Assembly (NCBI GenBank): GCA_944390825.1
Contig: CALXRG010000001.1
Coordinates: 124,001-188,000 of the forward strand
Length of the DNA stretch: 64,000 nucleotides
Direction of reading: 5' to 3'
Origin: an uncultured Akkermansia sp.
GTDB taxonomy: Bacteria; Verrucomicrobiota; Verrucomicrobiia; Verrucomicrobiales; Akkermansiaceae
This document shows positions 1 through 64,000 of the stretch, piece by piece (position 1 is the stretch's first letter; every line of letters begins with the position of its first letter). The notes below the pieces were generated by a model. It saw nothing but the letters and a program-made list of their open reading frames with translations, did not search any database and had not been told where the DNA came from. A program made the position numbers and the translations under genes.

Positions 1-1301
1 TCAGCCACCCGGGCACCATCCACATCCATCGTACTGCCGGCTCCAACCACCAGCGCCGCCCCGTTTTCCAACGTACCGGCAAACGAACCGCCTTCTTTCA
101 CCCGGTAGCTGCCGGTCTGCAGGCGGGAGTACTCTAAGGCCGCCAGCTTCTTCAGGGTGGTAGAACCCACACCCTCCGCCAGAGCCAAAGATGCCACGCA
201 TGAGTCGCCTCCTGTCAGACGCACCGACTCCGCATGGGACATAGCATTCGACGAGCCCAGAACAAGCGTCGCATCACTGAACTGCCACGACTCTCCAACC
301 TGCATCAAGCCGGAAAAGTCACCATCCTCCACAATGAGGGTACCCTGACTTACCAGAGCCGTTCCGCTGCCGGTCAGCGACTTGAGGATGACATTGGGAG
401 AGGTTGCAGTCACGTAAAACTCACCATCCACGTGAACATCCGCAGACGCACGACTTCCGGCAAAGGAGAGACCGCCGGCTCGATGCTCCGGAATAACAAT
501 ATTTGCATAAGTGTCGTTATTCAGACTCACCTCGGCGTCTATGCAATCCAGGATCAAGTTATAGTTTCCTGGAGCCCGCAATGAAATCATAGACCAGGTA
601 CTCTCCCCCGTGATCCGGATGGTGCCGTCCCCCTGGTAGGAGCCACTGATATTGAGGGCAGCCATATTTGCCGCCATATCCACCGTAACCGTCCCCTCTA
701 CCGTAAGGTCTCCCCGCATCTCAAGCCAAGGGTAATATCCGGTACTGCGCATCCTGAGAATGGAGCCATCCTTCATGGTTAACGACCCGGCAAGAACCGT
801 CATTTCATTATTCCCCGCCAACTCCAACTCAGCGGCTCCATTCCCGGTTCCCCCTAGGGTCAGGTTGAGATTGCAGTTGCAGAGGTCATCGCCCGTGCCC
901 AGTTGCAGCTTACCACCTCCGTCAATATCCACCTGGGCTCCTTCCGGCAAGATCTGGCCTTGAGAGAACTCAGCGGTGCCGCTGCTCACTGTAAGGCTGG
1001 AAAGGGACGTGATGGAGCCTGTGCCAGTGAAGGTGTAGGTCTTACCGGCTCCTGCATCGACAATCATCTCGCCCACCTCCAATGAACCTTCTAGGTTAAC
1101 CGTTTCGGTTGTATCATTCAACGGGCCAAAGGTGGCATCGCTCCCTGGTTGGAATGTTTCACCTGAACTAAAGGGCGAACCTACAGCCCAGGTCTCATTT
1201 TGAGGGTCCCAGGTTAGAGCAGCAGCGGGGGGCACAAGAGCCGCGGCAGTGAAGCAGCCAAGGAGAGCTGCGCGGAGTGGAAGGGGCAAATGGAGTTTCA
1301 T
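1..1301 (-). CDS. Autotransporter-like beta-helix surface protein, N-terminal part (cut by window edge)
   Basis: The frame is open from an ATG at 1301 to the window edge, giving 433 residues with no stop. It starts with a signal peptide (MKLHLPLPLRAALLG, then a hydrophobic stretch ending near PAAA). After that come Gly/Ser/Thr/Asn-rich short beta repeats such as GSITSLSSLTVSS and SNAMSHAESVRL, typical of autotransporter passenger beta-helices. The C-terminal barrel, if present, lies outside the window. The first residues match those of the autotransporter gene at 58296, so the two are probably paralogues. There is no Shine-Dalgarno sequence. The gene faces the inverted-repeat segment 1367-1749, and its leader (about 55 nt) can form a 6-bp hairpin (TTGCCT/AGGCAA). 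Role in surface exposure or adhesion is inferred from the family. Confidence 0.75.
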   Translation of the reverse strand, partial: MKLHLPLPLRAALLGCFTAAALVPPAAALTWDPQNETWAVGSPFSSGETFQPGSDATFGPLNDTTETVNLEGSLEVGEMIVDAGAGKTYTFTGTGSITSLSSLTVSSGTAEFSQGQILPEGAQVDIDGGGKLQLGTGDDLCNCNLNLTLGGTGNGAAELELAGNNEMTVLAGSLTMKDGSILRMRSTGYYPWLEMRGDLTVEGTVTVDMAANMAALNISGSYQGDGTIRITGESTWSMISLRAPGNYNLILDCIDAEVSLNNDTYANIVIPEHRAGGLSFAGSRASADVHVDGEFYVTATSPNVILKSLTGSGTALVSQGTLIVEDGDFSGLMQVGESWQFSDATLVLGSSNAMSHAESVRLTGGDSCVASLALAEGVGSTTLKKLAALEYSRLQTGSYRVKEGGSFAGTLENGAALVVGAGSTMDVDGARVA

Positions 1302-1746
1302 ACGCTTAGGATTGGTTATGTGCTTTGGAATTGTTGCCTAATCTAACAGGCAATTCTAGAGTAGCGCATGTCCTATGCGTATGTCTTTTTTCGTTTCCTC
1401 AAACTCGTTCCTCTTCGCCTTTCATCCTCAATCATGAAGCCTCTTATGAGCTCATTGGAATACTGGACGACTTTTTCCCTTATCTTGGTTTTCAGAGAAA
1501 TAGACACATCGGGAGCGCAAAATGAGTCAAACCGTTAGCTGTTCTCCTTTCGCGCAGTTCTTTTGCATGAGAGTCTCCTGTCTCGCCATGGAATGATGTT
1601 GCTCCGCTGTCTCTTAGTCTTGATATTCGCGTGGTTCCATGCCATTCATAATGATGCACTGGGTATTCATCTTAAATGAGATAGATAGGATACACCGATT
1701 GTTTTAGGATTTTTTATTCAAAAAAAAGTTTGACTACGCATAGGAC
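1302..1746. promoter_or_regulatory. Divergent intergenic region holding a putative invertible promoter
   Basis: This 445-bp gap separates the divergent autotransporter and recombinase genes. It is much more AT-rich than its flanks and has no convincing gene. A 15-bp sequence, CATGTCCTATGCGTA at 1367-1381, is repeated exactly in inverted orientation at 1735-1749, where it overlaps the recombinase start codon. On the inner side of the right repeat is TTGACT (1730-1735), a good -35 box. Confidence 0.7.
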
Positions 1747-1749
1747 ATG
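1367..1749. repeat. 15-bp perfect inverted repeats bounding a 353-bp segment (candidate inverton)
   Basis: The arms are 1367-1381 and 1735-1749 and are identical as inverted copies. The left site also contains its own short dyad (CGCAT-GTCCT-ATGCG, 1365-1379), as core sites of tyrosine recombinases often do; the right site matches it except for one base. A tyrosine recombinase gene begins inside the right arm. Recombination between the arms would flip the intervening 353 bp without damaging either flanking gene. Confidence 0.7.
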
Positions 1750-1757
1750 AGTATACA
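1730..1757 (+). promoter_or_regulatory. Promoter spanning the right inverted repeat, as seen in this orientation
   Basis: TTGACT (1730-1735), a 16-bp spacer and TATACA (1752-1757). The -35 box lies inside the invertible segment and the -10 box outside. If the segment flips, the same TTGACT would sit 17 bp from TACTCT (minus strand, 1363-1358) and would read into the autotransporter gene. In the orientation seen here the matching position on the left reads AGACAT, so the autotransporter appears off. One difficulty is that transcription from this promoter would start after the recombinase ATG at 1747. Confidence 0.45.
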
Positions 1758-2823
1758 GGCAAGAGATCGGAAGGCGGCAGAGTTTCTGCTGAAGGAGAGC
1801 GGGCTGACACTGGCGGAGTGTGTCCGCCTGGTGCTGGATGGGCTGGATGCGCTGCCGCGCGGGTTGGATCGCGGGGAGCGGTTGCGGACGCTGCGGGAGT
1901 GCATGCGGCTGGGGGTGGAGGCGTGGTCGCGGCGCGGGGAGAGTGTGACGTTTGGTGAGGCGGTGGAGCGGTTGCTGGTGATTAAGGCGGGGCGTTCGCG
2001 GCGCACGGTGCAGGATATCCGGCAGTGTTTGCGGAAGCTGGGTGAGGGGGAGGATGGGTGGAAGGGGCGGTTGCTGGGTTCCATCACGCGGCGTGAGTGT
2101 GTGCAGCGGTTGGAGGAGCTGTTCCCTTCCCCATCGCGGCGGGTGAAGGCGCGGGCGGTGCTGGTGGGGTTGTTCAACGAGGGGATCCGCCGGGAGTGGT
2201 GCCGGGAGAATCCGGCGAGGTGGGTGGAGGTGCCGCGTATCCGCGAGCGGGAGATTTGTGCACTGCAACGCCCTGAGATTGAGCGCTTGCTGGGGGCGGC
2301 GAAGCGGTATCGGAAGGGGGTGTGTCTGCCGGCGGTGGGGCTGATGCTTTATGCGGGGATTCGCCCGCAGGAGACGGCGCGGTTGCGCTGGAGCGACATC
2401 GACCTGGCGGAGGGTGAGATTATCGTCCCGGCGCGGCACAGTAAGACGGGTGGGGGGCGGCATGTGCCTATTTGTCCTGCTCTGCGGGCGATCCTGGAAG
2501 GGGCGCAGGCGGCTGTGGGGGCCGCGCCGGAGGCGCGGATTTGCCCGGGCAATTGGGTGAGGAAATGGCGGAGTGTGCGGCTCTCAGCCGGCTTCGGGCT
2601 CTGGCAGCAGGATGTGCTGCGCCATACGTTTGCCAGCTACTTTGCGAAGTGCTACCGGGATTTGAATGCGCTGCAGCTGTTCATGGGGCATGGCAATCTG
2701 AATCTGCTGCGCACGCGCTATGTTAATTTACGCGGGGTGAGCGCGGAGGATGCGCACCGCTTCTGGCAAGGCTCCCACGGCGGCCGCAGCGCGTCCCGGA
2801 CATGGTTCCTACAAGTTGGCTGA
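1747..2823 (+). CDS. Tyrosine recombinase / site-specific integrase
   Basis: A 358-residue tyrosine recombinase that cuts and rejoins DNA through a 3'-phosphotyrosyl link. Residues 1-165 form the SAM-like core-binding part and 175-345 the catalytic domain. Visible catalytic residues are Arg206 (GIRPQE), Lys233 (HSKTGGG), Arg292 (DVLRHTFAS), His315 (MGHGN) and Tyr325 (TRYVNL). The His normally three residues before the second Arg is Asp289. The ATG lies in the right arm of the inverted repeat, and no good ribosome-binding site precedes it. The coding strand is strikingly G-rich. The position beside inverted repeats and a divergent surface-protein gene suggests it is the local invertase. A tRNA-Asn gene 128 bp downstream leaves open that it is a leftover integrase of a genomic island. 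Confidence 0.88.
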   Translation: MSIQARDRKAAEFLLKESGLTLAECVRLVLDGLDALPRGLDRGERLRTLRECMRLGVEAWSRRGESVTFGEAVERLLVIKAGRSRRTVQDIRQCLRKLGEGEDGWKGRLLGSITRRECVQRLEELFPSPSRRVKARAVLVGLFNEGIRREWCRENPARWVEVPRIREREICALQRPEIERLLGAAKRYRKGVCLPAVGLMLYAGIRPQETARLRWSDIDLAEGEIIVPARHSKTGGGRHVPICPALRAILEGAQAAVGAAPEARICPGNWVRKWRSVRLSAGFGLWQQDVLRHTFASYFAKCYRDLNALQLFMGHGNLNLLRTRYVNLRGVSAEDAHRFWQGSHGGRSASRTWFLQVG

Positions 2824-2913
2824 AAGGAAGAAGCAGGAAGCTCCGGAAAAGCTGTCTCTTTTCTAGTCGTCAATGAAGAATGCCTGCGTGAGCCCCCTCA
2901 CAGGGGAGAAAGC

Positions 2914-2943
2914 AAAAACCCCCGGGACGTTGTGTCCCGAGGG
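2914..2943 (-). terminator. Intrinsic terminator of tRNA-Asn
   Basis: On the minus strand a 10-bp GC-rich stem (arms 2943-2934 and 2928-2919, one G-U pair) is followed by five T residues. It lies just past the tRNA 3' end. Confidence 0.8.
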
Positions 2944-2950
2944 CTTTCAG

Positions 2951-3022
2951 CTCCGGCGGTTGGGATCGAACCAACGGCCTAGTGATTAACAGTCACCCGC
3001 TCTTCCGCTGAGCTACGCCGGA
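2951..3022 (-). tRNA. tRNA-Asn (GTT)
   Basis: The full cloverleaf is visible. The acceptor is TCCGGCG/CGCCGGA with G as discriminator, the D arm is GCTCAGCGGAAGAGC, the anticodon loop is CTGTTAA giving GTT, and the T arm has the GTTCGATC loop. CCA is not encoded. Its 3' end faces the recombinase gene, a typical spot for element integration, but no second copy of the 3' end was noticed in the window. Confidence 0.95.
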
Positions 3023-3064
3023 TTTGATTCGCATCACTCACCGTCACCGGTGAGGTGCGGCGCT

Positions 3065-3093
3065 ATTATACAGATATATGCTGAACATGGCAA
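3065..3093 (-). promoter_or_regulatory. Promoter of tRNA-Asn
   Basis: Minus strand TTGCCA (3093-3088), 17-bp spacer, TATAAT (3070-3065). Both boxes and the spacer length match those of the tRNA-Val promoter at 30225. Confidence 0.75.
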
Positions 3094-3154
3094 GCTTTTT
3101 TTTGCAAAAAGGTGCAAGAAATTTTTCAAAGTGGCGACATGACGGAAGAAATAC

Positions 3155-3183
3155 TTGATTCTCAAGGCACATATGGGTATGCT
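3155..3183 (+). promoter_or_regulatory. Promoter of the M50 protease gene
   Basis: TTGATT (3155-3160), 17-bp spacer, TATGCT (3178-3183). The ATG at 3194 is 10 bases past the -10 box, so the mRNA would be nearly leaderless. This decides the start codon over upstream in-frame ATGs at 3155, 3173 and 3179. Confidence 0.6.
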
Positions 3184-3193
3184 GCGGTCACCT

Positions 3194-3940
3194 ATGGATC
3201 AACTGACAATTTCTTTCCGGCTTTTTGGTATCGAGATCACGGTTCACCCCTCGATTTTTATACTGTTGCTGATACTTGGCGGCGGACTGGGCATGGATGA
3301 TACGAATAGTCTCGTCTACACGCTGCTCTTTATCGCAGCGGGACTGCTTTGTCTGCTCACCCATGAGCTGGGGCATGCACTAATGGCCAAACACGGCTAC
3401 GGAGCGTCTGCATCTGTCCTGCTGGCATGGACGGGAGGTTTAACCGAGGCTGTACCACCGCCGCCTTCCCGGGGACAAGCGATCGCGATGTTGCTCGCCG
3501 GACCTCTGGGCACGCTCGTGCCGGGTGTCGCGGCCGTGGTGCTGCTGGGATTGCAGCTGGGCGGGGATTTTTCCGCGGCATGGCGCATTCTGGCATATTT
3601 CAGTCTGCCGTTTACGGGGGAGGAGCTTATTCAGGGCCCGGTGAGTGCGGAGAGTCTGGCGGCGCTGGAGGCGATGTCCCCGCGGTTGTTCCAGTTCTAC
3701 AGCTTACTGTGTGGTATTGGGGTGTTCTGGGCGGTGTTCAATCTGCTGCCGATTTTTCCCTTGGATGGGGGACAGATGGTGATGGTGCTGACGGAGCGTC
3801 CCCGACTCTGCGGTCTGGTGGGTGTGGCTGCTTGCCTGGTGCTGGGAACAGCTCTGACCATTTATACGGCTTCGGCGTATAACGCGATGATTTTTCTCCT
3901 TCTGGCGTGGTACAATTACCGCTTGGTGCGAGGTCGCTGA
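3194..3940 (+). CDS. M50-family membrane zinc metalloprotease
   Basis: A 248-residue polytopic membrane protein. HELGH at residues 57-61 inside a membrane segment is the zinc-binding HExxH motif, and NLLPIFPLDGGQ near residue 190 is the family's third-ligand motif (N/DPDG-like). About five hydrophobic segments are visible and there is no PDZ domain. The family cleaves membrane-bound substrates such as anti-sigma factors or signal-peptide remnants; the substrate here is unknown. The start at MDQLTIS was chosen because a sigma-70-like promoter ends 10 bases upstream. It stands alone between tRNA-Asn and the convergent aroC gene. Confidence 0.85.
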   Translation: MDQLTISFRLFGIEITVHPSIFILLLILGGGLGMDDTNSLVYTLLFIAAGLLCLLTHELGHALMAKHGYGASASVLLAWTGGLTEAVPPPPSRGQAIAMLLAGPLGTLVPGVAAVVLLGLQLGGDFSAAWRILAYFSLPFTGEELIQGPVSAESLAALEAMSPRLFQFYSLLCGIGVFWAVFNLLPIFPLDGGQMVMVLTERPRLCGLVGVAACLVLGTALTIYTASAYNAMIFLLLAWYNYRLVRGR

Positions 3941-4046
3941 TTCCCCGCACCAGCTTCCCCAACTCTACCCCGGTACGGCTCTTATCCAACTCTGGCCCGG
4001 CCGTATACGGGCAGCGAGCACGATGATGTACCCGCCTGACAGGGCC

Positions 4047-4066
4047 CCGCGGGATTCTTCCGCGGG
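4047..4066. repeat. GC-rich hairpin between convergent genes
   Basis: CCCGCGG and CCGCGGG flank GATTCT in the gap between the M50 protease and aroC, which are convergent. It could end transcription from either side but has no T run, so it may need other factors. Confidence 0.35.
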
Positions 4067-4163
4067 ATTCTGGTTGAGGCAGTGTGTGCGAACCGCCCGC
4101 CGCTTGAATGGCGGCCGGGATGAATGAGCACACCAGACGCCTGTGCCAGACGCCGGTACCTGA

Positions 4164-5246
4164 TCAAATGCGGCAGCAGCGCTGACGCAGCAGATGGTCA
4201 CAGAGAACAAGCCAGGCCATGGCTTCTACGATGGGGACGGCCCGCGGGAGGACACAGGCATCGTGCCGCCCCTTGCCGCGAAGGGTGACTTCCCGATGCG
4301 CATCGTCTACGGTGTTCTGCTCCAGCATGAGGGTAGCGGTAGGCTTGAAAGCCAGTCGCATGAGGATGGCCTCTCCGTTGGAGATACCTCCTTGGATGCC
4401 GCCGGAGTTGTTGGTACGGGTGCGGACGCGCGAGCCTTCCATGTAGAAGGGGTCGTTGTGCTCGCTGCCCCGGAAATTGGTCGCGCGGAAGCCGCTGCCG
4501 ACCTCAAAGCCTTTGCAGGCGGGAATGCTGAGCATGGCGTGCCCCAGGGTGGCTTCAAGCTTGTCAAAAACGGGGTCGCCCAACCCCGGTGGACAATGAC
4601 GCACCGTGCAGGCGATGATGCCGCCAAGCGAGTCGCCTTGCGAACGGGCTTCGCGGATGGCGGCGGCCATGGCGGCGGCCGTGGCGGCATCGGCCGTGCG
4701 CACGATGTTGCTTTCAACGCTGCTGCGGGTCACATCCGCGGGCGGCGTGGGGCAGATGATCGTGTGCACCTGCTGAACCCAGGCGATGACGTCGAGCTCA
4801 GGGACGATGGCTTGCGCTACGGCACGGGCAACAGCGGCGGCGGCAACGCGACCGATGGTTTCCCGGGCACTGGCGCGTCCTCCTCCGGCCCAGGCGCGGC
4901 GCCCGTACTTGGCGTCGTAGCAGTAATCCGCATGGGAGGGGCGGTAGATGTGCTGCATCTCATCGTAGGCAGAGGAGCGGTGGTCTTTGTTGCGCACGGA
5001 AAGGGCGATGGGGGTTCCCAGGGTGATGCCGTCGAGTACGCCGCTGAGGATTTCAACACGGTCTTCTTCGTTGCGGGGGGTAACGATGTCGCTCTGGCCG
5101 GGCCGGCGACGATCGAGTTCGGCCTGGATTTGCTCCGCGCTGATGGGGACGCCCGCAGGACACCCATCGATCACGACGCCTACTCCCACTCCGTGGGATT
5201 CCCCCCAGGTGCTTACGTTGAAAATGCTGCCAAATGTGCTGGACAT
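4164..5246 (-). CDS. aroC: Chorismate synthase
   Basis: 360 residues, the normal length. It converts 5-enolpyruvylshikimate-3-phosphate to chorismate using reduced FMN, the last common step to aromatic amino acids. Recognisable segments are STWGESHG near the N-terminus, [26 protein letters not shown] and [15 protein letters not shown]. The start was placed at MSSTFGS, 18 bases after a consensus promoter; the reading frame remains open further upstream, but that part looks non-coding. aroK (14010) and pheA (25185) are in the same pathway but in separate transcription units. The C-terminal tail ([15 protein letters not shown]) is Cys/Arg-rich. Confidence 0.95.
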
Positions 5247-5264
5247 GGTCTGAAGAACGCAGGG

Positions 5265-5293
5265 ATTATAGCGGGACACCCCGCAGGAATCAA
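5265..5293 (-). promoter_or_regulatory. Promoter of aroC
   Basis: Minus strand TTGATT (5293-5288), 17-bp spacer, TATAAT (5270-5265). The aroC ATG follows 18 bases after the -10 box. Confidence 0.75.
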
Positions 5294-5382
5294 GTACAAA
5301 GGTGCACGCACCGGTGAAGGCCTGCGCGCTGCCGCCCGATGCCCGCGGGGCAGGCAGGCGCAAGTCTCTGCAACGCCAATGA

Positions 5383-5410
5383 GCCGGACACCCTCCATGG
5401 AGTGTCCGGC
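5383..5410 (-). terminator. Hairpin downstream of rpsI
   Basis: A 9-bp stem (GCCGGACAC/GTGTCCGGC) sits 30 bp past the rpsI stop. There is no clear T tract, so it is a weak intrinsic terminator or an mRNA 3'-end stabiliser. Confidence 0.5.
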
Positions 5411-5440
5411 CCATAAAAGAGGCTCGTTGCTGGCCGCTCT

Positions 5441-5848
5441 TTAGCGCTTGCTGAACTGGAAGCGCTTGCGGGCACCGGGACGGCCGGCCTTCTTGCGTTC
5501 TTTCATGCGGGAGTCGCGGGTCAGAAGCCCCTGCTCGCGAAGGGCGGTGCGGTACTCCTCGTCGATCATGACAAGTGCGCGGGCGATGGCCAGGCTCATG
5601 GCGCCGGTCTGGCCGTGGATACCGCCACCCTTGGCCACAAGACGCACGTTGTACTTCTTGATGGTGTTGGTGGCGTAGAAGGGCTGCAGCACGACGTTCT
5701 GGAGGGCGTCGGTGACGAGGTATTCCTCGAAGCTGCGGCGATTGATGGTGATGGCGCCGGACTTGCCTTCCTCAGCGGGGGTCAGCCAAGCGTGAGCGAC
5801 GGCTTCCTTGCGGCGGCCTGTGGCATTGTAGGGAGTGACGGAACTCAT
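5441..5848 (-). CDS. rpsI: 30S ribosomal protein S9
   Basis: 135 residues. The conserved S9 core is clear: GRRKEAVA at the start, [12 protein letters not shown] in the middle, and the basic tail [11 protein letters not shown] that reaches toward the P-site tRNA. It is 15 bp downstream of rplM on the same strand, the usual rplM-rpsI operon. The first few residues ([10 protein letters not shown]) vary between species. Confidence 0.97.
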
Positions 5849-5863
5849 GGTGTGTTAAGTAGG

Positions 5864-6295
5864 TTAGGCGATCGTGACAGTTTCCGGGCTCTGGGCGGCA
5901 TGAGGATGCTCGGCGCCGCAGTAGACCTTGAGACGTACGGCCTGTGCGCGGCCCTGACGGGTGTGGGGTACCATGCCGAGAATGGCTTGCTCCAGAATGC
6001 GCTCAGGATGGGTCTTGCGGAGCTTGGCGGGGGTGGTCACGACCTGGTTGCCAACGTAGCCGGTGTAGCGGGTGTAGATCTTGGCGCGCTCTTTGTTGCC
6101 GGTAAGCACAACTTTGTCGGCATTCACGACGATGACGTAGTCACCGCAGTCGACGTGGGGAGTGAAGATTGTCTTGTTCTTTCCGCGAAGCAGGTTGGCT
6201 GCTTCTACAGCGACCTGACCGAGCACCTTGTCGGCGGCGTCGATCACATACCACTTACGCTCAATATCCTGGGCTTTGGCAGAGAAGGTTTTCAT
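5864..6295 (-). CDS. rplM: 50S ribosomal protein L13
   Basis: 143 residues. L13 is an early-assembly protein of the large subunit. Conserved segments include RKWYVIDAADKVLGQVAVEAA, GDYVIVVNADKV, TRYTGYVG and PERILEQAILGMVP. It is first in the rplM-rpsI operon, expressed from a promoter at 6355-6383. The leader can fold into a hairpin with a GAAA tetraloop, a candidate autoregulatory site. Confidence 0.97.
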   Translation of the reverse strand: MKTFSAKAQDIERKWYVIDAADKVLGQVAVEAANLLRGKNKTIFTPHVDCGDYVIVVNADKVVLTGNKERAKIYTRYTGYVGNQVVTTPAKLRKTHPERILEQAILGMVPHTRQGRAQAVRLKVYCGAEHPHAAQSPETVTIA

Positions 6296-6312
6296 ATTCG
6301 TTTATGTATTCC

Positions 6313-6336
6313 GGTTTAGGCTTTCGCCTGCGAACC
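6313..6336 (-). promoter_or_regulatory. Candidate rplM leader hairpin with GAAA tetraloop
   Basis: On the minus strand an outer stem GGTT/AACC and an inner stem AGGC/GCCT are capped by GAAA. It lies between the transcription start and the rplM ATG, where ribosomal protein feedback sites are commonly found. Regulation is inferred only. Confidence 0.4.
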
Positions 6337-6354
6337 TCTTAGTTCGGGGCGGCT

Positions 6355-6383
6355 ACTCTACCCTCAAACAGTCGTTTTGTCAA
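6355..6383 (-). promoter_or_regulatory. Promoter of rplM-rpsI
   Basis: Minus strand TTGACA (6383-6378), 17-bp spacer, TAGAGT (6360-6355). It gives a leader of about 50 nt. Confidence 0.75.
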
Positions 6384-6444
6384 TCCCATTTTGCGTTTTG
6401 GGGCTATTTTTTTGATTTTTCGGTCGGGGATAGGGAGATTTCTC

Positions 6445-6473
6445 TTGCCAAGTGTGCAGATGGAGTTTAAACT
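6445..6473 (+). promoter_or_regulatory. Promoter of infA
   Basis: TTGCCA (6445-6450), 17-bp spacer, TAAACT (6468-6473). It leaves a leader of about 38 nt rich in GCGC dyads. Confidence 0.6.
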
Positions 6474-6517
6474 AGGCGCGCACCGCGCGTGGCGCGGGAA
6501 GAACGTTTCTATCATCA

Positions 6518-6865
6518 ATGGCTAATCCTCCCAACAACCGCGGCGGTAAGCCGCAGCAACGCAATAACGGACCTCGCGGCAACGGCCGCTCTGGTGCTCG
6601 TCCCGTCACAGAAAGCTCTGCCCCTATCAGGAAAAAGAAGGCTGAGGATGACAGTGAGGCCGAGATTGAGATGGAGGGTGTCGTTTCCGCCGTGCTTGCC
6701 GGCACGATGTTCCGCGTCAAGGTGGCTAATGGGCATGAGTTCCTCGCCCACATTTCCGGCAAGATGCGCAAGCGTTTCATCCGTCTGGTGGTGGGAGACC
6801 GCGTGAAGATCGAGGTCTCACCTTACGACATGAGTAAGGCCCGCATCACGTTCCGCTTGGGTTGA
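6518..6865 (+). CDS. infA: Translation initiation factor IF-1 with N-terminal extension
   Basis: 115 residues; typical IF-1 has about 72. Residues from about 50 form the S1-like OB fold: [56 protein letters not shown]-1 binds the ribosomal A site during initiation. The first 45 residues are a disordered Asn/Gly/Arg/Pro-rich tail. The ATG at 6518 opens this tail; the Met of MEGVV is a possible but less likely start, because it has no ribosome-binding site. A strong terminator follows. Confidence 0.93.
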
Positions 6866-6912
6866 GGCGCTACCCGTTCGCGTTCCGGTACGGCTCTCTG
6901 CTTTTCCCTTCT

Positions 6913-6943
6913 CCCTGTGTGTTACGGCACACAGGGATTTTTT
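6913..6943 (+). terminator. Intrinsic terminator of infA
   Basis: Stem CCCTGTGTG/CACACAGGG with a six-base loop (6913-6936), followed by ATTTTTT. Confidence 0.9.
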
Positions 6944-7063
6944 GTGTCGTCGCCGGGTTTGCTCCGCTGATGCCGGGCGGAGCTGTTGCCGTGCTGTGCA
7001 GCAAACTTAGGCGAAGTTCCCGGTGCCGGGGAGGTGCCGGAGGAGTACTGTCGGGTATGGGTA

Positions 7064-7103
7064 ATAAAATACCCCCGTGCCGCAGGATGGGACACGGGGG
7101 TAT
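7064..7103 (-). terminator. Intrinsic terminator of the galK-symporter operon
   Basis: Minus strand 11-bp stem (7103-7093 with 7079-7069, ATACCCCCGTG/CACGGGGGTAT) followed by a TTTTATT tract. Confidence 0.9.
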
Positions 7104-7150
7104 GAGGGGAGGTGATGGTCTTGACCCTTGCTCCTCTTACTGGGGGAGCT

Positions 7151-9592
7151 TTACCAGAAGACGATGTAGAGGGTGATGGTGGCGATGACCACCAGGGTGC
7201 CGAAGATCTTGGCACGCGGGGAGGTCTTCATTTCGATGATGCCCTTGTCTTCCAGGATGACGGCTTCTCCGCCGCGGGCTGCGTTGACGAGTGTCATGAC
7301 GAGGCCGACGAGGCAGACGAAGACGAAGCAGATGGCCATGCGGTTCAGGAAGGAACCCAGCAGCATGGACATGAACTCGCTGTCACCGGTGGGGATGACC
7401 TTCAGGATGCCGAAGAGGGCTGCACCAATGGCGATGCCCAGCCAGCCGAAGATGCGCGGGCACTTCGGCACAAAGAAGCCGAAGAGGAATACCGCAAGCA
7501 CACCCGGGCTCAGGAAGCCCTGGAACTCCTGGATGAAGGTGAAGATGCCGCCGAAGGCGGGGTTGTCCAGGTAGGGGGCAAGGACGGTGGCGATCAGGGC
7601 GCAGCCAATGACGGCCCAGCGACCGACGGAGACAAGTTGCTCCTGGGTGGCCGGAGAGCCACAGACTTCCTTGGTCTTGCCGTAGATGTCCATGGTGAAC
7701 AGGGTGGAGGCCGAGTTGAACATGGAGGCCAGCGAGCTGACGACGGCTCCAAAGAGGGCTGCCAGCACAAACCAGGCCCAGCCGGTGCCCGGCAGCAGGC
7801 GCTTGAGCAGGGTGGCAAAGGCGGAGTCGTAGTGGTAGCCGACGAGAGCGGTGGTGACGGCGTACTGCTCGGTGTTGGCTCGGGCTGCGCCGGTGATGGC
7901 TGCGTCGACTTCGACGAGCTTCTGGGCAGCTTCGGAGCGAGCGACGGTGTCGGAGGCGTGGATCGCGTTGAGGGCGTCCGCGGCGGCGGCGAGCTCGGCT
8001 TTCTGCTCAGCGGTGGCGCCTACGGCGTCGGCGTTCCGGTTCAGCAGGGCGATGGATTCTTCAGCGACGTCGGCGCGGATGAGACGGGCGGAGGAGAGGT
8101 TGTAGATGACTTTCTTGCCCTCCTGGACGGCGCTGGCTTCAGCGGTCTGGACGATGGTCGCGGCCCGCGAGTCCGCAATGTCCTTGAGGTCGTTGCGGAA
8201 GAGGTTGTAGGCCAGGATGCCGGGGATGATCACGACAAAGGGAATGAGCAGCTTCAGGAAGGCGGCGAAGACGACGCCCAGCTGGCCTTCTTCCAGGCTC
8301 TTGGAGGCGAGGGTGCGCTGCATGATGTACTGGTTGAGGCCCCAGTAGAAGAAGTTGGGTATCCAGAGGCCCAGCAGGTAGACGGTCCAGGGAAGGACGG
8401 GGTCGTTGGCGGGGCGCATCATGTGAAGCTTGCCGGCAATGCCGTTGACGGAGGAGGATGCCTCGCCGTCATTGAGGGTCCACAGGCGGGAGATGCCGTC
8501 GCAGAGGGCGGAGCCGGTGCTCTGGAGGGAGCCGGCGATGTCGCCTTTGGCAAGTTCTGTGGCGGTGATGGTGGCGGAATCCACCATGTCATGGCTGGTC
8601 TGGGGATCGAGGTTGCCGAGGGCTGTCAGGGCGTAGTAGGCGACCAGGGCGCCGCCGGCGATGAGGCCGGATCCCCAGATGAGGTCGGTCCAGGCGCAGG
8701 CTTTCAGGCCGCCGACGTACACGTATACGGTGGCGCAGACGGCGATGATGATGCAGCCGGTGGTGACGCTGAGGTCAAAGTAAACAGATACTACGGTGGA
8801 ACCGGCGTAGATGACGGCTGCGGTGGGTACGCCCACGAGGATGAGCAGGTTGGCGATGGCCATGGTGACGCGGGCCACGCCGTTGTAGCGTTCTTCCAGG
8901 AACTGCGGGATGGTGAAGACGCCGCGCTTGAGCAGCATGGGCAGGAACGAGAAGGCCACGATGACCAGTACGATGGCGGCTAGCCATTCATAACCGGCAA
9001 TGGCTAGGCCAAGCCAGTCGGCTGCCTGGCCGCTCATGCCGACAAACTGTTCTGTGGAGATGTTGGCGGCGAGCAGGGAGAAGCCCACGAGCCACCAGCT
9101 CAGGCCGCGGCCGGCCAGGAAGTAGTCGGCGGCGCCTTTTTCTTTTTTCTCTTCGGCGGTTTCATTGGGGTCTCCGGATTTCCAGATGCCCAGGCCGATG
9201 ACGCCTACGATGACGACGCAGAAGACGATCATCTCCCAGAGGGGAAGTACGTCTACTTTGTCGGTTTGCCCGTCGGCTGCGCTATCCGGAGTGCCGGCTA
9301 CTGCTTCTGTCTCCGCGGAGACGGTGACCGCGGTATCGGGGGCGGGTGTCTCAGCTGCAGCCGGTTGCGTTGCCGGGGCGGCAGGAGCCGGGAGATCCGC
9401 TGAGGGCGCCGGGGCAGAGATGGCCACATCCGTGGTGATGATTTCCAGGGCCGGTTGGGGTGCTGTTACCTCGGTGGGGACTACCATCGGCTCTTCGGCT
9501 GCCGGTACGGGCTGGGTGGTTGAGGGCTCCTGCCCCAGGGCGCCGAACGCGAAGAGCGCGAGGGCGCTCAGGCATGTTATCGTTCGTTTCAT
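7151..9592 (-). CDS. Sodium/sugar symporter, SSS (SGLT) family, with extra domains
   Basis: 813 residues, far longer than the usual 500-600. Residues 1-20 look like a signal peptide, followed by an Ala/Pro/Thr-rich linker to about 110. The SSS membrane core then starts (first helix 118-137) and carries typical segments such as ADYFLAGRGLSWWLVGFSL, GLNQYIMQR and FNSASTLFTMDIY. An Ala/Glu/Asp-rich, probably coiled insertion of about 120 residues (468-586) interrupts the core before a conserved helix, likely on the outside. It is 27 bp downstream of galK on the same strand, so the cargo is probably galactose. Akkermansia-type bacteria release galactose from mucin, which fits. Substrate is inferred from context only. 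Confidence 0.88.
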   Translation of the reverse strand: MKRTITCLSALALFAFGALGQEPSTTQPVPAAEEPMVVPTEVTAPQPALEIITTDVAISAPAPSADLPAPAAPATQPAAAETPAPDTAVTVSAETEAVAGTPDSAADGQTDKVDVLPLWEMIVFCVVIVGVIGLGIWKSGDPNETAEEKKEKGAADYFLAGRGLSWWLVGFSLLAANISTEQFVGMSGQAADWLGLAIAGYEWLAAIVLVIVAFSFLPMLLKRGVFTIPQFLEERYNGVARVTMAIANLLILVGVPTAAVIYAGSTVVSVYFDLSVTTGCIIIAVCATVYVYVGGLKACAWTDLIWGSGLIAGGALVAYYALTALGNLDPQTSHDMVDSATITATELAKGDIAGSLQSTGSALCDGISRLWTLNDGEASSSVNGIAGKLHMMRPANDPVLPWTVYLLGLWIPNFFYWGLNQYIMQRTLASKSLEEGQLGVVFAAFLKLLIPFVVIIPGILAYNLFRNDLKDIADSRAATIVQTAEASAVQEGKKVIYNLSSARLIRADVAEESIALLNRNADAVGATAEQKAELAAAADALNAIHASDTVARSEAAQKLVEVDAAITGAARANTEQYAVTTALVGYHYDSAFATLLKRLLPGTGWAWFVLAALFGAVVSSLASMFNSASTLFTMDIYGKTKEVCGSPATQEQLVSVGRWAVIGCALIATVLAPYLDNPAFGGIFTFIQEFQGFLSPGVLAVFLFGFFVPKCPRIFGWLGIAIGAALFGILKVIPTGDSEFMSMLLGSFLNRMAICFVFVCLVGLVMTLVNAARGGEAVILEDKGIIEMKTSPRAKIFGTLVVIATITLYIVFW

Positions 9593-9619
9593 ATTTGGTG
9601 TTGTGTCGGTAAGAGAGAA

Positions 9620-10798
9620 TCAGGCCTTGTAGAGCACGCGGGCTCCTTCGCCGGGGCGGGTGACCAGGTAAGTCGTCTCGATGCCGAGCTCTTTGCGGTA
9701 GGCTTCGAGCATTTCTTTGGCGACCTGTTCGACGCTGTCGCTCTTCACGAGGGCGACGATGCAGCCGCCGAAGCCTCCCCCTGTCATGCGGGCACCGTAG
9801 ACGGCGGAAGCGGAGGGGATTTCGTCTGCCAGGCTGACGAGTTTGTCTACCTCGGCGCAAGAGACTTCAAAGTCGTCTTTAAGTGAGGCGTGGGAGCCGC
9901 GCATGGCGATGCCGGCGGATTCCCAGTCACCTTGCTGGACGGCCTCAGCAAAGGAGGCGACGCGCAGGTTCTCGCCGATGACGTGGCGGGCGCGGCGGTA
10001 GCAGAGGTCGCCGAGTTCGGCTTTTTTCTCCTCGAGCATCTCGAGCGTTGCTTCCCGCAGAGAGGGTACGCCGAGAATGGCGCAGGCGTCCTCGCAGTTT
10101 TTGCGGCGTGCTGCATAGCCGCCATCGGCCAGGGAGTGCTTGACGGCTGAATCGATGACGAGTACGCTGACGTTCGGATCTGTCATGGGGATGAGTTTGT
10201 AGGAGAGGTCTTTGCAGTCCAGCATCAGGGCGTGATCCTTGCGGCCGTTGGCGGAGATGAACTGATCCATGATGCCGCAGGGGACGTTGACGAATTCGTG
10301 CTCCGTTGCCTGACCGATCAGAGCCCGGTCGGTCGGGCTGATGTCCGCTCCACAGAAGGCGGCAAGTGCGGTGCAGGTGGCTACCTCAAAGGCGGCGCTG
10401 GAGGAGAGTCCGCCACCTCGGGGGACGTTGGAGTCGATGAGCATGTCCACCGGGGGGACTTGGACGCCGCGTCGTCCCAGCATGCAGATGACGCCGCGCA
10501 CGTAGTTGCTCCAGAACGGTTCACCGGGCTTGGAGGCATCGGCCGGGTCGATTTCGATCATGGTGTCTCCCAGCGAGCCAATCCAGCGGTGCTTGCCGGT
10601 GGGAGAGGGCGCGACAGCCACAACATTGATGTTGTTGAGGGCCATCGGCAATACAAAGCCGTTGTTGTAATCCGTGTGCTCGCCAATGAGGTTCACACGG
10701 CCGGGAGAGGCGGCTACGACAGTGGGTTTGTGGCCGAAATACCGTTCGAAATAAGGAGTGATGGTCTCGGCGCTGATTTCGCGTTGCTCTAAGTCCAT
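9620..10798 (-). CDS. galK: Galactokinase
   Basis: 392 residues of the GHMP kinase family; it phosphorylates galactose at C1 with ATP, the entry step of the Leloir pathway. The galactokinase signature GRVNLIGEHTDYN is at 33-45, the ATP-binding GGGLSSSAA is near 130, and GARMTGGGFGGC is near 335. It is first in an operon with the symporter gene. The promoter at 10808-10836 ends nine bases before the ATG, and a 7-bp dyad overlaps the -35 box, consistent with repression. galT and galE are not in the window. Confidence 0.97.
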   Translation of the reverse strand: MDLEQREISAETITPYFERYFGHKPTVVAASPGRVNLIGEHTDYNNGFVLPMALNNINVVAVAPSPTGKHRWIGSLGDTMIEIDPADASKPGEPFWSNYVRGVICMLGRRGVQVPPVDMLIDSNVPRGGGLSSSAAFEVATCTALAAFCGADISPTDRALIGQATEHEFVNVPCGIMDQFISANGRKDHALMLDCKDLSYKLIPMTDPNVSVLVIDSAVKHSLADGGYAARRKNCEDACAILGVPSLREATLEMLEEKKAELGDLCYRRARHVIGENLRVASFAEAVQQGDWESAGIAMRGSHASLKDDFEVSCAEVDKLVSLADEIPSASAVYGARMTGGGFGGCIVALVKSDSVEQVAKEMLEAYRKELGIETTYLVTRPGEGARVLYKA

Positions 10799-10807
10799 AG
10801 CAAGCTA

Positions 10808-10836
10808 CTTTTAGCACAAATGATATGCCAAGTAAA
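10808..10836 (-). promoter_or_regulatory. Promoter of galK
   Basis: Minus strand TTTACT (10836-10831), 17-bp spacer, TAAAAG (10813-10808). The galK ATG starts nine bases later, so the mRNA would be close to leaderless. Confidence 0.55.
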
Positions 10837-10855
10837 CCTCAAACTTGGGGTTTAC
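10832..10855. promoter_or_regulatory. Operator-like dyad at the galK promoter
   Basis: GTAAACC (10832-10838) and GGTTTAC (10849-10855) are perfect inverted arms ten bases apart, and the left arm overlaps the -35 box. A repressor bound here would block galK. The regulator is unknown. Confidence 0.5.
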
Positions 10856-11014
10856 GGCATTTTCATCTCCGGGCAGGTTGCCTGCACGCGGGTGGATTCC
10901 GGACGGGCTGCGGGGAGCCGGGTGAACGGGAGCCGGGCGCTCTGTATCGCTTTGGTGCCGGGATTGCAGCGAGTGGGGGGCTGCACTTGTTCCAACTGTC
11001 TGTCTCCCTTCTGA

Positions 11015-11052
11015 CTGTACGGTCCAGGCTGTACGGTCCAGGCTGCACGGTC
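11015..11052. repeat. 14-bp tandem repeat, about 2.7 copies
   Basis: CTGTACGGTCCAGG occurs twice in a row, followed by CTGCACGGTC as a partial, slightly changed copy. Confidence 0.85.
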
Positions 11053-11297
11053 TCGCGTTTGGCGGTCTTTTGGGAAAGGTGTGGACAGACTCAAATGGCT
11101 CAAGGCCGGGAACCGCACCACGCTGTATTCCTGCCTGGTCCGTTGCTGAGCGGGGCATCGCTCCTCGCGTTTCCCGGGCGCGGGGTGCCTGAGCTCCCGG
11201 TGGTCCGATCTCCCGGTGGTCTGTGCGCCGGTGGCGGATGCTCCTTGACCATCCGCTCTCCGGGTCATCGGCACACTGGACGGCGGGGTACCGGCGA

Positions 11298-11324
11298 GGC
11301 GCACCGCGAAATGCACGGTGCGCC
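11298..11324 (-). terminator. GC-rich hairpin after rpoD
   Basis: 8-bp stem GGCGCACC/GGTGCGCC starting 14 bp after the rpoD stop. There is no T tract, so intrinsic termination is uncertain. Confidence 0.4.
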
Positions 11325-11337
11325 CTGCATCCGGTGA

Positions 11338-13839
<2,502 letters not shown>

Positions 13840-13874
13840 AACTAAAAAAGAATCGGGGTATACTCCACCCATTA

Positions 13875-13905
13875 CACCTTTTGTCAAGCATGGGGACAAA
13901 AGGTG
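13875..13905. promoter_or_regulatory. 11-bp perfect dyad in the rpoD promoter region
   Basis: CACCTTTTGTC (13875-13885) and GACAAAAGGTG (13895-13905) are perfect inverted arms nine bases apart. The predicted start of transcription from the upstream promoter falls at its edge, and a second TTGACA (minus strand 13888-13883) lies within it. It could be a repressor site, a hairpin at the mRNA 5' end, or part of aroK termination, although no T tract follows. Confidence 0.6.
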
Positions 13906-13910
13906 CAGAC

Positions 13911-13938
13911 ATTTTATGCCATGCTACCCCGCTGTCAA
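13911..13938 (-). promoter_or_regulatory. Upstream promoter of rpoD
   Basis: Minus strand TTGACA (13938-13933), 16-bp spacer, TAAAAT (13916-13911). A second possible promoter starts with TTGACA at 13888 and has its -10 box near 13860. Confidence 0.65.
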
Positions 13939-14009
13939 GTAATTTTTTGCTGTTATTTTACTGATGACAGAAGAAATCCCCCAAGGCGCAGTCAGACCTC
14001 AGAGAGCAG

Positions 14010-14591
14010 TCAGGCATTGGCACGGCGGAGAGCGGCGAAGTAGCGTCCTGCAGCCTTGCACACCCGGCGAGCTGTCGCGAAGACGTTGGAGTGTGAGCAG
14101 TTGAGAGAGATGTGGGCTGCCGCAGCATAGGCGGGGGCCCGCTGCGCGAGCAATTCGCGCATTCTGGCTTCCGGGTCTGCCGTCTGGAGCAACGGCCGGT
14201 TGTTGCCACGCGCCGTGCGGGCCATCAGGATCGGCAGATCGACGTTAAGCCACACGACAAACCCGATACGGCGCAAAAGGCGGCGGTTTTCCTCACGCAT
14301 CACAACACCGCCACCGGTGGAGATAATCGGGGGCCGCCGGTCAGTGTAGTGCTGATCCGCCAGATAACGCAGCAGAGCCGTCTCCAACGCCCGGAAATGA
14401 GGCTCGCCCAGCTCGGCAAAAATCTCCGGGATAGTCTTGCCGGTCTGCTCCTCGATAACGGCATCCATATCCAGCAACGGCATTCCCGTCTGGCGGCTGA
14501 GCTCCCGCGCAACTGTCGTTTTGCCACACCCCATGAGTCCCACCAGAATGATGGGGTGGCCATTGGTATTGAGCGGGAAACGCGGGGGCAT
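14010..14591 (-). CDS. aroK: Shikimate kinase
   Basis: 193 residues. It phosphorylates shikimate with ATP, two steps before chorismate. The Walker A motif GLMGCGKTT is at 18-26, the shikimate-binding DMDAVIEEQTGKTIPEIF is near 41-58, and ISTGGGVVMREENR carries the GGG motif. NNRPLLQ matches the lid region. The start was set at MPPRFPL, about the usual distance before the P-loop. It follows dapF by 115 bp on the same strand and may be cotranscribed with it. Confidence 0.95.
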   Translation of the reverse strand: MPPRFPLNTNGHPIILVGLMGCGKTTVARELSRQTGMPLLDMDAVIEEQTGKTIPEIFAELGEPHFRALETALLRYLADQHYTDRRPPIISTGGGVVMREENRRLLRRIGFVVWLNVDLPILMARTARGNNRPLLQTADPEARMRELLAQRAPAYAAAAHISLNCSHSNVFATARRVCKAAGRYFAALRRANA

Positions 14592-14706
14592 GGACGTCTC
14601 GTGGTCATGGGCATCCCGGCAGCGGGAGGCAGCGGAGACGGGGTGGCGGCAGAATACCTGTTCTGCCCGTCCTGTCCCCTGCCCTCCCCTTACCGGGAAC
14701 AGGAAA

Positions 14707-15537
14707 TCAGTCCTCACAGACCGGCAACTCACCGCGGAACACCATCAGAGCAGGCCCGGTGAGCGTCACATCCGAGAATTCGTTCTCCCCACTGCGGATA
14801 AACGCCACGGAAAGCGTATCGCCACCCGCCACATCCAGGCTGATGGGCGAAGGCGCACCGGTCAGGGCCGCATGCAACAGAGCAGTCGCAGTCATGCCGG
14901 TACCGCAGGCGAGCGTCTCATCCTCCACGCCGCGCTCATAGGTGCGGAGCTTGAGGTGCTGGGGGGAAAGCACAGTGGCGAAGTTCGCATTGGTTCCGGC
15001 GGGGGCAAACGCCGCGTGATAACGCAGGTGGGCGCCCATCTTGCGGATATCGATACCATCCACGCTCGGGAGGTAAGCCACGGCGTGGGGCACCCCGGTG
15101 TTGAGGAAGTGGACGGGTGCCGGCACCACATCATCCGCCGGCAGGACGTTGAGCTTCAAATCCTTCGGCGTCGTCAGCTGAATCGTAACGGTATCGTCGT
15201 CATTCACAACGCCCTTGACCAGGCCCGCCTTGGTCTCAAAGGTCATCTCGCGCAGTGCGCCATCGGTCAGGAACTCGACAAACGCCGTAAAGCAGCGGGC
15301 ACCATTGCCACACATTTCCGCCTCACCGCCATCGGAGTTGTAATAACGCATGCGCACATCGCCCTTGCCCTGTGCAGGCTCAACTGCAATGAGGCCATCA
15401 GCACCGATACCGAATCGGCGGTCACACAGAGCCGCGATATAATCGTGCGTGAGCACCTCACTCAGGGAGAGGTCGCGGTTATCGATCATCACGAAGTCGT
15501 TGCCCGCGCCGGTCATCTTGTAAAACTGAAGCATCAT
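14707..15537 (-). CDS. dapF: Diaminopimelate epimerase
   Basis: 276 residues. It interconverts LL- and meso-diaminopimelate for lysine and peptidoglycan synthesis without a cofactor. The two catalytic cysteines are visible: Cys76 in EMCGNGARC and Cys211 in ACGTGM. GAGNDFVMIDNR near the N-terminus is also conserved. Two ATGs in a row open the gene; the first lies nine bases after a -10 box, suggesting a leaderless mRNA. Confidence 0.97.
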   Translation of the reverse strand: MMLQFYKMTGAGNDFVMIDNRDLSLSEVLTHDYIAALCDRRFGIGADGLIAVEPAQGKGDVRMRYYNSDGGEAEMCGNGARCFTAFVEFLTDGALREMTFETKAGLVKGVVNDDDTVTIQLTTPKDLKLNVLPADDVVPAPVHFLNTGVPHAVAYLPSVDGIDIRKMGAHLRYHAAFAPAGTNANFATVLSPQHLKLRTYERGVEDETLACGTGMTATALLHAALTGAPSPISLDVAGGDTLSVAFIRSGENEFSDVTLTGPALMVFRGELPVCED

Positions 15538-15546
15538 AGCACAGGC

Positions 15547-15575
15547 ATTGTATCAAATGGCAAGCAGCGGTGCAA
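15547..15575 (-). promoter_or_regulatory. Promoter of dapF
   Basis: Minus strand TTGCAC (15575-15570), 17-bp spacer, TACAAT (15552-15547). It ends nine bases before the ATG. Confidence 0.65.
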
Positions 15576-15686
15576 GCATTACCACCGCTGCTTTTCGGCA
15601 TGATGGCCCTCAACCGGCCGGGGACGGGTGCAAGCTTATTCTGCCAGGACATCCGCGAGCCATTTGGCAGCCCGATCACAGCCCGA

Positions 15687-16175
15687 TCACGGGACACGCC
15701 GGGCGAGGTGGTGATCGAGTCTCAGGCAGGCATCCGGGCAGTCCCTGGCCTTGCTGATGCTGTCAAGGATTTCACGGACGGCATTCTCCTCCTCGACTTG
15801 CTCCGCTGCGTAACCGAGCAGCAAAAACTGCGTAGCATAATCATGCGCCTCGCCGCACAGGCGGATAAGCGCATCGATGGAGGCGGTGATTTCCTGTTCT
15901 GTCTGCAAAGCCAGCCGAAACGTCTCCTCAACACTGCGGCTCCTGCTCTGCGGCTGCTCAAAAGGAGGCGGAGCAGCACCCGCACTGCGCTGCTCCAGGA
16001 AATCCATCAGCTTAAGGGCATGGCGGCATTCCTCTTCGTACTGCAATCGCAGCCAGTGTGACGCACCTCGGTATCCCTGAGAAGCCATGTCGGACGACAT
16101 CGCCAGATACAGGAAGGCTGAGTGAAACTCCTTACCGATCTGGTCGCATACTGCATCAATAATGGTCTGATTCAT
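15687..16175 (-). CDS. Ferritin (FtnA-like)
   Basis: 162 residues, normal for bacterial ferritin, a 24-subunit iron store. The ferroxidase ligands fit the FtnA pattern: Glu16, Glu49, His52, Glu94, Gln126 and Glu129. The stretch between helices B and C is rich in Ala/Pro/Gln/Ser. Its promoter at 16200-16228 gives a 20-nt leader. The gene diverges from parE and does not seem to be in an operon. No obvious Fur box was seen. Confidence 0.93.
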   Translation of the reverse strand: MNQTIIDAVCDQIGKEFHSAFLYLAMSSDMASQGYRGASHWLRLQYEEECRHALKLMDFLEQRSAGAAPPPFEQPQSRSRSVEETFRLALQTEQEITASIDALIRLCGEAHDYATQFLLLGYAAEQVEEENAVREILDSISKARDCPDACLRLDHHLARRVP

Positions 16176-16199
16176 ATGGTGGTTTTGGGGGTTGCAGCC

Positions 16200-16228
16200 A
16201 ACTTAGCACGCCGCCTTCTCCGGCGCAA
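16200..16228 (-). promoter_or_regulatory. Promoter of the ferritin gene
   Basis: Minus strand TTGCGC (16228-16223), 17-bp spacer, TAAGTT (16205-16200). Confidence 0.5.
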
Positions 16229-16347
16229 CACCTAATTGCCGTGTACAATCTAATTGGTTGCCCCACAGTAGCAAGGCCGGCTCCGGCAGAGGCCTGCATG
16301 CCCTCACCGGAGAACGCTCCGGCATAGGTCGCCGGAGCGTTTCCCGC

Positions 16348-16376
16348 TTGCCAAAACCGGCTGCTTGCGCTATAGT
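16348..16376 (+). promoter_or_regulatory. Promoter of parE
   Basis: TTGCCA (16348-16353), 17-bp spacer, TATAGT (16371-16376). The ATG at 16388 is 11 bases past the -10 box. Confidence 0.7.
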
Positions 16377-16387
16377 GTGAGCACCGT

Positions 16388-18250
16388 ATGGAAGCAGAAT
16401 ACACCGAGGACGCCATTCAGACCCTGGACTGGCGCGAGCATATTCGCCTGCGCCCCGGCATGTACATCGGCAAACTGGGCAATGGCTCCATGCCTGATGA
16501 TGGCCTTTATGTGCTGCTCAAAGAAGTGATCGACAACTCCATCGATGAGTTTGTCATGGGCACTGGCAAAAAAATCATCGTCACGATCTCCCCGGCGGGC
16601 CGCTGCGAGGTGCGTGACTTTGGTCGCGGTATTCCGCTGGGGAAGCTGTTTGAGTGTGCCGCGCGCATCAATACCGGCGGCAAGTACGATGGCGAGGCAT
16701 TCAAGAAGTCGGTTGGCCTGAATGGCGTGGGCATCAAAGCGGTCAACGCGCTCTCCTCTGTCTTTGAGATTCAGGCGTTCCGCGATGGGCAGACACGCCG
16801 TCTGCGCTTCCACGGGGGAGAGCTGGAGGAAGGCAGCGACACCACGGAAGAGAGCAGCGAGCCGAACGGCACTCGCGTTGCGTTTGAGGTGGATCGGACG
16901 CTATTTGCGGCGGATGCAGCCTTCAACATGGAGTACGTGCACCGCATGTGCCGCTATTACTGCTACCTCAACGCCGGGTTGACCATTAATCTCAACGGCA
17001 AGAACATCACCTCGCGCAACGGCTTGCTGGATCTCCTCCGCGAGGAGCTTGCCCAGCGCAAGCAGGTGCCGCTCTACGAGCCGATTCACCTGACCGGTGA
17101 AGACATCGAAATCGCCATCACCCACGGTGACGAGTACGGGGAGGAGTATTATTCTTTTGTCAACGGCCAGTACACGACCATGGGGGGCACCCACCTCGCA
17201 GCCTTCCGCGAAGCGATTGTCAAAACACTCCAGACGTTTTACAAGAAGCCTTACGAAGCGGCGGATATCCGGACCAGCATTGAAGCCGCCATCAGCATCA
17301 AGGTGGTGGAGCCGGTGTTTGAATCGCAGACCAAGACCAAGCTCGGCAGCAACACGATGGGGCCCGGCAAAGAAACGGTCCGCACCTTCGTGCTCAATTT
17401 CCTCGGCCGGGAGCTGGACAACTTCCTGCACCGCAACCCGGACATCGCTGCGGCCATCGAGGACAAGATCAAAGAATCAGAAAAAACGCGCAAAGAAGTC
17501 GCCGGGGTCACCGGAAAAATCGCCAAGGAACGGGCCAAAAAGGCCAAGGTCCACAACAAAAAGCTGCGCGACTGCCGGGTGCACTACGACACCAAACACA
17601 AGCGGGCCAGGGAGACGATGCTCTTCATCACCGAGGGCGACTCCGCCTCAGGTTCCATCACCACGGCCAGGGATGCAGAAACCCAGGCGGTTTTCTCTCT
17701 CCGGGGCAAGCCTGCCAACAGCTATGGCATCAAACGCGCCTCGCTCTTCGAGGAGAAGCGCAATGAGGAGCTGGATTTCCTGCATCTGGCGCTCAACATC
17801 GACCGCAGCATCAGCGATTTGCGCTACAACAAGGTCATCATCGCGACGGATGCTGACGTGGACGGCATGCACATCCGCCTGCTGCTGCTCACCTTCTTCA
17901 TCCAGTATTTCCGGGAGCTGATTACGGAGGGACATCTCTTCATCCTCCAGACCCCGCTCTTCCGCGTCCGCAACAAGCAGAAAACGATTTACTGCTACTC
18001 GGAGGCCGAGCGTGACCGCGCCGTCAAGCAGTTGGGCCGCTCCCCGGAGATTACCCGCTTCAAAGGCCTCGGCGAAATCTCACCGGCGGAGTTCCGCAAC
18101 TTCATCGGCGAGGACATCCGCCTGCAGGAGGTCACCTTGGAAAACGCCCACAACCTGCGCGATATTCTGCGCTTCTACATGGGCGACAATACCGAAGACC
18201 GCCGCCAGTACATCATCGACAACCTCCGCATCGAAGAAGACCTCGCTTAA
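16388..18250 (+). CDS. parE: DNA topoisomerase IV subunit B (ParE-type)
   Basis: 620 residues. This is the ATPase subunit of a type IIA topoisomerase. The GHKL ATPase motifs are [20 protein letters not shown] and [14 protein letters not shown]; the TOPRIM domain has [11 protein letters not shown] and [12 protein letters not shown]; and the end has [13 protein letters not shown]. The short length and the wording of these motifs resemble the ParE of Bacteroidetes rather than GyrB. The partner subunit (parC or gyrA) is not in the window. The mRNA would start very close to the ATG. Confidence 0.92.
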
Positions 18251-18314
18251 TCACCACCGCACCGGCGGCACCTGCCGCCTCCCCTCCCCTTCCATTCTTA
18301 CCGCTTATACTACC

Positions 18315-19001
18315 ATGAGAACACTGATTATCGCACGCCACGGCAACACCTTCCGCAAGGGAGAAACACCCACCCGCGTCGGCTCCCGCACCGACCTGGA
18401 ACTCGTTGAGGAAGAGCGCGGGCTTGGTATCGGCCGCTACCTGCTCAAGCTCGGGCTCCAGCCCACCCGCATCCTGGCGGCCCCACTCAAACGGACGATG
18501 GGCACCGCCCGCCTCGCCGCGCAGGCGCTCGCTTCCACGTGCGACGTACAGCCGGATGCCCGTTTCATCGAGGTGGATTACGGCCCGGACGAAAACAAGA
18601 CGGAGGAGGAAGTCATGGCCCGCTTGGGAGCTGTCGCTTACCGACAGGCTGGCTCTGACCCGGACTCTCTCACCCGGCAGGAACTGGAAGCGAAAGGAGC
18701 AGAAGCAATCGAGCTGTGGAACACGCAGGCGATTGTGCCGGATTCCTGGCAGGTGGATGTGGACGCTATCCGCCGCAACTGGATGGAACTGGCCGACGAG
18801 GTGCAGGAAGGGGAGGTGCTCCTTTGCGTCTCCTCCAACGGCACCATCCGCTTCGCTCCCTGCATCACCGGTGATTACGCAGGCTTCTGCGCTACGCACG
18901 ATATCAAAGTCCCTACCGGCGGCGTCTGCATCTTCACCTCCGAGGATGGCAAAACCTGGCAGTGCCGAGAGTGGGGTGTCAAAGCATTCAAACAAGCCTG
19001 A
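18315..19001 (+). CDS. Histidine phosphatase family protein (phosphoglycerate mutase-like)
   Basis: 228 residues. RHGNT at 8-12 contains the catalytic His of the phosphoglycerate mutase superfamily. AAPLKRTMGTARLAA is the second Arg-containing motif, where an S-x-x-x-R is more usual, and a late SSNGTIRF takes the place of the second catalytic His motif, where Asn is seen instead of His. Substrate is unknown and activity may be altered. It follows parE by 64 bp and may be cotranscribed. Confidence 0.75.
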   Translation: MRTLIIARHGNTFRKGETPTRVGSRTDLELVEEERGLGIGRYLLKLGLQPTRILAAPLKRTMGTARLAAQALASTCDVQPDARFIEVDYGPDENKTEEEVMARLGAVAYRQAGSDPDSLTRQELEAKGAEAIELWNTQAIVPDSWQVDVDAIRRNWMELADEVQEGEVLLCVSSNGTIRFAPCITGDYAGFCATHDIKVPTGGVCIFTSEDGKTWQCREWGVKAFKQA

Positions 19002-19162
19002 AGCCGGCCACGCACACGTGACCTCCCATCCTCCCACATGTCTCCCGCGCCCGTGACCTCCCTCTTTTCCCCTCTGCCAGGCGCACCTTTCCCGTACGCT
19101 CAGTTCCTGTTCGCGCCGCGGGTAACTCCCCAGGCGGAAAACCGGAGAACCACTCTCTTTTC

Positions 19163-19456
19163 ATGAACAAAAAAGAGCTTACTGCCCATGTCCAGCGCGT
19201 CATGGGCCCGGGTGCTACGCGGCGGTCGGCAGTCGCAGCGGTGGACGCCGTGCTTAGTTCCATTGCACAGCTGGTATACCGGGGGCCTGTCACCATCTCC
19301 GGTTTTGGGACCTTCTGCCGGCGCCGCCATGCAGCATCGACCGGGTACGATATCACACGCGGCTGCATGCAAGCACGCCAGGCCTACAGCACACTCGAGT
19401 TCCGCGCGGCCAGAGAATTGCGCGAAGAAACAGACAAACACAGGGCGCCTCATTAA
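19163..19456 (+). CDS. HU/IHF-family DNA-binding protein
   Basis: 97 residues. MNKKELTAHVQ is the family's start and GPVTISGFGTFCRRRH its core beta strand before the DNA-binding arm. The arm itself (ASTGYDITRGCMQARQAYSTLEF) differs from standard HU; the usual RNP is absent. HU-family proteins bend and compact DNA. The divergent arm suggests a special role. It stands alone; no clear promoter was found. Confidence 0.85.
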   Translation: MNKKELTAHVQRVMGPGATRRSAVAAVDAVLSSIAQLVYRGPVTISGFGTFCRRRHAASTGYDITRGCMQARQAYSTLEFRAARELREETDKHRAPH

Positions 19457-19651
19457 CACTTCCCGCCTGGCGCCCCCTCCCCCCACGCAGCGGGGACAGC
19501 AGCAGGCACCTCCGGCAGCAGCCGGGTACAGCGCAGCTGCCCGCCAGCCATCCTGCCCTGCACGAACGCCGGGCAGCTGACTCAGATGAAATCAGATCCA
19601 GGAGGAGACAGACTCAGGAGAAAGGTCCAAACTCAGAAAAAAGATCCAAAC

Positions 19652-19981
19652 TCAGGAGAAGAGTCTCTCCAGGATTCCCGCCGCGCTGCTGACGCACTGG
19701 CTACAGGGCACGGCAGGCTTATCGCCCTTCAGCTTGCGGCAATGTGCACCACCGCACTCTGCCACAAAGGCAGCCTGCACCTCCTCCGCCCGTTCCGGGC
19801 CGGCCAGGTACATCGCCGCATACAACGCCCCGCAGGTACCACCCTCAGCCTGACCGCCCCCGCATGTCTTCATCTGCCCGATCAGGTCCAGGCGGTCAAA
19901 AGCGGCGCAAACAGTCTGTGCGCAGTTGTACATATGGGGAGGCTGGCGAAAAGTCGAAAGAGCACGTTCTGCGGCATTCAT
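19652..19981 (-). CDS. Cys-rich redox protein, C_GCAxxG_C_C-like
   Basis: 109 residues with nine Cys. The spacing YNCAQTVCAAF, KTCGGGQAEGGTCGALYAAM, ECGGAHCRKLKG and VPCSQCVSSAA resembles the C_GCAxxG_C_C family of small proteins thought to bind a metal or carry out redox chemistry. Function is unknown. It lies 55 bp downstream of the M42 peptidase gene start end-to-end on the same strand (peptidase first), so the two may share an mRNA. Confidence 0.7.
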   Translation of the reverse strand: MNAAERALSTFRQPPHMYNCAQTVCAAFDRLDLIGQMKTCGGGQAEGGTCGALYAAMYLAGPERAEEVQAAFVAECGGAHCRKLKGDKPAVPCSQCVSSAAGILERLFS

Positions 19982-20035
19982 AACTCGGGCAATGTAGCAC
20001 AGCGCGTCCGTTTTGTCAACGCCGCTCCGCCCATC

Positions 20036-21100
20036 TCAGCCGGGCAACAGCGCAGACACACCCTGCTGAGCCAAGCGGCGCACCAACGCACAGCACAGGC
20101 TGACGCAGGCATCCAGATCGCGGTCATCCAGGATGCCGTTGTGCGAGTGAATGTAGCGAGTAGGCACTCCCAGCACAATCGCCGGGCAACCATGCCAGTG
20201 CGGGTAGCTTGCCGCGGCATCCGTTCCTCCCGAGCGGCGCACCGTGGGCTGACAGGGGATCCGGTGAGCCGCTGCCAGCTCCAGCGCCATATCAACCAAG
20301 GCGGGCGGCGTGATATGAGTCGGGTCATACAGCCGCACCTGCACCCCCTTCCCCAGCACCCCCTGGCGGCAAACGGAGCTCTGCCCATACGTATCATCAG
20401 CAGGCGGCCCTTCCAGGACAATTGCCACATCAGGCACGAAATCCAGTGCCCTGGCACCGCGGGTTCCCACCTCCTCCTGCACGCTGCCCACAGCGTACAG
20501 CGTCGCAGGCAGCGTCTCCGCGCACAGCTGCTTCATCGCCTCGATCATGCAATAGAGGCCCGCCCGGTTATCAAAAGCCTTTCCCATCCAGCGGTGCGGG
20601 ACAGCCAGCGGCTGCATCTGCACGTCCGGTGTCACTGCGCAGCCAACCCTGATACCCAGCGACAGGACCTCCTCCTCGCAGGATGCCCCCACATCGACAA
20701 AAAGCGCCTCATTGGGCAGCACCTGCTTGCGCTGACTCTCCGGCAGGAGGTGCGGGGGCTTGGTACCCACCTGTCCCGGGATACGGCGCCCCGCCCTTGT
20801 ATGCACCACCACCCGCTGACTCGGCAGTGTATGATTCCACCACCCGCCGAGAGGCACCATCAGTAAAAAACCATCGGCTGTGATTCCCTGGACCATGAAG
20901 CCTACCTCATCCATATGCGCCAGCAGCGCCACCCCTGGCCCACCGCTTCCCTTGCGGCATATCACATTGCCCGACACCGGGCACCGCACCGCATCACAGC
21001 AGCCCTCCAGCTCCGCGCGAACCAGTGCGCGCACTTCCCCCTCAAACCCTGACACACCGCAGACATCGCTGCACCTTCCCAGTAAATCCGTATCGGCCAT
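20036..21100 (-). CDS. M42-family metallopeptidase (aminopeptidase/glutamyl peptidase type)
   Basis: 354 residues, the usual length. Metal-binding and catalytic segments are visible: LLAHMDEVGF, MGKAFDNRAG, VGSVQEEVGTRGAR, SGGTDAAA and TRYIHSHNGI. These enzymes are cytosolic, form large tetrahedral complexes and trim peptides. The unusually high Cys content (about 14) is shared with the small Cys-rich gene just downstream. The start at MADTDLL has no upstream competitor. Confidence 0.92.
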   Translation of the reverse strand: MADTDLLGRCSDVCGVSGFEGEVRALVRAELEGCCDAVRCPVSGNVICRKGSGGPGVALLAHMDEVGFMVQGITADGFLLMVPLGGWWNHTLPSQRVVVHTRAGRRIPGQVGTKPPHLLPESQRKQVLPNEALFVDVGASCEEEVLSLGIRVGCAVTPDVQMQPLAVPHRWMGKAFDNRAGLYCMIEAMKQLCAETLPATLYAVGSVQEEVGTRGARALDFVPDVAIVLEGPPADDTYGQSSVCRQGVLGKGVQVRLYDPTHITPPALVDMALELAAAHRIPCQPTVRRSGGTDAAASYPHWHGCPAIVLGVPTRYIHSHNGILDDRDLDACVSLCCALVRRLAQQGVSALLPG

Positions 21101-21195
21101 GCCTCCACCATATCACGGTGAGCCCCGCGCCGCAAGCGTGAAACACCAGCGGGCGGGGCTTTCTCCAAACAAACGCAATTTCTCTCAAAAATGCA

Positions 21196-24100
21196 TCAGA
21201 TATCCCAGGCGTCCAGCCACTTGAAGGACACCACGCGGAACTTGCGTCCCATCACCTTGTTGACCTTGCTGAGGTTATACTCGCTCTTGGAACCGTCCAC
21301 CTTGTATTCGGATTCGTAAGGTGCATTGGTGGCATCCACATAATCCATCGTGCGCTGCACCACAGCCTCGCACCAGGCCTGGGCGAGAATGATGTTGTTG
21401 CGGTTGCGCACGCACCCAAAGGCACGAACTACAAAGGTATCGTCGCGCACGGTCAGGATATTGCCCAGTGACATCAGCACATCGCTCTGGATCAGATACC
21501 CCGGAGCCGCCGTATGCAACGGTCCCTTTGCCGCTTCGGAGAACTTGTACAGGCTGCCCGCAGGGACGGAATCAATCCTGATCTCGTTGAAATCCATGTT
21601 AATATCCGTCGCGTCGATCGCAGCCTGAAGGGCCCCCGTAAGGGCGTGTTTCGAGCCGGCACTATCCAAACGGCGGTTGATGAAGTCGGACATGCTCAGG
21701 AACGGTCCGCGCTCCTTCACCTGCTCCACGATGCGCTCGGCGAGATTTCGGATACCATCAGAGCTCAGCTTGCGTACCTCACCCCAGGCCGAGAGCATAC
21801 CGTTATTCCGGCGGAACTGGGAGGAACCCTGCATCGGGCTGTATGAACCCGTGGAATCAATGCTCTTATCCGTCGTGGAAACCATAAAGCGGGAGAAGAG
21901 CACGTCCGTATCCGCCTTATTCGGCTCGACGAGACTGAGATTGCCGTTGACATTGGAGACGAGGCGGCGCTTGGCCAAGCCCTCCAGCACCGCTGCCCAC
22001 GCGTCCACCGAGGTCGAGTTCACGTTGAACCCTCCATCGATCACCAAATACTGGGCGACGTACTTCCAGCCATCGTCTGCCATCAAGCGGGAAACTACAG
22101 CACTGTCGTCATAGGGAGTAGACACCTTCTTGTAACGGGCCACAGGCAAATCGGTACTGCCACTGAGGAAATCCTGCAGCACATTCTGCGCCTTGAGCGT
22201 GCCACTGGACGTCGGCATATCCGAGATGGATGAGCAGAACCAGCGGTCCCACAACGCATCATTGATCAGCAGGCCATGATCGTAGAACTCACCAAAAATC
22301 CGCTCATTGCCGGAAAGAGGGTTCCGGTCCACAACCGCCGTAGTGGGGATGTTGGTGGCGAAATACGTGTAAACACCATTCGGCGGCAAACAGGGATCCG
22401 CAAATGAGTTACCGATTCCGACCCCCGGCACGCCACTCTGGTACTGCATGCGACGGCGTGCACTCATATCTGACCCTGTCTTGTACCAGCCAGGCTGCAA
22501 ACGCATCCCCGCGAAACCGGCAAGCGAGAACGGAGGATGCATGGGGAGCTCCAGTACAGACGCAAATGACACCTGCTCTCCATCAGAAGTGATACCGAGG
22601 AAGCCATTATCGCCTATATTGTCCATTGGGGAAGCCGCCAACCCGGCGCTCACATCCATGACCGCGAGCTGGAAGGGGTGATACTGGCGCTGCTGGTCAT
22701 CCGGCAAAGCCAGCGAGGAACCATAAAACGCGGGGGAAGAATGCTGCCAGATCTTGGCACGATAGTCACGGCCGGCAAACACGCGGCTATCCATGTTGGG
22801 GTTGGCGGATTTAGCCACGATACCAAGAGACGCCACATAATAGGGAACAGAGGAATCACTCTGGGTACCGTCATTCGACCAGGTGGAACCGTTGCGGTCC
22901 TCATCACACACAACGGTGTTATCCGAACCATCAGGGTCATACCATCCCAACGTCATGTACTGGGGAGAGTGAGCTCCCTTGCCCAAGCCGCCCGTCCCAG
23001 CATTTGGCGTGGAAGACATTCCACCAAACCCATGCATCGGGGTAAGGCACTCCCTGCGGCCGGGTGAAAAGTAGTACCCGTCCGTATCCATTTTCTCATA
23101 CTGACTCTTCCCTAACTGAAGTCTCAGGTAGAACTTACCGCTGGACACATCTGTTGCCGCCTTTCCAGAGTAAAACAACGCCTTGTAACCTGCCACGTTG
23201 CTGGGATTGTACCCGACGACCCATGGATTCTGGGCGAATTTGCTGTAGTCCTGGGTCGTACGCGCCTTACCGGGAGAAAAGAACAGGATTTCTCCGGGAC
23301 GGAACACGATATCATCACGCTCACCGGACAAAGACTTCTGGAAGTATTCACCGAAATCCAGGCCGTAGCCCTTCTCGGAACTATCCTGCTTCATCGCATA
23401 ACACGACCATGAGTACTCGGTAGAACTGGCATTCCGCATGGCATATGACTGCAACCACGTCGTCTTATACGGAACGGCATGGGACCACATCTGACGCCCC
23501 CTGATGCGCATGGGCACGTTGTACGGATTCCACCACAGCACCATGGGCGCAAAGCACATCTCCAAACGGTAGACCGCTTGGCTTTCAGTTCCCCCCGTCG
23601 ATCCCGTCTCCGACGTCACCAGACCGAAGTTGTTCATGAAAGCCAGCATCACCGGGGTACGGCCATAGCCCGCTGAGACCGATCCCTGCTCCAGCATAGC
23701 ACGGTTATCATAGTGCGTCGTCGCGGAAGAGGAGATGGACACCGAATCAGGATCTGTAACGTACCTGGAATTGTCCGTACCATCCATCACGCTACCGCTC
23801 ATACGGGTGTAGGCGTTGTTCAGCCTGCCGATCAGGCGTGCCGTGAAGTTTCGGCTGTCGTCGGCCGAGCCATCAGGCCAGGTGTTGTAGTAGGAATGCA
23901 GATTCTGCCATGAACCGATTGCGAAGTTTGCCTCCGAGCAGGTGGGAATCTGCGGGTCCTCGGCAATCGGGCAATCCTGATTGACCCGGCCCTCAAACTC
24001 CGTTCCCTTCAGGTTCGGCTTGTTGAGCAACAGACAAAGATCCTGCTTCAACCCGCCTCGGCTCACATTCGTCAGCAGGGACTGAGAACTCGTCGTCACG

Positions 24101-24963
24101 TCGTAGAAATACGGGGCACCCTCGCCCGTGGGGGCATCCCCGAGCAAAGGCACGGAAGCAAGCGTCAACAGCTTGGCCGGCGCCTGTTTGCTCTCAATAG
24201 AATCCAGGTAAGAACCCAACCCCTCCATTTCTCGGAAGGATGGCCCCGGCGTATTCCAGGTGCGGTGCAACACCTCGACCGGATCCGTCGTATCCTCGGG
24301 GTCGACGATACCGACCTTGGCCTTCTGGTTCTCGCCGCCGATCCACCAGGCAAAGCACGCCTTATTCTCGCCGTCAGACGGCATGGTGATCAGATCCGCA
24401 TAGATGTAATGCTGCGGCCCCAGATTGCGGCCCAGCGTACCCTCACCCACGAGGCAGATACGCTCGCCAGGACTGCGGCGCGAGAGCTGCTCGGCCGCGT
24501 TGAGGTTGCGCGTGCTGTTTTTGTCGCGCGACGAAATGAGCCAGCGGCGGAACATATTGCTGCGCCCCTTATCATAGGTTGACTGGATGCTGCCGGCTTT
24601 TCCGGAGACACTGCGACCGTAGATAGGCCCATCCCAGCTGTTCCAGACACCCAGCAAATGTGTCGTGCTGGCTCCCGTGCCACTCTGCAAAATTCCGGAA
24701 CTGGCCGACACTCGCTGGTCCGGGCCAAGCTCCACCTGCAGCTCAGCGATGGCGGCATCCAGCCCGACAAGAGCCTGCTGCCTTGCCTCGGCCTGCATGA
24801 CAGAATACTGAGCAATACGGGTCTGCGACGAAGCCAGCGCGATGAGGCCCACCGCTATAAGCGTGAGCAACATCATGAGCGTCAGCGTCGCAATCAGGGC
24901 AAACCCTCGCTTGCGTGACCTTCGGACTTGTTTGGAAAACGGTGTGAAGTGAATGAGTTTCAT
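21196..24963 (-). CDS. Verru_Chthon cassette protein A-like giant pseudopilin (GspK-like)
   Basis: 1255 residues. The N-terminus is a type III (prepilin) signal: basic KQVRRSRKRG, then FALIATLTLMMLLTLIAVGL, cut after Gly20. It lacks the Glu at position +5, as GspK-like and PilX-like minor pilins do. The rest is exported and Ser/Asn/Tyr-rich. Near the C-terminus RGPFLSMSDFINRRLDSA looks like the helical GspK domain. The matching B, C and D proteins are at 37-39.7 kb, not next door. The promoter at 24987-25014 fits the start. Role in a type II secretion-like or pilus apparatus is inferred. Confidence 0.75.
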   Translation of the reverse strand: MKLIHFTPFSKQVRRSRKRGFALIATLTLMMLLTLIAVGLIALASSQTRIAQYSVMQAEARQQALVGLDAAIAELQVELGPDQRVSASSGILQSGTGASTTHLLGVWNSWDGPIYGRSVSGKAGSIQSTYDKGRSNMFRRWLISSRDKNSTRNLNAAEQLSRRSPGERICLVGEGTLGRNLGPQHYIYADLITMPSDGENKACFAWWIGGENQKAKVGIVDPEDTTDPVEVLHRTWNTPGPSFREMEGLGSYLDSIESKQAPAKLLTLASVPLLGDAPTGEGAPYFYDVTTSSQSLLTNVSRGGLKQDLCLLLNKPNLKGTEFEGRVNQDCPIAEDPQIPTCSEANFAIGSWQNLHSYYNTWPDGSADDSRNFTARLIGRLNNAYTRMSGSVMDGTDNSRYVTDPDSVSISSSATTHYDNRAMLEQGSVSAGYGRTPVMLAFMNNFGLVTSETGSTGGTESQAVYRLEMCFAPMVLWWNPYNVPMRIRGRQMWSHAVPYKTTWLQSYAMRNASSTEYSWSCYAMKQDSSEKGYGLDFGEYFQKSLSGERDDIVFRPGEILFFSPGKARTTQDYSKFAQNPWVVGYNPSNVAGYKALFYSGKAATDVSSGKFYLRLQLGKSQYEKMDTDGYYFSPGRRECLTPMHGFGGMSSTPNAGTGGLGKGAHSPQYMTLGWYDPDGSDNTVVCDEDRNGSTWSNDGTQSDSSVPYYVASLGIVAKSANPNMDSRVFAGRDYRAKIWQHSSPAFYGSSLALPDDQQRQYHPFQLAVMDVSAGLAASPMDNIGDNGFLGITSDGEQVSFASVLELPMHPPFSLAGFAGMRLQPGWYKTGSDMSARRRMQYQSGVPGVGIGNSFADPCLPPNGVYTYFATNIPTTAVVDRNPLSGNERIFGEFYDHGLLINDALWDRWFCSSISDMPTSSGTLKAQNVLQDFLSGSTDLPVARYKKVSTPYDDSAVVSRLMADDGWKYVAQYLVIDGGFNVNSTSVDAWAAVLEGLAKRRLVSNVNGNLSLVEPNKADTDVLFSRFMVSTTDKSIDSTGSYSPMQGSSQFRRNNGMLSAWGEVRKLSSDGIRNLAERIVEQVKERGPFLSMSDFINRRLDSAGSKHALTGALQAAIDATDINMDFNEIRIDSVPAGSLYKFSEAAKGPLHTAAPGYLIQSDVLMSLGNILTVRDDTFVVRAFGCVRNRNNIILAQAWCEAVVQRTMDYVDATNAPYESEYKVDGSKSEYNLSKVNKVMGRKFRVVSFKWLDAWDI

Positions 24964-24986
24964 ACTCGACTTACGGGAATACTACT

Positions 24987-25014
24987 ACTATACAGAAGCC
25001 CGGCCCCACGTCAA
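24987..25014 (-). promoter_or_regulatory. Promoter of the giant pseudopilin gene
   Basis: Minus strand TTGACG (25014-25009), 16-bp spacer, TATAGT (24992-24987). The ATG follows 23 bases later. Confidence 0.65.
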
Positions 25015-25145
25015 GGAAATTTACAGCCTGCTGGCGAGAAAGAACGCCATTCTTCGGCGACTGGAGGACGGGGAGCCCTGCGACAAAGCTTCGGAGGGGC
25101 GCGATCTTTGATGCGGATCCTCACATGACCAACCGCAAATCGCAG

Positions 25146-25174
25146 TTGAAAAGCGGGAGCAGTCATGCTATACT
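25146..25174 (+). promoter_or_regulatory. Promoter of pheA
   Basis: TTGAAA (25146-25151), 17-bp spacer, TATACT (25169-25174). The ATG at 25185 is ten bases past the -10 box, so there is no room for a leader-peptide attenuator. Confidence 0.75.
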
Positions 25175-25184
25175 GCACTCGCAT

Positions 25185-26261
25185 ATGAATCTGGACGAGC
25201 TCAGGAACGGGATTGACCGCGTGGATGCACAAATCGTGAAGCTGCTGCACGAGCGGGCTTCCTATGTGCACCAGGTAGGTCAGCTGAAAAAGAACAGCCA
25301 ATCCCCCACCTTTGTACCCGAGCGGGAAGCGGCGCTCATGGAAAAAATCATGACGCTCAACAAAGGAATCCTGCCGGAGAGAAGCCTGCAGAGCATCTAC
25401 CGCCAGATTGTGAGCTGTTCCTTCCTGCTGGAGGGAGCGATGCGCATCGGTTACCTGGGCCCGGAGGGGACCTGGAGCCACCAGGCAGCGCGGGCCCGTT
25501 TCGGGGACAGCGTGGATCTAGTTCCCTTCTCTTCCTTCCGCGAGGTGTTCAAGGCAGTCGAAAAAGGCCTCGTCAATTACGGCGTTGTCCCGATTGAAAA
25601 CAGCACCGACGGCTCTGTCTCCCAGGCAATGGACCTCTTCAGCAACAGCCCGCTGCGCATCTGTGCCCAGATCCACCAGAGCATCAACAACTGCCTCCTC
25701 TGCAACGGCATCCGCGAGCGCATCCGCGTCATCTACTCGCATCCCCAGGTGCTGGGGCAGTGCCGACTCTGGCTCCAGGAGAACTTCCCCCAGGCCGAGC
25801 AGATACCGATGGGATCCACTACGGCTGCCGCTTTGAGAGCCGTCGATGAAGCGGAGCAGGGTGCGGCCGCTCTCGGCAGTGAACTGGCGGGGCAGCTGCA
25901 TGGCCTTGCCGTGCTCGAGACCCGCATCCAGGACAAAGCCTCCAACACGACGCGCTTCGCCGTCATCGGCCACCAAAGCACCCAGCCCACCGGCCATGAC
26001 CGCACTACCATTTGCTTCAGGATTCCGCACACGCCGGGGTCTCTGGTCGACGTGCTCGAACATTTCAAAAAGCACCGCATCAACCTGCTCTGTTTGGACT
26101 CGCGCCCCACGCGGGACACCCCATGGGAGTATCTCTTTTACGTGGATGTCGACGGGCACGAGCAGGCGGAGCCCCTCAAAAGCTGTGTGGAAGAGCTCGC
26201 CCCGCAGTGCCCGATGTTCAAGGTTCTGGGTTCCTACCCGGAGGACAAGCCCCTGGACTGA
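25185..26261 (+). CDS. pheA: Bifunctional chorismate mutase/prephenate dehydratase
   Basis: 358 residues. Residues 1-85 are an AroQ chorismate mutase (MNLDELRNGIDRVDAQIVKLL), 88-265 a prephenate dehydratase (YLGPEGTWSHQAA, PIENSTDGSVSQAMDL, NTTRFAVIG), and 275-350 an ACT regulatory domain. It makes phenylpyruvate for phenylalanine. The ACT motif usually written ESRP reads DSRP here, while GSLV matches GALV. The start was chosen from the promoter and the chorismate mutase N-terminus. Other chorismate genes in the window are aroC and aroK. Confidence 0.96.
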   Translation: MNLDELRNGIDRVDAQIVKLLHERASYVHQVGQLKKNSQSPTFVPEREAALMEKIMTLNKGILPERSLQSIYRQIVSCSFLLEGAMRIGYLGPEGTWSHQAARARFGDSVDLVPFSSFREVFKAVEKGLVNYGVVPIENSTDGSVSQAMDLFSNSPLRICAQIHQSINNCLLCNGIRERIRVIYSHPQVLGQCRLWLQENFPQAEQIPMGSTTAAALRAVDEAEQGAAALGSELAGQLHGLAVLETRIQDKASNTTRFAVIGHQSTQPTGHDRTTICFRIPHTPGSLVDVLEHFKKHRINLLCLDSRPTRDTPWEYLFYVDVDGHEQAEPLKSCVEELAPQCPMFKVLGSYPEDKPLD

Positions 26262-26319
26262 GAGTAAAGCCGGGAACAGAGAAAGCAGAAACCAGAGCTG
26301 AAGCGCAGAACCACCTCCC

Positions 26320-27297
26320 ATGGCATTCACCTACGAACAGGCCAGGCACCTGCTGACCAACGCACAACAAGCGGGCCGCATGCCTCACGCACTGCTGCTG
26401 ACCGGCTCCCCGGAGGCTGGCACACACCGTCTGGCACTCCACCTGGCAACAGCATGCAACGGCGCTGCCGCCGAGAGCGTCGAGACGCTGCGCCACCCCA
26501 TGTGCCGGGTGCTCCGCCCCGGCTCGAAAAGCCGGCGCATCCTGATCGAAGAAGTCCGCGGGGTCGAGCCCTTCCTCGCCCTGAGAGCCGCTGAGGGGGA
26601 GACCAAACTCATCATCATCCTGGAAGCCGACCGCATGGGCGAAGAAGCAGCCAATGCCTTCCTGAAAACCCTCGAAGAGCCGCCGCCTCAGACGCTGATT
26701 GTCCTCGTGACGGCACTGCCCAGCCGGCTGCTTCCCACCATTCTGTCGCGCTGCGTGCGCCTTGACCTGCGCGAGCCGTCCTCTGCGGTTCGGCTCAGCG
26801 AAGTCCAGCAACTCTTTCTCCCGGCCCTGCGGGAGGCCTTGCCCCGGCTGGGATCCGACGTCACGGCCCTCGCCTTGCGGGCCGATATGCAGGAACTGAT
26901 GGCGGCGCGCCGCGAGCTCATCACCCGCCGTCTCAGCGATGCCCTCAAAGCCGAAGCCCGGGCCATCGCAGAAGGCACCGACATCCGCGACTGGGAAGCC
27001 CGGCAGAAAGACGCCACCGCAGCTCTCATCGAAACCGAGTACCTCAGCGAGCGCTCCCAGCTTCTGGAGCTGCTTTCCCTCTGCCTGGGGCAGGCGGTTC
27101 TGCTGGCCTCACACGCTCCGGACACGGTCCCGCTGGCACCGGAGGTCAGCGAATTGGCACACCGGCACCCTGTGTCTGACCTTCTGCGGCGCATGCGTGC
27201 CATTGATGCCCTGCGGACAGACCTCAACTACAACATCAACGAACCCCTCGCCCTTGATGCCCGACTGCTGGACATCATCGGCCAATCTCCTTTATGA
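26320..27297 (+). CDS. holB: DNA polymerase III delta' subunit
   Basis: 325 residues. It is part of the clamp loader. It has the AAA+ fold of delta': MPHALLLTGSPEAGTHRLAL (degenerate P-loop without the Lys), IIILEADRMGEEAANAFLKTLEEPP and the sensor region LPTILSRCVRLDL (SRC motif). The usual zinc-binding Cys cluster is not seen. It overlaps yicC by four bases (ATGA), so translation of the two is coupled. Confidence 0.9.
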   Translation: MAFTYEQARHLLTNAQQAGRMPHALLLTGSPEAGTHRLALHLATACNGAAAESVETLRHPMCRVLRPGSKSRRILIEEVRGVEPFLALRAAEGETKLIIILEADRMGEEAANAFLKTLEEPPPQTLIVLVTALPSRLLPTILSRCVRLDLREPSSAVRLSEVQQLFLPALREALPRLGSDVTALALRADMQELMAARRELITRRLSDALKAEARAIAEGTDIRDWEARQKDATAALIETEYLSERSQLLELLSLCLGQAVLLASHAPDTVPLAPEVSELAHRHPVSDLLRRMRAIDALRTDLNYNINEPLALDARLLDIIGQSPL

Positions 27298-28169
27298 ACA
27301 GCATGACCGGATTCGGAGCCGCCACGGCTCCACTCGCCTCCTCGACCCTCCGCATAGAAATCAGCGGCGTCAACCGCAAGCAAGCAGAAGTCGCCATCTC
27401 CCTGCCCCGTGCCTGGGCCGAGCTTGAAACCCGCGTCCGCGACCTGATCACCCAAGCCATCTCCCGCGGCCGCGTCAACGTCACCATCTCCCTGCAGCAA
27501 AACACCGGCACCAGCGCCGGCCTCACCCTGCACCGCGACAAGCTCACCGCCCTGAAAACACAGCTTCAGGACGTCGAACTCACACTCGGCACCCCGGTGG
27601 AAACCACCCTGGATGCCCTGCTGCGCCTCGGCATCCTCTCCGAAGAAACCGAAGCCGACATCACCCCTGAGCAAGCTTGGGAAGCAGCCGAACCCGCCAT
27701 CCGAGAAGCTCTGGATGCCTTTCTGCTCCTGCGCGCCCGGGAAGGCGCCAACCTCAAGACTGACCTGCTCGCCCGCATTGCAACCCTCCGCGGGTACCGC
27801 CACGAACTCATCGACCGAGCCTCCGGTGTCGCAGTCCGTCACCGGGACACCCTCATGAAACGCCTCGAAGAAGCGGGCCTTCCCCTGCCCCTGGATGACG
27901 AGCGTATCATTAAGGAAATCGCCCTCTACGCCGACCGCTGCGACGTAAGCGAAGAAACCACCCGCCTCGGCTCCCACCTTGACCAATTCTGCACCATCTG
28001 CGAAAAAGACGAACCCGTCGGGCGCACCCTCGACTTTCTCTGCCAGGAAATCTTCCGCGAACTCAACACCACCGGCTCGAAAGCCAACGACGCGGAGCTC
28101 GCTCAGCTCGTCGTTTCCGCCAAAACCGAACTCGAAAAAATCCGCGAGCAAGTTCAGAACGTCGAATAA
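27294..28169 (+). CDS. YicC-family endoribonuclease
   Basis: 291 residues. The start MNSMTGFGAA and the C-terminal KANDAELAQLVVSAKTELEKIREQVQNVE are hallmarks of YicC, a widely conserved protein shown in E. coli to affect small-RNA turnover. GRTLDFLCQEIFRELNTTGSKAND is the conserved C-terminal block. It overlaps holB at ATGA and precedes gmk, the same yicC-gmk order seen in many bacteria. Confidence 0.95.
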   Translation: MNSMTGFGAATAPLASSTLRIEISGVNRKQAEVAISLPRAWAELETRVRDLITQAISRGRVNVTISLQQNTGTSAGLTLHRDKLTALKTQLQDVELTLGTPVETTLDALLRLGILSEETEADITPEQAWEAAEPAIREALDAFLLLRAREGANLKTDLLARIATLRGYRHELIDRASGVAVRHRDTLMKRLEEAGLPLPLDDERIIKEIALYADRCDVSEETTRLGSHLDQFCTICEKDEPVGRTLDFLCQEIFRELNTTGSKANDAELAQLVVSAKTELEKIREQVQNVE

Positions 28170-28252
28170 ACACCGTCCTTGCCGGCAGCCCCTGCAAACG
28201 CTGCGAACTCAGGCTCCACCGGCTTCATCCACCATCCCCCCACTCCTCAACC

Positions 28253-28837
28253 ATGCTAGGCTCCCTGCTCATCGTCTCGGGCCCCTCTGGCTCCGGCAAA
28301 ACAACCCTCTGCCGCCGCGCCATGGAGGCCGGTCTGACCACTTATTCCATCTCCTGCACCACCCGGGCCCCGCGCCCCGGTGAACAGGATGGCGTCGACT
28401 ACCACTTTCTCACCCGTGAAGAGTTTGACCGGCGGGTAGCTGCCGGCGACTTCCTCGAGCATGCCACCGTACACGGCAACTCCTACGGCACACTGTACTC
28501 CGACATCGAGCAAAATCTGCTGGCGGGGCGCAACGTCGTGATGGACATCGACGTCCAGGGTGCGGCTTCCATCCGGGCCTGCGAGCGTCCCATCATCCGC
28601 CGCGCCTATGCCGACATCTTCATCCACGTCCCGGCCGAAGAACTGGAAACCCGCCTGCGCGGCCGCAGCACCGACTCGGAGGAAGTCATCCAGCTGCGCC
28701 TGCACAACGCAGCCATGGAAGACGCCAGGCGCGGCGAGTACCAGTTCGCTCTCGTCTCCGGCGATCGGGAGCACGACTACGCCCGCTTCACCGCACTGCT
28801 GACCACCCTCGGCATGCGCACCACCCTTCAGGACTGA
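28253..28837 (+). CDS. gmk: Guanylate kinase
   Basis: 194 residues. It converts GMP to GDP with ATP. The P-loop GPSGSGKTT is at 10-18, the GMP-binding stretch is SCTTRAPRPGEQDGVDYHF, and VMDIDVQGA is the Walker B region. It is 83 bp downstream of yicC and probably in the holB-yicC-gmk-patB operon. Confidence 0.97.
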   Translation: MLGSLLIVSGPSGSGKTTLCRRAMEAGLTTYSISCTTRAPRPGEQDGVDYHFLTREEFDRRVAAGDFLEHATVHGNSYGTLYSDIEQNLLAGRNVVMDIDVQGAASIRACERPIIRRAYADIFIHVPAEELETRLRGRSTDSEEVIQLRLHNAAMEDARRGEYQFALVSGDREHDYARFTALLTTLGMRTTLQD

Positions 28838-28956
28838 GACCCCGGCAGCGGCCCTGCCTTCTCCGCTCCGGTGCGGACAGCATCCACGCGTGGGCAACGT
28901 CCGGCACGCCAGCGGGGCACCCGCAGCAATCCGCAGCCCCATCCCCCCGGCAAACG

Positions 28957-30207
28957 ATGAGCATCCAGTATGCCAGCATCGGCGAACGCCGCCACACAGG
29001 CAATGTCAAATGGGACCTCCAGGGCCCCCTTCCCTTTGGCGTGGCGGACATGGACATCCAGTCCCCGCCCTGCCTCACGGCTGCACTCCGGCAGCGCCTG
29101 TGTCACCCGTTCTTTGGCTACGCCTACATGACCGACTCACTGCGCGGCGCCATCGTGGACTACCTTCGGCAACGCCACGGCGTGACAGCCTCCCCTGAGT
29201 GGCTCTGCGACCTGCCCGGCTGCGTCTCCGCCTTCACTCTTGTCGCGAGCGCCATCTGCGGCCCCGCCGGCCCGGCGCACGCAGCAAGGCCGGCAGACAT
29301 CACAGGGCTCACCGGCAGCCCCGGCAGCATGGAGCACACCCCCGCCACTGTCCCGGGCGGCAGCGTCGCCAGCCTGATGGTGTGCACCCCGGCCTACCCA
29401 CCCATGCTGCACTGCCACGAAGACGCCGGGTGTGAGCTCATCACCGTACCCCTGGCCGCACAAAGCAACGGCCGGGCCACCTTCGATTGGGACGCCATGG
29501 AGCGGGCCGTACGCCCGGACACCCGGCTTTTCCTGCTCTGCAACCCGCACAACCCGCTCGGCCGCAGCTTCAGCAGAGAAGAACTGCTGCGGCTTGGCGA
29601 CTTCTGCTGCCGCCACGACCTCATCCTCTGCGCCGATGAAATCCACGGCGACCTCGTCCTCGACCCCCAAGCGCACCACACCTGCGCCCTCACCCTGCCG
29701 TCGGAGATCTGCGAGCGCACCGTCCTGCTCAGCGCCCCGAGCAAAACCTTCAACATAGCCGGCATCGGCTTCACCTTCATGGCCGTACCGAACCCCAAGC
29801 TGCGTGAGCAAATCCTCCGGGCCAAAGGCCACAGCCTACCGCCGACAAACGTCTTCGCCCACGCCGCAGCGGAAGCCTGCTACCGTGAAGGCTGGGACTG
29901 GCACCGGGAACTGATCGAAGCCCTGCGCAGCAACTGCCGCCTCGCCACCGCCTACATCGCCACGCACATGCCCATGCTGCGTCTGCAGCACCACGAAGCC
30001 ACCTACCTTCTGTGGATCGACTGCTCAGCTCTCTGCCTGGACTCACCGCATCACTTCTTCCGCGAGCAGGCAGGAGTCTACCTTGACGACGGCAAAAATT
30101 TCGGCGCCCCCCAGTGCGTACGGCTCAACTTTGCCTGCTCCCCGGAAATGCTGCGCCAGGGACTGGAATCCATGGCCTCAGCCATCGCCTCGCTCAAAAA
30201 TGTGTGA
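28957..30207 (+). CDS. PatB/MalY-type PLP-dependent aminotransferase or C-S lyase
   Basis: 416 residues of fold-type I PLP enzymes. Key segments are VADMDIQSPP at the start, LCNPHNPLGRSF, ADEIHGDLVL and SAPSKTFNIAG with the PLP Lys. This pattern is the MalY/PatB group, which splits cystathionine or cysteine conjugates. A Pro/Gly/Ala-rich insertion of about 40 residues (105-145) sits in a loop after the first cofactor-binding region. Last gene of its run before tRNA-Val. The exact substrate is unknown. Confidence 0.88.
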   Translation: MSIQYASIGERRHTGNVKWDLQGPLPFGVADMDIQSPPCLTAALRQRLCHPFFGYAYMTDSLRGAIVDYLRQRHGVTASPEWLCDLPGCVSAFTLVASAICGPAGPAHAARPADITGLTGSPGSMEHTPATVPGGSVASLMVCTPAYPPMLHCHEDAGCELITVPLAAQSNGRATFDWDAMERAVRPDTRLFLLCNPHNPLGRSFSREELLRLGDFCCRHDLILCADEIHGDLVLDPQAHHTCALTLPSEICERTVLLSAPSKTFNIAGIGFTFMAVPNPKLREQILRAKGHSLPPTNVFAHAAAEACYREGWDWHRELIEALRSNCRLATAYIATHMPMLRLQHHEATYLLWIDCSALCLDSPHHFFREQAGVYLDDGKNFGAPQCVRLNFACSPEMLRQGLESMASAIASLKNV

Positions 30208-30224
30208 TTTTTCGCAAATAAAGC

Positions 30225-30253
30225 TTGCCAACTCAGCCAGCCTCGCGTATAAT
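30225..30253 (+). promoter_or_regulatory. Promoter of tRNA-Val
   Basis: TTGCCA (30225-30230), 17-bp spacer, TATAAT (30248-30253), both near consensus. An 84-bp stretch lies between the -10 box and the tRNA; no gene or clear structure was found there. Confidence 0.85.
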
Positions 30254-30337
30254 GCGCCCGCAACCCGGTGTTAGCGAACGGTACCGAAGTGAGGGACCAG
30301 CCTTGCGAACGCGTTCCAAGCCGGACGATGCACACAT

Positions 30338-30409
30338 GCGAAGTTAGCTCAGTGGTAGAGCACATCCTTCACACGGATGGGGTCATAAGTTCGAATCTTA
30401 TACTTCGTA
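30338..30409 (+). tRNA. tRNA-Val (CAC)
   Basis: The cloverleaf is clear. The acceptor is GCGAAGT/ACTTCGT with one G-U pair, the D arm starts AGCTCAGTGG, the anticodon stem CATCC/GGATG encloses TTCACAC giving CAC, and the T arm is ATAAG-TTCGAAT-CTTAT. Discriminator A; CCA is not encoded. Confidence 0.93.
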
Positions 30410-30432
30410 CTCGGTAAAAGCCGCAGGTTCAC

Positions 30433-30467
30433 AAGCCGCAAGTTCAAGGACTTGCGGCTTTTGTTTT
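30433..30467 (+). terminator. Intrinsic terminator of tRNA-Val
   Basis: 11-bp stem AAGCCGCAAGT/ACTTGCGGCTT with a six-base loop, then TTGTTTT. A shortened copy of the left arm (AAAAGCCGCAGGTTCAC) lies just upstream. Confidence 0.9.
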
Positions 30468-30538
30468 CCCCCCCGCAGAAACGTCGAACGGGCAGGCATC
30501 ATGACAGAAATGAACGCACCGGGTTCACCCCTTTAGGC

Positions 30539-30566
30539 TTGCGTCTTGAGGAAATTGTGAGATAAT
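30539..30566 (+). promoter_or_regulatory. Promoter of the MFS-acyltransferase gene
   Basis: TTGCGT (30539-30544), 16-bp spacer, GATAAT (30561-30566). ATG 15 bases later. Confidence 0.5.
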
Positions 30567-30581
30567 ATCGGGCGAATACCT

Positions 30582-33239
30582 ATGGCCGACGAGACAAATG
30601 AGTTCTATAAGGAACCTACTCGGAAAGAGTGGGTGGGGTTCTGGACGCTTGTGGCCGTACAGGCTCAAAACGCCTTCAACGAAAAGGCTGTTCAGTTTCT
30701 GCTCATCCCCTTGGGCGTCTGGCTGTGGGGTGCGGCCGACAGCACACTGGAATACATGCTGGGAGCGATTTTCGTGCTGCCCTATATTCTCTTTTCGCCG
30801 CTGGTGGGATGGCTGGCGGATTGCTTCTGCAAGACGCGCATCATCCAGGTGATGAGCATCCTGCAGTTCATCGTCATGGCGTGCATGCTGTTCTGCTTCT
30901 ACCAGCACGACATGCATGCCGCCATCATCTGGTTTGCCGTTTTTGCCACGCAGGCTACGATTCTGAGCCCGGCGAAGAAAGGCATCGTCAAAGATCTGCT
31001 GGGCTCGCGCTACATCGGCTTTGGCTCCGGCATCATCGAAATGAGCATGGTATTCGTTCTGCTGCTGGCGCAAATCGGCGTCTTCTTCTGGTTCAGCTAC
31101 CTGCTGGGAGAATACTCCGAGCTGCCGGATGGCGAACAGGAAGCCGGCTGGAGTTCCGTCATCCTGCCCACCTGGGTCTTTTTAGGCCTGGCAGCCCTCG
31201 TCTCGGCAGCGGCTTTCCTCCTGCCCCGCTACCCCGCGAAAAAGGCCAACCCCTTTCGCTGGAGCCTGTTCTATGAGCACTTTGTCCAGATCAAGTATCT
31301 TTGGAAAGATCGTCTGCTGCGTATCAGTGAGCTGGGTATTTCCTTCTTCTGGTGCCTGGCCGGTTCTCTTTTCCTGATTCTCATTCAAATTGCCAAAGGC
31401 ATGCAGGCGCAGAATCCGGAGGTGGATTTCTCCCTGCAGTGCGGCATTCTCATGGCCTGGCTCACTGGCGGCGTTGTCATCGGTGGTGTCACGGCCTCCC
31501 AGCTGTGCAAAGGCAAAAATGAACTCGGGCTCATTCCCTTCGGTGCCATTGGCATTGCCTTGTGTACCATGATGCTCTCGATCCTGGATGCCACCAGCAC
31601 CATCAGCCACGTAATGCTCGGGCTCACCGGCCTGTTCGGCGCCATGTACCTCGTGCCGCTGAATGCCTACCTGCAGGACAACTGCGACCCCGCCCAGCGC
31701 GGCAACATCATCGCCGCCGGCAATCTGATCGACAACCTGATGGGGCTGGTCGCCGTCGCTCTGATGTGGGTCATGCACGAAATCTTCGGATGCAGCCCGC
31801 AGAACCAGTACTTTGTTCTCTTCCTGATGAGTGTCTTCATCATGGTGACTTCCCTGCGTCTCATCCCGCAGGAATTCATCCGCATGGTGGGTATCTGGTG
31901 CCTGAAGTTCATCTACACACCGCGCGGCATCAACCTGGACCGCATCCCCGAACGGGGCGGAGCCCTGCTGGTGGTCAACCACGTCACCTACGCCGATGCG
32001 CTGTTCCTCATGATGGTCAGCCCGCGCACCGTACGCTTCATCGTGGCGGAGGAATTCATGGGCTACCGTCTGCTCAACTGGATACTGGAAATCTTCAATT
32101 CCCTGCCCATCTCCTCGAAAAACCCGCGTGAAGCCATCATGAATGCCGCCAAAGGCATCCGCGAAGGCGACCTCATCTGCATCTTCCCGGAAGGGCAGCT
32201 CACCCGCACCGGCTGCCTCTCCCCCATTCGCCGAGGCATGGAAATGATTGCCCGCCGCGCCCAGGCTCCCATCATACCGATCTACATGGACGGCCTCTGG
32301 GGCAGCATCTTCTCCTTCCACCGCAACCGCTTCTTCACCAAACTGCCCCGACTGCTTCCGTACCCCTTTACCGTCGCGGTTGGCGAAAAGCAAAACTATG
32401 AGACCTTTGACAGCGCGCAGACCTCACACATCATGCGCAAACTCTCCGCGACCTGTCTGGAATCCGCCGCCTGCGGCAGCAAAGACGACCTCATCAGCAA
32501 GCTGGAAGCCCGCGGCAACACCCCCCTCGTCTTCTTCAAAGGAGGCACTCTGACCGGCATCCAGCTCGCCGCCAGCATCATCAGCAAGCAAGTACCCCAG
32601 GAGCTTCCCCAAGTGGCGCAGAATTGGATTTCCCAACTGATACGCTCCACGGCCGACCTCATGGTCCTCCACCGTCTGCTGATGAACGTCAGCCAGGTAC
32701 GCCGGGTCAACGCCCTCAAGGAAGGCTCGCGCCACCGCCTGCTCACCACCGTGGGGCACGACGAACCCCAGGAGCAAGTTCTGTCCGTACTCTGGCCCCT
32801 GGTGACCAACACCCCGGTACACGTGATCGATACCGCGGAGGAAAAGTTGGAAGCCGACATCTCCCAGATCGTGGGAGGCAGCCACATGCGCCGTCTCCTG
32901 CTCACCGCCATCCCGCGTCGCCAGATTCCCTTCTTCGACTTCAGCAACGGGGCCGACATCGCCACCCCGAACATGCGCTGGCGCCCCTGCTACGCCTGCA
33001 TCAGCGGCATCGTCATCTCCATGAGCATGTGCAAGAGCGTCTTCAAACTCTACGACGGGACCATTCAACTGGGCTCCCGTCCGCGCACCCGCGGTCTGCT
33101 CCTGCCTGGCTTCTACACCGAAGGCAACGCGTCGGACGGCGAAGGCATCACCGTCTGCGGGCCTTCCCTCTACACACCGGTTTCACTGCCTTCCAAGATC
33201 TACCTGGACGAGAGCGGGTTCCTCGCGGAGCTCTCCTGA
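30582..33239 (+). CDS. MFS transporter-PlsC acyltransferase fusion with degenerate C-terminal domain
   Basis: 885 residues. Residues 1-430 are a 12-helix MFS transporter resembling the lysophospholipid flippase LplT. Residues 440-620 are a PlsC-type acyltransferase with catalytic NHVTYAD (His467, Asp472) and FPEGQ (535-539). This pairing suggests import of a lysophospholipid and its re-acylation at the inner membrane. In related three-part proteins an acyl-ACP synthetase follows; here residues 640-885 occupy that place but lack the AMP-binding signature (YTSGTTG-type), so the domain is probably inactive or changed. It is a single gene between tRNA-Val and the PEP-CTERM gene. Confidence 0.85.
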   Translation: MADETNEFYKEPTRKEWVGFWTLVAVQAQNAFNEKAVQFLLIPLGVWLWGAADSTLEYMLGAIFVLPYILFSPLVGWLADCFCKTRIIQVMSILQFIVMACMLFCFYQHDMHAAIIWFAVFATQATILSPAKKGIVKDLLGSRYIGFGSGIIEMSMVFVLLLAQIGVFFWFSYLLGEYSELPDGEQEAGWSSVILPTWVFLGLAALVSAAAFLLPRYPAKKANPFRWSLFYEHFVQIKYLWKDRLLRISELGISFFWCLAGSLFLILIQIAKGMQAQNPEVDFSLQCGILMAWLTGGVVIGGVTASQLCKGKNELGLIPFGAIGIALCTMMLSILDATSTISHVMLGLTGLFGAMYLVPLNAYLQDNCDPAQRGNIIAAGNLIDNLMGLVAVALMWVMHEIFGCSPQNQYFVLFLMSVFIMVTSLRLIPQEFIRMVGIWCLKFIYTPRGINLDRIPERGGALLVVNHVTYADALFLMMVSPRTVRFIVAEEFMGYRLLNWILEIFNSLPISSKNPREAIMNAAKGIREGDLICIFPEGQLTRTGCLSPIRRGMEMIARRAQAPIIPIYMDGLWGSIFSFHRNRFFTKLPRLLPYPFTVAVGEKQNYETFDSAQTSHIMRKLSATCLESAACGSKDDLISKLEARGNTPLVFFKGGTLTGIQLAASIISKQVPQELPQVAQNWISQLIRSTADLMVLHRLLMNVSQVRRVNALKEGSRHRLLTTVGHDEPQEQVLSVLWPLVTNTPVHVIDTAEEKLEADISQIVGGSHMRRLLLTAIPRRQIPFFDFSNGADIATPNMRWRPCYACISGIVISMSMCKSVFKLYDGTIQLGSRPRTRGLLLPGFYTEGNASDGEGITVCGPSLYTPVSLPSKIYLDESGFLAELS

Positions 33240-33403
33240 TTGCTCTTCTGAGTCCCTACTGATTGCACTTCCGGGCCCAAAATCAGAGTGGTGCCGGCAG
33301 ATGCTCGCGGTACCGGCACGGCGTATTCTCTCAGGGCTGACATTGCGTCAAACTCAGCCGAGCCCAAGAAGCTCTCCGGTACGTCGTAAGCACTCAACCA
33401 AGC

Positions 33404-33443
33404 ACGCAGCTCCCAGCTCGTGGGAACAGGAAGGGAGCTGCGT
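33404..33443. repeat. 11-bp inverted repeat between the acyltransferase and PEP-CTERM genes
   Basis: ACGCAGCTCCC (33404-33414) and GGGAGCTGCGT (33433-33443) are perfect inverted arms. Possible transcription end structure; no T tract. Confidence 0.5.
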
Positions 33444-33503
33444 CGGGAGAAAGCTCACCTCTCCTGCGCACGCCCCCCACCCGCAAGCGGTGCCAAAAAA
33501 TCA

Positions 33504-33543
33504 GGGAGAGGGAGTCAGAGCTCCCCCTCCCCTTTCTTCTTCT
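33504..33543 (+). terminator. Likely terminator of the MFS-acyltransferase gene
   Basis: GGGAGAGGGAG (33504-33514) pairs with CTCCCCCTCCC (33521-33531) with one mismatch, followed by CTTTCTTCTTCT. It is 265 bp after the stop, in the 382-bp gap 33240-33621 that has no gene. Confidence 0.6.
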
Positions 33544-33621
33544 AGGATCTCTCATGATGAGAGAAGTCTGTCCGGACTCATACGCGCCGGTCAAAGCACG
33601 CATGAGCCTCTCTACGTCGCC

Positions 33622-34397
33622 TTACTTGCGACGGCGGCGGGCAGCCAGACCGGCCAGAGCCAGCAGACTCAGCGTGGCCGTGGCAGGCTCGGGAACAGCA
33701 GCTGCAAGAGCCTGACTGTTCAGGCTAAGCGCGTCGTCCTTGGTCATAGCCGAATTAAAAACGTATACCTGGTCGACATAACTCGTATTCACATCCACGC
33801 TCGAATACTGTTTTTGACCTGTAGTCCACTTCAATCCCGTACTGAACCCGTACAATTCCGTAACAGATCCATCATCAAACCTCATCGTCAAATACATGGC
33901 CGACTCCGATCCGTTTGTGTATGACATGGTTAGAGCCATTCCGGAGAGAGTCTTGCCCTCCTCCCCAGAAATAAGCTGCGCCCACGTCAAAAGCGAAGGA
34001 TTCGTACTGGACGTCAAACCCGTCTGGCTGATGCTATCATCATCAAATGTGCTGTAACCGCCTACAGAACCGCCATAGCCGGAAATGCTTCCACTACTCA
34101 CGTTCCCCGCCTGGAATCCCTGTTGCCCGGAAACGGCCACGGCAGAAATGAAATGACTCGTGTCAGTACTAGTGGCGGGAATAGCAACAGCAAACATCAC
34201 GTTCGACGATGCCGAGCCATTTACAAACAATTCACTTACGGCCGACGCATTCAGCTGAAGAGTGTAGGTAATACTCCCAGTCTGAGAGAATGTGACCTTC
34301 GACGAACCGCTCGCTACAGCGCTGGTAAGCTCGATTCCCAACGCCGGAATGCTCATCGCAGTAAGCGATAATGCAATTATAGATAGGTTTTTTTCAT
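33622..34397 (-). pseudogene. PEP-CTERM surface protein gene, out of frame after its start (7-A run)
   Basis: The open frame 34356-33622 encodes 244 residues starting MSIPALGIELT, a mature-protein start without a complete signal peptide. It ends with a PEP-CTERM sorting tail: VPEPATATLSLLALAGL followed by AARRRRK. Upstream, an ATG at 34397-34395 is followed by seven A residues (34394-34388) and runs into a stop after six codons. With eight A residues it would read MKKNLSIIALSLTAMSIPAL in frame, a perfect signal peptide. So the gene is either phase-variable by slippage, mutated, or affected by a sequencing error. The middle is a lectin-like beta protein. Listed as a pseudogene only because of this frameshift. 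Confidence 0.7.
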
Positions 34398-34787
34398 TGC
34401 TTTTGTTTTGTAAGTATTAGAGTTGCAAAGCAACACAGCTTCAAAGGAAGTCCCAGAACCCGATGGGGCGATCGTAAAACTTTTTAGACTCTATGTCAAG
34501 GGAGAAAATGAAAAATACCAGTATTTTTCTTTGTGCTTACTTTTAGCGATGAAATTACCCAATGATTGCCCAAACAAATCACGCTCAATGCGTGGAAATA
34601 ATAACGACGCATTCCTGCATGTGAAAGGGTCAAGGCTATATGACGAGCCACAGCAGTTTTTGAACATGGGGGAAAACCCTCACGATGTCGAGCCGATGGA
34701 AGCAGAGTAAGGCTCCTTTGCCTCAGTCTCGTACACAAAGCCATGCCATGGAAGAGCGGCCGCCCGGTGCAGCCCTGCCCCCGGCTA
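34398..34787. other. Gap with the PEP-CTERM gene promoter
   Basis: A possible minus-strand promoter is TTGAAG (34444-34439), 17-bp spacer, TCTAAT (34421-34416). A small dyad GTTGC-AAA-GCAAC (34422-34434) lies in its spacer. Nothing else recognisable; an open 95-codon frame on the plus strand here has no family features. Confidence 0.45.
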
Positions 34788-35963
34788 TCAGCAGCTGCCC
34801 AGGGTTTCGGCTGCGGTGCGGATGGCCATGAGGTCGCGGTACCATCGGCGATCGGAGGGCAGCAGGTACCAGGCGGAGGGCTGCATGAGCATGCCGGCGG
34901 TGCTGCGAAGGTGCCGCCAGTTTTCCGGGGTGATGGGGGTGCCTTTTTTGAGGCAGTGCTTGAGGGCGGTTTCTTCTGATGTGTTGAGGAAGAGTCGCAG
35001 GATGCGGATACCCGCTTGCTCCAGTTGCTGCTCGGCTTCGGTGAGCTCGGCGAGGCGGGTTTGCAGCTCGCAGGGGGTGGCGGGGCTGTGCAGGAGGGTG
35101 CTGTAGGGGTTCTCGGCGAGGATGATGACTTGCCCGGGCCGGGGCGCGATGGTAAGGAGACGGGAGGTCAGGGGCGCTCCCTCGGGCTGCGGTGCGGTGG
35201 TGATGATGTGCGTGCGCAGGGGGTCCAGGCAGCGGCCCAGGCGGCGCAGGCAGGGACGCAGCCCGCTTCCGGGCAGGGCCAGGGGGAGGATGAGCAGGCG
35301 CAAGCCCTGCTTCTCGGCGCGGCGCTGGAGGTCGAGGAGTTCCCGGGCGGCGTCGCTGAATTGGTACTCGGCTTCTTCTTTGCCTCCGGCGAAGAGGAAG
35401 CGGTCATCGGCGGCGGTGGCTGGGGGGGTGTTGCCCGGCGGGCTGAGGTAGCGGGTACTGCGGCAGGTGTGCAGCAGGTGCTCCTGTAGGGTACCGGGCA
35501 TGAGGTGCCGGGGGAAGAAGTGCTCCAGTACCTGACGCATGACGGCTTGCTTGAAGGAGACAAACATGCCGGGCTCCAGAGTATACCAGGGTACCCAGCG
35601 GGCGGCGGCGAATTCGCTGCTGCCGGAGAGATCAACCGCGGGTTTGGTGACGGTGCAGCGGAGGACGAAGTAGGTCTGCTCCTGGCCGTCCCATACGCGG
35701 CTTTTGCGGTTTTTGTTGCGGTAGCGGTAGCGTAGGCCACCAAGGCGCGCCAGTATGGTGAGCTGCCGGGCTTGCAGTCCTACTTCTTCGCGCACCTCGC
35801 GCAGGACGGCTTCTGCCATGCTTTCGCCGCGATCGACTCCTCCCTGGGGAAAATGGACGTGGTGGCTTGCTCTGCCGGTGATGCCGAGCAGGACGTTGTC
35901 TTCGGCGTCCAGGATGATGGCGGCGACGTTGGGACGCCAGCTCTCGGCTTCTGAGGTGCTCAC
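34788..35963 (-). CDS. NUDIX hydrolase fused to a degenerate PPK2-like domain
   Basis: 391 residues. Residues 10-150 are a NUDIX domain with a complete box at 41-63 (GGVDRGE, then REVREEVGL), like RNA pyrophosphohydrolase or diadenosine polyphosphatase. Residues 195-391 resemble polyphosphate kinase 2. The end matches well (ILRLFLNTSEETALKHCLKK, then W349 and YLLPSDRRWYRDLMAIRTA, compare the ADRKWYRN-type motif of PPK2). The P-loop place reads LALPGSGLRPCLRRL without the Lys-Gly, and the Walker B place reads AENPYST without the Asp. Kinase activity is therefore doubtful; the domain may bind polyphosphate or nucleotides. The gene follows the lipoate-ligase-like gene. Confidence 0.75.
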   Translation of the reverse strand: MSTSEAESWRPNVAAIILDAEDNVLLGITGRASHHVHFPQGGVDRGESMAEAVLREVREEVGLQARQLTILARLGGLRYRYRNKNRKSRVWDGQEQTYFVLRCTVTKPAVDLSGSSEFAAARWVPWYTLEPGMFVSFKQAVMRQVLEHFFPRHLMPGTLQEHLLHTCRSTRYLSPPGNTPPATAADDRFLFAGGKEEAEYQFSDAARELLDLQRRAEKQGLRLLILPLALPGSGLRPCLRRLGRCLDPLRTHIITTAPQPEGAPLTSRLLTIAPRPGQVIILAENPYSTLLHSPATPCELQTRLAELTEAEQQLEQAGIRILRLFLNTSEETALKHCLKKGTPITPENWRHLRSTAGMLMQPSAWYLLPSDRRWYRDLMAIRTAAETLGSC

Positions 35964-36068
35964 GTGGCGGGGTGGGAGGTGAAGGTGGGAGGTGAGAAGT
36001 GGGGTTGGGGCTGGTTTGGGGCTGATTTGAGACGGGTATGGAGGTAGGGCCGGTGCGGGAGAGGGAGG

Positions 36069-36824
36069 TCAGTGGGCGGTGGGCTTGCGGCGTCCGTGGG
36101 TTTCGTCGCTCCACTCGGCGCTGAGGTATTTTTCGCGGCAGAGTTGCTCAAGTTGTGAGGCAAAGCCTGTGTAGGGTTCGGCTGTATCCACGTACTCGAC
36201 GGTGTCGGCCAGTTCCTGCGCAAGTCGGTGTTCCCAGCCGGGGCGGGGGACGCACCCCTGGATGAGCCCCTGATGGAGCACGGCACCTTTGTGCCGCCGC
36301 TGTCCGGCGCCGGCCAATTTGTGTCCGGCGGGGTCGACGATGTCGCTTTCCACGGGGCTGGCCCAGCAGGCCCGGCCTCCGTCCGGGGCGTCGGACTGGA
36401 GAAGTTCGCAGTCTACCCCGCTGGCTTGCAATGCCCGCGCGAGGGCACTATGAATCCAGCGGTAGAGCTCGCAGCTGGGCGGGTACAGGGTTCCGTCGGG
36501 GAGAGCCGGCAGGGTGAGGGTGTAGGTGTAGCCCTGGCGGTGATCGACGATGCCGCCGCCGGTCCAGCGGCGGATGTACTCGACCCCCTCTCCCGGGAAA
36601 AGTGAGGCGGCGACCCGGGCGGTATCAAAGTAGCCAAAGCTGACAGCGGGCCTGGCCCAGCCGTACACGCGCAGCCATGCTTCCGGACGGCGGCTCAGGA
36701 GCTCATCGGCTGCCATGTTGTGATAGCCGTCTCTCAGCACGGGATCGACCCAGAGCCGCAGCTGCGACAGGTGCGGGGGCAGTTCACTGATGGTCCGGGG
36801 GTGTAGCGCGATGATGGTTTGCAT
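36069..36824 (-). CDS. Lipoate-protein ligase / octanoyltransferase-like protein
   Basis: 251 residues of the BPL/LplA/LipB superfamily. RRWTGGGIVDH near 84-94 is the lipoate-binding motif (compare RRxTGGGAVxHD), and GHKLAGAGQRRHKGAVLHQGLI carries the catalytic-Lys region. It attaches lipoate or octanoate to dehydrogenase subunits or to the glycine cleavage H protein, or moves octanoate from ACP. Which of these is unclear. It lies upstream of the NUDIX-PPK2 gene, 105 bp apart. Confidence 0.8.
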   Translation of the reverse strand: MQTIIALHPRTISELPPHLSQLRLWVDPVLRDGYHNMAADELLSRRPEAWLRVYGWARPAVSFGYFDTARVAASLFPGEGVEYIRRWTGGGIVDHRQGYTYTLTLPALPDGTLYPPSCELYRWIHSALARALQASGVDCELLQSDAPDGGRACWASPVESDIVDPAGHKLAGAGQRRHKGAVLHQGLIQGCVPRPGWEHRLAQELADTVEYVDTAEPYTGFASQLEQLCREKYLSAEWSDETHGRRKPTAH

Positions 36825-37016
36825 GTTGCGGACTTGACGCTGGAGGATGGAACGGAAGGGTGAAGCAGGTGCGCTCGGCTTCTGACCGGCCGGGGGAGTG
36901 TGAATGACTGAGGTGTGCGAACCGCTGCGGCATGCGAGCGGCTGAGTCGCTCGGACTGTTGCGGCATGCGAACCGCAGATGGCGCCGGCTCATGACGGTT
37001 TGCAGCGATCGGCGGA

Positions 37017-38027
37017 CTAGAGCGGCTGGGGCACGGCCACGCTGCGACTGAAGGAGCGTGTGTACTTCTCGAAGAACTCCGCGGGTTTGGGGGCTCGGCG
37101 GCGACCCAGGCGCACCTGCTCGGCCAGCATGGCACCTTCCTCGGTTACGACGGTGATGGAGACATTGGCCGAGACGATGCGGGCATTGGAGTAGGTGGTT
37201 CCCCCGGCTACGATGCGGTCGCCATAGACTTCGACGCGCTTTTCGTTGCCGCTCTTTGAGGTGGTGATGACGGGGACGGTTTCAGAAGCATAGGCGACGA
37301 GGCCTTTGGCTGCGTCGGCTTTGCTGGCAGCGTACTGGATGTTGAACATCAGGTTCATCTCCAGGACGTTTTCACAGAGGAAGAAGTTCTCGTCTTCCTG
37401 CTCGTAGCGCACGTAGGAGGACCCCAGATCTGTGGAGCCCAGCAGCTGCCGGAAGGTCTCGCGCGGGACAATGACGTGACGGTACAGGGAGAACAGCGGG
37501 TAGGCGCCCTCCGAATCCCGGGCATCGCCCGGTACCTGAAGAATCTGGTCGCGGTACATGAGCCGGTAGCCTACGGCACTGACGTCGCCCTGCGTGTCGA
37601 TGTTCTGGGCACGGGCGTTGCGGTAATTTCTGCGCAGGCTCGGGCTGCTGCTCACCGCGGGGTTGCGGTCAGGAGCACAGACGAAGAAGACGCACTGCAC
37701 GGACTTGGGGATTTTAATGCCTTTCGGGCCGGTGATTTTGTTTTTGTCGGCCTTGGCGAGAAGCCACTGGTATTTGTTGTTGCCAGCGCGCATCTGCATG
37801 GATTCCAAGTCATGGCACATGGTTTCGAGCGCAACGCGGGCGTTGTTGGTCGTGCTGATGTCCTCGCGCACGCCTTTCCACAAATCCATCCCCTGGGTGG
37901 TGATCTGCATGATGCCGTAGACCAGGATCGAGGTGATGGCCATGGCCACCATCAGTTCCACCAGGGTGAAGCCGCGATGTGCGGCGCGGACGAGTTTTGG
38001 GGTGTTAAGCCTGTTTTTCATAGTCAT
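37017..38027 (-). CDS. Verru_Chthon cassette protein C-like pseudopilin (GspJ-like)
   Basis: 336 residues from MTMKNRL; a start seven codons upstream or two codons downstream is also possible. A prepilin signal is clear: RAAHRG, then FTLVELMVAMAITSILVYGI with Glu at +5. After the helix, MCHDLESMQMR and the rest resemble a large GspJ. It is third in the run D (38952), B (38154), C, all on the minus strand. Function in a secretion or pilus apparatus is inferred. Confidence 0.8.
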   Translation of the reverse strand: MTMKNRLNTPKLVRAAHRGFTLVELMVAMAITSILVYGIMQITTQGMDLWKGVREDISTTNNARVALETMCHDLESMQMRAGNNKYQWLLAKADKNKITGPKGIKIPKSVQCVFFVCAPDRNPAVSSSPSLRRNYRNARAQNIDTQGDVSAVGYRLMYRDQILQVPGDARDSEGAYPLFSLYRHVIVPRETFRQLLGSTDLGSSYVRYEQEDENFFLCENVLEMNLMFNIQYAASKADAAKGLVAYASETVPVITTSKSGNEKRVEVYGDRIVAGGTTYSNARIVSANVSITVVTEEGAMLAEQVRLGRRRAPKPAEFFEKYTRSFSRSVAVPQPL

Positions 38028-38153
38028 GTTGGAAAATCCGGGTATCAAGAGCGGCTGCGCCTGGCTGAGATGACTTCAGTGGGGAAAAATCAAAACTTTG
38101 TGTGAAGGGGCGGGAGTGGCGAAAAAGCGGGAGAAGGAAAGAGCAGTCAAAAC

Positions 38154-38906
38154 TCAACGGCGGAAGGAGAGATTGGCGGAGAAGCATGGCTCTCCCAGCT
38201 GCTTCCATGTGCGGTTGCGGTAGCGCGCCGGATTGGCCGGGCGCATCAGATAAAAGTCGGCACGGTAAAACACAGCTCCGCCCCAGGCCTCGCGGTCTTT
38301 TTCGTTGGAGACATATGCGGACGGATCCGAGGCTTCCTGGATGATGCCGGGACTGCCGGCCACCCTGAAGCCGCCGGTCATCGGATCCGGAATAAGCTGG
38401 GTCATGCGCACGATGAAGACCGAGCCAATGGCGTCCCGGATGTCATCCTTGTGCAGGGGGTCATCCATCGGGCAGGCGATGGAGATGAGCTGGCTGTTGT
38501 AGTTGGGCGCGCTTTTGCCCAAAGGCAGCGCCGGATAGGTGCCGTCAGGCCTCGGGGCTTTGCTGGTATCTGCCCGATAGGAGAAAATGACAATGGCGCG
38601 CGAAGGCCGGTTGCTGCGCTGCAGCCACATGAAGGCCTTGTCAAAGGAGCTGACATACTGCCCCACCGACGAGCGAGTCGCTCCGGCGGAGGCGATTTCG
38701 TTCGGTTTCAGGGTGCTCATTTCAGTGCGCAGAATACTGGTGATGCGCTCTGCGTCCTGCTTGCTGAGGGCATTGAGCACGGCCGCCCGGGCCGGCAAAA
38801 ACACCGTGATGAACATGGACACCAGCACACCAACCAATGCAATGGCCAGCAAGGTCTCCATCAGCGTGAAACCTTTCCCAACACTTGAAAAGCGAGACGT
38901 CTTCAT
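38154..38906 (-). CDS. Verru_Chthon cassette protein B-like pseudopilin (GspI-like)
   Basis: 250 residues. It starts MKTSRFSSVGKG, then FTLMETLLAIALVGVLVSMF, a prepilin cleavage site with Glu at +5. The TLLAIALVGV wording and size resemble GspI-type minor pseudopilins. The exported part includes a Tyr/Arg-rich end (AVFYRADFYLMRPANPARY). It is 45 bp downstream of the D gene and 126 bp upstream of C. Confidence 0.8.
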   Translation of the reverse strand: MKTSRFSSVGKGFTLMETLLAIALVGVLVSMFITVFLPARAAVLNALSKQDAERITSILRTEMSTLKPNEIASAGATRSSVGQYVSSFDKAFMWLQRSNRPSRAIVIFSYRADTSKAPRPDGTYPALPLGKSAPNYNSQLISIACPMDDPLHKDDIRDAIGSVFIVRMTQLIPDPMTGGFRVAGSPGIIQEASDPSAYVSNEKDREAWGGAVFYRADFYLMRPANPARYRNRTWKQLGEPCFSANLSFRR

Positions 38907-38951
38907 GAAACAAAGAAAAAATAAAGGAGAATGCAGATACGTAAGGGTTCG

Positions 38952-39668
38952 TCAGTGCTCGATCTGGTCAATCGTGCGCAGCCGCACTGTATTGCCCGAG
39001 GGGTACACCACCAGCCCGCGAGCGCCCACAGGCCGCTTGCGGGAGTCCAAATCAGCAGGCAGCACTCCGTCCTTTGCCCGGCGGCTGCTCTCACTCAAGC
39101 GTCCGGGAATCAGCACCATGCGCTGCGGCAGAGTCGTGCTGTCCGGGCCGGCCTGGGGGTGCATGAAACGCCCCTTCTCATCGAACTCCGCGTACAGGAT
39201 GCGGGTATAGCCCTTGTTGGAAAGGCGAGCAGTATCGTCACCCAGCATCGTATCCAGCGAGTCACCGTCCAGCGGCCGGCTGTAGTGCGGACTGAAGAAA
39301 ATACCCGGCGGCAGCAGCACGCCTGTTGACACCGTCGTCCACCGGCCCTCCGGCGCGACATCCGTTCCATCATAGCTCTTGTCGCTCTTGGACAGCAGCT
39401 GGATGGTCATATAGCGCAGGTGCCGCTCCCTGTCGCGGGGCTCATTGACGACGACCAGGCGGGTGCAAGTCTCATTGCCCATAGCCATCGCGCGGGCTTC
39501 ATGTACCATACTCTCAAGCTGAATCACGGCAGACTCCATACCCCGCCCCTTGCCCGTGTCCCGCAGCACCGAGCCTGCCATCGTCATCATGACACCCAAA
39601 ATAAAAATAACGACCAGGAGCTCGATGAGCGTAAACCCTCTGTGGTGAATCCGGCGGAAAGTTTTCAT
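38952..39668 (-). CDS. Verru_Chthon cassette protein D-like pseudopilin (GspH-like)
   Basis: 238 residues. MKTFRRIHHRG, then FTLIELLVVIFILGVMMTMA is a textbook prepilin N-terminus. VIQLESMVHEARAMAMGNETCTRLVVV matches the conserved part of GspH/FimT minor pilins. It is first of the D-B-C run. It diverges from uppP over 154 bp. The minus-strand promoter is not certain; TTGAAG with TAAGTA 17 bp later is a candidate. Confidence 0.82.
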   Translation of the reverse strand: MKTFRRIHHRGFTLIELLVVIFILGVMMTMAGSVLRDTGKGRGMESAVIQLESMVHEARAMAMGNETCTRLVVVNEPRDRERHLRYMTIQLLSKSDKSYDGTDVAPEGRWTTVSTGVLLPPGIFFSPHYSRPLDGDSLDTMLGDDTARLSNKGYTRILYAEFDEKGRFMHPQAGPDSTTLPQRMVLIPGRLSESSRRAKDGVLPADLDSRKRPVGARGLVVYPSGNTVRLRTIDQIEH

Positions 39669-39785
39669 ACTAGCTGAGCAATAAGTTGTGCCTGCAATGC
39701 AAGACTATACTTAGCATGTTTCACCGCCGGCTTCAACCTTTTTTTGCTCCAAGGCCGGCCATGACGTGCTTTTTTTTATTTGTCG

Positions 39786-39814
39786 TTGACCTTTTTTGCG
39801 TACTTGAATATACT
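39786..39814 (+). promoter_or_regulatory. Promoter of uppP
   Basis: TTGACC (39786-39791), 17-bp spacer, TATACT (39809-39814). ATG eight bases later, predicting a leaderless mRNA. Confidence 0.75.
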
Positions 39815-39822
39815 CGCGGGGC

Positions 39823-40713
39823 ATGACTATCTTAGACTCCATCATTCTGGGCATTGTAGAGGGCCTGACGGAATACCTGCCGATCAGCTCCACCGGACAC
39901 CTGATCGTCACACGTTATCTTCTGGGACTCGGCAGCTCCGATGCGTTGAAAGCCTTTGAAGTCTGCATCCAGGGCGGGGCCATTCTGGCTGTGCTTGGCC
40001 TGTACCGCAACCGCGTTCTGCAACTCTTCGAAGGGCTGCTGGGCAAGAGTGAGGTCGGGCGCCGCCTCCTCATCAACGTCATCGTTGCTTTTCTCCCCGC
40101 CGCCATTCTCGGACTCCTGTTCGAGGGAATGATCAAGCACTACCTGTTTAACGAAAAGACCGTCATGATCATGTGGGCCGTGGGAGGCCTGGTCATTTTG
40201 CTCTACAGCAACTACCGCGACAAAAAAGGACTCACCAAAAGCGGCGTAACACTCGAAGAACTCAGCCCGAAGGGCGCACTCGGCATCGGATTGCTGCAAT
40301 GCATCGCCATGTGCCCCGGCACCAGCCGCAGCCTCATGACCATGCTGGGCGGACTTTTCGTCGGGCTCAACATGGCAGCTACCGTGGAATTCAGCTTCCT
40401 GCTCGGCGTCGTCACTCTGGGAGCCGCCACCGTCTGGGACAGCATCCAATACGGCCCTGAAATGGTCGAACACATCGGGTGGGCTCCCATCATCGTGGGC
40501 ACCACCGTAGCGTGGGCGGCGGCCATCGTCTCGGTACGCTGGATGGTCTCCTACCTCAACCGCCATGGCCTGATGTTTTTCGGTTGGTATCGCCTTGCGG
40601 CTGCGGTCGTGATGCTGATGCTCATCTTCACGGGACTCTCCTTCAATGACGAAGACGAAGACCCCGCGCCAGACACTCACCCGGTAGCCCAACTGGACAC
40701 TAGCGCCAACTGA
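39823..40713 (+). CDS. uppP: Undecaprenyl-diphosphatase
   Basis: 296 residues of the BacA/UppP family, which recycles undecaprenyl pyrophosphate for cell wall synthesis. GIVEGLTEYLPISSTGHL at 11-28 and PGTSRSLMTMLGGL near 165 hold the two conserved catalytic motifs. About eight membrane helices. The last 25 residues form an acidic tail (NDEDEDPAPDTHP). lepB follows 222 bp later. Confidence 0.96.
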   Translation: MTILDSIILGIVEGLTEYLPISSTGHLIVTRYLLGLGSSDALKAFEVCIQGGAILAVLGLYRNRVLQLFEGLLGKSEVGRRLLINVIVAFLPAAILGLLFEGMIKHYLFNEKTVMIMWAVGGLVILLYSNYRDKKGLTKSGVTLEELSPKGALGIGLLQCIAMCPGTSRSLMTMLGGLFVGLNMAATVEFSFLLGVVTLGAATVWDSIQYGPEMVEHIGWAPIIVGTTVAWAAAIVSVRWMVSYLNRHGLMFFGWYRLAAAVVMLMLIFTGLSFNDEDEDPAPDTHPVAQLDTSAN

Positions 40714-40934
40714 TTTCCCCGCCCTCACCCGGCGGCCCGGCTCCAGGCGCCGCTCCTGCGCACAATCTCCCGGAAACTCCGAGCTCCGCCACCTGCCACC
40801 TGCCACCGCACCACCGGCCGCAGCCACCTCCCTCCACAGCACCGGCCGCAGCGCCGACTTCATCTCCGCCGCTACCGTCACTGCTTTTTGAGCTTTTCTT
40901 TCCGGTGGATCGGAGTAAAATACACCCGTAACTT

Positions 40935-42161
40935 ATGACTCTGCTGAAACGCTTCCTCAACCTCCTGGCAGACAACGCCCTCGCCTGGTTCATGCCCAAA
41001 TGGCGCCGCCGCGGGTGCGAGATAATCTCGGCGCTCGTGCGCTACATCAACTACTACCGCCCGCGCATCAAGCCCGACACCATGCAAGAGCTGGAGGACT
41101 ACCGCCGCCGGCTCGATGACGCCCTGCTCCACTGGAAACGCGAAGAAACCGAACGCGTCACCAACCTCATCGCCAACGGCCCCTACGAAAGCCTCAAAGG
41201 CATGAAGCGCAACCCCCTGGCCGAATCCGTCGAATCGCTTTTTGTCATTCTCGTTGTCTTTCTGGGCATCCGCACCTACTATGCCCAGCCTTTCCGCATC
41301 CCCACCGGGTCGATGCAACCCACCCTCAACGGCATCATCATCCACCCCGTCGATGAACTCCCCGGCCTGCCTCAGCGCATGTGGGACGCCGTAACCCTCG
41401 GCAGCTCCTATGTGGACGCCGTCTCCGACACCACCAAACGCATCAAAAACATCGAGCAGCGCACCAAATACCTCCTCTTCACTGAAACAGTCGTCACCTT
41501 CACTGACAACAGCACCCTGTCCATTCCCTGCGCCAGCGGCGTCGTCTACGAGTACTTCCGCTCACGCAACAAAATCCTCGACACCCCGCTGGGCGTGCCC
41601 ATCATGCGCAACTTCCACCCCGGCGAAACCATCATCCGTGCGCGCGTCGACGCCGGCGACATGATTGTCGTCAACCGCATGGCCTACCACTTCCGCGCTC
41701 CCCGGCGGGGCGAGCCCTTCGTCTTCGACACCCGCGGCATCAACACACGCGGCACCACCAGCGCCATGACCGAGCAAAGTGCGGGCACCCACTACATCAA
41801 GCGCCTCTGCGGGCTTCCCGGCGACTCCATCTCCATCAGCCAGCCCCAGCTCATCATCAACGGCGCCCCTGCCACCGAGCCGGGCATCGCCCGCGTCGAG
41901 GACTGCCGCCCCCCCTACAACGCCACAGGCTACAACCCGGCGGAAACCTCCCAGCGCACCGTCTACCTGGGCAAAGGCGATACCATCACCCTGCGGTCCC
42001 CGTCCTCCACCCCCAACCTGCGCGAATACCTGGCCCTGGGCGACAACACCGTCAACTCCCTGGACTCCCGCTACTGGGGGCCAGTGCGGCAGTTCAACAT
42101 CATCGGGCCGGCCGGCTTTACCCTGTGGCCCTTCACCTCCCACTGGGGCAGCATCGACTAA
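40935..42161 (+). CDS. lepB: Signal peptidase I
   Basis: 408 residues, longer than E. coli LepB. It cleaves signal peptides at the outer face of the membrane. The Ser nucleophile is Ser126 in IPTGSMQPTL and the Lys base is Lys289 in YIKRLCGLPGD; GDNTVNSLDSRYWG is the C-terminal box. Before the membrane anchor (100-113) lie 95 cytoplasmic residues, and about 100 extra residues separate the Ser and Lys boxes. Many exported proteins in this window would be its substrates. Confidence 0.95.
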   Translation: MTLLKRFLNLLADNALAWFMPKWRRRGCEIISALVRYINYYRPRIKPDTMQELEDYRRRLDDALLHWKREETERVTNLIANGPYESLKGMKRNPLAESVESLFVILVVFLGIRTYYAQPFRIPTGSMQPTLNGIIIHPVDELPGLPQRMWDAVTLGSSYVDAVSDTTKRIKNIEQRTKYLLFTETVVTFTDNSTLSIPCASGVVYEYFRSRNKILDTPLGVPIMRNFHPGETIIRARVDAGDMIVVNRMAYHFRAPRRGEPFVFDTRGINTRGTTSAMTEQSAGTHYIKRLCGLPGDSISISQPQLIINGAPATEPGIARVEDCRPPYNATGYNPAETSQRTVYLGKGDTITLRSPSSTPNLREYLALGDNTVNSLDSRYWGPVRQFNIIGPAGFTLWPFTSHWGSID

Positions 42162-42287
42162 CCGACCCGCCCCGCCATCTCTCCCGCCTTTGGGGCACCC
42201 TGCTCCCATCGTCTGTCCTTCCTCCTCATTTGCGCCGTCACCGGACACCCCGCCACCTCTGCTTCTCCTTCCATCCCGCATCCCATC

Positions 42288-43181
42288 ATGGCTGAATCCG
42301 ACACCATCACCCGCAACGCCAAATCCAATCTTGCCTTTACTCTCATGGACCTCCCGGAGGAAAAGCGGGTGCACATGGCGCAGTTCTATGCCTTCTGCCG
42401 CCTCATTGACGACATTGTCGACGAACCAGGCATGACCTCCGACGCCCGTCATGCAGCCCTCACCCGCTGGGAACAGGTCATCACCTGCGCGGTTGAGCCC
42501 ACGCACGGCATCGAGGAGGAGGTGCACAGCCTTGTCACCTCCCTGCAACTGGACACCGCCCCGATGCTGGAACTCATCCATGGATGCCGAAGCGACATCG
42601 ACCCTGTGCAGCCTGCCACCCGGCAGGATCTGCTCAACTACGCCTACAAGGTTGCGGCCTGCGTCGGCATCACCAGTGCCACCGTCATGGGGGCCTCTGA
42701 TGCGGCCCGGGACTATGCCATGGCGCTGGGCTACGCCCTGCAGCTGGTCAACATCATGCGCGACGTTGCCGAGGACTGCCGCAAGTATGGCCGTTTCTAC
42801 CTGCCGTTGGACGACATGGCTCTCTTCGGCGTCACGCACGAAGACATCCGCGAGCAGCGCTACAACTACCGCATGCGCCAACTGCTCGCCTACGAGGCAG
42901 CCCTGGCCGAGAAGTTCTTCTGCGAAGCCGAAGAACTCTACCAGCAACTCAGCGTCGAAGACCGCAACTGCCTCATCCCCGCCCAGGCGATGAGCCTCAT
43001 TTACCACACGATCCTGGAAAAAATGCAGGCGGACGAGTATCGCGTCTTTGAGCGCCGCTACAGCGTTGGCAACTTCCGCAAGCTCTGGTTCCTGCTCAGG
43101 GCACGGTTTGAAACCGTCTCCATGCCTTCCCTCCCCACCATTTCCGAATGGGGCTTTTTCAAAAACAACAAAACAGAGTAA
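42288..43181 (+). CDS. Squalene/phytoene synthase family protein
   Basis: 297 residues. The two Asp-rich motifs are CRLIDDIVDE (38-46) and RDVAEDCRKYGRFYLP (158-172). The enzyme joins two prenyl diphosphates head to head. It may serve hopanoids (HpnC/HpnD type) or carotenoids. No other gene of either pathway is nearby, so the product cannot be decided. It follows lepB by 126 bp. Confidence 0.88.
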   Translation: MAESDTITRNAKSNLAFTLMDLPEEKRVHMAQFYAFCRLIDDIVDEPGMTSDARHAALTRWEQVITCAVEPTHGIEEEVHSLVTSLQLDTAPMLELIHGCRSDIDPVQPATRQDLLNYAYKVAACVGITSATVMGASDAARDYAMALGYALQLVNIMRDVAEDCRKYGRFYLPLDDMALFGVTHEDIREQRYNYRMRQLLAYEAALAEKFFCEAEELYQQLSVEDRNCLIPAQAMSLIYHTILEKMQADEYRVFERRYSVGNFRKLWFLLRARFETVSMPSLPTISEWGFFKNNKTE

Positions 43182-43454
43182 CGCTTCCCTCACACCCCTC
43201 CCCTGCCTCTCATCTCCCTCCCCCCTGCCTCTCTCGTCCCTTCCTCCGCTGTCCCAAGCCCGCTGTCCCAAGCGAGCAGGCACCTCTCTGCGGGCCGACA
43301 CCCCGGACAGCCCCCCCCCGGACAGGCGGGCATCCTATGCGGGCAGTCAGTCCCTGCGGGCGGGCTGATGCTGCGCGGGCAGGTGTTGCTGACAGCCTTC
43401 TCCGGAGAATGAGCGCGTGTGCAGGACAATCAAGCGATAAGACACGATCACGGC

Positions 43455-43483
43455 TTGACACCAAGCCCGACCTCATGCAGAAT
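43455..43483 (+). promoter_or_regulatory. Promoter of the lipoprotein gene
   Basis: TTGACA (43455-43460), 17-bp spacer, CAGAAT (43478-43483). Confidence 0.5.
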
Positions 43484-43522
43484 AGGAGCGATTCCGGCGG
43501 TGCCGCCAATCTTCTATTGATT

Positions 43523-44875
43523 ATGAAACTTCGTCACTCACTGACCATACTGATAGCAGGCGCTTCGGCGCTTTACCTTACCTCCTGCGGCGATGAAGGA
43601 AGTGACCAGGCGCCGCCGTCCGGCAACGGTGATCAGGCAGCAGCCCCGGAGCAGTCCGGAGCCCCTGCCCAGGTATCCGCCGCACCGGCTCAAGCTTCCT
43701 CCACTTTCTCAACGGCGGACATCACGCCATGGCTTGTTTCGAAGCTCGGCGTTGAGAAGTACGCCCAGATCACCGATCTCGATCTTGGCAAAGCAGACGA
43801 TAAAGGCCTCTACCACGGCAACGCCACGATCAGCCTCAACGACGATCTCTACCGCAAAGACTTCCCCCCCGCCGAGTTCAATGAGGAACGCAAACTCATC
43901 AACAGCGCCGCCAACCGGGCCAATGCGCCGGAATCCTTTTACATGATGCAGGTAGGGGCGCCTCTGGAATACATCACGGAGGAAGACCGCGCAGCCAAGC
44001 CCCTGCCGGAGAATCTGACCAACCAGCTCAACGCCCTCACCGAGCTGGCACAGGCTCCGGTCTACGTCCTTCACTTGGCCGCCAACACGACCAAGCGCGT
44101 TCCCATCAGCTACCGGGCTGAGTTCAAAGACAACGCGTGGCAGTTCTCGGAGTTCTCGTTTGACGGTGCGGACATGACCCAGGAGCTCAATTTCACCAGC
44201 TTCATTCCCAAGGCTGAGCTGCCGGAGGGCGCTGCTGTACTCACTCCGGAGTTCTCCGCCTCCCGCAAGGACGAAATCCGCCGGCTGGCCGACGCCTTTA
44301 ATACCGAGGCGACCGCCTACATCCAAACACGCGAAGAAGCTGCCCGGGCCAGTTTGGTGCAGCGCGAGGCCAAGTCTGAGGAAGAGGCGCGTGCCGTTGC
44401 TGAGCAGGCTGCCGCCGAGGAGGCAGGCAAGCAGGAGTGGAAAGAGTACTGCACCAAGGCCTTCGCCAAGGGTGCCCTTTTCCGCGGTGAGTGGGTACGG
44501 GGTGACCGCTTTGGTCAGCTCAGCCTCCTGGTCGCCGATGTCAGTGTACTTGACCAGTCCATCCAGTTCTTCGGCTCCATCTTCGACACCAAGCTCCCGG
44601 CGGCCAGCCTCCAGGTTGAAGGCCGCTGCGATCTCACCAAAGACGAAAACGGCGCCTCCACGGTCCGCATCACCATCTACGATGGCATGTACGACCCCGA
44701 TCAGCCTACAGCGGAAGTATACGACGCCAAGGACGGCTACCTTGAGCTGAAACTCATGCCCGACGGCAAGCTGGAGGGCTCCATGGGCTGCCTCTCCTGG
44801 CAGCAGGATGCCGCCAAACTCTTCAACATCAAACTGAGCGCCCAGGAGCCGGAAAAGAAAGCGTCCGGGAAATAA
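43523..44875 (+). CDS. Lipoprotein of unknown function
   Basis: 450 residues. The signal peptide ends with LTSC, a lipobox with Cys22. A Gln/Ala/Pro-rich linker (25-60) leads to a globular part. Residues 270-320 form an Ala/Glu/Lys-rich coiled coil (EEAARASLVQREAKSEEEARA), and the end is beta-rich with a repeating acidic pattern. No family was recognised. The start was placed at MKLRHSL because of the signal peptide and the promoter at 43455. It is upstream of parB but separated by 153 bp and a separate promoter. Confidence 0.75.
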   Translation: MKLRHSLTILIAGASALYLTSCGDEGSDQAPPSGNGDQAAAPEQSGAPAQVSAAPAQASSTFSTADITPWLVSKLGVEKYAQITDLDLGKADDKGLYHGNATISLNDDLYRKDFPPAEFNEERKLINSAANRANAPESFYMMQVGAPLEYITEEDRAAKPLPENLTNQLNALTELAQAPVYVLHLAANTTKRVPISYRAEFKDNAWQFSEFSFDGADMTQELNFTSFIPKAELPEGAAVLTPEFSASRKDEIRRLADAFNTEATAYIQTREEAARASLVQREAKSEEEARAVAEQAAAEEAGKQEWKEYCTKAFAKGALFRGEWVRGDRFGQLSLLVADVSVLDQSIQFFGSIFDTKLPAASLQVEGRCDLTKDENGASTVRITIYDGMYDPDQPTAEVYDAKDGYLELKLMPDGKLEGSMGCLSWQQDAAKLFNIKLSAQEPEKKASGK

Positions 44876-44984
44876 CCTCCTCCCCTGGGGCCACAGCCGT
44901 ATGTCACCGGGGTGCAAACGGATTGCATCCCGGTTTCCGTTTCAAGACCCCGGAAATTCCGTTCCGGGCCCCGTGAAAAAAGGA

Positions 44985-45013
44985 TTGAAAAGCAACCGCA
45001 TTTCGTATAGAAT
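44985..45013 (+). promoter_or_regulatory. Promoter of parB
   Basis: TTGAAA (44985-44990), 17-bp spacer, TAGAAT (45008-45013). ATG 15 bases later. Confidence 0.6.
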
Positions 45014-45028
45014 GCCCTCACTTCTACC

Positions 45029-45910
45029 ATGGCCAAAAAAGCATTAGGAAAAGGACTTAGCGCACTAATCTCCCAGAAGGCCCAGCAGAAACCGGCCTCT
45101 CAGGTACCCCCCAACTCCGACCGCGTCATTCAGACCAATCCGGAGGAAATTCTGCCGTCCCCTTTCCAGCCGCGCCGCCGCTTTGACGAGCAGCAGATCA
45201 GCGAGCTTGCTGATTCCATCCGCGAGAGCGGCCTCATCCAGCCATTGGTTGTCCGCATCGTCGACGGCCGGTATGAGCTTATCGCCGGTGAGCGCCGTCT
45301 GAGGGCTGTCAAATCCCTCGGGCATACGACGGTTTCAGTGGTTGTGAGAGAAGCGACCGACCAGGAAGTTGCCGAGCTCACCCTCATTGAGAACCTCCAG
45401 CGCGAAGACCTCACCCCGCTGGAAGAAGCCGAGCAGTACCAGGTACTCCAGCAGCGCTTCAACATGAAGCAGGAAACCATCGCCCAGCACGTCGGCAAAT
45501 CCCGTGCAGCCGTGGCGAACATGATCCGCCTGCTTGAGCTCGAGCAAGGCGTCAAAGACATGCTCGAAGCCTCGGCCATCACCATCGGCCATGCGAAAGT
45601 TCTTCTCCAGCTCAAGAACCCTGAGCAGCAGGTCAACGCCGCCCGCAAAGTCGTGCGCAACACCCTCACGGTCAGGCAGACCGAGCAACTCGTGCGCGAA
45701 CTCCTCAACCCCGAGCCCAAGCCCGAGCCCAAGCCAAGCACCCTTCCTGAGGCCTATCAGAGCATCTGCAACGACCTTTCCCGCGAATTCGGCACGCGCG
45801 TCAACATCACCCTCAAAGGCAAGAGCAACGGCGTCATCGAAATCCCCTACACTGGCCGCGAGGACCTCGAGCGCATTCTCCAGCTTTGCGGCATCAGCTC
45901 CCGCTTCTGA
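45029..45910 (+). CDS. parB: Chromosome partitioning protein ParB
   Basis: 293 residues. It binds parS sites and, as a CTP-dependent clamp, spreads along the origin region. It starts KKALGKGLSALI (the ParA-interacting tip), has the CTP-binding GERRLRA at 87-93, ENLQREDLTPLEEA, and the helix-turn-helix around QETIAQHVGKSRAAVANM. A Pro/Glu/Lys linker (230-240) precedes the dimer domain. The usual neighbour parA is not in the window. The stop overlaps the start of the next gene (TGATG). Confidence 0.96.
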   Translation: MAKKALGKGLSALISQKAQQKPASQVPPNSDRVIQTNPEEILPSPFQPRRRFDEQQISELADSIRESGLIQPLVVRIVDGRYELIAGERRLRAVKSLGHTTVSVVVREATDQEVAELTLIENLQREDLTPLEEAEQYQVLQQRFNMKQETIAQHVGKSRAAVANMIRLLELEQGVKDMLEASAITIGHAKVLLQLKNPEQQVNAARKVVRNTLTVRQTEQLVRELLNPEPKPEPKPSTLPEAYQSICNDLSREFGTRVNITLKGKSNGVIEIPYTGREDLERILQLCGISSRF

Positions 45911-47046
45911 TGAAACGTTCCGCCCTGCTGCACCCGGGGAAGCTCCTGCCGGCTTTGCTGGCCTGCGGCATTCTCGCCACCGCCTGCAACGACGAAACCG
46001 GTAACGGCACCGCCCCCGCCCGCCGCCCCGGCGGTGCCCAGGCAGCCGCACCATCCTCCGCCCCCTCGGCCACATCCACCGCCACAGCAGCGGCCACAGC
46101 CCCTGCAGGTGCCACCACCGCGCCGGCTTCCGATTTCTCAGGAGACACAGCCTACATCCACTGTGCCCGGCTCTGCGACCTGGGCCCCCGTCCCAGCGGC
46201 TCCCCGGCCTACGCGCGTCAGCTGGACTACCTCACCCAGCAACTTCGGGACGCCGGCTGGCAAACCCGCCGCCAAACCTTCCCGAGCCCACGCGCCGGTA
46301 TCAACTTCACCAATCTTCACGCCTTCTACTCCCCCGCGTCCGACTCCTGCGCTCCGGCAGCCGAAGCCCAACCATCGCCCGCAGACCAACCCGCATCCAC
46401 TGCCGGGAGCACCACCCCAAGCCCGGCTTCCCCCCCCGGCGAGCCCCACATCCCGGAGCGCCCCATGCTGCTCACCTGCCACATCGACACGAAGACCGGC
46501 ATCCCACGCTTCGTCGGAGCGGATGACGGAGCCAGCGGGGCTGCCGTCCTCCTCGAACTCGCCCGCGTCCTTGCCGCCCGCCATCCCGGACTTGCCTCCC
46601 GCATCGAGCTTGTTTTCTTTGACGGCGAAGAATCCTTCGCCCCTCGCATGACCTTGCAGGACGGTCTCTACGGCTCGCGCTACGACCTCGCCCGTCGCGG
46701 CGCCAAACTCCCCCGCTGGATGATCAACCTTGATATGGTCGGCGGGCGCGATAAAGTCATTGCCATCCCCATGGCGGACACCTCTGAAGCCATGCTCATG
46801 CACTACGACACTGCCGTCAACGCTCTCGGGCTCTCCCCCAAGCACTGGACTGTCTACCCCGGCAGCTACCTGGATGACCACCTTCCCTTTGCCCAGGCCG
46901 GAGTGCACACCCTCAACCTCATCGCCTACTTCCAGCACGGCAACTGGTGGCACACCGAGCGGGATAACCTCAGCCGCATCTCCCCGGACTCACTCCGCGA
47001 AACCGGCCGCCTCGTCCTCCGCCTCCTGAAGCAGATCATGGAATGA
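45910..47046 (+). CDS. Glutaminyl-peptide cyclotransferase-like M28 lipoprotein
   Basis: 378 residues. The lipobox LATAC puts the lipid on Cys26. A low-complexity Ala/Pro/Thr linker follows to about 75. The M28 fold then has His191, GADDGASG (Asp205), FFDGEESF (Glu240), NLDMVGG and YLDDHLPFAQAGVHTLNL. The pattern FDGEE with DGLYGSRYDL is like glutaminyl cyclases, which form pyroglutamate at protein N-termini, rather than aminopeptidases. A Ser/Pro/Ala insertion of about 35 residues lies before His191. Translation is coupled to parB by TGATG overlap. Confidence 0.82.
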   Translation: MKRSALLHPGKLLPALLACGILATACNDETGNGTAPARRPGGAQAAAPSSAPSATSTATAAATAPAGATTAPASDFSGDTAYIHCARLCDLGPRPSGSPAYARQLDYLTQQLRDAGWQTRRQTFPSPRAGINFTNLHAFYSPASDSCAPAAEAQPSPADQPASTAGSTTPSPASPPGEPHIPERPMLLTCHIDTKTGIPRFVGADDGASGAAVLLELARVLAARHPGLASRIELVFFDGEESFAPRMTLQDGLYGSRYDLARRGAKLPRWMINLDMVGGRDKVIAIPMADTSEAMLMHYDTAVNALGLSPKHWTVYPGSYLDDHLPFAQAGVHTLNLIAYFQHGNWWHTERDNLSRISPDSLRETGRLVLRLLKQIME

Positions 47047-47061
47047 GAGCCTTCGGCTCTC
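47045..47061 (+). terminator. Hairpin at the end of the cyclotransferase gene
   Basis: GAGAGCC-TTC-GGCTCTC overlaps the stop codon. It is followed by a pyrimidine-rich stretch, not a clear T run. Confidence 0.45.
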
Positions 47062-47492
47062 GCGCCCTTCTCTTGCTGAAAACTGCGACTTAAAACCATT
47101 GCCCGACCTGCCCGCCGGCATACACAGCAAGGCAGTAAACCGCATCCACCGCGTGCGACCTATACCGATCTTTGCGGCACACTCTAACTTAGCTCATAGG
47201 ATTGGCAAAGTCAACCTCCGGGCCCGTTTGTAACCCTGCCATCGAGCAACACACCTTACCGGCAACTTCTAAGCAGAAAGGGGAGCATCTCATTAATGCA
47301 TTCCCAACAAAACAAACTGGATTGCCTGCCTGCTGCTGAGGGATGATTATCCGGCTTCCGAGGTGGTGTTGCTCCATATCAAACCCCATGGCAATAACAG
47401 CTCCAATAAACCGCACAAGCACGGCTGGCAGTACGGGGCCGGATGCTACTGCGGGCATGATGTCCCATCAGGGTGCGGTTTTGAACGCATAG
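47062..47492. other. Non-coding gap
   Basis: About 430 bp between the parB-cyclotransferase unit and the PEP-CTERM gene terminator. No gene, tRNA or repeat was recognised. Confidence 0.5.
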
Positions 47493-47526
47493 CAAAAAGC
47501 CGTTGCCCAATTAAGAGCAACGGCTT
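47493..47526 (-). terminator. Intrinsic terminator of the second PEP-CTERM gene
   Basis: Minus strand stem AAGCCGTTGC/GCAACGGCTT (47526-47517 with 47506-47497) followed by TTTT. Confidence 0.88.
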
Positions 47527-47552
47527 GGTTCTCAAATCAACGAATAGACAAC

Positions 47553-48218
47553 TTATTTGCGGCGGCGACGTGCAGCCAGACCAGCCAATGCCAGTAGGGA
47601 GAATGCGGCAGCGGTCGGTTCAGGGACCGTCTGGACAACAACAGAATCTGCATACTTCAGGCTGATGTTGGAGAACTGTTCATTACCAGAATTTGTCCAC
47701 AATTTACTATTGTCGCCCTTAACAAAAACGGTATTAGCATCGGAAGTAACATCATAGGTGCCGGTCTCACCACCTACAGTAAGAGTGAAACGGCCACTCT
47801 GAAACGTACCTTCTGTATCAACAAATTTTACGAATTGCAGGGTAATCGCAACAGCAGAGTCATCGGCGGTGTATGTACCTACAGTCAACAGCTCCGTTGA
47901 CTTATTCGAATTCAGGCGTATTTTTCCTGCATTCGTAATCTGTAGAGTGTAGCTAGCTGCACCAGTGCCGCTGGAAGTTGTGCCGAAGAGATACTGGTTC
48001 GAAAGACGAGAAGGATCGAGAGTAAAACTCAATTCCCAGCTGTTCACCAAATTTTCCACCGAATCACTCCAATTGATTGCAGAATTACTGGTGGTAAGCG
48101 AAGCTCCCGCGGGAGTAGTAATAGTAAGATCCGTCCAAGTAAGCTCCTCCGGAGTTGTCGCGGTATCCGCCGCAGCGACACCGGCCAAAGCCATGAGGGC
48201 AATAAGTGTTCTTTTCAT
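47553..48218 (-). CDS. PEP-CTERM surface protein, lectin-like
   Basis: 221 residues. Residues 1-18 (MKRTLIALMALAGVAAAD) are a signal peptide. The middle is Ser/Thr/Asn-rich beta structure (SWELSFTLDPSRL, YTLQITNAGKIRL) resembling LamG/concanavalin-like lectin domains. The end is a PEP-CTERM tail, VPEPTAAAFSLLALAGL then AARRRRK, nearly the same as the gene at 33622. Such tails are usually processed by an exosortase; none is in this window. No ribosome-binding site is seen. An inverted repeat pair lies 109-270 bp upstream. Confidence 0.82.
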   Translation of the reverse strand: MKRTLIALMALAGVAAADTATTPEELTWTDLTITTPAGASLTTSNSAINWSDSVENLVNSWELSFTLDPSRLSNQYLFGTTSSGTGAASYTLQITNAGKIRLNSNKSTELLTVGTYTADDSAVAITLQFVKFVDTEGTFQSGRFTLTVGGETGTYDVTSDANTVFVKGDNSKLWTNSGNEQFSNISLKYADSVVVQTVPEPTAAAFSLLALAGLAARRRRK

Positions 48219-49106
48219 AATTGTATGATTTGAATTTTGAGATTTTCGAGCAGCCTGAGCTGAGATACCGTTCCCACGGCACCGAGGAACTGATAGACCT
48301 GTTCCCAAGCCGCCGATTGGAGTGTACAGCATTCACAATGCTGATGCAAGTAAAAAGTAGGAACTTGTTGAAAAATGATGTACTTTTATCGGCCTCTGAA
48401 AGTCGTGCTGATACATATTCGATTCCCGGTTTCACGCTAACTGGTTGAATCATGAAAGTTATTCGTAACTTCAGCATTGTGAATGCTGATATCCAACCCG
48501 CTTTTGACATCCGTCCCCTGATATGGAAATCTTTATCAACGCAGACAAAAAAACGACTCCGTTACAGGCCAAGTATGCAGGCTTCTCGTTGACCACACTA
48601 CGCGTAAAGCGAGGCGCCATAGTGTCGTTGCATGAGACGGGGCTGCTCACTCGAGACCCCATCGCCTACCTGCTCAAGGAACTCATTGACATGCGTTGCG
48701 GTATATTCTGCCGCGAGTGGCAATCCTCCACACGATGCTGAGGAAAGGCCGGAGGGAGGAGGTGGACAGTCTTGTGCGGAAAACCACGTTTGCGACGTTG
48801 GCGATGACCAAGTCTCCGCTTACCGCGTCACAAAAGCCGGCGTCACGGTCGCCGTAGGGAGCGGTCAGCTTGACTCCACCGCCCGGGAGCCGGCGATGGG
48901 AACTGACGCAGGCGTCCCCAGCGTGATCGATTCATCCGGTGCAACTGCCGACACAGCTTCGCCCCCCACCCGCAACAAGGGAGAAGACGCGTTGTTTTTT
49001 TCGGCTCCTCTATATGGTATGACACACTTTTGATATGTTATACTATACTTATACTTGATTGAGTGCACTTTTACATGTCTAATACATACGGACACAACAA
49101 CCCGAC
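48219..49106. other. 888-bp gap with inverted repeats, no clear gene
   Basis: It contains the 18-bp inverted repeat pair (48327-48488) and an AAGTTA-TTCG-TAACTT hairpin just before the second arm. TTGACA (48495-48500) begins a possible promoter for short open frames from 48523, which have no recognised features and may be remnants. The last 100 bp are very AT-rich and probably hold the promoter of the gene at 49107. Confidence 0.5.
48327..48488. repeat. 18-bp inverted repeat pair, each nearly palindromic, 126 bp apart
   Basis: Arm 1 (48327-48344) is CAGCATTCACAATGCTGA; arm 2 (48471-48488) is its exact reverse complement. Each arm is itself a dyad, CAGCATT and AATGCTG around CAC or GTG. This is the layout of recombinase or dimeric-regulator sites. 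Confidence 0.85.
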
Positions 49107-49781
49107 ATGAGCATGATGAAGTCAGTCAAACACACAACAACCATAGAGAACCGATACTTCCCTTGCCTGCATCTAAGCTGCGGGAATGACGAGGAAGCCG
49201 AAGCCGCCTGCGCTGCCCTCGGGGTACCGGACGAAACTATTTGCCACGCTTGCGACAGGCTCCTGGTGCCGGTTCAGTGGCATACATTCCGGGATTATGT
49301 TGCTCAGCGCATTCCCTGGTATGATGAAGAGGGCTGGCAGCGTGCCTTTCTCATGTTCCTGAGCCATCACCCCATCCTGCGCAGCGCAAATGAAATGCTG
49401 GAGCGCTACAACGTCGATCGCACCAAGTGCTTCTTCCGACGGCCGGCCACTGACGAAAGTGCGGATGTTCCCTTCCGGGCAGAAATCCTCGACTACGCCT
49501 CCGGCACCACGCTGCACATCCAGTCAGGCTCAGCAGTCGTGGAAATCGCCCTGGAGAAAACGCGCAATGACGATTACCGCCCCAAGCACGTGGAGGGCAG
49601 TTTTGCAGCATTCTTTCCTTTTGAAGCAGATCTGCGAACGCTGTGGGCAGATCACGGGTATGCAGCCACGCGCGAGGCCATACGCAACATCATGGCTACC
49701 ATGAAAGAATCCGACTGGATGCCTATCGCCGGTACGATGACTTGGCAGGAAGGCGACCTCATCGTCTTCCATCTCCGATAA
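49107..49781 (+). CDS. Protein of unknown function
   Basis: 224 residues, probably cytosolic. It starts MSMMKSVKHTTTIENRYFPC. Four Cys and several His (CLHLSCGND, ICHACDRL) in the first 55 residues could bind metal. WYDEEGWQRAFLMFLSHH and FPFEADLRTLWADHGYAATREAIRNIM look like helical stretches. No family was recognised. It stands alone, flanked by long gaps, and ends before a strong hairpin. Confidence 0.65.
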   Translation: MSMMKSVKHTTTIENRYFPCLHLSCGNDEEAEAACAALGVPDETICHACDRLLVPVQWHTFRDYVAQRIPWYDEEGWQRAFLMFLSHHPILRSANEMLERYNVDRTKCFFRRPATDESADVPFRAEILDYASGTTLHIQSGSAVVEIALEKTRNDDYRPKHVEGSFAAFFPFEADLRTLWADHGYAATREAIRNIMATMKESDWMPIAGTMTWQEGDLIVFHLR

Positions 49782-49859
49782 CCCCTTTCTGCACGGCTTG
49801 AAAGAAAAATCAAGCCACAGACGGACGCGGCACTTCACCGGGGAAGAGTAGTAGCCGCA

Positions 49860-49890
49860 CGGGTAGGGAGGAAGTACCCCTCCCTACCCG
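49860..49890 (+). terminator. Strong hairpin after the unknown gene
   Basis: 12-bp perfect stem CGGGTAGGGAGG/CCTCCCTACCCG with a seven-base loop, 78 bp past the stop. No T tract. Confidence 0.55.
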
Positions 49891-50040
49891 CAAGCCGCCA
49901 GCGACACCCTCCCATCTTGCTCTCAAAGAAACAGAGGGTCCGTCCGCCATCTGCACCGGTGAACATCAGAGCTTGCAAAGGGCCATAGTGCTCCTGTTCG
50001 CAATTTTGCCGGTGAGGGCCGCATCGCAGCCTCTTTTATC

Positions 50041-50069
50041 TTGACCAATCGACTTTTCCTACATAAAAT
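50041..50069 (+). promoter_or_regulatory. Promoter of the membrane protein gene
   Basis: TTGACC (50041-50046), 17-bp spacer, TAAAAT (50064-50069). ATG nine bases later. Confidence 0.75.
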
Positions 50070-50078
50070 GTATGGGCA

Positions 50079-51566
50079 ATGAAGCTAATCATGTTCCTTC
50101 TTCGATATCTTTGCCTCATGGCCCTAATCCTTGTAGTGGTGTATGCCCCGGATGCCCTTCTGTATGGGAACTCGGGGGCGGCGGAACAGTTACCCTGCTA
50201 CGAGGCAGTAGGAAGGGTCTGGAGCCAGTGGCTGCAGGGTAATTGGTACCAGGAATCATGGTTTCTCATCACCGCCGGCGTCCTGCTGATTCTGGCCTTT
50301 GCACGCGGAGTCACCGCCATATGGAACGTACTCTACGCCCTGAGTCTGATCCTGATGCTGGCCGCAGGCTCCATTTTCTTCATCAACCTGCCGCTGGCAC
50401 TACCTTCAGCCATTGGCAGTATGCCAGAGCTGCAATTCCTGCCGACACTCTACCGCACAGAAGCCGCGCTCGTATCCTTCATTCCGGTCGTCTTCCTTCT
50501 CGGCCTTTTGTTGAGCAATGCCCGCGTACGCATTTTTATCTACTCTGTCGTCTGCTATGTGCTGTGGTACGGTCTCAGCGAGCTCTTTACCTACCTGCTT
50601 AGCCTCTGGCAACAGGCAGAAACGCCTGTCTTGCCGGAACTTCTGGCATTCCTGTACGATACACGCTGGCTACTCGTGGCCCTGATCGGAGCTTTCCTCC
50701 TCGTCTATGATCTGATTCTCTCATTCAGTGAGACCTTTGCCACTCCGCCACGCAAAGCTGATGCCGGCCAGGCAGGCAAGAAAGACTCAGACGGCTCAGC
50801 TGCCAATGCCAGCGCGACAGCCCCGGCAAAAGCAACAGCCGCGACGGCAACGCCTGCCACTACGGCCGCTTCCCTTGCAGGCAAACCGGCAGGCTCCACC
50901 CCCGCTGCTCCCAAACCGGCACCGTCGGTGAAAGCCCAGGTGTCCCCTGCATCAGCAACCGCCTCCAAACCGTTAACCGCCAAGACCGGCACCACTGCAC
51001 CGACACCCAAGGCGGCACCTGCACCGCATGCGGCGCCCACCTCCACGAGCCCGACACCAAAACCGGCTACAGCTCCTGCCGGAGCCCTCAAACCCGCCAC
51101 TGCGACCATGCCCGCTGTCATCACCATCCACAAAACCGCTTCCACGCCCCAGGCAACACAATCCCAAAAAACACAGACAGGCCAGCCGTCTCCTTCGGCA
51201 AACGCGTCAGCACACAAAGCAACGCCCGATACCCAGCCTCCGGCATCGGCAGCAGAGGCATCGCCTGCTCCGTCTGCGCCCAAGCCGACGGCAACTCCGC
51301 CCCCTGCGCCTATGCCGATCGCCAAACCCTTTGCCCCGACGGACGAGAAACTGGATGAGCCAGATGCCGCCGATATGAGTGCGCCAGCCGAGCGCTCCGA
51401 GAACGTCGGGCAGGAAACTAGTGTAAAGCCCTCCCCCGACACCGCCTCTGTCCCGGCAGACTCAACGCCGGCGCGAGCTTCCGAACCGGCATCGGCATCC
51501 GCCGCTCCATCGGCATCAGCAACTCCGGACTCATCGGCGGCTGCTCCGTCCTCTGCGGATAAATAA
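50079..51566 (+). CDS. Membrane protein with long Ala/Pro/Thr/Ser-rich tail
   Basis: 495 residues. Residues 1-220 hold six or so membrane helices (for example LILVVVYAPDALLY, WNVLYALSLILMLAAGSIFF, LLVALIGAFLLVYDLIL). From about 225 to the end the sequence is almost only Ala, Pro, Thr, Ser and Lys, with an acidic patch near 430-440 (DEKLDEPDAAD). Such tails are disordered and often cross the periplasm or are glycosylated. No family was recognised. The mRNA would be leaderless. Confidence 0.75.
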   Translation: MKLIMFLLRYLCLMALILVVVYAPDALLYGNSGAAEQLPCYEAVGRVWSQWLQGNWYQESWFLITAGVLLILAFARGVTAIWNVLYALSLILMLAAGSIFFINLPLALPSAIGSMPELQFLPTLYRTEAALVSFIPVVFLLGLLLSNARVRIFIYSVVCYVLWYGLSELFTYLLSLWQQAETPVLPELLAFLYDTRWLLVALIGAFLLVYDLILSFSETFATPPRKADAGQAGKKDSDGSAANASATAPAKATAATATPATTAASLAGKPAGSTPAAPKPAPSVKAQVSPASATASKPLTAKTGTTAPTPKAAPAPHAAPTSTSPTPKPATAPAGALKPATATMPAVITIHKTASTPQATQSQKTQTGQPSPSANASAHKATPDTQPPASAAEASPAPSAPKPTATPPPAPMPIAKPFAPTDEKLDEPDAADMSAPAERSENVGQETSVKPSPDTASVPADSTPARASEPASASAAPSASATPDSSAAAPSSADK

Positions 51567-51690
51567 CACCACCTCAGCAAGCAAAGCCTCCCTGCCCCGC
51601 AGGGTGCTGGAGACGCCTCCACTCTGCACCAACGAACGCGAGGCAGGAGGAGGACCAGGGAACTGTTTCTAATCTCCCCAACAGCAAGAC

Positions 51691-52425
51691 ATGGCAGCCG
51701 CACTCCCCAGCCACACGGGTTCTGCTGCCCTTTCCCCTCCCGACTGCATTCCTCCCTCTTGCGCCTCTAACGGCCGGGAAGCGACCGCCACAGAGTGGAA
51801 AGAGCAACAAGCAGCGAGGAAGGCCCGGGCAGAGTTTGGAGAGGCGTATGGCCGCCCTGTTTTTCTGCGCATCATCAAAGAAAACAACCTGCTTGAACTT
51901 TGGATCCAGGATTCCTCGGGCACTTGGGGAATGACACGCGGTTACCCCGTTGCGGCGTGGAGTGGCACTCTCGGGCCCAAACTGCGCGAGGGCGACAAGC
52001 AATCGCCCGAAGGATTTTATGGAGTAACGCCTGCGAGCCTCAACCCACACAGTTCCTTTCACCTCTCCTTCAACATCGGCTATCCCAATGCCTACGACCG
52101 AATGCTCGGACGCACCGGCTCCTACATCATGGTGCATGGCGGGGAGGTCTCCGTCGGCTGCTATGCCATGACCGATCCGCTGATAGAAGAAATCTACGGC
52201 ATGGTTGAGGCTGCTCTGCGGCGTGGTCAGCTCTGGGTTCCTGTCCAAATCTACCCCTTCGTCATGACACCGGAACGCATGCGGAGGGAGGAGGGAAGCC
52301 CACACATCTGTCACTGGCGCTACCTGTACTGCGGCTGGCAATACACTGAAGCAAACAAAGCTCCCTATCCCCCCACACACCAGCCGCTCTGCCCCTTCAC
52401 CTCTGAGCCTGGCGTTTCCCCTTGA
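51691..52425 (+). CDS. L,D-transpeptidase (YkuD fold, YafK/DpaA-like)
   Basis: 244 residues. The catalytic motif is HGGEVSVGCYAM (His149, Cys157), with IMV before it and PFVMTPERM after, as in the YafK/DpaA branch that trims or forms peptidoglycan cross-links or detaches lipoprotein anchors. GYPVAAWSGTLGPK and GDKQSPEGFYGVTP are conserved. No signal peptide is visible, and the frame is closed by a TAA 21 bp upstream of the ATG, so export is unexplained. folP follows 31 bp later but has its own promoter. Confidence 0.9.
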   Translation: MAAALPSHTGSAALSPPDCIPPSCASNGREATATEWKEQQAARKARAEFGEAYGRPVFLRIIKENNLLELWIQDSSGTWGMTRGYPVAAWSGTLGPKLREGDKQSPEGFYGVTPASLNPHSSFHLSFNIGYPNAYDRMLGRTGSYIMVHGGEVSVGCYAMTDPLIEEIYGMVEAALRRGQLWVPVQIYPFVMTPERMRREEGSPHICHWRYLYCGWQYTEANKAPYPPTHQPLCPFTSEPGVSP

Positions 52426-52450
52426 CTTAACCGCAGCCTTTGCCTATGCT
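52422..52450 (+). promoter_or_regulatory. Promoter of folP
   Basis: TTGACT (52422-52427), overlapping the end of the transpeptidase gene, 17-bp spacer, TATGCT (52445-52450). ATG only six bases later. Confidence 0.75.
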
Positions 52451-52456
52451 GAGTTC

Positions 52457-53299
52457 ATGAGAACCTGGCAACTGCGCAACAGCACACTGCAACTTCCCCG
52501 GGCTGGCAGCATCATGGGAATCCTCAACGTCACCCCTGATTCATTCTCGGATGGAGGGCTTTACGACACCCCCGACGCGGCACTCTGCCACGCTGAAAAC
52601 CTCATTGCCGAGGGAGCCCTCATTCTCGACATCGGCGGGGAATCTACCCGCCCCGGCGCAGAAGAAACAGATGAGCAGACAGAAGCAGCCCGCACCATCC
52701 CCGTCATTCGCACCTTGCGGCACCGTCACCCGGACCTGATTCTCTCCATCGACACCCGCCATCCCTCCGTTGCCGCACAAGCACTTGACGCCGGAGCCGA
52801 CATCATCAACGACATCACAGGGCTGTCCTCCCCCCAAATGCGGGCACTCTGCGCCACCCGCCCATGCGGTATCATTGTGATGCACATGCAAGGTGAGCCC
52901 CGCACCATGCAACAAGCTCCCCACTATGAAGACGTGGTTGCTGAGGTCCGAAGCTTCTTCGCCCAGCGTGTCGCTCTCGCGGAAGCCGAGGGCATTTCCC
53001 CCGCCCGTCTCTGCCTCGACCCCGGCATTGGATTTGGCAAGACAGTAGAGCACAACTTGCTTCTCATCAAGCATCTCGAGCATCTTCGCATTCGCAATCT
53101 GCCAATCCTCATGGCCCTCTCCCGAAAGCGTTTCATGGGTGCCCTTCTCCACGACGCTGACATACCCAAACGAACACCACTCCCCACCGTCACCATGAGT
53201 CTTTTCGCAGCAGATGCCGGGGCTGACATCCACCGCGTACACGACGTTGCCCCCCTCCGGCAAGCCCTCGCCCTACGCTCCGCCTACAACTCCATCTGA
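52457..53299 (+). CDS. folP: Dihydropteroate synthase
   Basis: 280 residues. It joins para-aminobenzoate to the pterin in folate synthesis and is the target of sulfonamides. GILNVTPDSFSDGGLY, LDIGGESTRPGA, SIDTRHPSVAAQALDAGADIINDI and LDPGIGFGKTVEHN are the signature segments. The start codon is fixed by the promoter six bases upstream, which means a leaderless mRNA. Confidence 0.97.
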   Translation: MRTWQLRNSTLQLPRAGSIMGILNVTPDSFSDGGLYDTPDAALCHAENLIAEGALILDIGGESTRPGAEETDEQTEAARTIPVIRTLRHRHPDLILSIDTRHPSVAAQALDAGADIINDITGLSSPQMRALCATRPCGIIVMHMQGEPRTMQQAPHYEDVVAEVRSFFAQRVALAEAEGISPARLCLDPGIGFGKTVEHNLLLIKHLEHLRIRNLPILMALSRKRFMGALLHDADIPKRTPLPTVTMSLFAADAGADIHRVHDVAPLRQALALRSAYNSI

Positions 53300-53574
53300 C
53301 TATCAAAGCAGACGCAAGCACACGCAAGACAACACGGACAGTGCAGCGGAGAGAAGTTTCCCGATAGATGCGCGATCACCATCCACCACTCGGATCCCGC
53401 GGAGCATTTCAAACAACGGGAAGGTGTGCATTCCGCCATGACCCGGGGGCTTGAGTGTTCCCATACCTGCCGTTCGACGAGACAATTTAACATAGATTCT
53501 TAAGCATTTATGTCCGCCGGATTGCATCACAGCAACGCAGCAGCACGGCAACATCAACCTGAGGAAAAATATAC
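53300..53574. other. Non-coding gap before pgsA
   Basis: About 275 bp with no gene or strong hairpin seen; it ends with the pgsA promoter. Confidence 0.5.
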
Positions 53575-53603
53575 TTGTCAGCCCATCACGCATCGGATAG
53601 AAT
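53575..53603 (+). promoter_or_regulatory. Promoter of pgsA
   Basis: TTGTCA (53575-53580), 17-bp spacer, TAGAAT (53598-53603). ATG 13 bases later. Confidence 0.65.
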
Positions 53604-53616
53604 AGCGGCGCATCCC

Positions 53617-54243
53617 ATGTTGAACCTCCCGAACAGCATCACGCTCCTTCGCATCCTCTGTGTCATTATTCTTACCATTGCCCTGCAAGCGGCACCTCTT
53701 GGTCAAACCCTCAGCACAGATCCAATTGAAAGCGAAGGACTCGTAGCCTCTACCGCGCGCATCGTTGCCTTCTGGGCCTTCGTGATAGGGGCCATTTCTG
53801 ACTTTTTTGACGGCTATCTGGCTCGCCGGATGAACCTCGTCACCAACTTTGGCAAACTCATTGACCCGCTGGCTGATAAAATTCTGGTCTGCACCGCCTT
53901 CATCTACCTGTCAGTCGTCGGGCTCTGTCCGTACTGGATCACCATCGTCATCGTCACCCGGGAATTCCTCGTCACCGGCATCAGGCAACTGGCAGCAGCA
54001 CAAGGCTATGTCATGGCTGCCGACAAAAGCGGCAAGTGGAAAACCGGGTTTCAACTGGCTTTCTGCATCGACGGCCTCATGCTGGTAGCGTATGGCCCCC
54101 ATCTGCCGGAGCCCTTCCCCACCCTTCTTTTCGGCGAAACAGGCTTCTGGCTGCGCAACGCCCTGCTGTGGCTCAGTCTCCTGCTGACCATCTGGAGCGG
54201 CCTCCACTACTGCATCCAAGGCAGCAAGTTCATTCGCGGGTAA
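53617..54243 (+). CDS. pgsA: CDP-diacylglycerol-glycerol-3-phosphate 3-phosphatidyltransferase
   Basis: 208 residues, membrane-bound. The CDP-alcohol phosphatidyltransferase motif is complete: Asp62, Asp65-Gly66, Ala69-Arg70, Gly79, Asp83 and Asp87 (SDFFDGYLARR, then GKLIDPLADK). NLPNSITLLRI at the start is typical of PgsA. It makes phosphatidylglycerol phosphate. A related phosphatidylserine or inositol enzyme is less likely, given the REFLVTGIRQLA block. Confidence 0.93.
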   Translation: MLNLPNSITLLRILCVIILTIALQAAPLGQTLSTDPIESEGLVASTARIVAFWAFVIGAISDFFDGYLARRMNLVTNFGKLIDPLADKILVCTAFIYLSVVGLCPYWITIVIVTREFLVTGIRQLAAAQGYVMAADKSGKWKTGFQLAFCIDGLMLVAYGPHLPEPFPTLLFGETGFWLRNALLWLSLLLTIWSGLHYCIQGSKFIRG

Positions 54244-54639
54244 GTCATACCCCCGCAGCCACAGCAGAAGCGGCCCTCACTACCCCGACTCGAGGCAGAT
54301 CTGCCCACGCGGCAAACAGCAAGCACGCCATACTAAGCGACTCTGGCATCTCCGCCCTCCGCATCCGGCAGCCCGGCCTTTCCTGCGCCCCCCGTCGGTG
54401 CACGACAGGGACTTTCATCAGCACAGACTACAGCATAAGCTAAGCAATAAAACCGGCGGAAGGGCAACATAACGCAGCGCAAATCAATGAATTCTGGCGG
54501 CGGGGGAACCACAGCACAACTCAACGGGCAGAACGCAGGCCGCACCGAGTTTCCCGCATACCTACCCGGAAGGATACACAGCGGGAACTTCGAAGCAGAA
54601 ACTGACGAACTAACGGGCCCGCGCCAACTCCGCCACCCC
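54244..54639. other. Gap between convergent pgsA and NUDIX gene
   Basis: About 400 bp without a gene. No clear terminator or repeat was recognised. Confidence 0.5.
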
Positions 54640-55155
54640 TCAGCCCCGGCGCGCCCTTCGGATAAAATACAACCCCGTATACACACGAGGATCCACGGCG
54701 ATACCCGCCCTCATCTGAGCCTCCAGCCAAGAGTCAACCTCATCCAACGCCACCTCCCGCACCGTGATTTTTTCATTCTCCACGCCGCCGCCCTCGCTGA
54801 TGCGCTTTAAATCGCCGGCCAAATAAAACGAGAGCGTCTCGGAAGTCAACCCGGGTGAAGACGGTCCGTCAAAGAGCCATTCCATGCGCCCGGCAGCGTA
54901 GCCAGCCTCCTCTTCCAGCTCGCGGCTAGCGGCATCCTCCGGTCTCTCCGCATGCTCATCCCCGATCAGCCCGGCAGGAAAGCACAAACAGCGCTGACCA
55001 ATCGGCGGCCTAAACTCCTCCACCAGGATCACCCTACCCTCAGGCGAGCAGGCAAAAATCATCGCAGCACGCGTATTCCGCACTCGCTCGCAGTACTCCC
55101 AATGCCCTTCGCGCACCATTGAGAGGAACTTCCCTTCATACAAATACTCCTTCAT
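54640..55155 (-). CDS. NUDIX hydrolase (ADP-ribose pyrophosphatase-like)
   Basis: 171 residues. The NUDIX box is present as GLIGDEHAERPEDAASRELEEEAGY (shown here in parts: GLIGDE, ASRELEEEAGY), slightly longer than standard. RVILVEEFRPPIG is the usual segment before it, as in ADP-ribose pyrophosphatases. The start codon lies in a 16-bp tandem repeat. The second repeat unit also has an ATG but reads into a TAG, so the ATG at 55155 is the working start. Confidence 0.88.
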   Translation of the reverse strand: MKEYLYEGKFLSMVREGHWEYCERVRNTRAAMIFACSPEGRVILVEEFRPPIGQRCLCFPAGLIGDEHAERPEDAASRELEEEAGYAAGRMEWLFDGPSSPGLTSETLSFYLAGDLKRISEGGGVENEKITVREVALDEVDSWLEAQMRAGIAVDPRVYTGLYFIRRARRG

Positions 55156-55178
55156 ATAAATACTACTTCATATAAAAC
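55135..55178. repeat. 16-bp tandem repeat across the NUDIX start codon
   Basis: Units TTCATACAAATACTCC, TTCATATAAATACTAC and TTCATATAAAAC follow each other. The first unit contains the NUDIX start codon on the minus strand. Confidence 0.8.
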
Positions 55179-55220
55179 AACTCATGTGCAATTGCACTCT
55201 CTCTAAATCGCCCCTTCTCC

Positions 55221-55253
55221 AAAAAGGGGCGAAGCGTCCAAACGCTCCGCCCC
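55221..55253 (-). terminator. Intrinsic terminator of ilvE
   Basis: Minus strand stem GGGGCGGAGCG/CGCTTCGCCCC with a six-base loop and one G-U pair, followed by TTTTT. Confidence 0.9.
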
Positions 55254-55305
55254 GCCCTGGAAATGTAATCTCTCTTCGCGCCGGAAACATATCCGGGGCT
55301 CAGAT

Positions 55306-56157
55306 TTACTCGCGCACCATCTGCTTGTAGCGGTCAAGGATGCGCAGAGTAATCGGGCCGGCATGCCCGGTGCCAATCTTGCGTCCATCCAGCGTCGACA
55401 CCGCGATCACCTCAGCAGCCGTGCCTGTGAGGAAGCACTCATCCGCACTCAGAATATCGTAACGGTTCATTACCCGCTCCTCACAGGGGATACCAAGCTC
55501 GGTGCAGATATCCATGACGGCGTGGCGTGTGATACCACCTAGGGCACACTCCGTCAGCGGCGGAGTCACAACCACACCCTTGGTCACAATGAAAATGTTA
55601 TCTCCCGTGCACTCAGCCACATTACCACGCTTGTTCAGCATGAGAGCCTCACCGGCACCCTGCTGCACAGCCTCGAGCTTAGCCGTAATGCTGTTGAGGT
55701 AGTTCAGGCTCTTCACCTGCTGGCAAATTGCATCGGGGTCAGGACGGCGAACCGTGCTGGTAATCACGGAGAGGCCGTTCTCATACATCTCCTTGGGGTA
55801 GAGAGCAATATCCTCCACGATGATGAACATGCTCGGGGTGGCACAGTTGCGGGGATTCAACCCGAGATCTCCCTTGCCACGGGTCACCACCAGGCGGATA
55901 TAGCCATCCTCCATGCCACTCGCTGCCACGGTCTCTTTCGTCGCCTCGCAGACCTGCTCAAAAGTCCACGGCAGATCAAGCATCAGATAGCGCATACCGT
56001 TGAAGAGGCGCTCAATATGCTCCTCCAAACGGAAAACCTTACCGGAATAAAAACGGATACCCTCAAAGATACCGTCACCATACAACACAGCATGATCAAA
56101 GACCGAAACCTTGGCCTCCTCACGCTCCACCAACTGTCCATCAAGCCAGATTTTCAT
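55306..56157 (-). CDS. ilvE: Branched-chain amino acid aminotransferase
   Basis: 283 residues of PLP fold type IV. Lys149 in QVKSLNYLNS binds PLP; GDGIFEGIRFYSGK and GNVAECTGDNIFIV are conserved. It carries out the last step of leucine, isoleucine and valine synthesis. D-amino acid aminotransferase is a relative, but the KSLNYL and EGIR wording favours IlvE. The start was set at MKIWLDG, typical for the family; an upstream in-frame ATG overlaps the -10 box. Confidence 0.94.
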   Translation of the reverse strand: MKIWLDGQLVEREEAKVSVFDHAVLYGDGIFEGIRFYSGKVFRLEEHIERLFNGMRYLMLDLPWTFEQVCEATKETVAASGMEDGYIRLVVTRGKGDLGLNPRNCATPSMFIIVEDIALYPKEMYENGLSVITSTVRRPDPDAICQQVKSLNYLNSITAKLEAVQQGAGEALMLNKRGNVAECTGDNIFIVTKGVVVTPPLTECALGGITRHAVMDICTELGIPCEERVMNRYDILSADECFLTGTAAEVIAVSTLDGRKIGTGHAGPITLRILDRYKQMVRE

Positions 56158-56467
56158 GAGAACTAAAATGCAGTAGAACAACGCCATTATAAACCGATTT
56201 CGCCGTATGTGAAGCAGAAAAAAACGGCAAAGCGCACTTTTTGCAAGTCCGTGCTGATTTGCCGGAACTGTTTTCTCTGCGGAGGAAGAACAAAACCGTT
56301 TTCCCCTGGCTTTATACTCCTCCATGCTCGCCGCGCAGATGCAGGTATGTCGCGCAAAACTGTCACACACAAGCGCCGTATGCACATTCTGTGCTTGACG
56401 CCAACCCCGTCCGCATGCTACTCTCCCACCAGAGCAGTATCATTTTGCCTTGCTCACACCTATCATC
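56158..56467. promoter_or_regulatory. Divergent promoters of ilvE and the carboxyltransferase
   Basis: For ilvE, minus strand TTCACA (56213-56208), 16-bp spacer, TATAAT (56191-56186). For the carboxyltransferase, plus strand TTGACG (56395-56400), 18-bp spacer, TACTCT (56419-56424). The rest shows nothing recognisable. Confidence 0.6.
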
Positions 56468-57964
56468 ATGAAACCAGCAACATTCAACTGCACAGTACTT
56501 CGTGACGGCCACCAATCCCTGGCAGCCACCCGTATGTCCACCGAGCAGATGCTCGAGATTGCCCCGATTCTTGACACGATGGGCTTCTCCGCCCTGGAGA
56601 CCTGGGGCGGTGCATCCATTGACGCCGGTCTGCGTTTCCTGGGCGAACTTCCGTTCAACCGCCTCGACACACTCAAGCGACTGGCCCCGAAAACCCCGCA
56701 CATGATGCTCCTGCGCGGCCAGAACATGGTTGGCTACACCAACTACGCCGACGACGTCGTGGAAGCCTTCGTCAAGATGAGCGCCAAGCACGGCATGAAC
56801 ATCTTCCGCATCTTTGACTGCCTGAACGACCCGGAGAACATGCGCACCTCCATCCGCGCCGCCAAAGAAGCCGGCGGCATCGCCCATGGCACCATCTGCT
56901 ACACCACATCGCCCGTCCACAACCTCGAGTTCTTCGCCAAGCTTGGCAAGCAGATTGCGGATATGGGAGCGGACGGCATCGTCATCAAAGACATGGCCGG
57001 CCTCATCCCCCCGAGTGAAACCGCAGCCCTCGTCACAGCACTCAAAGCCAAAGTCGGCCTGCCCGTCTGGATCCACACCCACGAGACAGCCGGCCTGGGA
57101 GCTGCCACCTACGTCGCAGGCATCAACGCCGGCGCCGATGCCGTGGACTGCTCCATCGCCCCCTTTGCCAACGGCACCGGCCAGCCGGACTGCATGCGCA
57201 TGCTTGCCCTGCTGAAAGGCTACGACCGCTGCCCCGTCGTCGCAGACGACTTCCGCGAGAAACTCACCAAGATCTCCGCCATGCTGCAGCCGATCTACGA
57301 AAGCCTCTCGCGCTTCACCAGCCACAAGAACGAAGTAGTCAACAGCGACACCCTGCGCTACCAGGTACCCGGCGGCATGCTCTCCAACTTCCGCAGCCAG
57401 CTCAAGGAGATGAACATGGCTGACAAGTTCGAGGAAGTCTTCGCAGAAATCCCCGTCGTACGCAAAGCTCTTGGCTGGATTCCGCTCGTGACCCCCACCT
57501 CCCAGATCGTCGGCGTCCAAGCCATGATGAACGTCAAGTTCGGCCGCTGGAAGAACATCACCCCCCAGTGTGCCGACGTCGCACTCGGCTACTACGGCCA
57601 CACCCCGGCGCCCGTCGACCCGGAAGTTCAGGCCCTCTGCGCCAAAAAGATGGGCAAAGACCCCATCACCTGCCGCCCGGCCGACCTCATCAAACCCGGC
57701 ATGCAAGACCTGCGCGACAAGCTCACCGCCAAGAACATCCCCGCCACCGATGAGAACTGCGTCATCTACGCCATGTTCCCGCAGCAGCTGGAGGACTACT
57801 ACGCCGGCAAGCGCCCCGAGCCGCCCACTGCCAAGCCCAAGCAGGAGAGCTACGGCGCACCCATCGCGCTCACCAGCGTCGGCGTCGCCGCTTCCATCTC
57901 CGGCCATGACATGAAGCTCAACATCATGGGCCGCGAGTACGACGTACACATCGAGGAGAAATAA
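56468..57964 (+). CDS. Carboxyltransferase subunit without biotin domain (transcarboxylase 5S / OadA type)
   Basis: 498 residues. The TIM-barrel carboxyltransferase has LRDGHQSLAATRM (metal-binding Asp13), the carboxylated Lys174 in IKDMAGL and HTHETAG (His203, His205). It ends at GREYDVHIEEK, exactly where a biotin carrier domain would begin in OadA or PycB, so biotin must be on another protein. The length fits the 5S subunit of methylmalonyl-CoA transcarboxylase. It likely moves CO2 between biotin and oxaloacetate or pyruvate, perhaps in propionate formation. The partner genes are not in the window. Confidence 0.88.
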   Translation: MKPATFNCTVLRDGHQSLAATRMSTEQMLEIAPILDTMGFSALETWGGASIDAGLRFLGELPFNRLDTLKRLAPKTPHMMLLRGQNMVGYTNYADDVVEAFVKMSAKHGMNIFRIFDCLNDPENMRTSIRAAKEAGGIAHGTICYTTSPVHNLEFFAKLGKQIADMGADGIVIKDMAGLIPPSETAALVTALKAKVGLPVWIHTHETAGLGAATYVAGINAGADAVDCSIAPFANGTGQPDCMRMLALLKGYDRCPVVADDFREKLTKISAMLQPIYESLSRFTSHKNEVVNSDTLRYQVPGGMLSNFRSQLKEMNMADKFEEVFAEIPVVRKALGWIPLVTPTSQIVGVQAMMNVKFGRWKNITPQCADVALGYYGHTPAPVDPEVQALCAKKMGKDPITCRPADLIKPGMQDLRDKLTAKNIPATDENCVIYAMFPQQLEDYYAGKRPEPPTAKPKQESYGAPIALTSVGVAASISGHDMKLNIMGREYDVHIEEK

Positions 57965-58037
57965 CACGGCGTACCCCACCGGCCGCATCGCCGGGTGGGG
58001 GGCATCCGCTTCCCCTCCCTCCATTTTCTTCTCTTCT
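57965..58037. other. GC-rich spacer with weak dyad
   Basis: CCCCACCGGC and GCCGGGTGGGG form an imperfect hairpin just after the carboxyltransferase stop; the real terminator follows. Confidence 0.4.
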
Positions 58038-58078
58038 TTCCCGCCATCCCGTTCGCGAGATGGCGGGAAATTGTTTTT
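58038..58078 (+). terminator. Intrinsic terminator of the carboxyltransferase gene
   Basis: 11-bp stem TTCCCGCCATC/GATGGCGGGAA (58038-58048 with 58059-58069) followed by ATTGTTTTT. Confidence 0.9.
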
Positions 58079-58172
58079 GAGTGTGGCTTGGCAGATGTTA
58101 TAGGAATACAGCCGTTTTTGCCAACAGACCCCGGGAAAAGCGCAACAAACTCCTCATTTTGCTAATTCTTGC

Positions 58173-58263
58173 AGCTGAAACTCAGCTTTCTGCTTGACGG
58201 GGGGCGGAATATGCGGTAAAAGTAGCAGTGAATCATGCCACATCGTCTGGAGATCAGACGATG
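58173..58263 (+). promoter_or_regulatory. Promoter, operator-like dyad and leader hairpin of the large autotransporter
   Basis: A dyad AGCTGA-AAC-TCAGCT (58173-58187) lies just upstream of TTGACG (58194-58199), which with a 17-bp spacer precedes TAAAAG (58217-58222). The leader (about 66 nt) carries a perfect 9-bp hairpin CATCGTCTG/CAGACGATG (58241-58263), possibly for mRNA stability or a regulatory protein. Confidence 0.6.
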
Positions 58264-58295
58264 CCTTGGCGGAAGTATTTCAACTCCATCACATC

Positions 58296-61200
58296 ATGAA
58301 ATTACATCTCCCGAATCGACTTCGCGCAGCAGTTTTGGCTTGCATGACTGTGAGTGTTTCACTCAGCGCACCTCTCGCCACAGGTACCCTCGCGGCAGGC
58401 TCTTTGGCTGTGGTAATCGCCGCATCATCCCAGGCCAGCGCCGCAAATAATGAGTACACCGGAGACGGAACGCAAAGCAGCCCGCGTTTGTACGGCAATG
58501 CAGACGGAACACCTGCAGTAGTGCAGCAAATTGACTTCTCCGGTCTCGGGTCTGATGGATACGTCAAGCTGAATGTGACATCAACGTCGACGGGGGCCTC
58601 GGCCTCCTCGCAGCAGAGTTATTTTGCACAGGGAAATAAGACATTCGCGGCGGATGTCGAAATCATCAATGCCGAACTGACTAACGGCTGGGGTAACACC
58701 TACACTTTCAGTGGAAAGGTTCACGGCGAGGGAGATCTCACCTTTGTAACCCAGGCCACTCCTTCCCAGACGTACATCTTCACTGGCAACATTGAGGAGT
58801 GGACCGGTGCAATCCTCATTAAAGGCAGCAACAGAAACACTGACAAAGCAGCCTCTTATGGCGTGAGTCTGACGGGAGGAGGCACCATCAATCTGTCTGC
58901 TGTAACAATGGCCAATTTTGCAGGAACCGAGAAGAGGGGAACGCTCAGCGTAGGCAAAGCCGGCAGCGAGACAAACCTGGCTAATACTGCAGTTGATGTA
59001 CACACGGTGAAGGTCCTGCAAAATGTGGGAAATGTAACCTTTGGCGGTGCCGTGAGCAGCACAGCTCTCGTTGTGCAGGATGGCAGCAGCGCGACATTCT
59101 CATCCGGGTTGACGACGTCAACTCTCTCGGTGGGGACAGGCTCTTCGGTAGTGTTAGGCGAGGGCTCCTCCGCGGTGACGGGCGGGGGAACGGTCAATGG
59201 CTCCGTCACAGCCGGGAGCACGACCGCACTGACCTTGGGCGGCACGCTGGATCTGGGAACCAGCAGCACACTGACCGTGGCAGGTGAGCTGACACTCGCG
59301 GGGTTGACGCTGACTGGGACTGGTACGGTCAATCTTCAGAATCTCACCTCTCTGGACGCAAATATTACTGGTCTCGAATTTACGAGTACCGAGCAACCCG
59401 ATGGGAGTGCCATTAATAGCTACACCGTATTAACCATCGATAATTCGGTAAGTTTGGTGGGAGGCGACAGGATTTCCGAATTGATTTCCGAGCTGGACCC
59501 CTCGGTCTGGGAGTGGGATAGCGATAATAAAACGCTGAATTACCTTGTCACCACGCCGCCTCCCTCGTGGGATCCCAACTGGGGTGAAGCCGGTGTGGAA
59601 GGCGGCCCCGCCATCATCTCGATGCCCAAGTCTTCCGAAGTAATATCCGGCATGACTTACGTGAGTTTTGCGGGCGTGGATTCGTTCTTCCTCGGTAGCC
59701 AGACAGGAGCTGTCAATGTAGATGGCAGCACTTGCCTCAACGTGGACAGTGTGCCGTCCGGCAGTAACAAAATGGTGTTTGGCGGCGTGTTGGATGGTGT
59801 ATTTGGCTCAACCCTGACGCCGGTTGATTCGTGGATCGTGTATAACAATCCCGGCACATCGCCCAGCTGGAAACTTCTTGTGGGCGGTAACGGATCCAAC
59901 GAAGCCGGCAAGACCTGCTCATTCTATGGAGACAGCCACATCATGATGATGCAGGGCGAGGTAGAGAACATCATCGGCGGCAACTTCCGGACGAATAGCG
60001 ACACACTCTTTAGCGGCAACTCCTACATCTCCATCTATGATGGTGAGGTGCGCGGGTATGTTGTGGGTGCAGGTACATTGGGGAATGGCACCAACACATC
60101 CACCTTTGTCGGCACCACCAATATCTTCGTCTACACCATCCTCTCCAACAGCACCAGCGCATGGCTGGATCCCAGCTCCGATAATCTGACAGATGCCAAC
60201 GCATCCGTCATCGGTGGCGCAGCCCAGGGAAATGGCGGCGGCAAGATTGACTTCCGTGGCAACACGAACATTACCGTTGACTTGGTGGGCGTAACTCCAG
60301 CAGACAGCAACGATGTGTTCAACAAGAAGCTGGTCGGCGGCTCCTACTCTGCGGGAGGTACGATTACCATCACCCACACTGGCAGCACCAACATCACAGT
60401 GAATGCCGAAGAAGAACACAGCTTCATCAAGGATATCATCGGCGGTTCAGTCGTGGGCAGCAACGCTACTGCTACCCATGGAGGTGACATCAACGTCACA
60501 CTCAACGGCGGCTCCTACTCCGGCTCTGTCTACCTGGGTGGCTACATGTCCGGAAGCAACCGCACGATCACGAATTCCGGTCTCTCCACGCTGACCGTCA
60601 CCGACGGCCGATTCACAGGAGCCGTCGTCGGCGGCATCTATGAGGGCTCCGGAACCTCCACCGTCGTCTCCAAGGGTATTACCATGGACCTGAAGGGTGG
60701 AGAATATACCCGTACTGTGGTTGGCGGGCACGTTATTACCGGTACAGGAACATCGGCCATATCGCAATGCTCAACCGGCGACATCACGATTAAACTCGGC
60801 AGCGCCTCTTCGATTCTGGGCACCGTTATAGGCGGCTCGATCTCCCAGCGCACAGACGGAGGTGCAACGCCGTTCCAGCAGGGCAACATTACGATAGAAA
60901 TCGCAGATGGAGCTACGGTAAACGGCAGCATCTACGCCGCGGGCGGTGCCCTTAACATAGATGGCACATCGTCTGCGTCCACCTCCAAGATTATTACCGA
61001 AAGCACGCGGGTGGCCATAGCAAGCGGTGCAACATTGTCCACAGGTACAATCAGTGGCGGATACAAAGCCGGCACAGCCGCGGAAGGCGTGGGCCTGGCG
61101 TCAGTATCGACAGTGACGGGGTCCAAGGTACTTGCCCTGACAAGCGAGGGCTCCAATCTTCAGGACGTCTTGAAGAACGCGGTGCTTGAAAGTTTCGATA

Positions 61201-64000
61201 CCATCGAAATAACCAGCGCCAACGGTACCGCCACGCTGACCTCGGGTATGATTGATGCCGGCATCACCACGAAGACAGGTGCCGGCACCCTGGCGCTCGA
61301 CGGGACCAGTGCATCGACACTTTCCGTGGCGGAAGGAACCCTCAGCGTTGGCGGCAGCCCCTCGACCATTTCAAACTCTCTGACGATGGCGGAGGGTACG
61401 GTACTCGCCTTTACGCAAAGCGATGCACTTACGCTTGGCACGCTCGATTGCACAAGCGGCACCGTCACCATTGACCTTTCCGGACTGGGCTACCTGAGTC
61501 TTGGTACCCATATGACATTAGCGACGGTCAATGAGCTGACCGGCTGGGATAACCTCGTCGTGCAGGGACTGGATCCTGACTTTGAAGACGGCTTGGCGTG
61601 GCAGAACACCCTGCTGACGATTACCATTACCGCTAAGCCCGGTGTCTACGTGTGGGACGCTGCCATAGCGGGTAATGTGTGGCAGAACGGTCACGCATTT
61701 AGCGCTGATGGTTCGGCATACAGCAACACTGACGCTACAAAGGTTCGCTTTGACGGCATTGACGGAGAGAATGCCTCGGAGACCGTTACCATGCGCGGGA
61801 ACCTCGTCGTGAATGGACGCTTGGCCATCAATCCCGGCGCCACCAACACGTACATCTTCAGCGCAGATCCCGACCAGGGAGGCACCTTGACAAAAGTTCA
61901 GGAGATAGACATCCAGAGCGGAACCGCCGAATTTGGAGCGGGCACACTTGCCTTGTCCGGCGACTCGATGGCTGCGATAGGTGTCGCAGGAGGAGCTGAG
62001 CTTGTGCTTGCCGATGCGGGCGGCGGCCAGTTTGACCTTACCCTTGGCAGCGAGGAAGCCGGAGCGACCTTCAGGTGGCAAGGCGTTAACCCGGAAAAAT
62101 CCACCATCAACGGAGTCGTGAAGGCACTGGGCAGCTCGACCATCCTTTTGGAAGGCGGCAGCCTCGCCCTGGCAGGAAGCGGCAATACGCTCAGCAGTGT
62201 CACACTCTCCAACGACGCCACATTAGACCTGCAAGGGGATACCACGCTGACAGGCACACTTTCCTCTGCTGCCGGCAATCAGGTCACGGTCGGCGGCACG
62301 TCGGAGACGACCCTCACACTGGGTGGTTCGGCTCGCCTTCAAAACATCTCTCTGTCTGGGCGTGATGGAGCCATCCTGAACGTTACGGGCAGCAACGTCA
62401 CGATTGCAGGAGATGCGCAGATTGCAGGGATGTTGCTCAGCGTCCAGAAGGGAGGCAAGATTACCTTTGAAGCGTCCAATGTCCGGACTCTCGGGGGCGA
62501 GTCAACATGGAGCGGCATTTCCAGTGCAGGAGATATTGCTGGAGTAGAGAACCTCCGGGTAGTAATGAACGGCGGCGAGACCTACACCTGCGGTGGCTCT
62601 CTTGCAGATCTGCAGGGCACGATCACCGTTTCCGGCAACGGAACGCAGGTGATTGATGCCACTGTCGCGGCTGCAGCCGAGCCTGCGACTCTTTCCTTTG
62701 CCGTTGAGAACCGGGCAACCTTGGTGCTCAGCCCGAAGGTTACGAACATCATCGATCTGAGCGTAGGCAATGGAGGTAAAGCCAACATTATCGTCAGCAA
62801 GGGAGACGGCTCCAATGCAACCACCTCAATCGAGACTTTGTCCGTTGATTCAGGAGGCATGCTGACACTTTCGGCTGACCTCACCCAGACCATGGTCGTT
62901 GATCGGACCGCAGGCGAAGGCGCCGTACACGTCAGTGAGACGATCAACTATGGCTCAGGCAGCAAGGTGATGCTCGATGTGACGGGAATCGGTACCGGAC
63001 TGGACCTGACGGGCGGCAATGTGGTGACGCTTATTGTGATGGAAGGCGACAGCGTCCTGGGGAAAGCTGAGCTTTCAACCAACGGAACCAGCGACAAACT
63101 TCTGTCGAAGTATTTCGGCAATACCGCTCAATTCAAACAGGATGGGAACGCACTCGTGGTCACGGGCACTACAGTCACCTCCCAAACTGCCAACTTCTAC
63201 AAGAGCGCAGCCTCATCCGGGAATGGACGGGTAGGAGCAATCATGCTTGACGGGCTCTACAGCACACTGAATCCCCAAGCAAAGGATCCGGACAGCGATG
63301 CCGCTGCGATCCTCTCGGATATTGACCAGATGATCCTCTCCGACAACAATGCCGCGGCAGATCAGAAGATGGCAGCGGTCTCCGGAGCGAGCGTCACCGC
63401 CTTGGGCTCAGCCTTCGCCGCAGATATGCAGCGTCAGTTGACTGCCATTCGCAACCGCACCACCACCATGGGTGTAGGCGACGCATATGAGACTCCGGAT
63501 ATGCCCTATTTCAATGCTTGGGTCAACGCAGAAGCCAACTTCCGTGAGATGAACGATGACGGAACCATGCCCGGCTACGAGCTCAACAGCTGGGGCGCCA
63601 CTGTTGGTGTGGACGCGGACGTCACGCCGTATCTTACCTGCGGACTTGCCCTCACCGCCATGTATGGGGACTTCACCGCCAAGACACCTGACTCTGCCGA
63701 CGGCGATCTGGACATCTACTACGTCACCGCCTTTGCCCGCTACGCACCCTCCGCTTGGGTACACACCTTCGTGGCCTCAGTTGGCATGGCGGATGCATCG
63801 ATGGATCGGACCGTGTTCTGCTCGGATGGCAGCTACCGGACCTCTGGCGACACAAACGGCGTGAGCTTCGGTCTCATGTACGAGGTCGGGTACACGATCC
63901 CCATGAACGAGGATGCCACCGTGGCCTTGCAGCCGGTAGCCAACATCATCTATGCCCACAGCAGCTTGGATGGTTACAACGAATCCGGCAGCGACATGGC
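58296..64000 (+). CDS. Large autotransporter with beta-helix passenger and start of the C-terminal barrel (cut by window edge)
   Basis: 1901 residues before the edge, no stop. A long signal peptide (MKLHLPNRLRAAVLACM to about SQASA-ANN, residue 49) is followed by Gly/Ser/Thr-rich beta repeats. Residues about 545-890 carry repeats with a (V/I)xGG step (for example NIIGGNF, VVGGIYEG, TVIGGSIS). Residues 1090-1560 have autotransporter-associated beta strands such as VWDAAIAGNVWQNG. After a linker near 1635-1720 the outer-membrane barrel starts (PYFNAWVNAEANF, GLALTAMYGDF). It would expose its passenger on the cell surface. It is paralogous to the protein at 1-1301 by its first residues. Confidence 0.88.
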   Translation, partial: MKLHLPNRLRAAVLACMTVSVSLSAPLATGTLAAGSLAVVIAASSQASAANNEYTGDGTQSSPRLYGNADGTPAVVQQIDFSGLGSDGYVKLNVTSTSTGASASSQQSYFAQGNKTFAADVEIINAELTNGWGNTYTFSGKVHGEGDLTFVTQATPSQTYIFTGNIEEWTGAILIKGSNRNTDKAASYGVSLTGGGTINLSAVTMANFAGTEKRGTLSVGKAGSETNLANTAVDVHTVKVLQNVGNVTFGGAVSSTALVVQDGSSATFSSGLTTSTLSVGTGSSVVLGEGSSAVTGGGTVNGSVTAGSTTALTLGGTLDLGTSSTLTVAGELTLAGLTLTGTGTVNLQNLTSLDANITGLEFTSTEQPDGSAINSYTVLTIDNSVSLVGGDRISELISELDPSVWEWDSDNKTLNYLVTTPPPSWDPNWGEAGVEGGPAIISMPKSSEVISGMTYVSFAGVDSFFLGSQTGAVNVDGSTCLNVDSVPSGSNKMVFGGVLDGVFGSTLTPVDSWIVYNNPGTSPSWKLLVGGNGSNEAGKTCSFYGDSHIMMMQGEVENIIGGNFRTNSDTLFSGNSYISIYDGEVRGYVVGAGTLGNGTNTSTFVGTTNIFVYTILSNSTSAWLDPSSDNLTDANASVIGGAAQGNGGGKIDFRGNTNITVDLVGVTPADSNDVFNKKLVGGSYSAGGTITITHTGSTNITVNAEEEHSFIKDIIGGSVVGSNATATHGGDINVTLNGGSYSGSVYLGGYMSGSNRTITNSGLSTLTVTDGRFTGAVVGGIYEGSGTSTVVSKGITMDLKGGEYTRTVVGGHVITGTGTSAISQCSTGDITIKLGSASSILGTVIGGSISQRTDGGATPFQQGNITIEIADGATVNGSIYAAGGALNIDGTSSASTSKIITESTRVAIASGATLSTGTISGGYKAGTAAEGVGLASVSTVTGSKVLALTSEGSNLQDVLKNAVLESFDTIEITSANGTATLTSGMIDAGITTKTGAGTLALDGTSASTLSVAEGTLSVGGSPSTISNSLTMAEGTVLAFTQSDALTLGTLDCTSGTVTIDLSGLGYLSLGTHMTLATVNELTGWDNLVVQGLDPDFEDGLAWQNTLLTITITAKPGVYVWDAAIAGNVWQNGHAFSADGSAYSNTDATKVRFDGIDGENASETVTMRGNLVVNGRLAINPGATNTYIFSADPDQGGTLTKVQEIDIQSGTAEFGAGTLALSGDSMAAIGVAGGAELVLADAGGGQFDLTLGSEEAGATFRWQGVNPEKSTINGVVKALGSSTILLEGGSLALAGSGNTLSSVTLSNDATLDLQGDTTLTGTLSSAAGNQVTVGGTSETTLTLGGSARLQNISLSGRDGAILNVTGSNVTIAGDAQIAGMLLSVQKGGKITFEASNVRTLGGESTWSGISSAGDIAGVENLRVVMNGGETYTCGGSLADLQGTITVSGNGTQVIDATVAAAAEPATLSFAVENRATLVLSPKVTNIIDLSVGNGGKANIIVSKGDGSNATTSIETLSVDSGGMLTLSADLTQTMVVDRTAGEGAVHVSETINYGSGSKVMLDVTGIGTGLDLTGGNVVTLIVMEGDSVLGKAELSTNGTSDKLLSKYFGNTAQFKQDGNALVVTGTTVTSQTANFYKSAASSGNGRVGAIMLDGLYSTLNPQAKDPDSDAAAILSDIDQMILSDNNAAADQKMAAVSGASVTALGSAFAADMQRQLTAIRNRTTTMGVGDAYETPDMPYFNAWVNAEANFREMNDDGTMPGYELNSWGATVGVDADVTPYLTCGLALTAMYGDFTAKTPDSADGDLDIYYVTAFARYAPSAWVHTFVASVGMADASMDRTVFCSDGSYRTSGDTNGVSFGLMYEVGYTIPMNEDATVALQPVANIIYAHSSLDGYNESGSDM

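Follow-up and report, generated by a model that had tools for sequence, protein, structure and literature searches.

The question raised by this locus is whether the AT-rich DNA between an autotransporter gene and a divergently oriented tyrosine recombinase gene is an invertible promoter region and, if so, which gene it switches and which enzyme inverts it. The locus lies at one end of a 64,000-nucleotide stretch of an uncultured Akkermansia genome, the whole of which is called the window here. Sequence comparisons lead us to the view that it is very probably a phase-variation switch, in which the linked recombinase would invert a 353-bp segment and in doing so join or separate the two parts of a split autotransporter promoter. 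The features on which the argument depends are the following:

1..1301, minus strand: autotransporter gene, the predicted target (encoding 1385 aa, with its 5' part inside the window)
1358..1363, minus strand: fixed -10 box TACTCT of the predicted autotransporter promoter; inversion would put TTGACT 17 bp away
1367..1381, plus strand: left arm of the inverted repeat (CATGTCCTATGCGTA), within a recombinase-core-like dyad, CGCAT-GTCCT-ATGCG (1365-1379)
1382..1734, no strand: predicted invertible segment, 353 bp, 41% GC, at present in the OFF orientation
1730..1735, plus strand: mobile -35 box TTGACT on the inner side of the right arm, pointing at the recombinase now and found at the same position in relatives
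1735..1749, minus strand: right arm of the inverted repeat, holding the recombinase ATG (1747-1749)
1747..2823, plus strand: tyrosine recombinase, 358 aa (PF00589), the predicted private invertase
1752..1757, plus strand: TATACA, proposed in an earlier note as the recombinase -10 box; within the coding sequence, not conserved and judged non-functional

The earlier note had described a perfect 15-bp inverted repeat around an AT-rich 353-bp segment, with an autotransporter gene on one side and a tyrosine recombinase gene on the other; this description is confirmed. The two arms (CATGTCCTATGCGTA / TACGCATAGGACATG, at 1367-1381 and 1735-1749) are separated by 353 bp; 2000 dinucleotide shuffles of 1302-1760 gave inverted repeats of 13 bp at most. 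At zero or one mismatch, the arm sequence has only these two copies in the 2.3-Mb genome (G000, with the window on contig C1). The GC content of the segment is 41% versus 59% for the window, and just 0.16% of 353-bp windows are equally low. What had been overlooked is that the recombinase ATG (1747-1749) lies inside the right arm; because both arms are identical, this start codon would outlast inversion. The window locus is assembled in a single orientation, and we infer that it flips.

The arrangement is not peculiar to this locus. Regions upstream of 104 related recombinase genes from Akkermansia genomes were collected; these relatives are not independent of one another. A perfect inverted repeat of at least 12 bp with its right arm at, or adjoining, the recombinase start was present at 72/104 loci; the same test gave 0/104 in shuffled sequences and 3/96 at the 3' end of the gene.

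Both flanking genes are what the earlier note took them to be. The left-hand product has the C-terminal beta-domain of a type V autotransporter (PF03797, aa 1108-1363, E = 3.6e-35), and the right-hand product belongs to the Phage_integrase family (PF00589, E = 3.3e-14), with catalytic residues R206, K233, R292, H315 and Y325 intact and conserved in 106/106 family members. The histidine of the HxxR motif is replaced by aspartate (D289; codon 289, window 2611-2613), as in 105 of the 106. In some families other residues are tolerated here, so D289 alone does not exclude membership. The same pairing of recombinase and autotransporter is found on another contig (L019), and, outside its own genome, the window locus is most closely related to two orthologous recombinase-autotransporter loci in two genomes (L181 and L029; 93% identical). 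A search of genome contigs with the recombinase gave one distant match, and the related phage integrases were mostly those of Akkermansia phages. Among the latter, phages Chambord and Moulinsart encode integrases related to the recombinase, and their records open with an apparent tRNA 3' end (L139 1-53 and L140 1-45), hinting that the phage branch of these relatives may use tRNA att sites.

In the mechanism that we propose, the recombinase encoded at 1747-2823 would bind both 15-bp arms and invert the 353-bp segment between them. It is rather unlikely, in our estimation, that another recombinase of the genome inverts the segment in trans, the adjoining gene being degenerate or of different specificity. 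Enzymes that could do so are at hand: the window genome contains about a dozen family matches (12, including fragments at contig ends; 3-22 in each same-genus relative). Moreover, in G062, a genome of the same genus that is presumably the A. muciniphila type strain, 5 recombinases stand alongside approximately 33 TTGAC-CGGATT sites, so that most sites are necessarily served in trans and such action must be common there. Against a trans enzyme in the window genome, no further copy of the arm exists there, the catalytic residues of the adjoining gene product are intact and, across the genus, arms vary together with the adjoining recombinase. Similarity between arms correlated with similarity between recombinases (Mantel r = 0.549; 0/999 permutations as high), recombinases that are 30-50% identical having arms approximately 36% identical and those that are 70-85% identical having arms approximately 81% identical; the correlation is supportive rather than a proof, since shared ancestry of linked DNA can produce the same. 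The local enzyme is therefore favoured because arms track the recombinase, the arm is private to the locus and the gene adjoins it, and the linked recombinase, already named as the enzyme of the switch in the earlier note, is the likely invertase.

Given such an enzyme, the expected consequence of inversion depends on the promoter boxes. The box TTGACT was placed by the earlier note just inside the right repeat and is found there (1730-1735), the right arm opening with its last T. Flipping the segment in silico yields TTGACT-17-TACTCT on the minus strand, a split-promoter design with TTGAC inside the arm and TANNNT outside it. TACTCT is weak as a -10 box; its score falls within the range seen in the genus. 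A better -10-like box that had been overlooked, TAGAAT, is situated 6 bp beyond TACTCT; flipping would leave 23 bp between it and TTGACT. A consensus scan of the region returned no sigma-70-like promoter, and a complete promoter inside the segment, of the fimS or ipuS type, was not found.

The same geometry was seen throughout the genus-wide set. TTGAC abuts the inside of the arm on the recombinase side (OFF) at 43 loci, on the target side (ON) at 7 and on both sides at 0; the exact pentamer is absent at 28 loci, and its background in segment interiors is 1.8% per 19-mer. When spacing was counted from TTGAC or a closely similar -35-like box, TANNNT stood 17 bp away on the target-side outer flank at 50/66 loci versus 0/66 on the recombinase side. 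The corresponding values in a non-redundant subset were 34/47 and 0/47, with few occurrences at neighbouring spacings; about a quarter of the related loci are without TANNNT at 17 bp. The nearest relatives conform, with TTGACT-17-TAAGCT at L019 and TTGACT-17-TATTAT at both L029 and L181, the last two being in the OFF state. With TTGAC inside the arm and TANNNT outside it at a spacing of 17 bp, the crossover arm is thus the promoter spacer, the -35 box being mobile and the -10 box fixed. Strand exchange within the arm would accordingly unite the two boxes or part them, and at the window locus inversion would complete TTGACT-17-TACTCT and turn the autotransporter ON. For the present, the autotransporter is predicted to be OFF because the -35 box is at the recombinase end, the arrangement seen at 43 loci. 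Both the predicted effect of the flip and the present state had been proposed in the earlier note, and the in-silico flip and the geometry in the genus lend them support.

Less of what that note said about the recombinase side can be retained. Its view that the -35 box moves between -10 boxes fixed outside the segment stands for the autotransporter side (50/66), but not for the recombinase side (0/66). Likewise, TATACA does follow TTGACT at 16 bp in the present orientation, as it had stated, but this pair cannot drive the recombinase because transcription would begin inside the coding sequence, TATACA being downstream of the ATG; TANNNT occurs there in 0/66 relatives. The first codons of the recombinase are similar to those of its paralogue at L019. 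When segments were aligned, a conserved TGCTTGAC end was apparent, and no clear shared promoter toward the recombinase was found in the aligned segments. As a separate observation, segments of the ~124-bp class (e.g. L057, L088 and L094) contain a conserved GGAAnGnnGTTCC-like dyad, where an accessory protein may bind.

All DNA preceding the recombinase ATG is on the moving segment, so that transcription of the recombinase would be either orientation-dependent or driven from different promoters in the two states; a link between orientation and recombinase transcription is what the anatomy of the locus leads one to expect. It could even be supposed that the switch inverts but mainly toggles the recombinase, its effect on the autotransporter being modest. 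This is suggested by the position of the ATG in the right arm, as a result of which the entire upstream region moves, and by TAGAAT in the left flank, which could act in either orientation: paired with TACGCA of the arm, it might provide a basal autotransporter transcription that is independent of orientation. We nevertheless regard a mere recombinase toggle as decidedly improbable, since the -10 box conserved across the genus is on the target side only.

Whether the segments invert at all can be judged from their orientation in relatives. Among related segments that could be aligned, OFF-OFF pairs were direct in 94/94 cases and OFF-ON pairs were inverted in 14/14. At the orthologous loci L182 and L183, the ends of the segment are swapped and the flanks are collinear. 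Within the window genome, contigs C11 (76969-76982) and C4 (1-14) both terminate exactly at the inner base of one shared 14-bp arm, which belongs to another switch of this kind: C11 carries the recombinase side, and on C4 the target side continues with a -10-like TACACT and then, at position 242, with an open reading frame judged by eye to encode a glycosyltransferase. The end of contig C26 (22064-22077) also coincides exactly with an inverton arm. Breaks on the arms such as those of C11 and C4 would be the expected behaviour of an assembly graph if both orientations were present in the reads. A contig end at L047 has a 59-bp inverted repeat spanning the recombinase start, which is probably an artefact of mixed-orientation assembly.

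These observations bear on a reading in which a regulator, perhaps the recombinase itself, would bind the arms as operators of a divergent promoter region and no inversion would take place. Such a role would suit the CGCAT-N5-ATGCG dyad of the left arm and the arms of many relatives, which are core-like dyads of the type CGGATT-nnn-AATCCG and often near-palindromic. However, direct repeats of the same length were found at 2/104 loci versus inverted repeats at 72/104, and palindromic operators were rejected on this count: with 72 inverted to 2 direct, the repeats are inversion substrates and not merely repeated palindromic operators. The operator reading is also opposed by the occurrence of the -35 box at either end and never at both, by the inverted segments in relatives, by the contigs that break at arms and by the proven inversion of elements with the sister motif (PMC13343947); it is very doubtful. 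The arms, the boxes, their spacing, the conservation across the genus and the presence of both orientations in relatives can all be read directly from the DNA, whereas the flipping of the window locus, the role of the linked recombinase as its invertase and the promoter activity of the boxes are predicted.

It is scarcely credible that the recombinase is instead the integrase of an island or prophage remnant at the tRNA-Asn gene (2950-3022), with the repeats unrelated to it: 127 bp separate the recombinase stop from the tRNA 3' end, the Akkermansia phage integrases are related and the two phage records mentioned above open with a sequence like a tRNA 3' end, but the flanking open reading frames of the window are not phage-like, the arrangement of recombinase and autotransporter recurs at L019 and a search allowing up to 2 mismatches gives a single genomic copy of the tRNA 3' end, so that there is no att duplication.

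For A. muciniphila elements with CGGATT..AATCCG, inversion has been demonstrated by reads, PCR and digestion (PMC11892184, PMC13343947). We found 33 TTGACnnCGGATTnnnAAT sites (21 exact, 12 with one mismatch) in G062 versus 0 for the reversed control pattern, and 27/30 sites examined had an inverted partner 139-277 bp away. At these paired sites, TA at 17 bp was present on exactly one side in 21/27 versus 0-7 at other spacings; TTGAC was present at both arms in none of the 27. One site (2094059-2094248) equals an inverton tracked by reads in PMC11892184 in arm length and arm-to-arm distance, and both adjoin an autotransporter gene; the two are probably the same element despite coordinates 1,965 bp apart. 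Viral contigs were scanned for TTGACTTACGGATTnnnAA, which occurred in 4 contigs, none having a site-adjoining repeat pair of at least 11 bp or a related recombinase in the DNA examined. The window shares with Akkermansia invertons an inverted-repeat pair around an intergenic segment, but its arm (TACGCATAGGACATG, dyad CGCAT-N5-ATGCG) does not contain the CGGATT..AATCCG motif; because the arm motif differs, the window is of the same design but outside the published group of inverted repeats.

Several other systems resemble the window in part. In the E. coli fimS switch, a tyrosine recombinase (FimB/FimE) inverts a promoter segment of ~300 bp and thereby switches a surface structure. The fimS promoter is, as is generally known, wholly inside the element, whereas in the window the -35 box alone would move. 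At the circle junctions of insertion sequences, recombination joins a -35 and a -10 box into a new promoter; such a junction is, again as general knowledge, a transposition intermediate, whereas the window would use a reversible inversion to control a host gene. The ipuS element of UPEC, at ipuA-upaE, is like the window in that an invertible element lies between a tyrosine recombinase gene and an autotransporter operon and in that one repeat is inside the recombinase coding sequence (PMC6083910). It differs in that the element contains the transcription start together with a putative complete promoter, in its repeats of 7 bp, and in having a repeat at the C-terminal end of the recombinase, IpuA being truncated upon inversion; it is also a substrate of several recombinases (PMC6083910). 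The A. muciniphila invertons (CGGATT..AATCCG; 'group 138'; the cps1 inverton) are of the same genus and have short inverted repeats that flank an intergenic segment with a promoter, next to genes for surface products, autotransporters included (PMC11892184, PMC13343947), and sites of this type in G062 have, like the window, the -35 box inside and the -10 box outside at 17 bp. Unlike them, the window has a different, locus-private arm that overlaps the start codon of the adjoining recombinase, and a segment of 353 bp (mostly 110-280 bp in the A. muciniphila invertons); neither a linked recombinase nor a promoter split by the crossover is described in the available portions of the same two accounts.

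The genes on the -10 side across the genus include many MKLHLP-type autotransporters and members of acyltransferase, GtrA and sulfatase families. Also on this side are family matches to DISARM DrmD (E = 1.7e-188 and 3.7e-188), to Druantia DruE (E = 9.5e-46) and to a type I methyltransferase (E = 8.2e-133). The defence-like genes (L093 3-2060, L124 1845-3974, L077 2-2233 and L100 1772-3343) directly follow split-promoter invertons, on the downstream side, in Akkermansia genomes other than that of the window, which suggests that phage defence may be phase-variable in the genus.

Jiang 2019 (Science), reportedly the key reference on Akkermansia invertons, is said to describe an 'Akkermansia promoter motif', and the split geometry may in part have been noted there already. 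That Akkermansia has invertible promoters, and that autotransporters can have recombinase-linked invertible promoters (ipuS-upaE, PMC6083910), is already known; what look like new elements are the promoter split across the crossover site and the private recombinase whose start overlaps that site. We think it reasonably likely that these hold widely, i.e. that the crossover site of the invertible elements of Akkermansia also serves as the promoter spacer, that in a large sub-family each switch has a private recombinase with its start codon overlapping the site or almost touching it, so that every flip rewires the upstream region of the recombinase, and that the cassette is placed before autotransporter, glycan-modification and phage-defence genes.

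If so, a simple sequence rule (TTGAC, the arm, a 17-bp spacer and TANNNT on one side only) would reveal, from an assembled Akkermansia genome, whether each of dozens of switches is ON or OFF. A candidate invertase could be named for many of them; none is identified in the available portions of the Akkermansia inverton papers (PMC11892184, PMC13343947). The locus also raises the question of how a switch behaves when it moves the upstream region of its own invertase. For Akkermansia itself, surface proteins, glycan enzymes and defence genes (DISARM DrmD-like, Druantia DruE-like and type I methyltransferase) are predicted to be phase-variable.

Follow-up and report, generated by a model that had tools for sequence, protein, structure and literature searches.

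Class III PPK2s are polyP:AMP phosphotransferases, represented among solved structures by Meiothermus ruber MrPPK2 (5lc9, 5ld1, 5ldb, and 5maq) and the Deinococcus radiodurans enzyme (6aqe). Inactive PPK2 domains as such are already known from a natural protein, PPK2C of Pseudomonas aeruginosa (PA3455, PDB 3czp), in which, according to the review PMC8776046, the fusion partner of the catalytically inactive domain is an active PPK2 domain instead of a NUDIX hydrolase, and the protein retains kinase activity. The closest described counterparts of the other half of the protein considered here are the RNA pyrophosphohydrolases of the RppH type. We describe a gene that joins a NUDIX domain to a domain with the same predicted fold as the class III PPK2s, and we conclude from descent, loss of the active site, predicted fold, and purifying selection that the second half is a pseudo-PPK2 whose origin was a bifunctional enzyme. 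The gene lies in a stretch of 64,000 nucleotides, called the window below, and the features referred to are these:

34788..35963, minus strand: NUDIX/pseudo-PPK2 fusion gene, 391 aa, GTG start.
35511..35939, minus strand: NUDIX (RppH-like) domain, residues 9-151, Pfam PF00293.
35775-35843, minus strand: NUDIX box, residues 41-63, intact, sequence GGVDRGESMAEAVLREVREEVGL.
35391..35510, minus strand: linker, residues 152-191, of low model confidence (pLDDT <50 at 154-191).
34800..35384, minus strand: PPK2-derived domain, residues 194-388 (Pfam PF03976 above cut-off; AF2 model; VIA-align).
35256..35276, minus strand: degenerate P-loop LPGSGLR, residues 230-236 (MDAGGKD in the intact ortholog P0002).
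35097..35117, minus strand: degenerate Walker B AENPYST, residues 283-289 (NRSHYED in intact orthologs).
34833..34853, minus strand: retained C-terminal motif DRRWYRD, residues 371-377, with W, Y, and R invariant in 45/45 fusions.
36069..36824, minus strand: lplA-like neighbour gene, which, by eye, appears to encode a lipoate-protein ligase; synteny marker of the orthologous locus in relatives.

The reading frame of the fusion is open across all 391 aa, with no internal stop. Its N-terminal half belongs to the NUDIX superfamily by both family score (Pfam PF00293 at residues 10-141; E 6.7e-18, 65.4 bits against a cut-off of 21.1) and box, the strict pattern GX5EX7REUXEEXGU being present in the window protein and throughout the 45 fusions described below, in agreement with the original prediction of an intact NUDIX box. 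The nearest solved chains in a phmmer search are RNA pyrophosphohydrolases (RppH, PDB 4s2w and others; E about 1e-16 over residues 6-150), which have the NUDIX box and the VSFK segment (window residues 135-138) in common with the window protein. Among NCBIfam families the RppH models are again nearest, all scoring below cut-off; the window NUDIX half differs from RppH proper in reaching only 82.9 bits against the equivalog cut-off of 139 (NF001937). The NUDIX half is a predicted pyrophosphohydrolase of the RppH/Ap4A-hydrolase type. A genome search found the fusion protein as the sole PPK2 match of the window genome, together with PPK1 and four further NUDIX matches besides the fusion; apart from the fusion, the genome encodes a NUDIX frame of 174 aa that looks similar.

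The resemblance of the C-terminal half to PPK2, originally proposed by eye, was borne out by Pfam PF03976 at residues 195-386 (E 1.9e-8, 34.6 bits against a cut-off of 22.3). The same half is matched over residues 194-380 by the solved PPK2 6aqe (phmmer, E 6.8e-7) and lies near the NCBIfam families poly_P_AMP_trns and PPK2_rel_1, under both cut-offs; a profile of 18 degenerate domains compared with one of 8 active PPK2s gives a probability of 99.9 and E 4.1e-31, so that the resemblance is not due to chance. The full-length AlphaFold2 model has a mean pLDDT of 82.3 and a pTM of only 0.56, and hence no confident prediction of the domain arrangement, whereas the C-domain modelled alone has a pLDDT of 82.4 and a pTM of 0.80. 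PPK2 structures head the Foldseek list for this model (6aqe, E 3.9e-11, TM 0.75 by query), and VIA-align places it much closer to 6aqe (Z 24.5, rmsd 2.4 over 208 residues) than to thymidylate kinases (Z about 15.5); the alignments supplied to AlphaFold2 included active PPK2s and bias it towards the PPK2 fold, so that the model is not independent of homology. The structure prediction proposed at the outset as a check thus returned a PPK2 fold, and the C-domain is predicted to carry the P-loop kinase fold of this family.

What sets the window protein apart from class III PPK2s is the N-terminal NUDIX domain and the loss of the Walker A Asp and Lys, the Walker B motif, the class III Glu, and most lid residues. 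One of its intact orthologs, by comparison, matches MrPPK2 with E 3.6e-93 and conserves both MDAGGKD and NRSHYED. Aligned to intact orthologs, the window protein has P231 in the Walker A Asp column and L235 in the Walker A Lys column, just as a P-loop stripped of its kinase residues had been predicted; H336 and K340 occupy the lid Arg columns of a shortened lid without an R-X2-3-R motif; and S288 takes the place of the class III Glu (ChPPK2 E137 column), which is E in 17/17 intact orthologs. The claim that the Walker B Asp is replaced was half right: the motif is indeed lost, residues 283-285 reading AEN instead of [ND]RS, but this position is occupied by Asn, not Asp, both in 17/17 intact orthologs and in 5lc9, the closest solved class III enzyme.

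With the window protein we searched 142 genomes of the window's order, its own genome included, of which 76 belong to the window's genus, probably Akkermansia, and found in these 76 a total of 45 alignable NUDIX-PPK2 fusions, again counting our own, plus one fragment (in G055) that was excluded from the trees; L051 (G029), which is cut by a contig end, was retained. Seventeen of the fusions have an intact class III PPK2 site (GKDG and NRSHYED) and 28 are degenerate. With 15 standalone PPK2s of this family from outside the genus, about 61-68% identical, as the root of the tree, the 28 degenerate fusions form one long-branched clade (support 100/100) nested within paraphyletic intact ones, and L016 (G050), which has an intermediate PPK2 score of 115.6 bits, is the first branch. 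Long-branch attraction may contribute to this monophyly, as treekit warned, but the NUDIX half gives an independent tree in which a single branch (98/96) likewise parts the intact from the degenerate group. The lplA-like and pilin-like neighbours adjoin the gene in the degenerate loci, with the exception of L051 where the contig ends at the gene, and among intact loci in L035 and L054 but not in the other 15; these shared neighbours indicate that degenerate and intact fusions are orthologs. The intact fusion P0002 (G073) has the same architecture as the window protein and shares its NUDIX box and the core residues that were retained, but possesses in addition all catalytic PPK2 residues, and is predicted to be bifunctional. 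The pilin-like neighbours in the window are a run of three proteins with prepilin-type N-termini (by eye; 37017-39668, minus strand) beside the lplA-like gene, an arrangement found conserved in most of the genus.

Matches spanning both NUDIX and PPK2 outside the genus were absent among the matches listed for 384 genomes of the class and among those listed for 387 genomes of the phylum (a set overlapping the first) at E up to 1e-60. Because only standalone PPK2s were listed outside the genus, and because the degenerate clade is nested in the intact fusions, the fusion most likely arose within the genus as an intact enzyme and lost its kinase site once. Viral contigs yielded no relative of the intact P0002 or of P0001, and one relative when searched with a PPK2 alignment. 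PPK2 homologs were seen on sixteen distinct IMG/VR contigs (L128, L133, L135, L136, and L139-L150; L137 and L128 being one contig), and these genes may be either phage-borne or host DNA labelled viral.

No fusion was seen in 30/76 genomes of the genus, so that the gene is dispensable. The lplA-like neighbour could be located in 28 of these 30 genomes, and in none of the 28 does a fusion lie within 1.1-1.5 kb of it. Two weak matches considered as possible remnants were judged to be chance: one (L106, E 0.005) falls inside the lplA-like gene itself, and the other (L109, E 0.003) is 22% identical over about 70 residues. An additional standalone PPK2 accompanies the fusion in 14/17 genomes with intact fusions, and no other PPK2 was seen in the 28 genomes with degenerate fusions or in the 30 without a fusion, so that no PPK2 chemistry would be left in the degenerate genomes; PPK1 is found in 72/76 genomes of the genus, and polyP is therefore probably made. 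Judged by gene content, the degenerate clade thus appears to have lost PPK2 chemistry while polyP synthesis stayed. In G073 the intact fusion and the standalone PPK2 lie about 10 kb apart on opposite strands (G073:C1, 556346-556993 and 566271-566972), a pair that recurs in several genomes.

How far the PPK2 domain has eroded was gauged from 120 columns conserved in at least 30/32 active enzymes and scored in the 28 degenerate proteins. The catalytic columns are largely gone: the Walker A Asp is kept in 1/28 and the Walker A Lys in 0/28, the Walker B Asn in 3/28 and Arg in 10/28, and the two lid Arg in 11/28 and, for R361, 2/28. Mean identity kept falls from Gly/Pro (0.45) through aromatic (0.28), aliphatic (0.26), polar (0.23), and acidic (0.19) to basic residues (0.17), a ranking that looks as though the fold was kept and the polyP channel was not. 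The small kept core comprises Y172, K195, D247-P248, P274, E311, L326, P369, and W374-Y375-R376, of which K195, P248, P274, L326, P369, and the WYR triplet, together with R240, are present in 28/28 degenerate proteins. Domain length varies from 176 to 231 residues in the degenerate proteins, whereas every intact domain has 230, and median net charge is +1 for intact and -1 for degenerate domains, with the window protein at +3.

Selection on the C-domain was estimated by the NG86 method, which is rough at dS >1. Omega is 0.009-0.056 for intact domains (15/15 tested pairs) and 0.010-0.168 for degenerate ones, the latter in 14 unsaturated of 48 tested pairs, the other 34 (including the single pair in which the window protein took part) having been dropped as saturated. 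The degenerate values are not uniform: a nine-member subclade (L021-L025, L029, L030, L032, and L033) gives 0.010-0.122 in 8 unsaturated of 36 pairs, with 7/8 at 0.010-0.034, whereas pairs outside it give 0.123-0.168 (6 unsaturated of 12), the domain there evolving at several times the rate seen in intact enzymes. In 7/8 pairs of the subclade, constraint on the C-domain, which is shortened to 176 residues, with Cys- and Arg-rich stretches and a mean column identity of 91%, is stricter than on the NUDIX half of the same proteins; such low omega implies that a kinase-dead domain was retained for some purpose. Between the window protein and L051, its closest relative, the first, second, and third codon positions differ by 0.44, 0.37, and 0.71, the pattern expected under constraint. 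Assembly error or a pseudogene was rejected in view of the 45 open frames, of losses that are diverse but consistent, and of the low omega.

The history of the gene runs as follows. The ancestor in the genus was a NUDIX domain fused to a class III PPK2 with an intact site, in which the NUDIX part may have made AMP or ADP and the PPK2 part would have recharged this product from polyphosphate. The kinase site then disappeared in one lineage, where purifying selection continued to act on the C-terminal fold and on a small core, and many relatives have no copy of the gene. PPK2s form dimers and tetramers, and for this reason the present pseudo-PPK2 could be a scaffold on which the oligomeric state or stability of the NUDIX part, or the access of substrate to it, depends; within the nine-member subclade its role seems to have become fixed and more stringent. 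A NUDIX pyrophosphohydrolase with a non-catalytic PPK2-derived scaffold is the reading we favour, with moderate confidence; counting against it, the gene is dispensable, and the fast evolution of the C-domain outside the nine-member subclade also fits slow decay.

Slow decay is itself an unlikely account for the gene as a whole. It would have the C-domain erode after other PPK2 functions went, with truncation held off because it would destabilise the protein and the gene on its way out, and the empty sites beside the old neighbour in 28/30 fusion-less genomes, the variable domain lengths, and the long branches of the degenerate clade all point in this direction. It sits poorly with omega well below 1 in 14/14 unsaturated pairs, with a subclade held as strictly as active enzymes in 7/8 pairs and more strictly than its own NUDIX half, with invariant core residues, and with aligned fusions that are open frames free of stops. 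A domain that still binds polyP, a polyanion, or RNA 5′-phosphates, and thereby alters NUDIX activity with no turnover of its own, is possible if rather unlikely. According to PMC4748334 and PMC8776046, the polyP pocket of FtPPK2 includes K228, K229, and R232 in a C-terminal block to which ChPPK2 K258 and R262 also belong, and this block overlaps the retained [KR]WYR; the Ft K228/Ch K258 column is basic in 23/28 degenerate proteins, R376 is invariant in 45/45 fusions, R240 is Arg in 28/28, and the wide occurrence of PPK1 would supply the ligand. Against such binding, of 28 columns whose basic residue is conserved in 30 or more of 32 active enzymes, 2 stay identical in at least 25/28 degenerate proteins and the other 26 do not, the Walker A Lys, Walker B Arg, and R361 are among the losses, the Ft R232/Ch R262 column is N or D, and the median charge has turned negative, though not in the window protein. 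The original suggestion of polyphosphate or nucleotide sensing is accordingly left unsupported, basic residues being the class least retained. We had also equated R376 with FtPPK2 R232/ChPPK2 R262, an assignment dropped when the PDB sequences gave D377, one residue on, as the gapless equivalent.

The fullest form of this idea, in which the kinase-dead PPK2 would be an allosteric polyP or polyanion receptor that switches an RNA-decapping or Ap4A-cleaving NUDIX enzyme and so couples turnover to the phosphate store, with the nine-member subclade as its most refined form, we regard as quite improbable. That the C-domain still transfers phosphoryl groups through a non-canonical active site is hardly credible: glycines and nearby basic residues are kept in several degenerate P-loops, and the predicted fold is kept, but both Walker A residues, Asp and Lys, disappeared along with Walker B and the lid residues, and what replaced them varies between subclades.

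The design had been put forward as undescribed, and we found no description of a NUDIX-PPK2 fusion in the open-licence PMC literature, though a database annotation or subscription paper may well exist. As far as open PMC text shows, the intact form, in which a polyP:AMP kinase is paired with a nucleotide pyrophosphohydrolase, is also unreported, and from this pairing one would predict that polyphosphate drives the recharging of NUDIX products. A single locus, in what is probably a gut-bacterial genus studied for human health, offers a natural series from bifunctional NUDIX-PPK2 through kinase-dead fusion to gene absence, and makes it testable what holds a pseudoenzyme domain under selection once catalysis is gone.

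Two other composite frames were seen in the same genome. In the window, 30582-33239 on the plus strand is an 885-aa frame with the look, by eye, of an MFS transporter followed by a PlsC-type acyltransferase. Elsewhere, L153 (G000:C10) is a second NUDIX fusion, a 484-aa open frame from position 481 that combines a KsgA-like rRNA methyltransferase with a NUDIX/isopentenyl-diphosphate-isomerase-like domain; both names were given by eye, the Pfam NUDIX match being the part that was computed.
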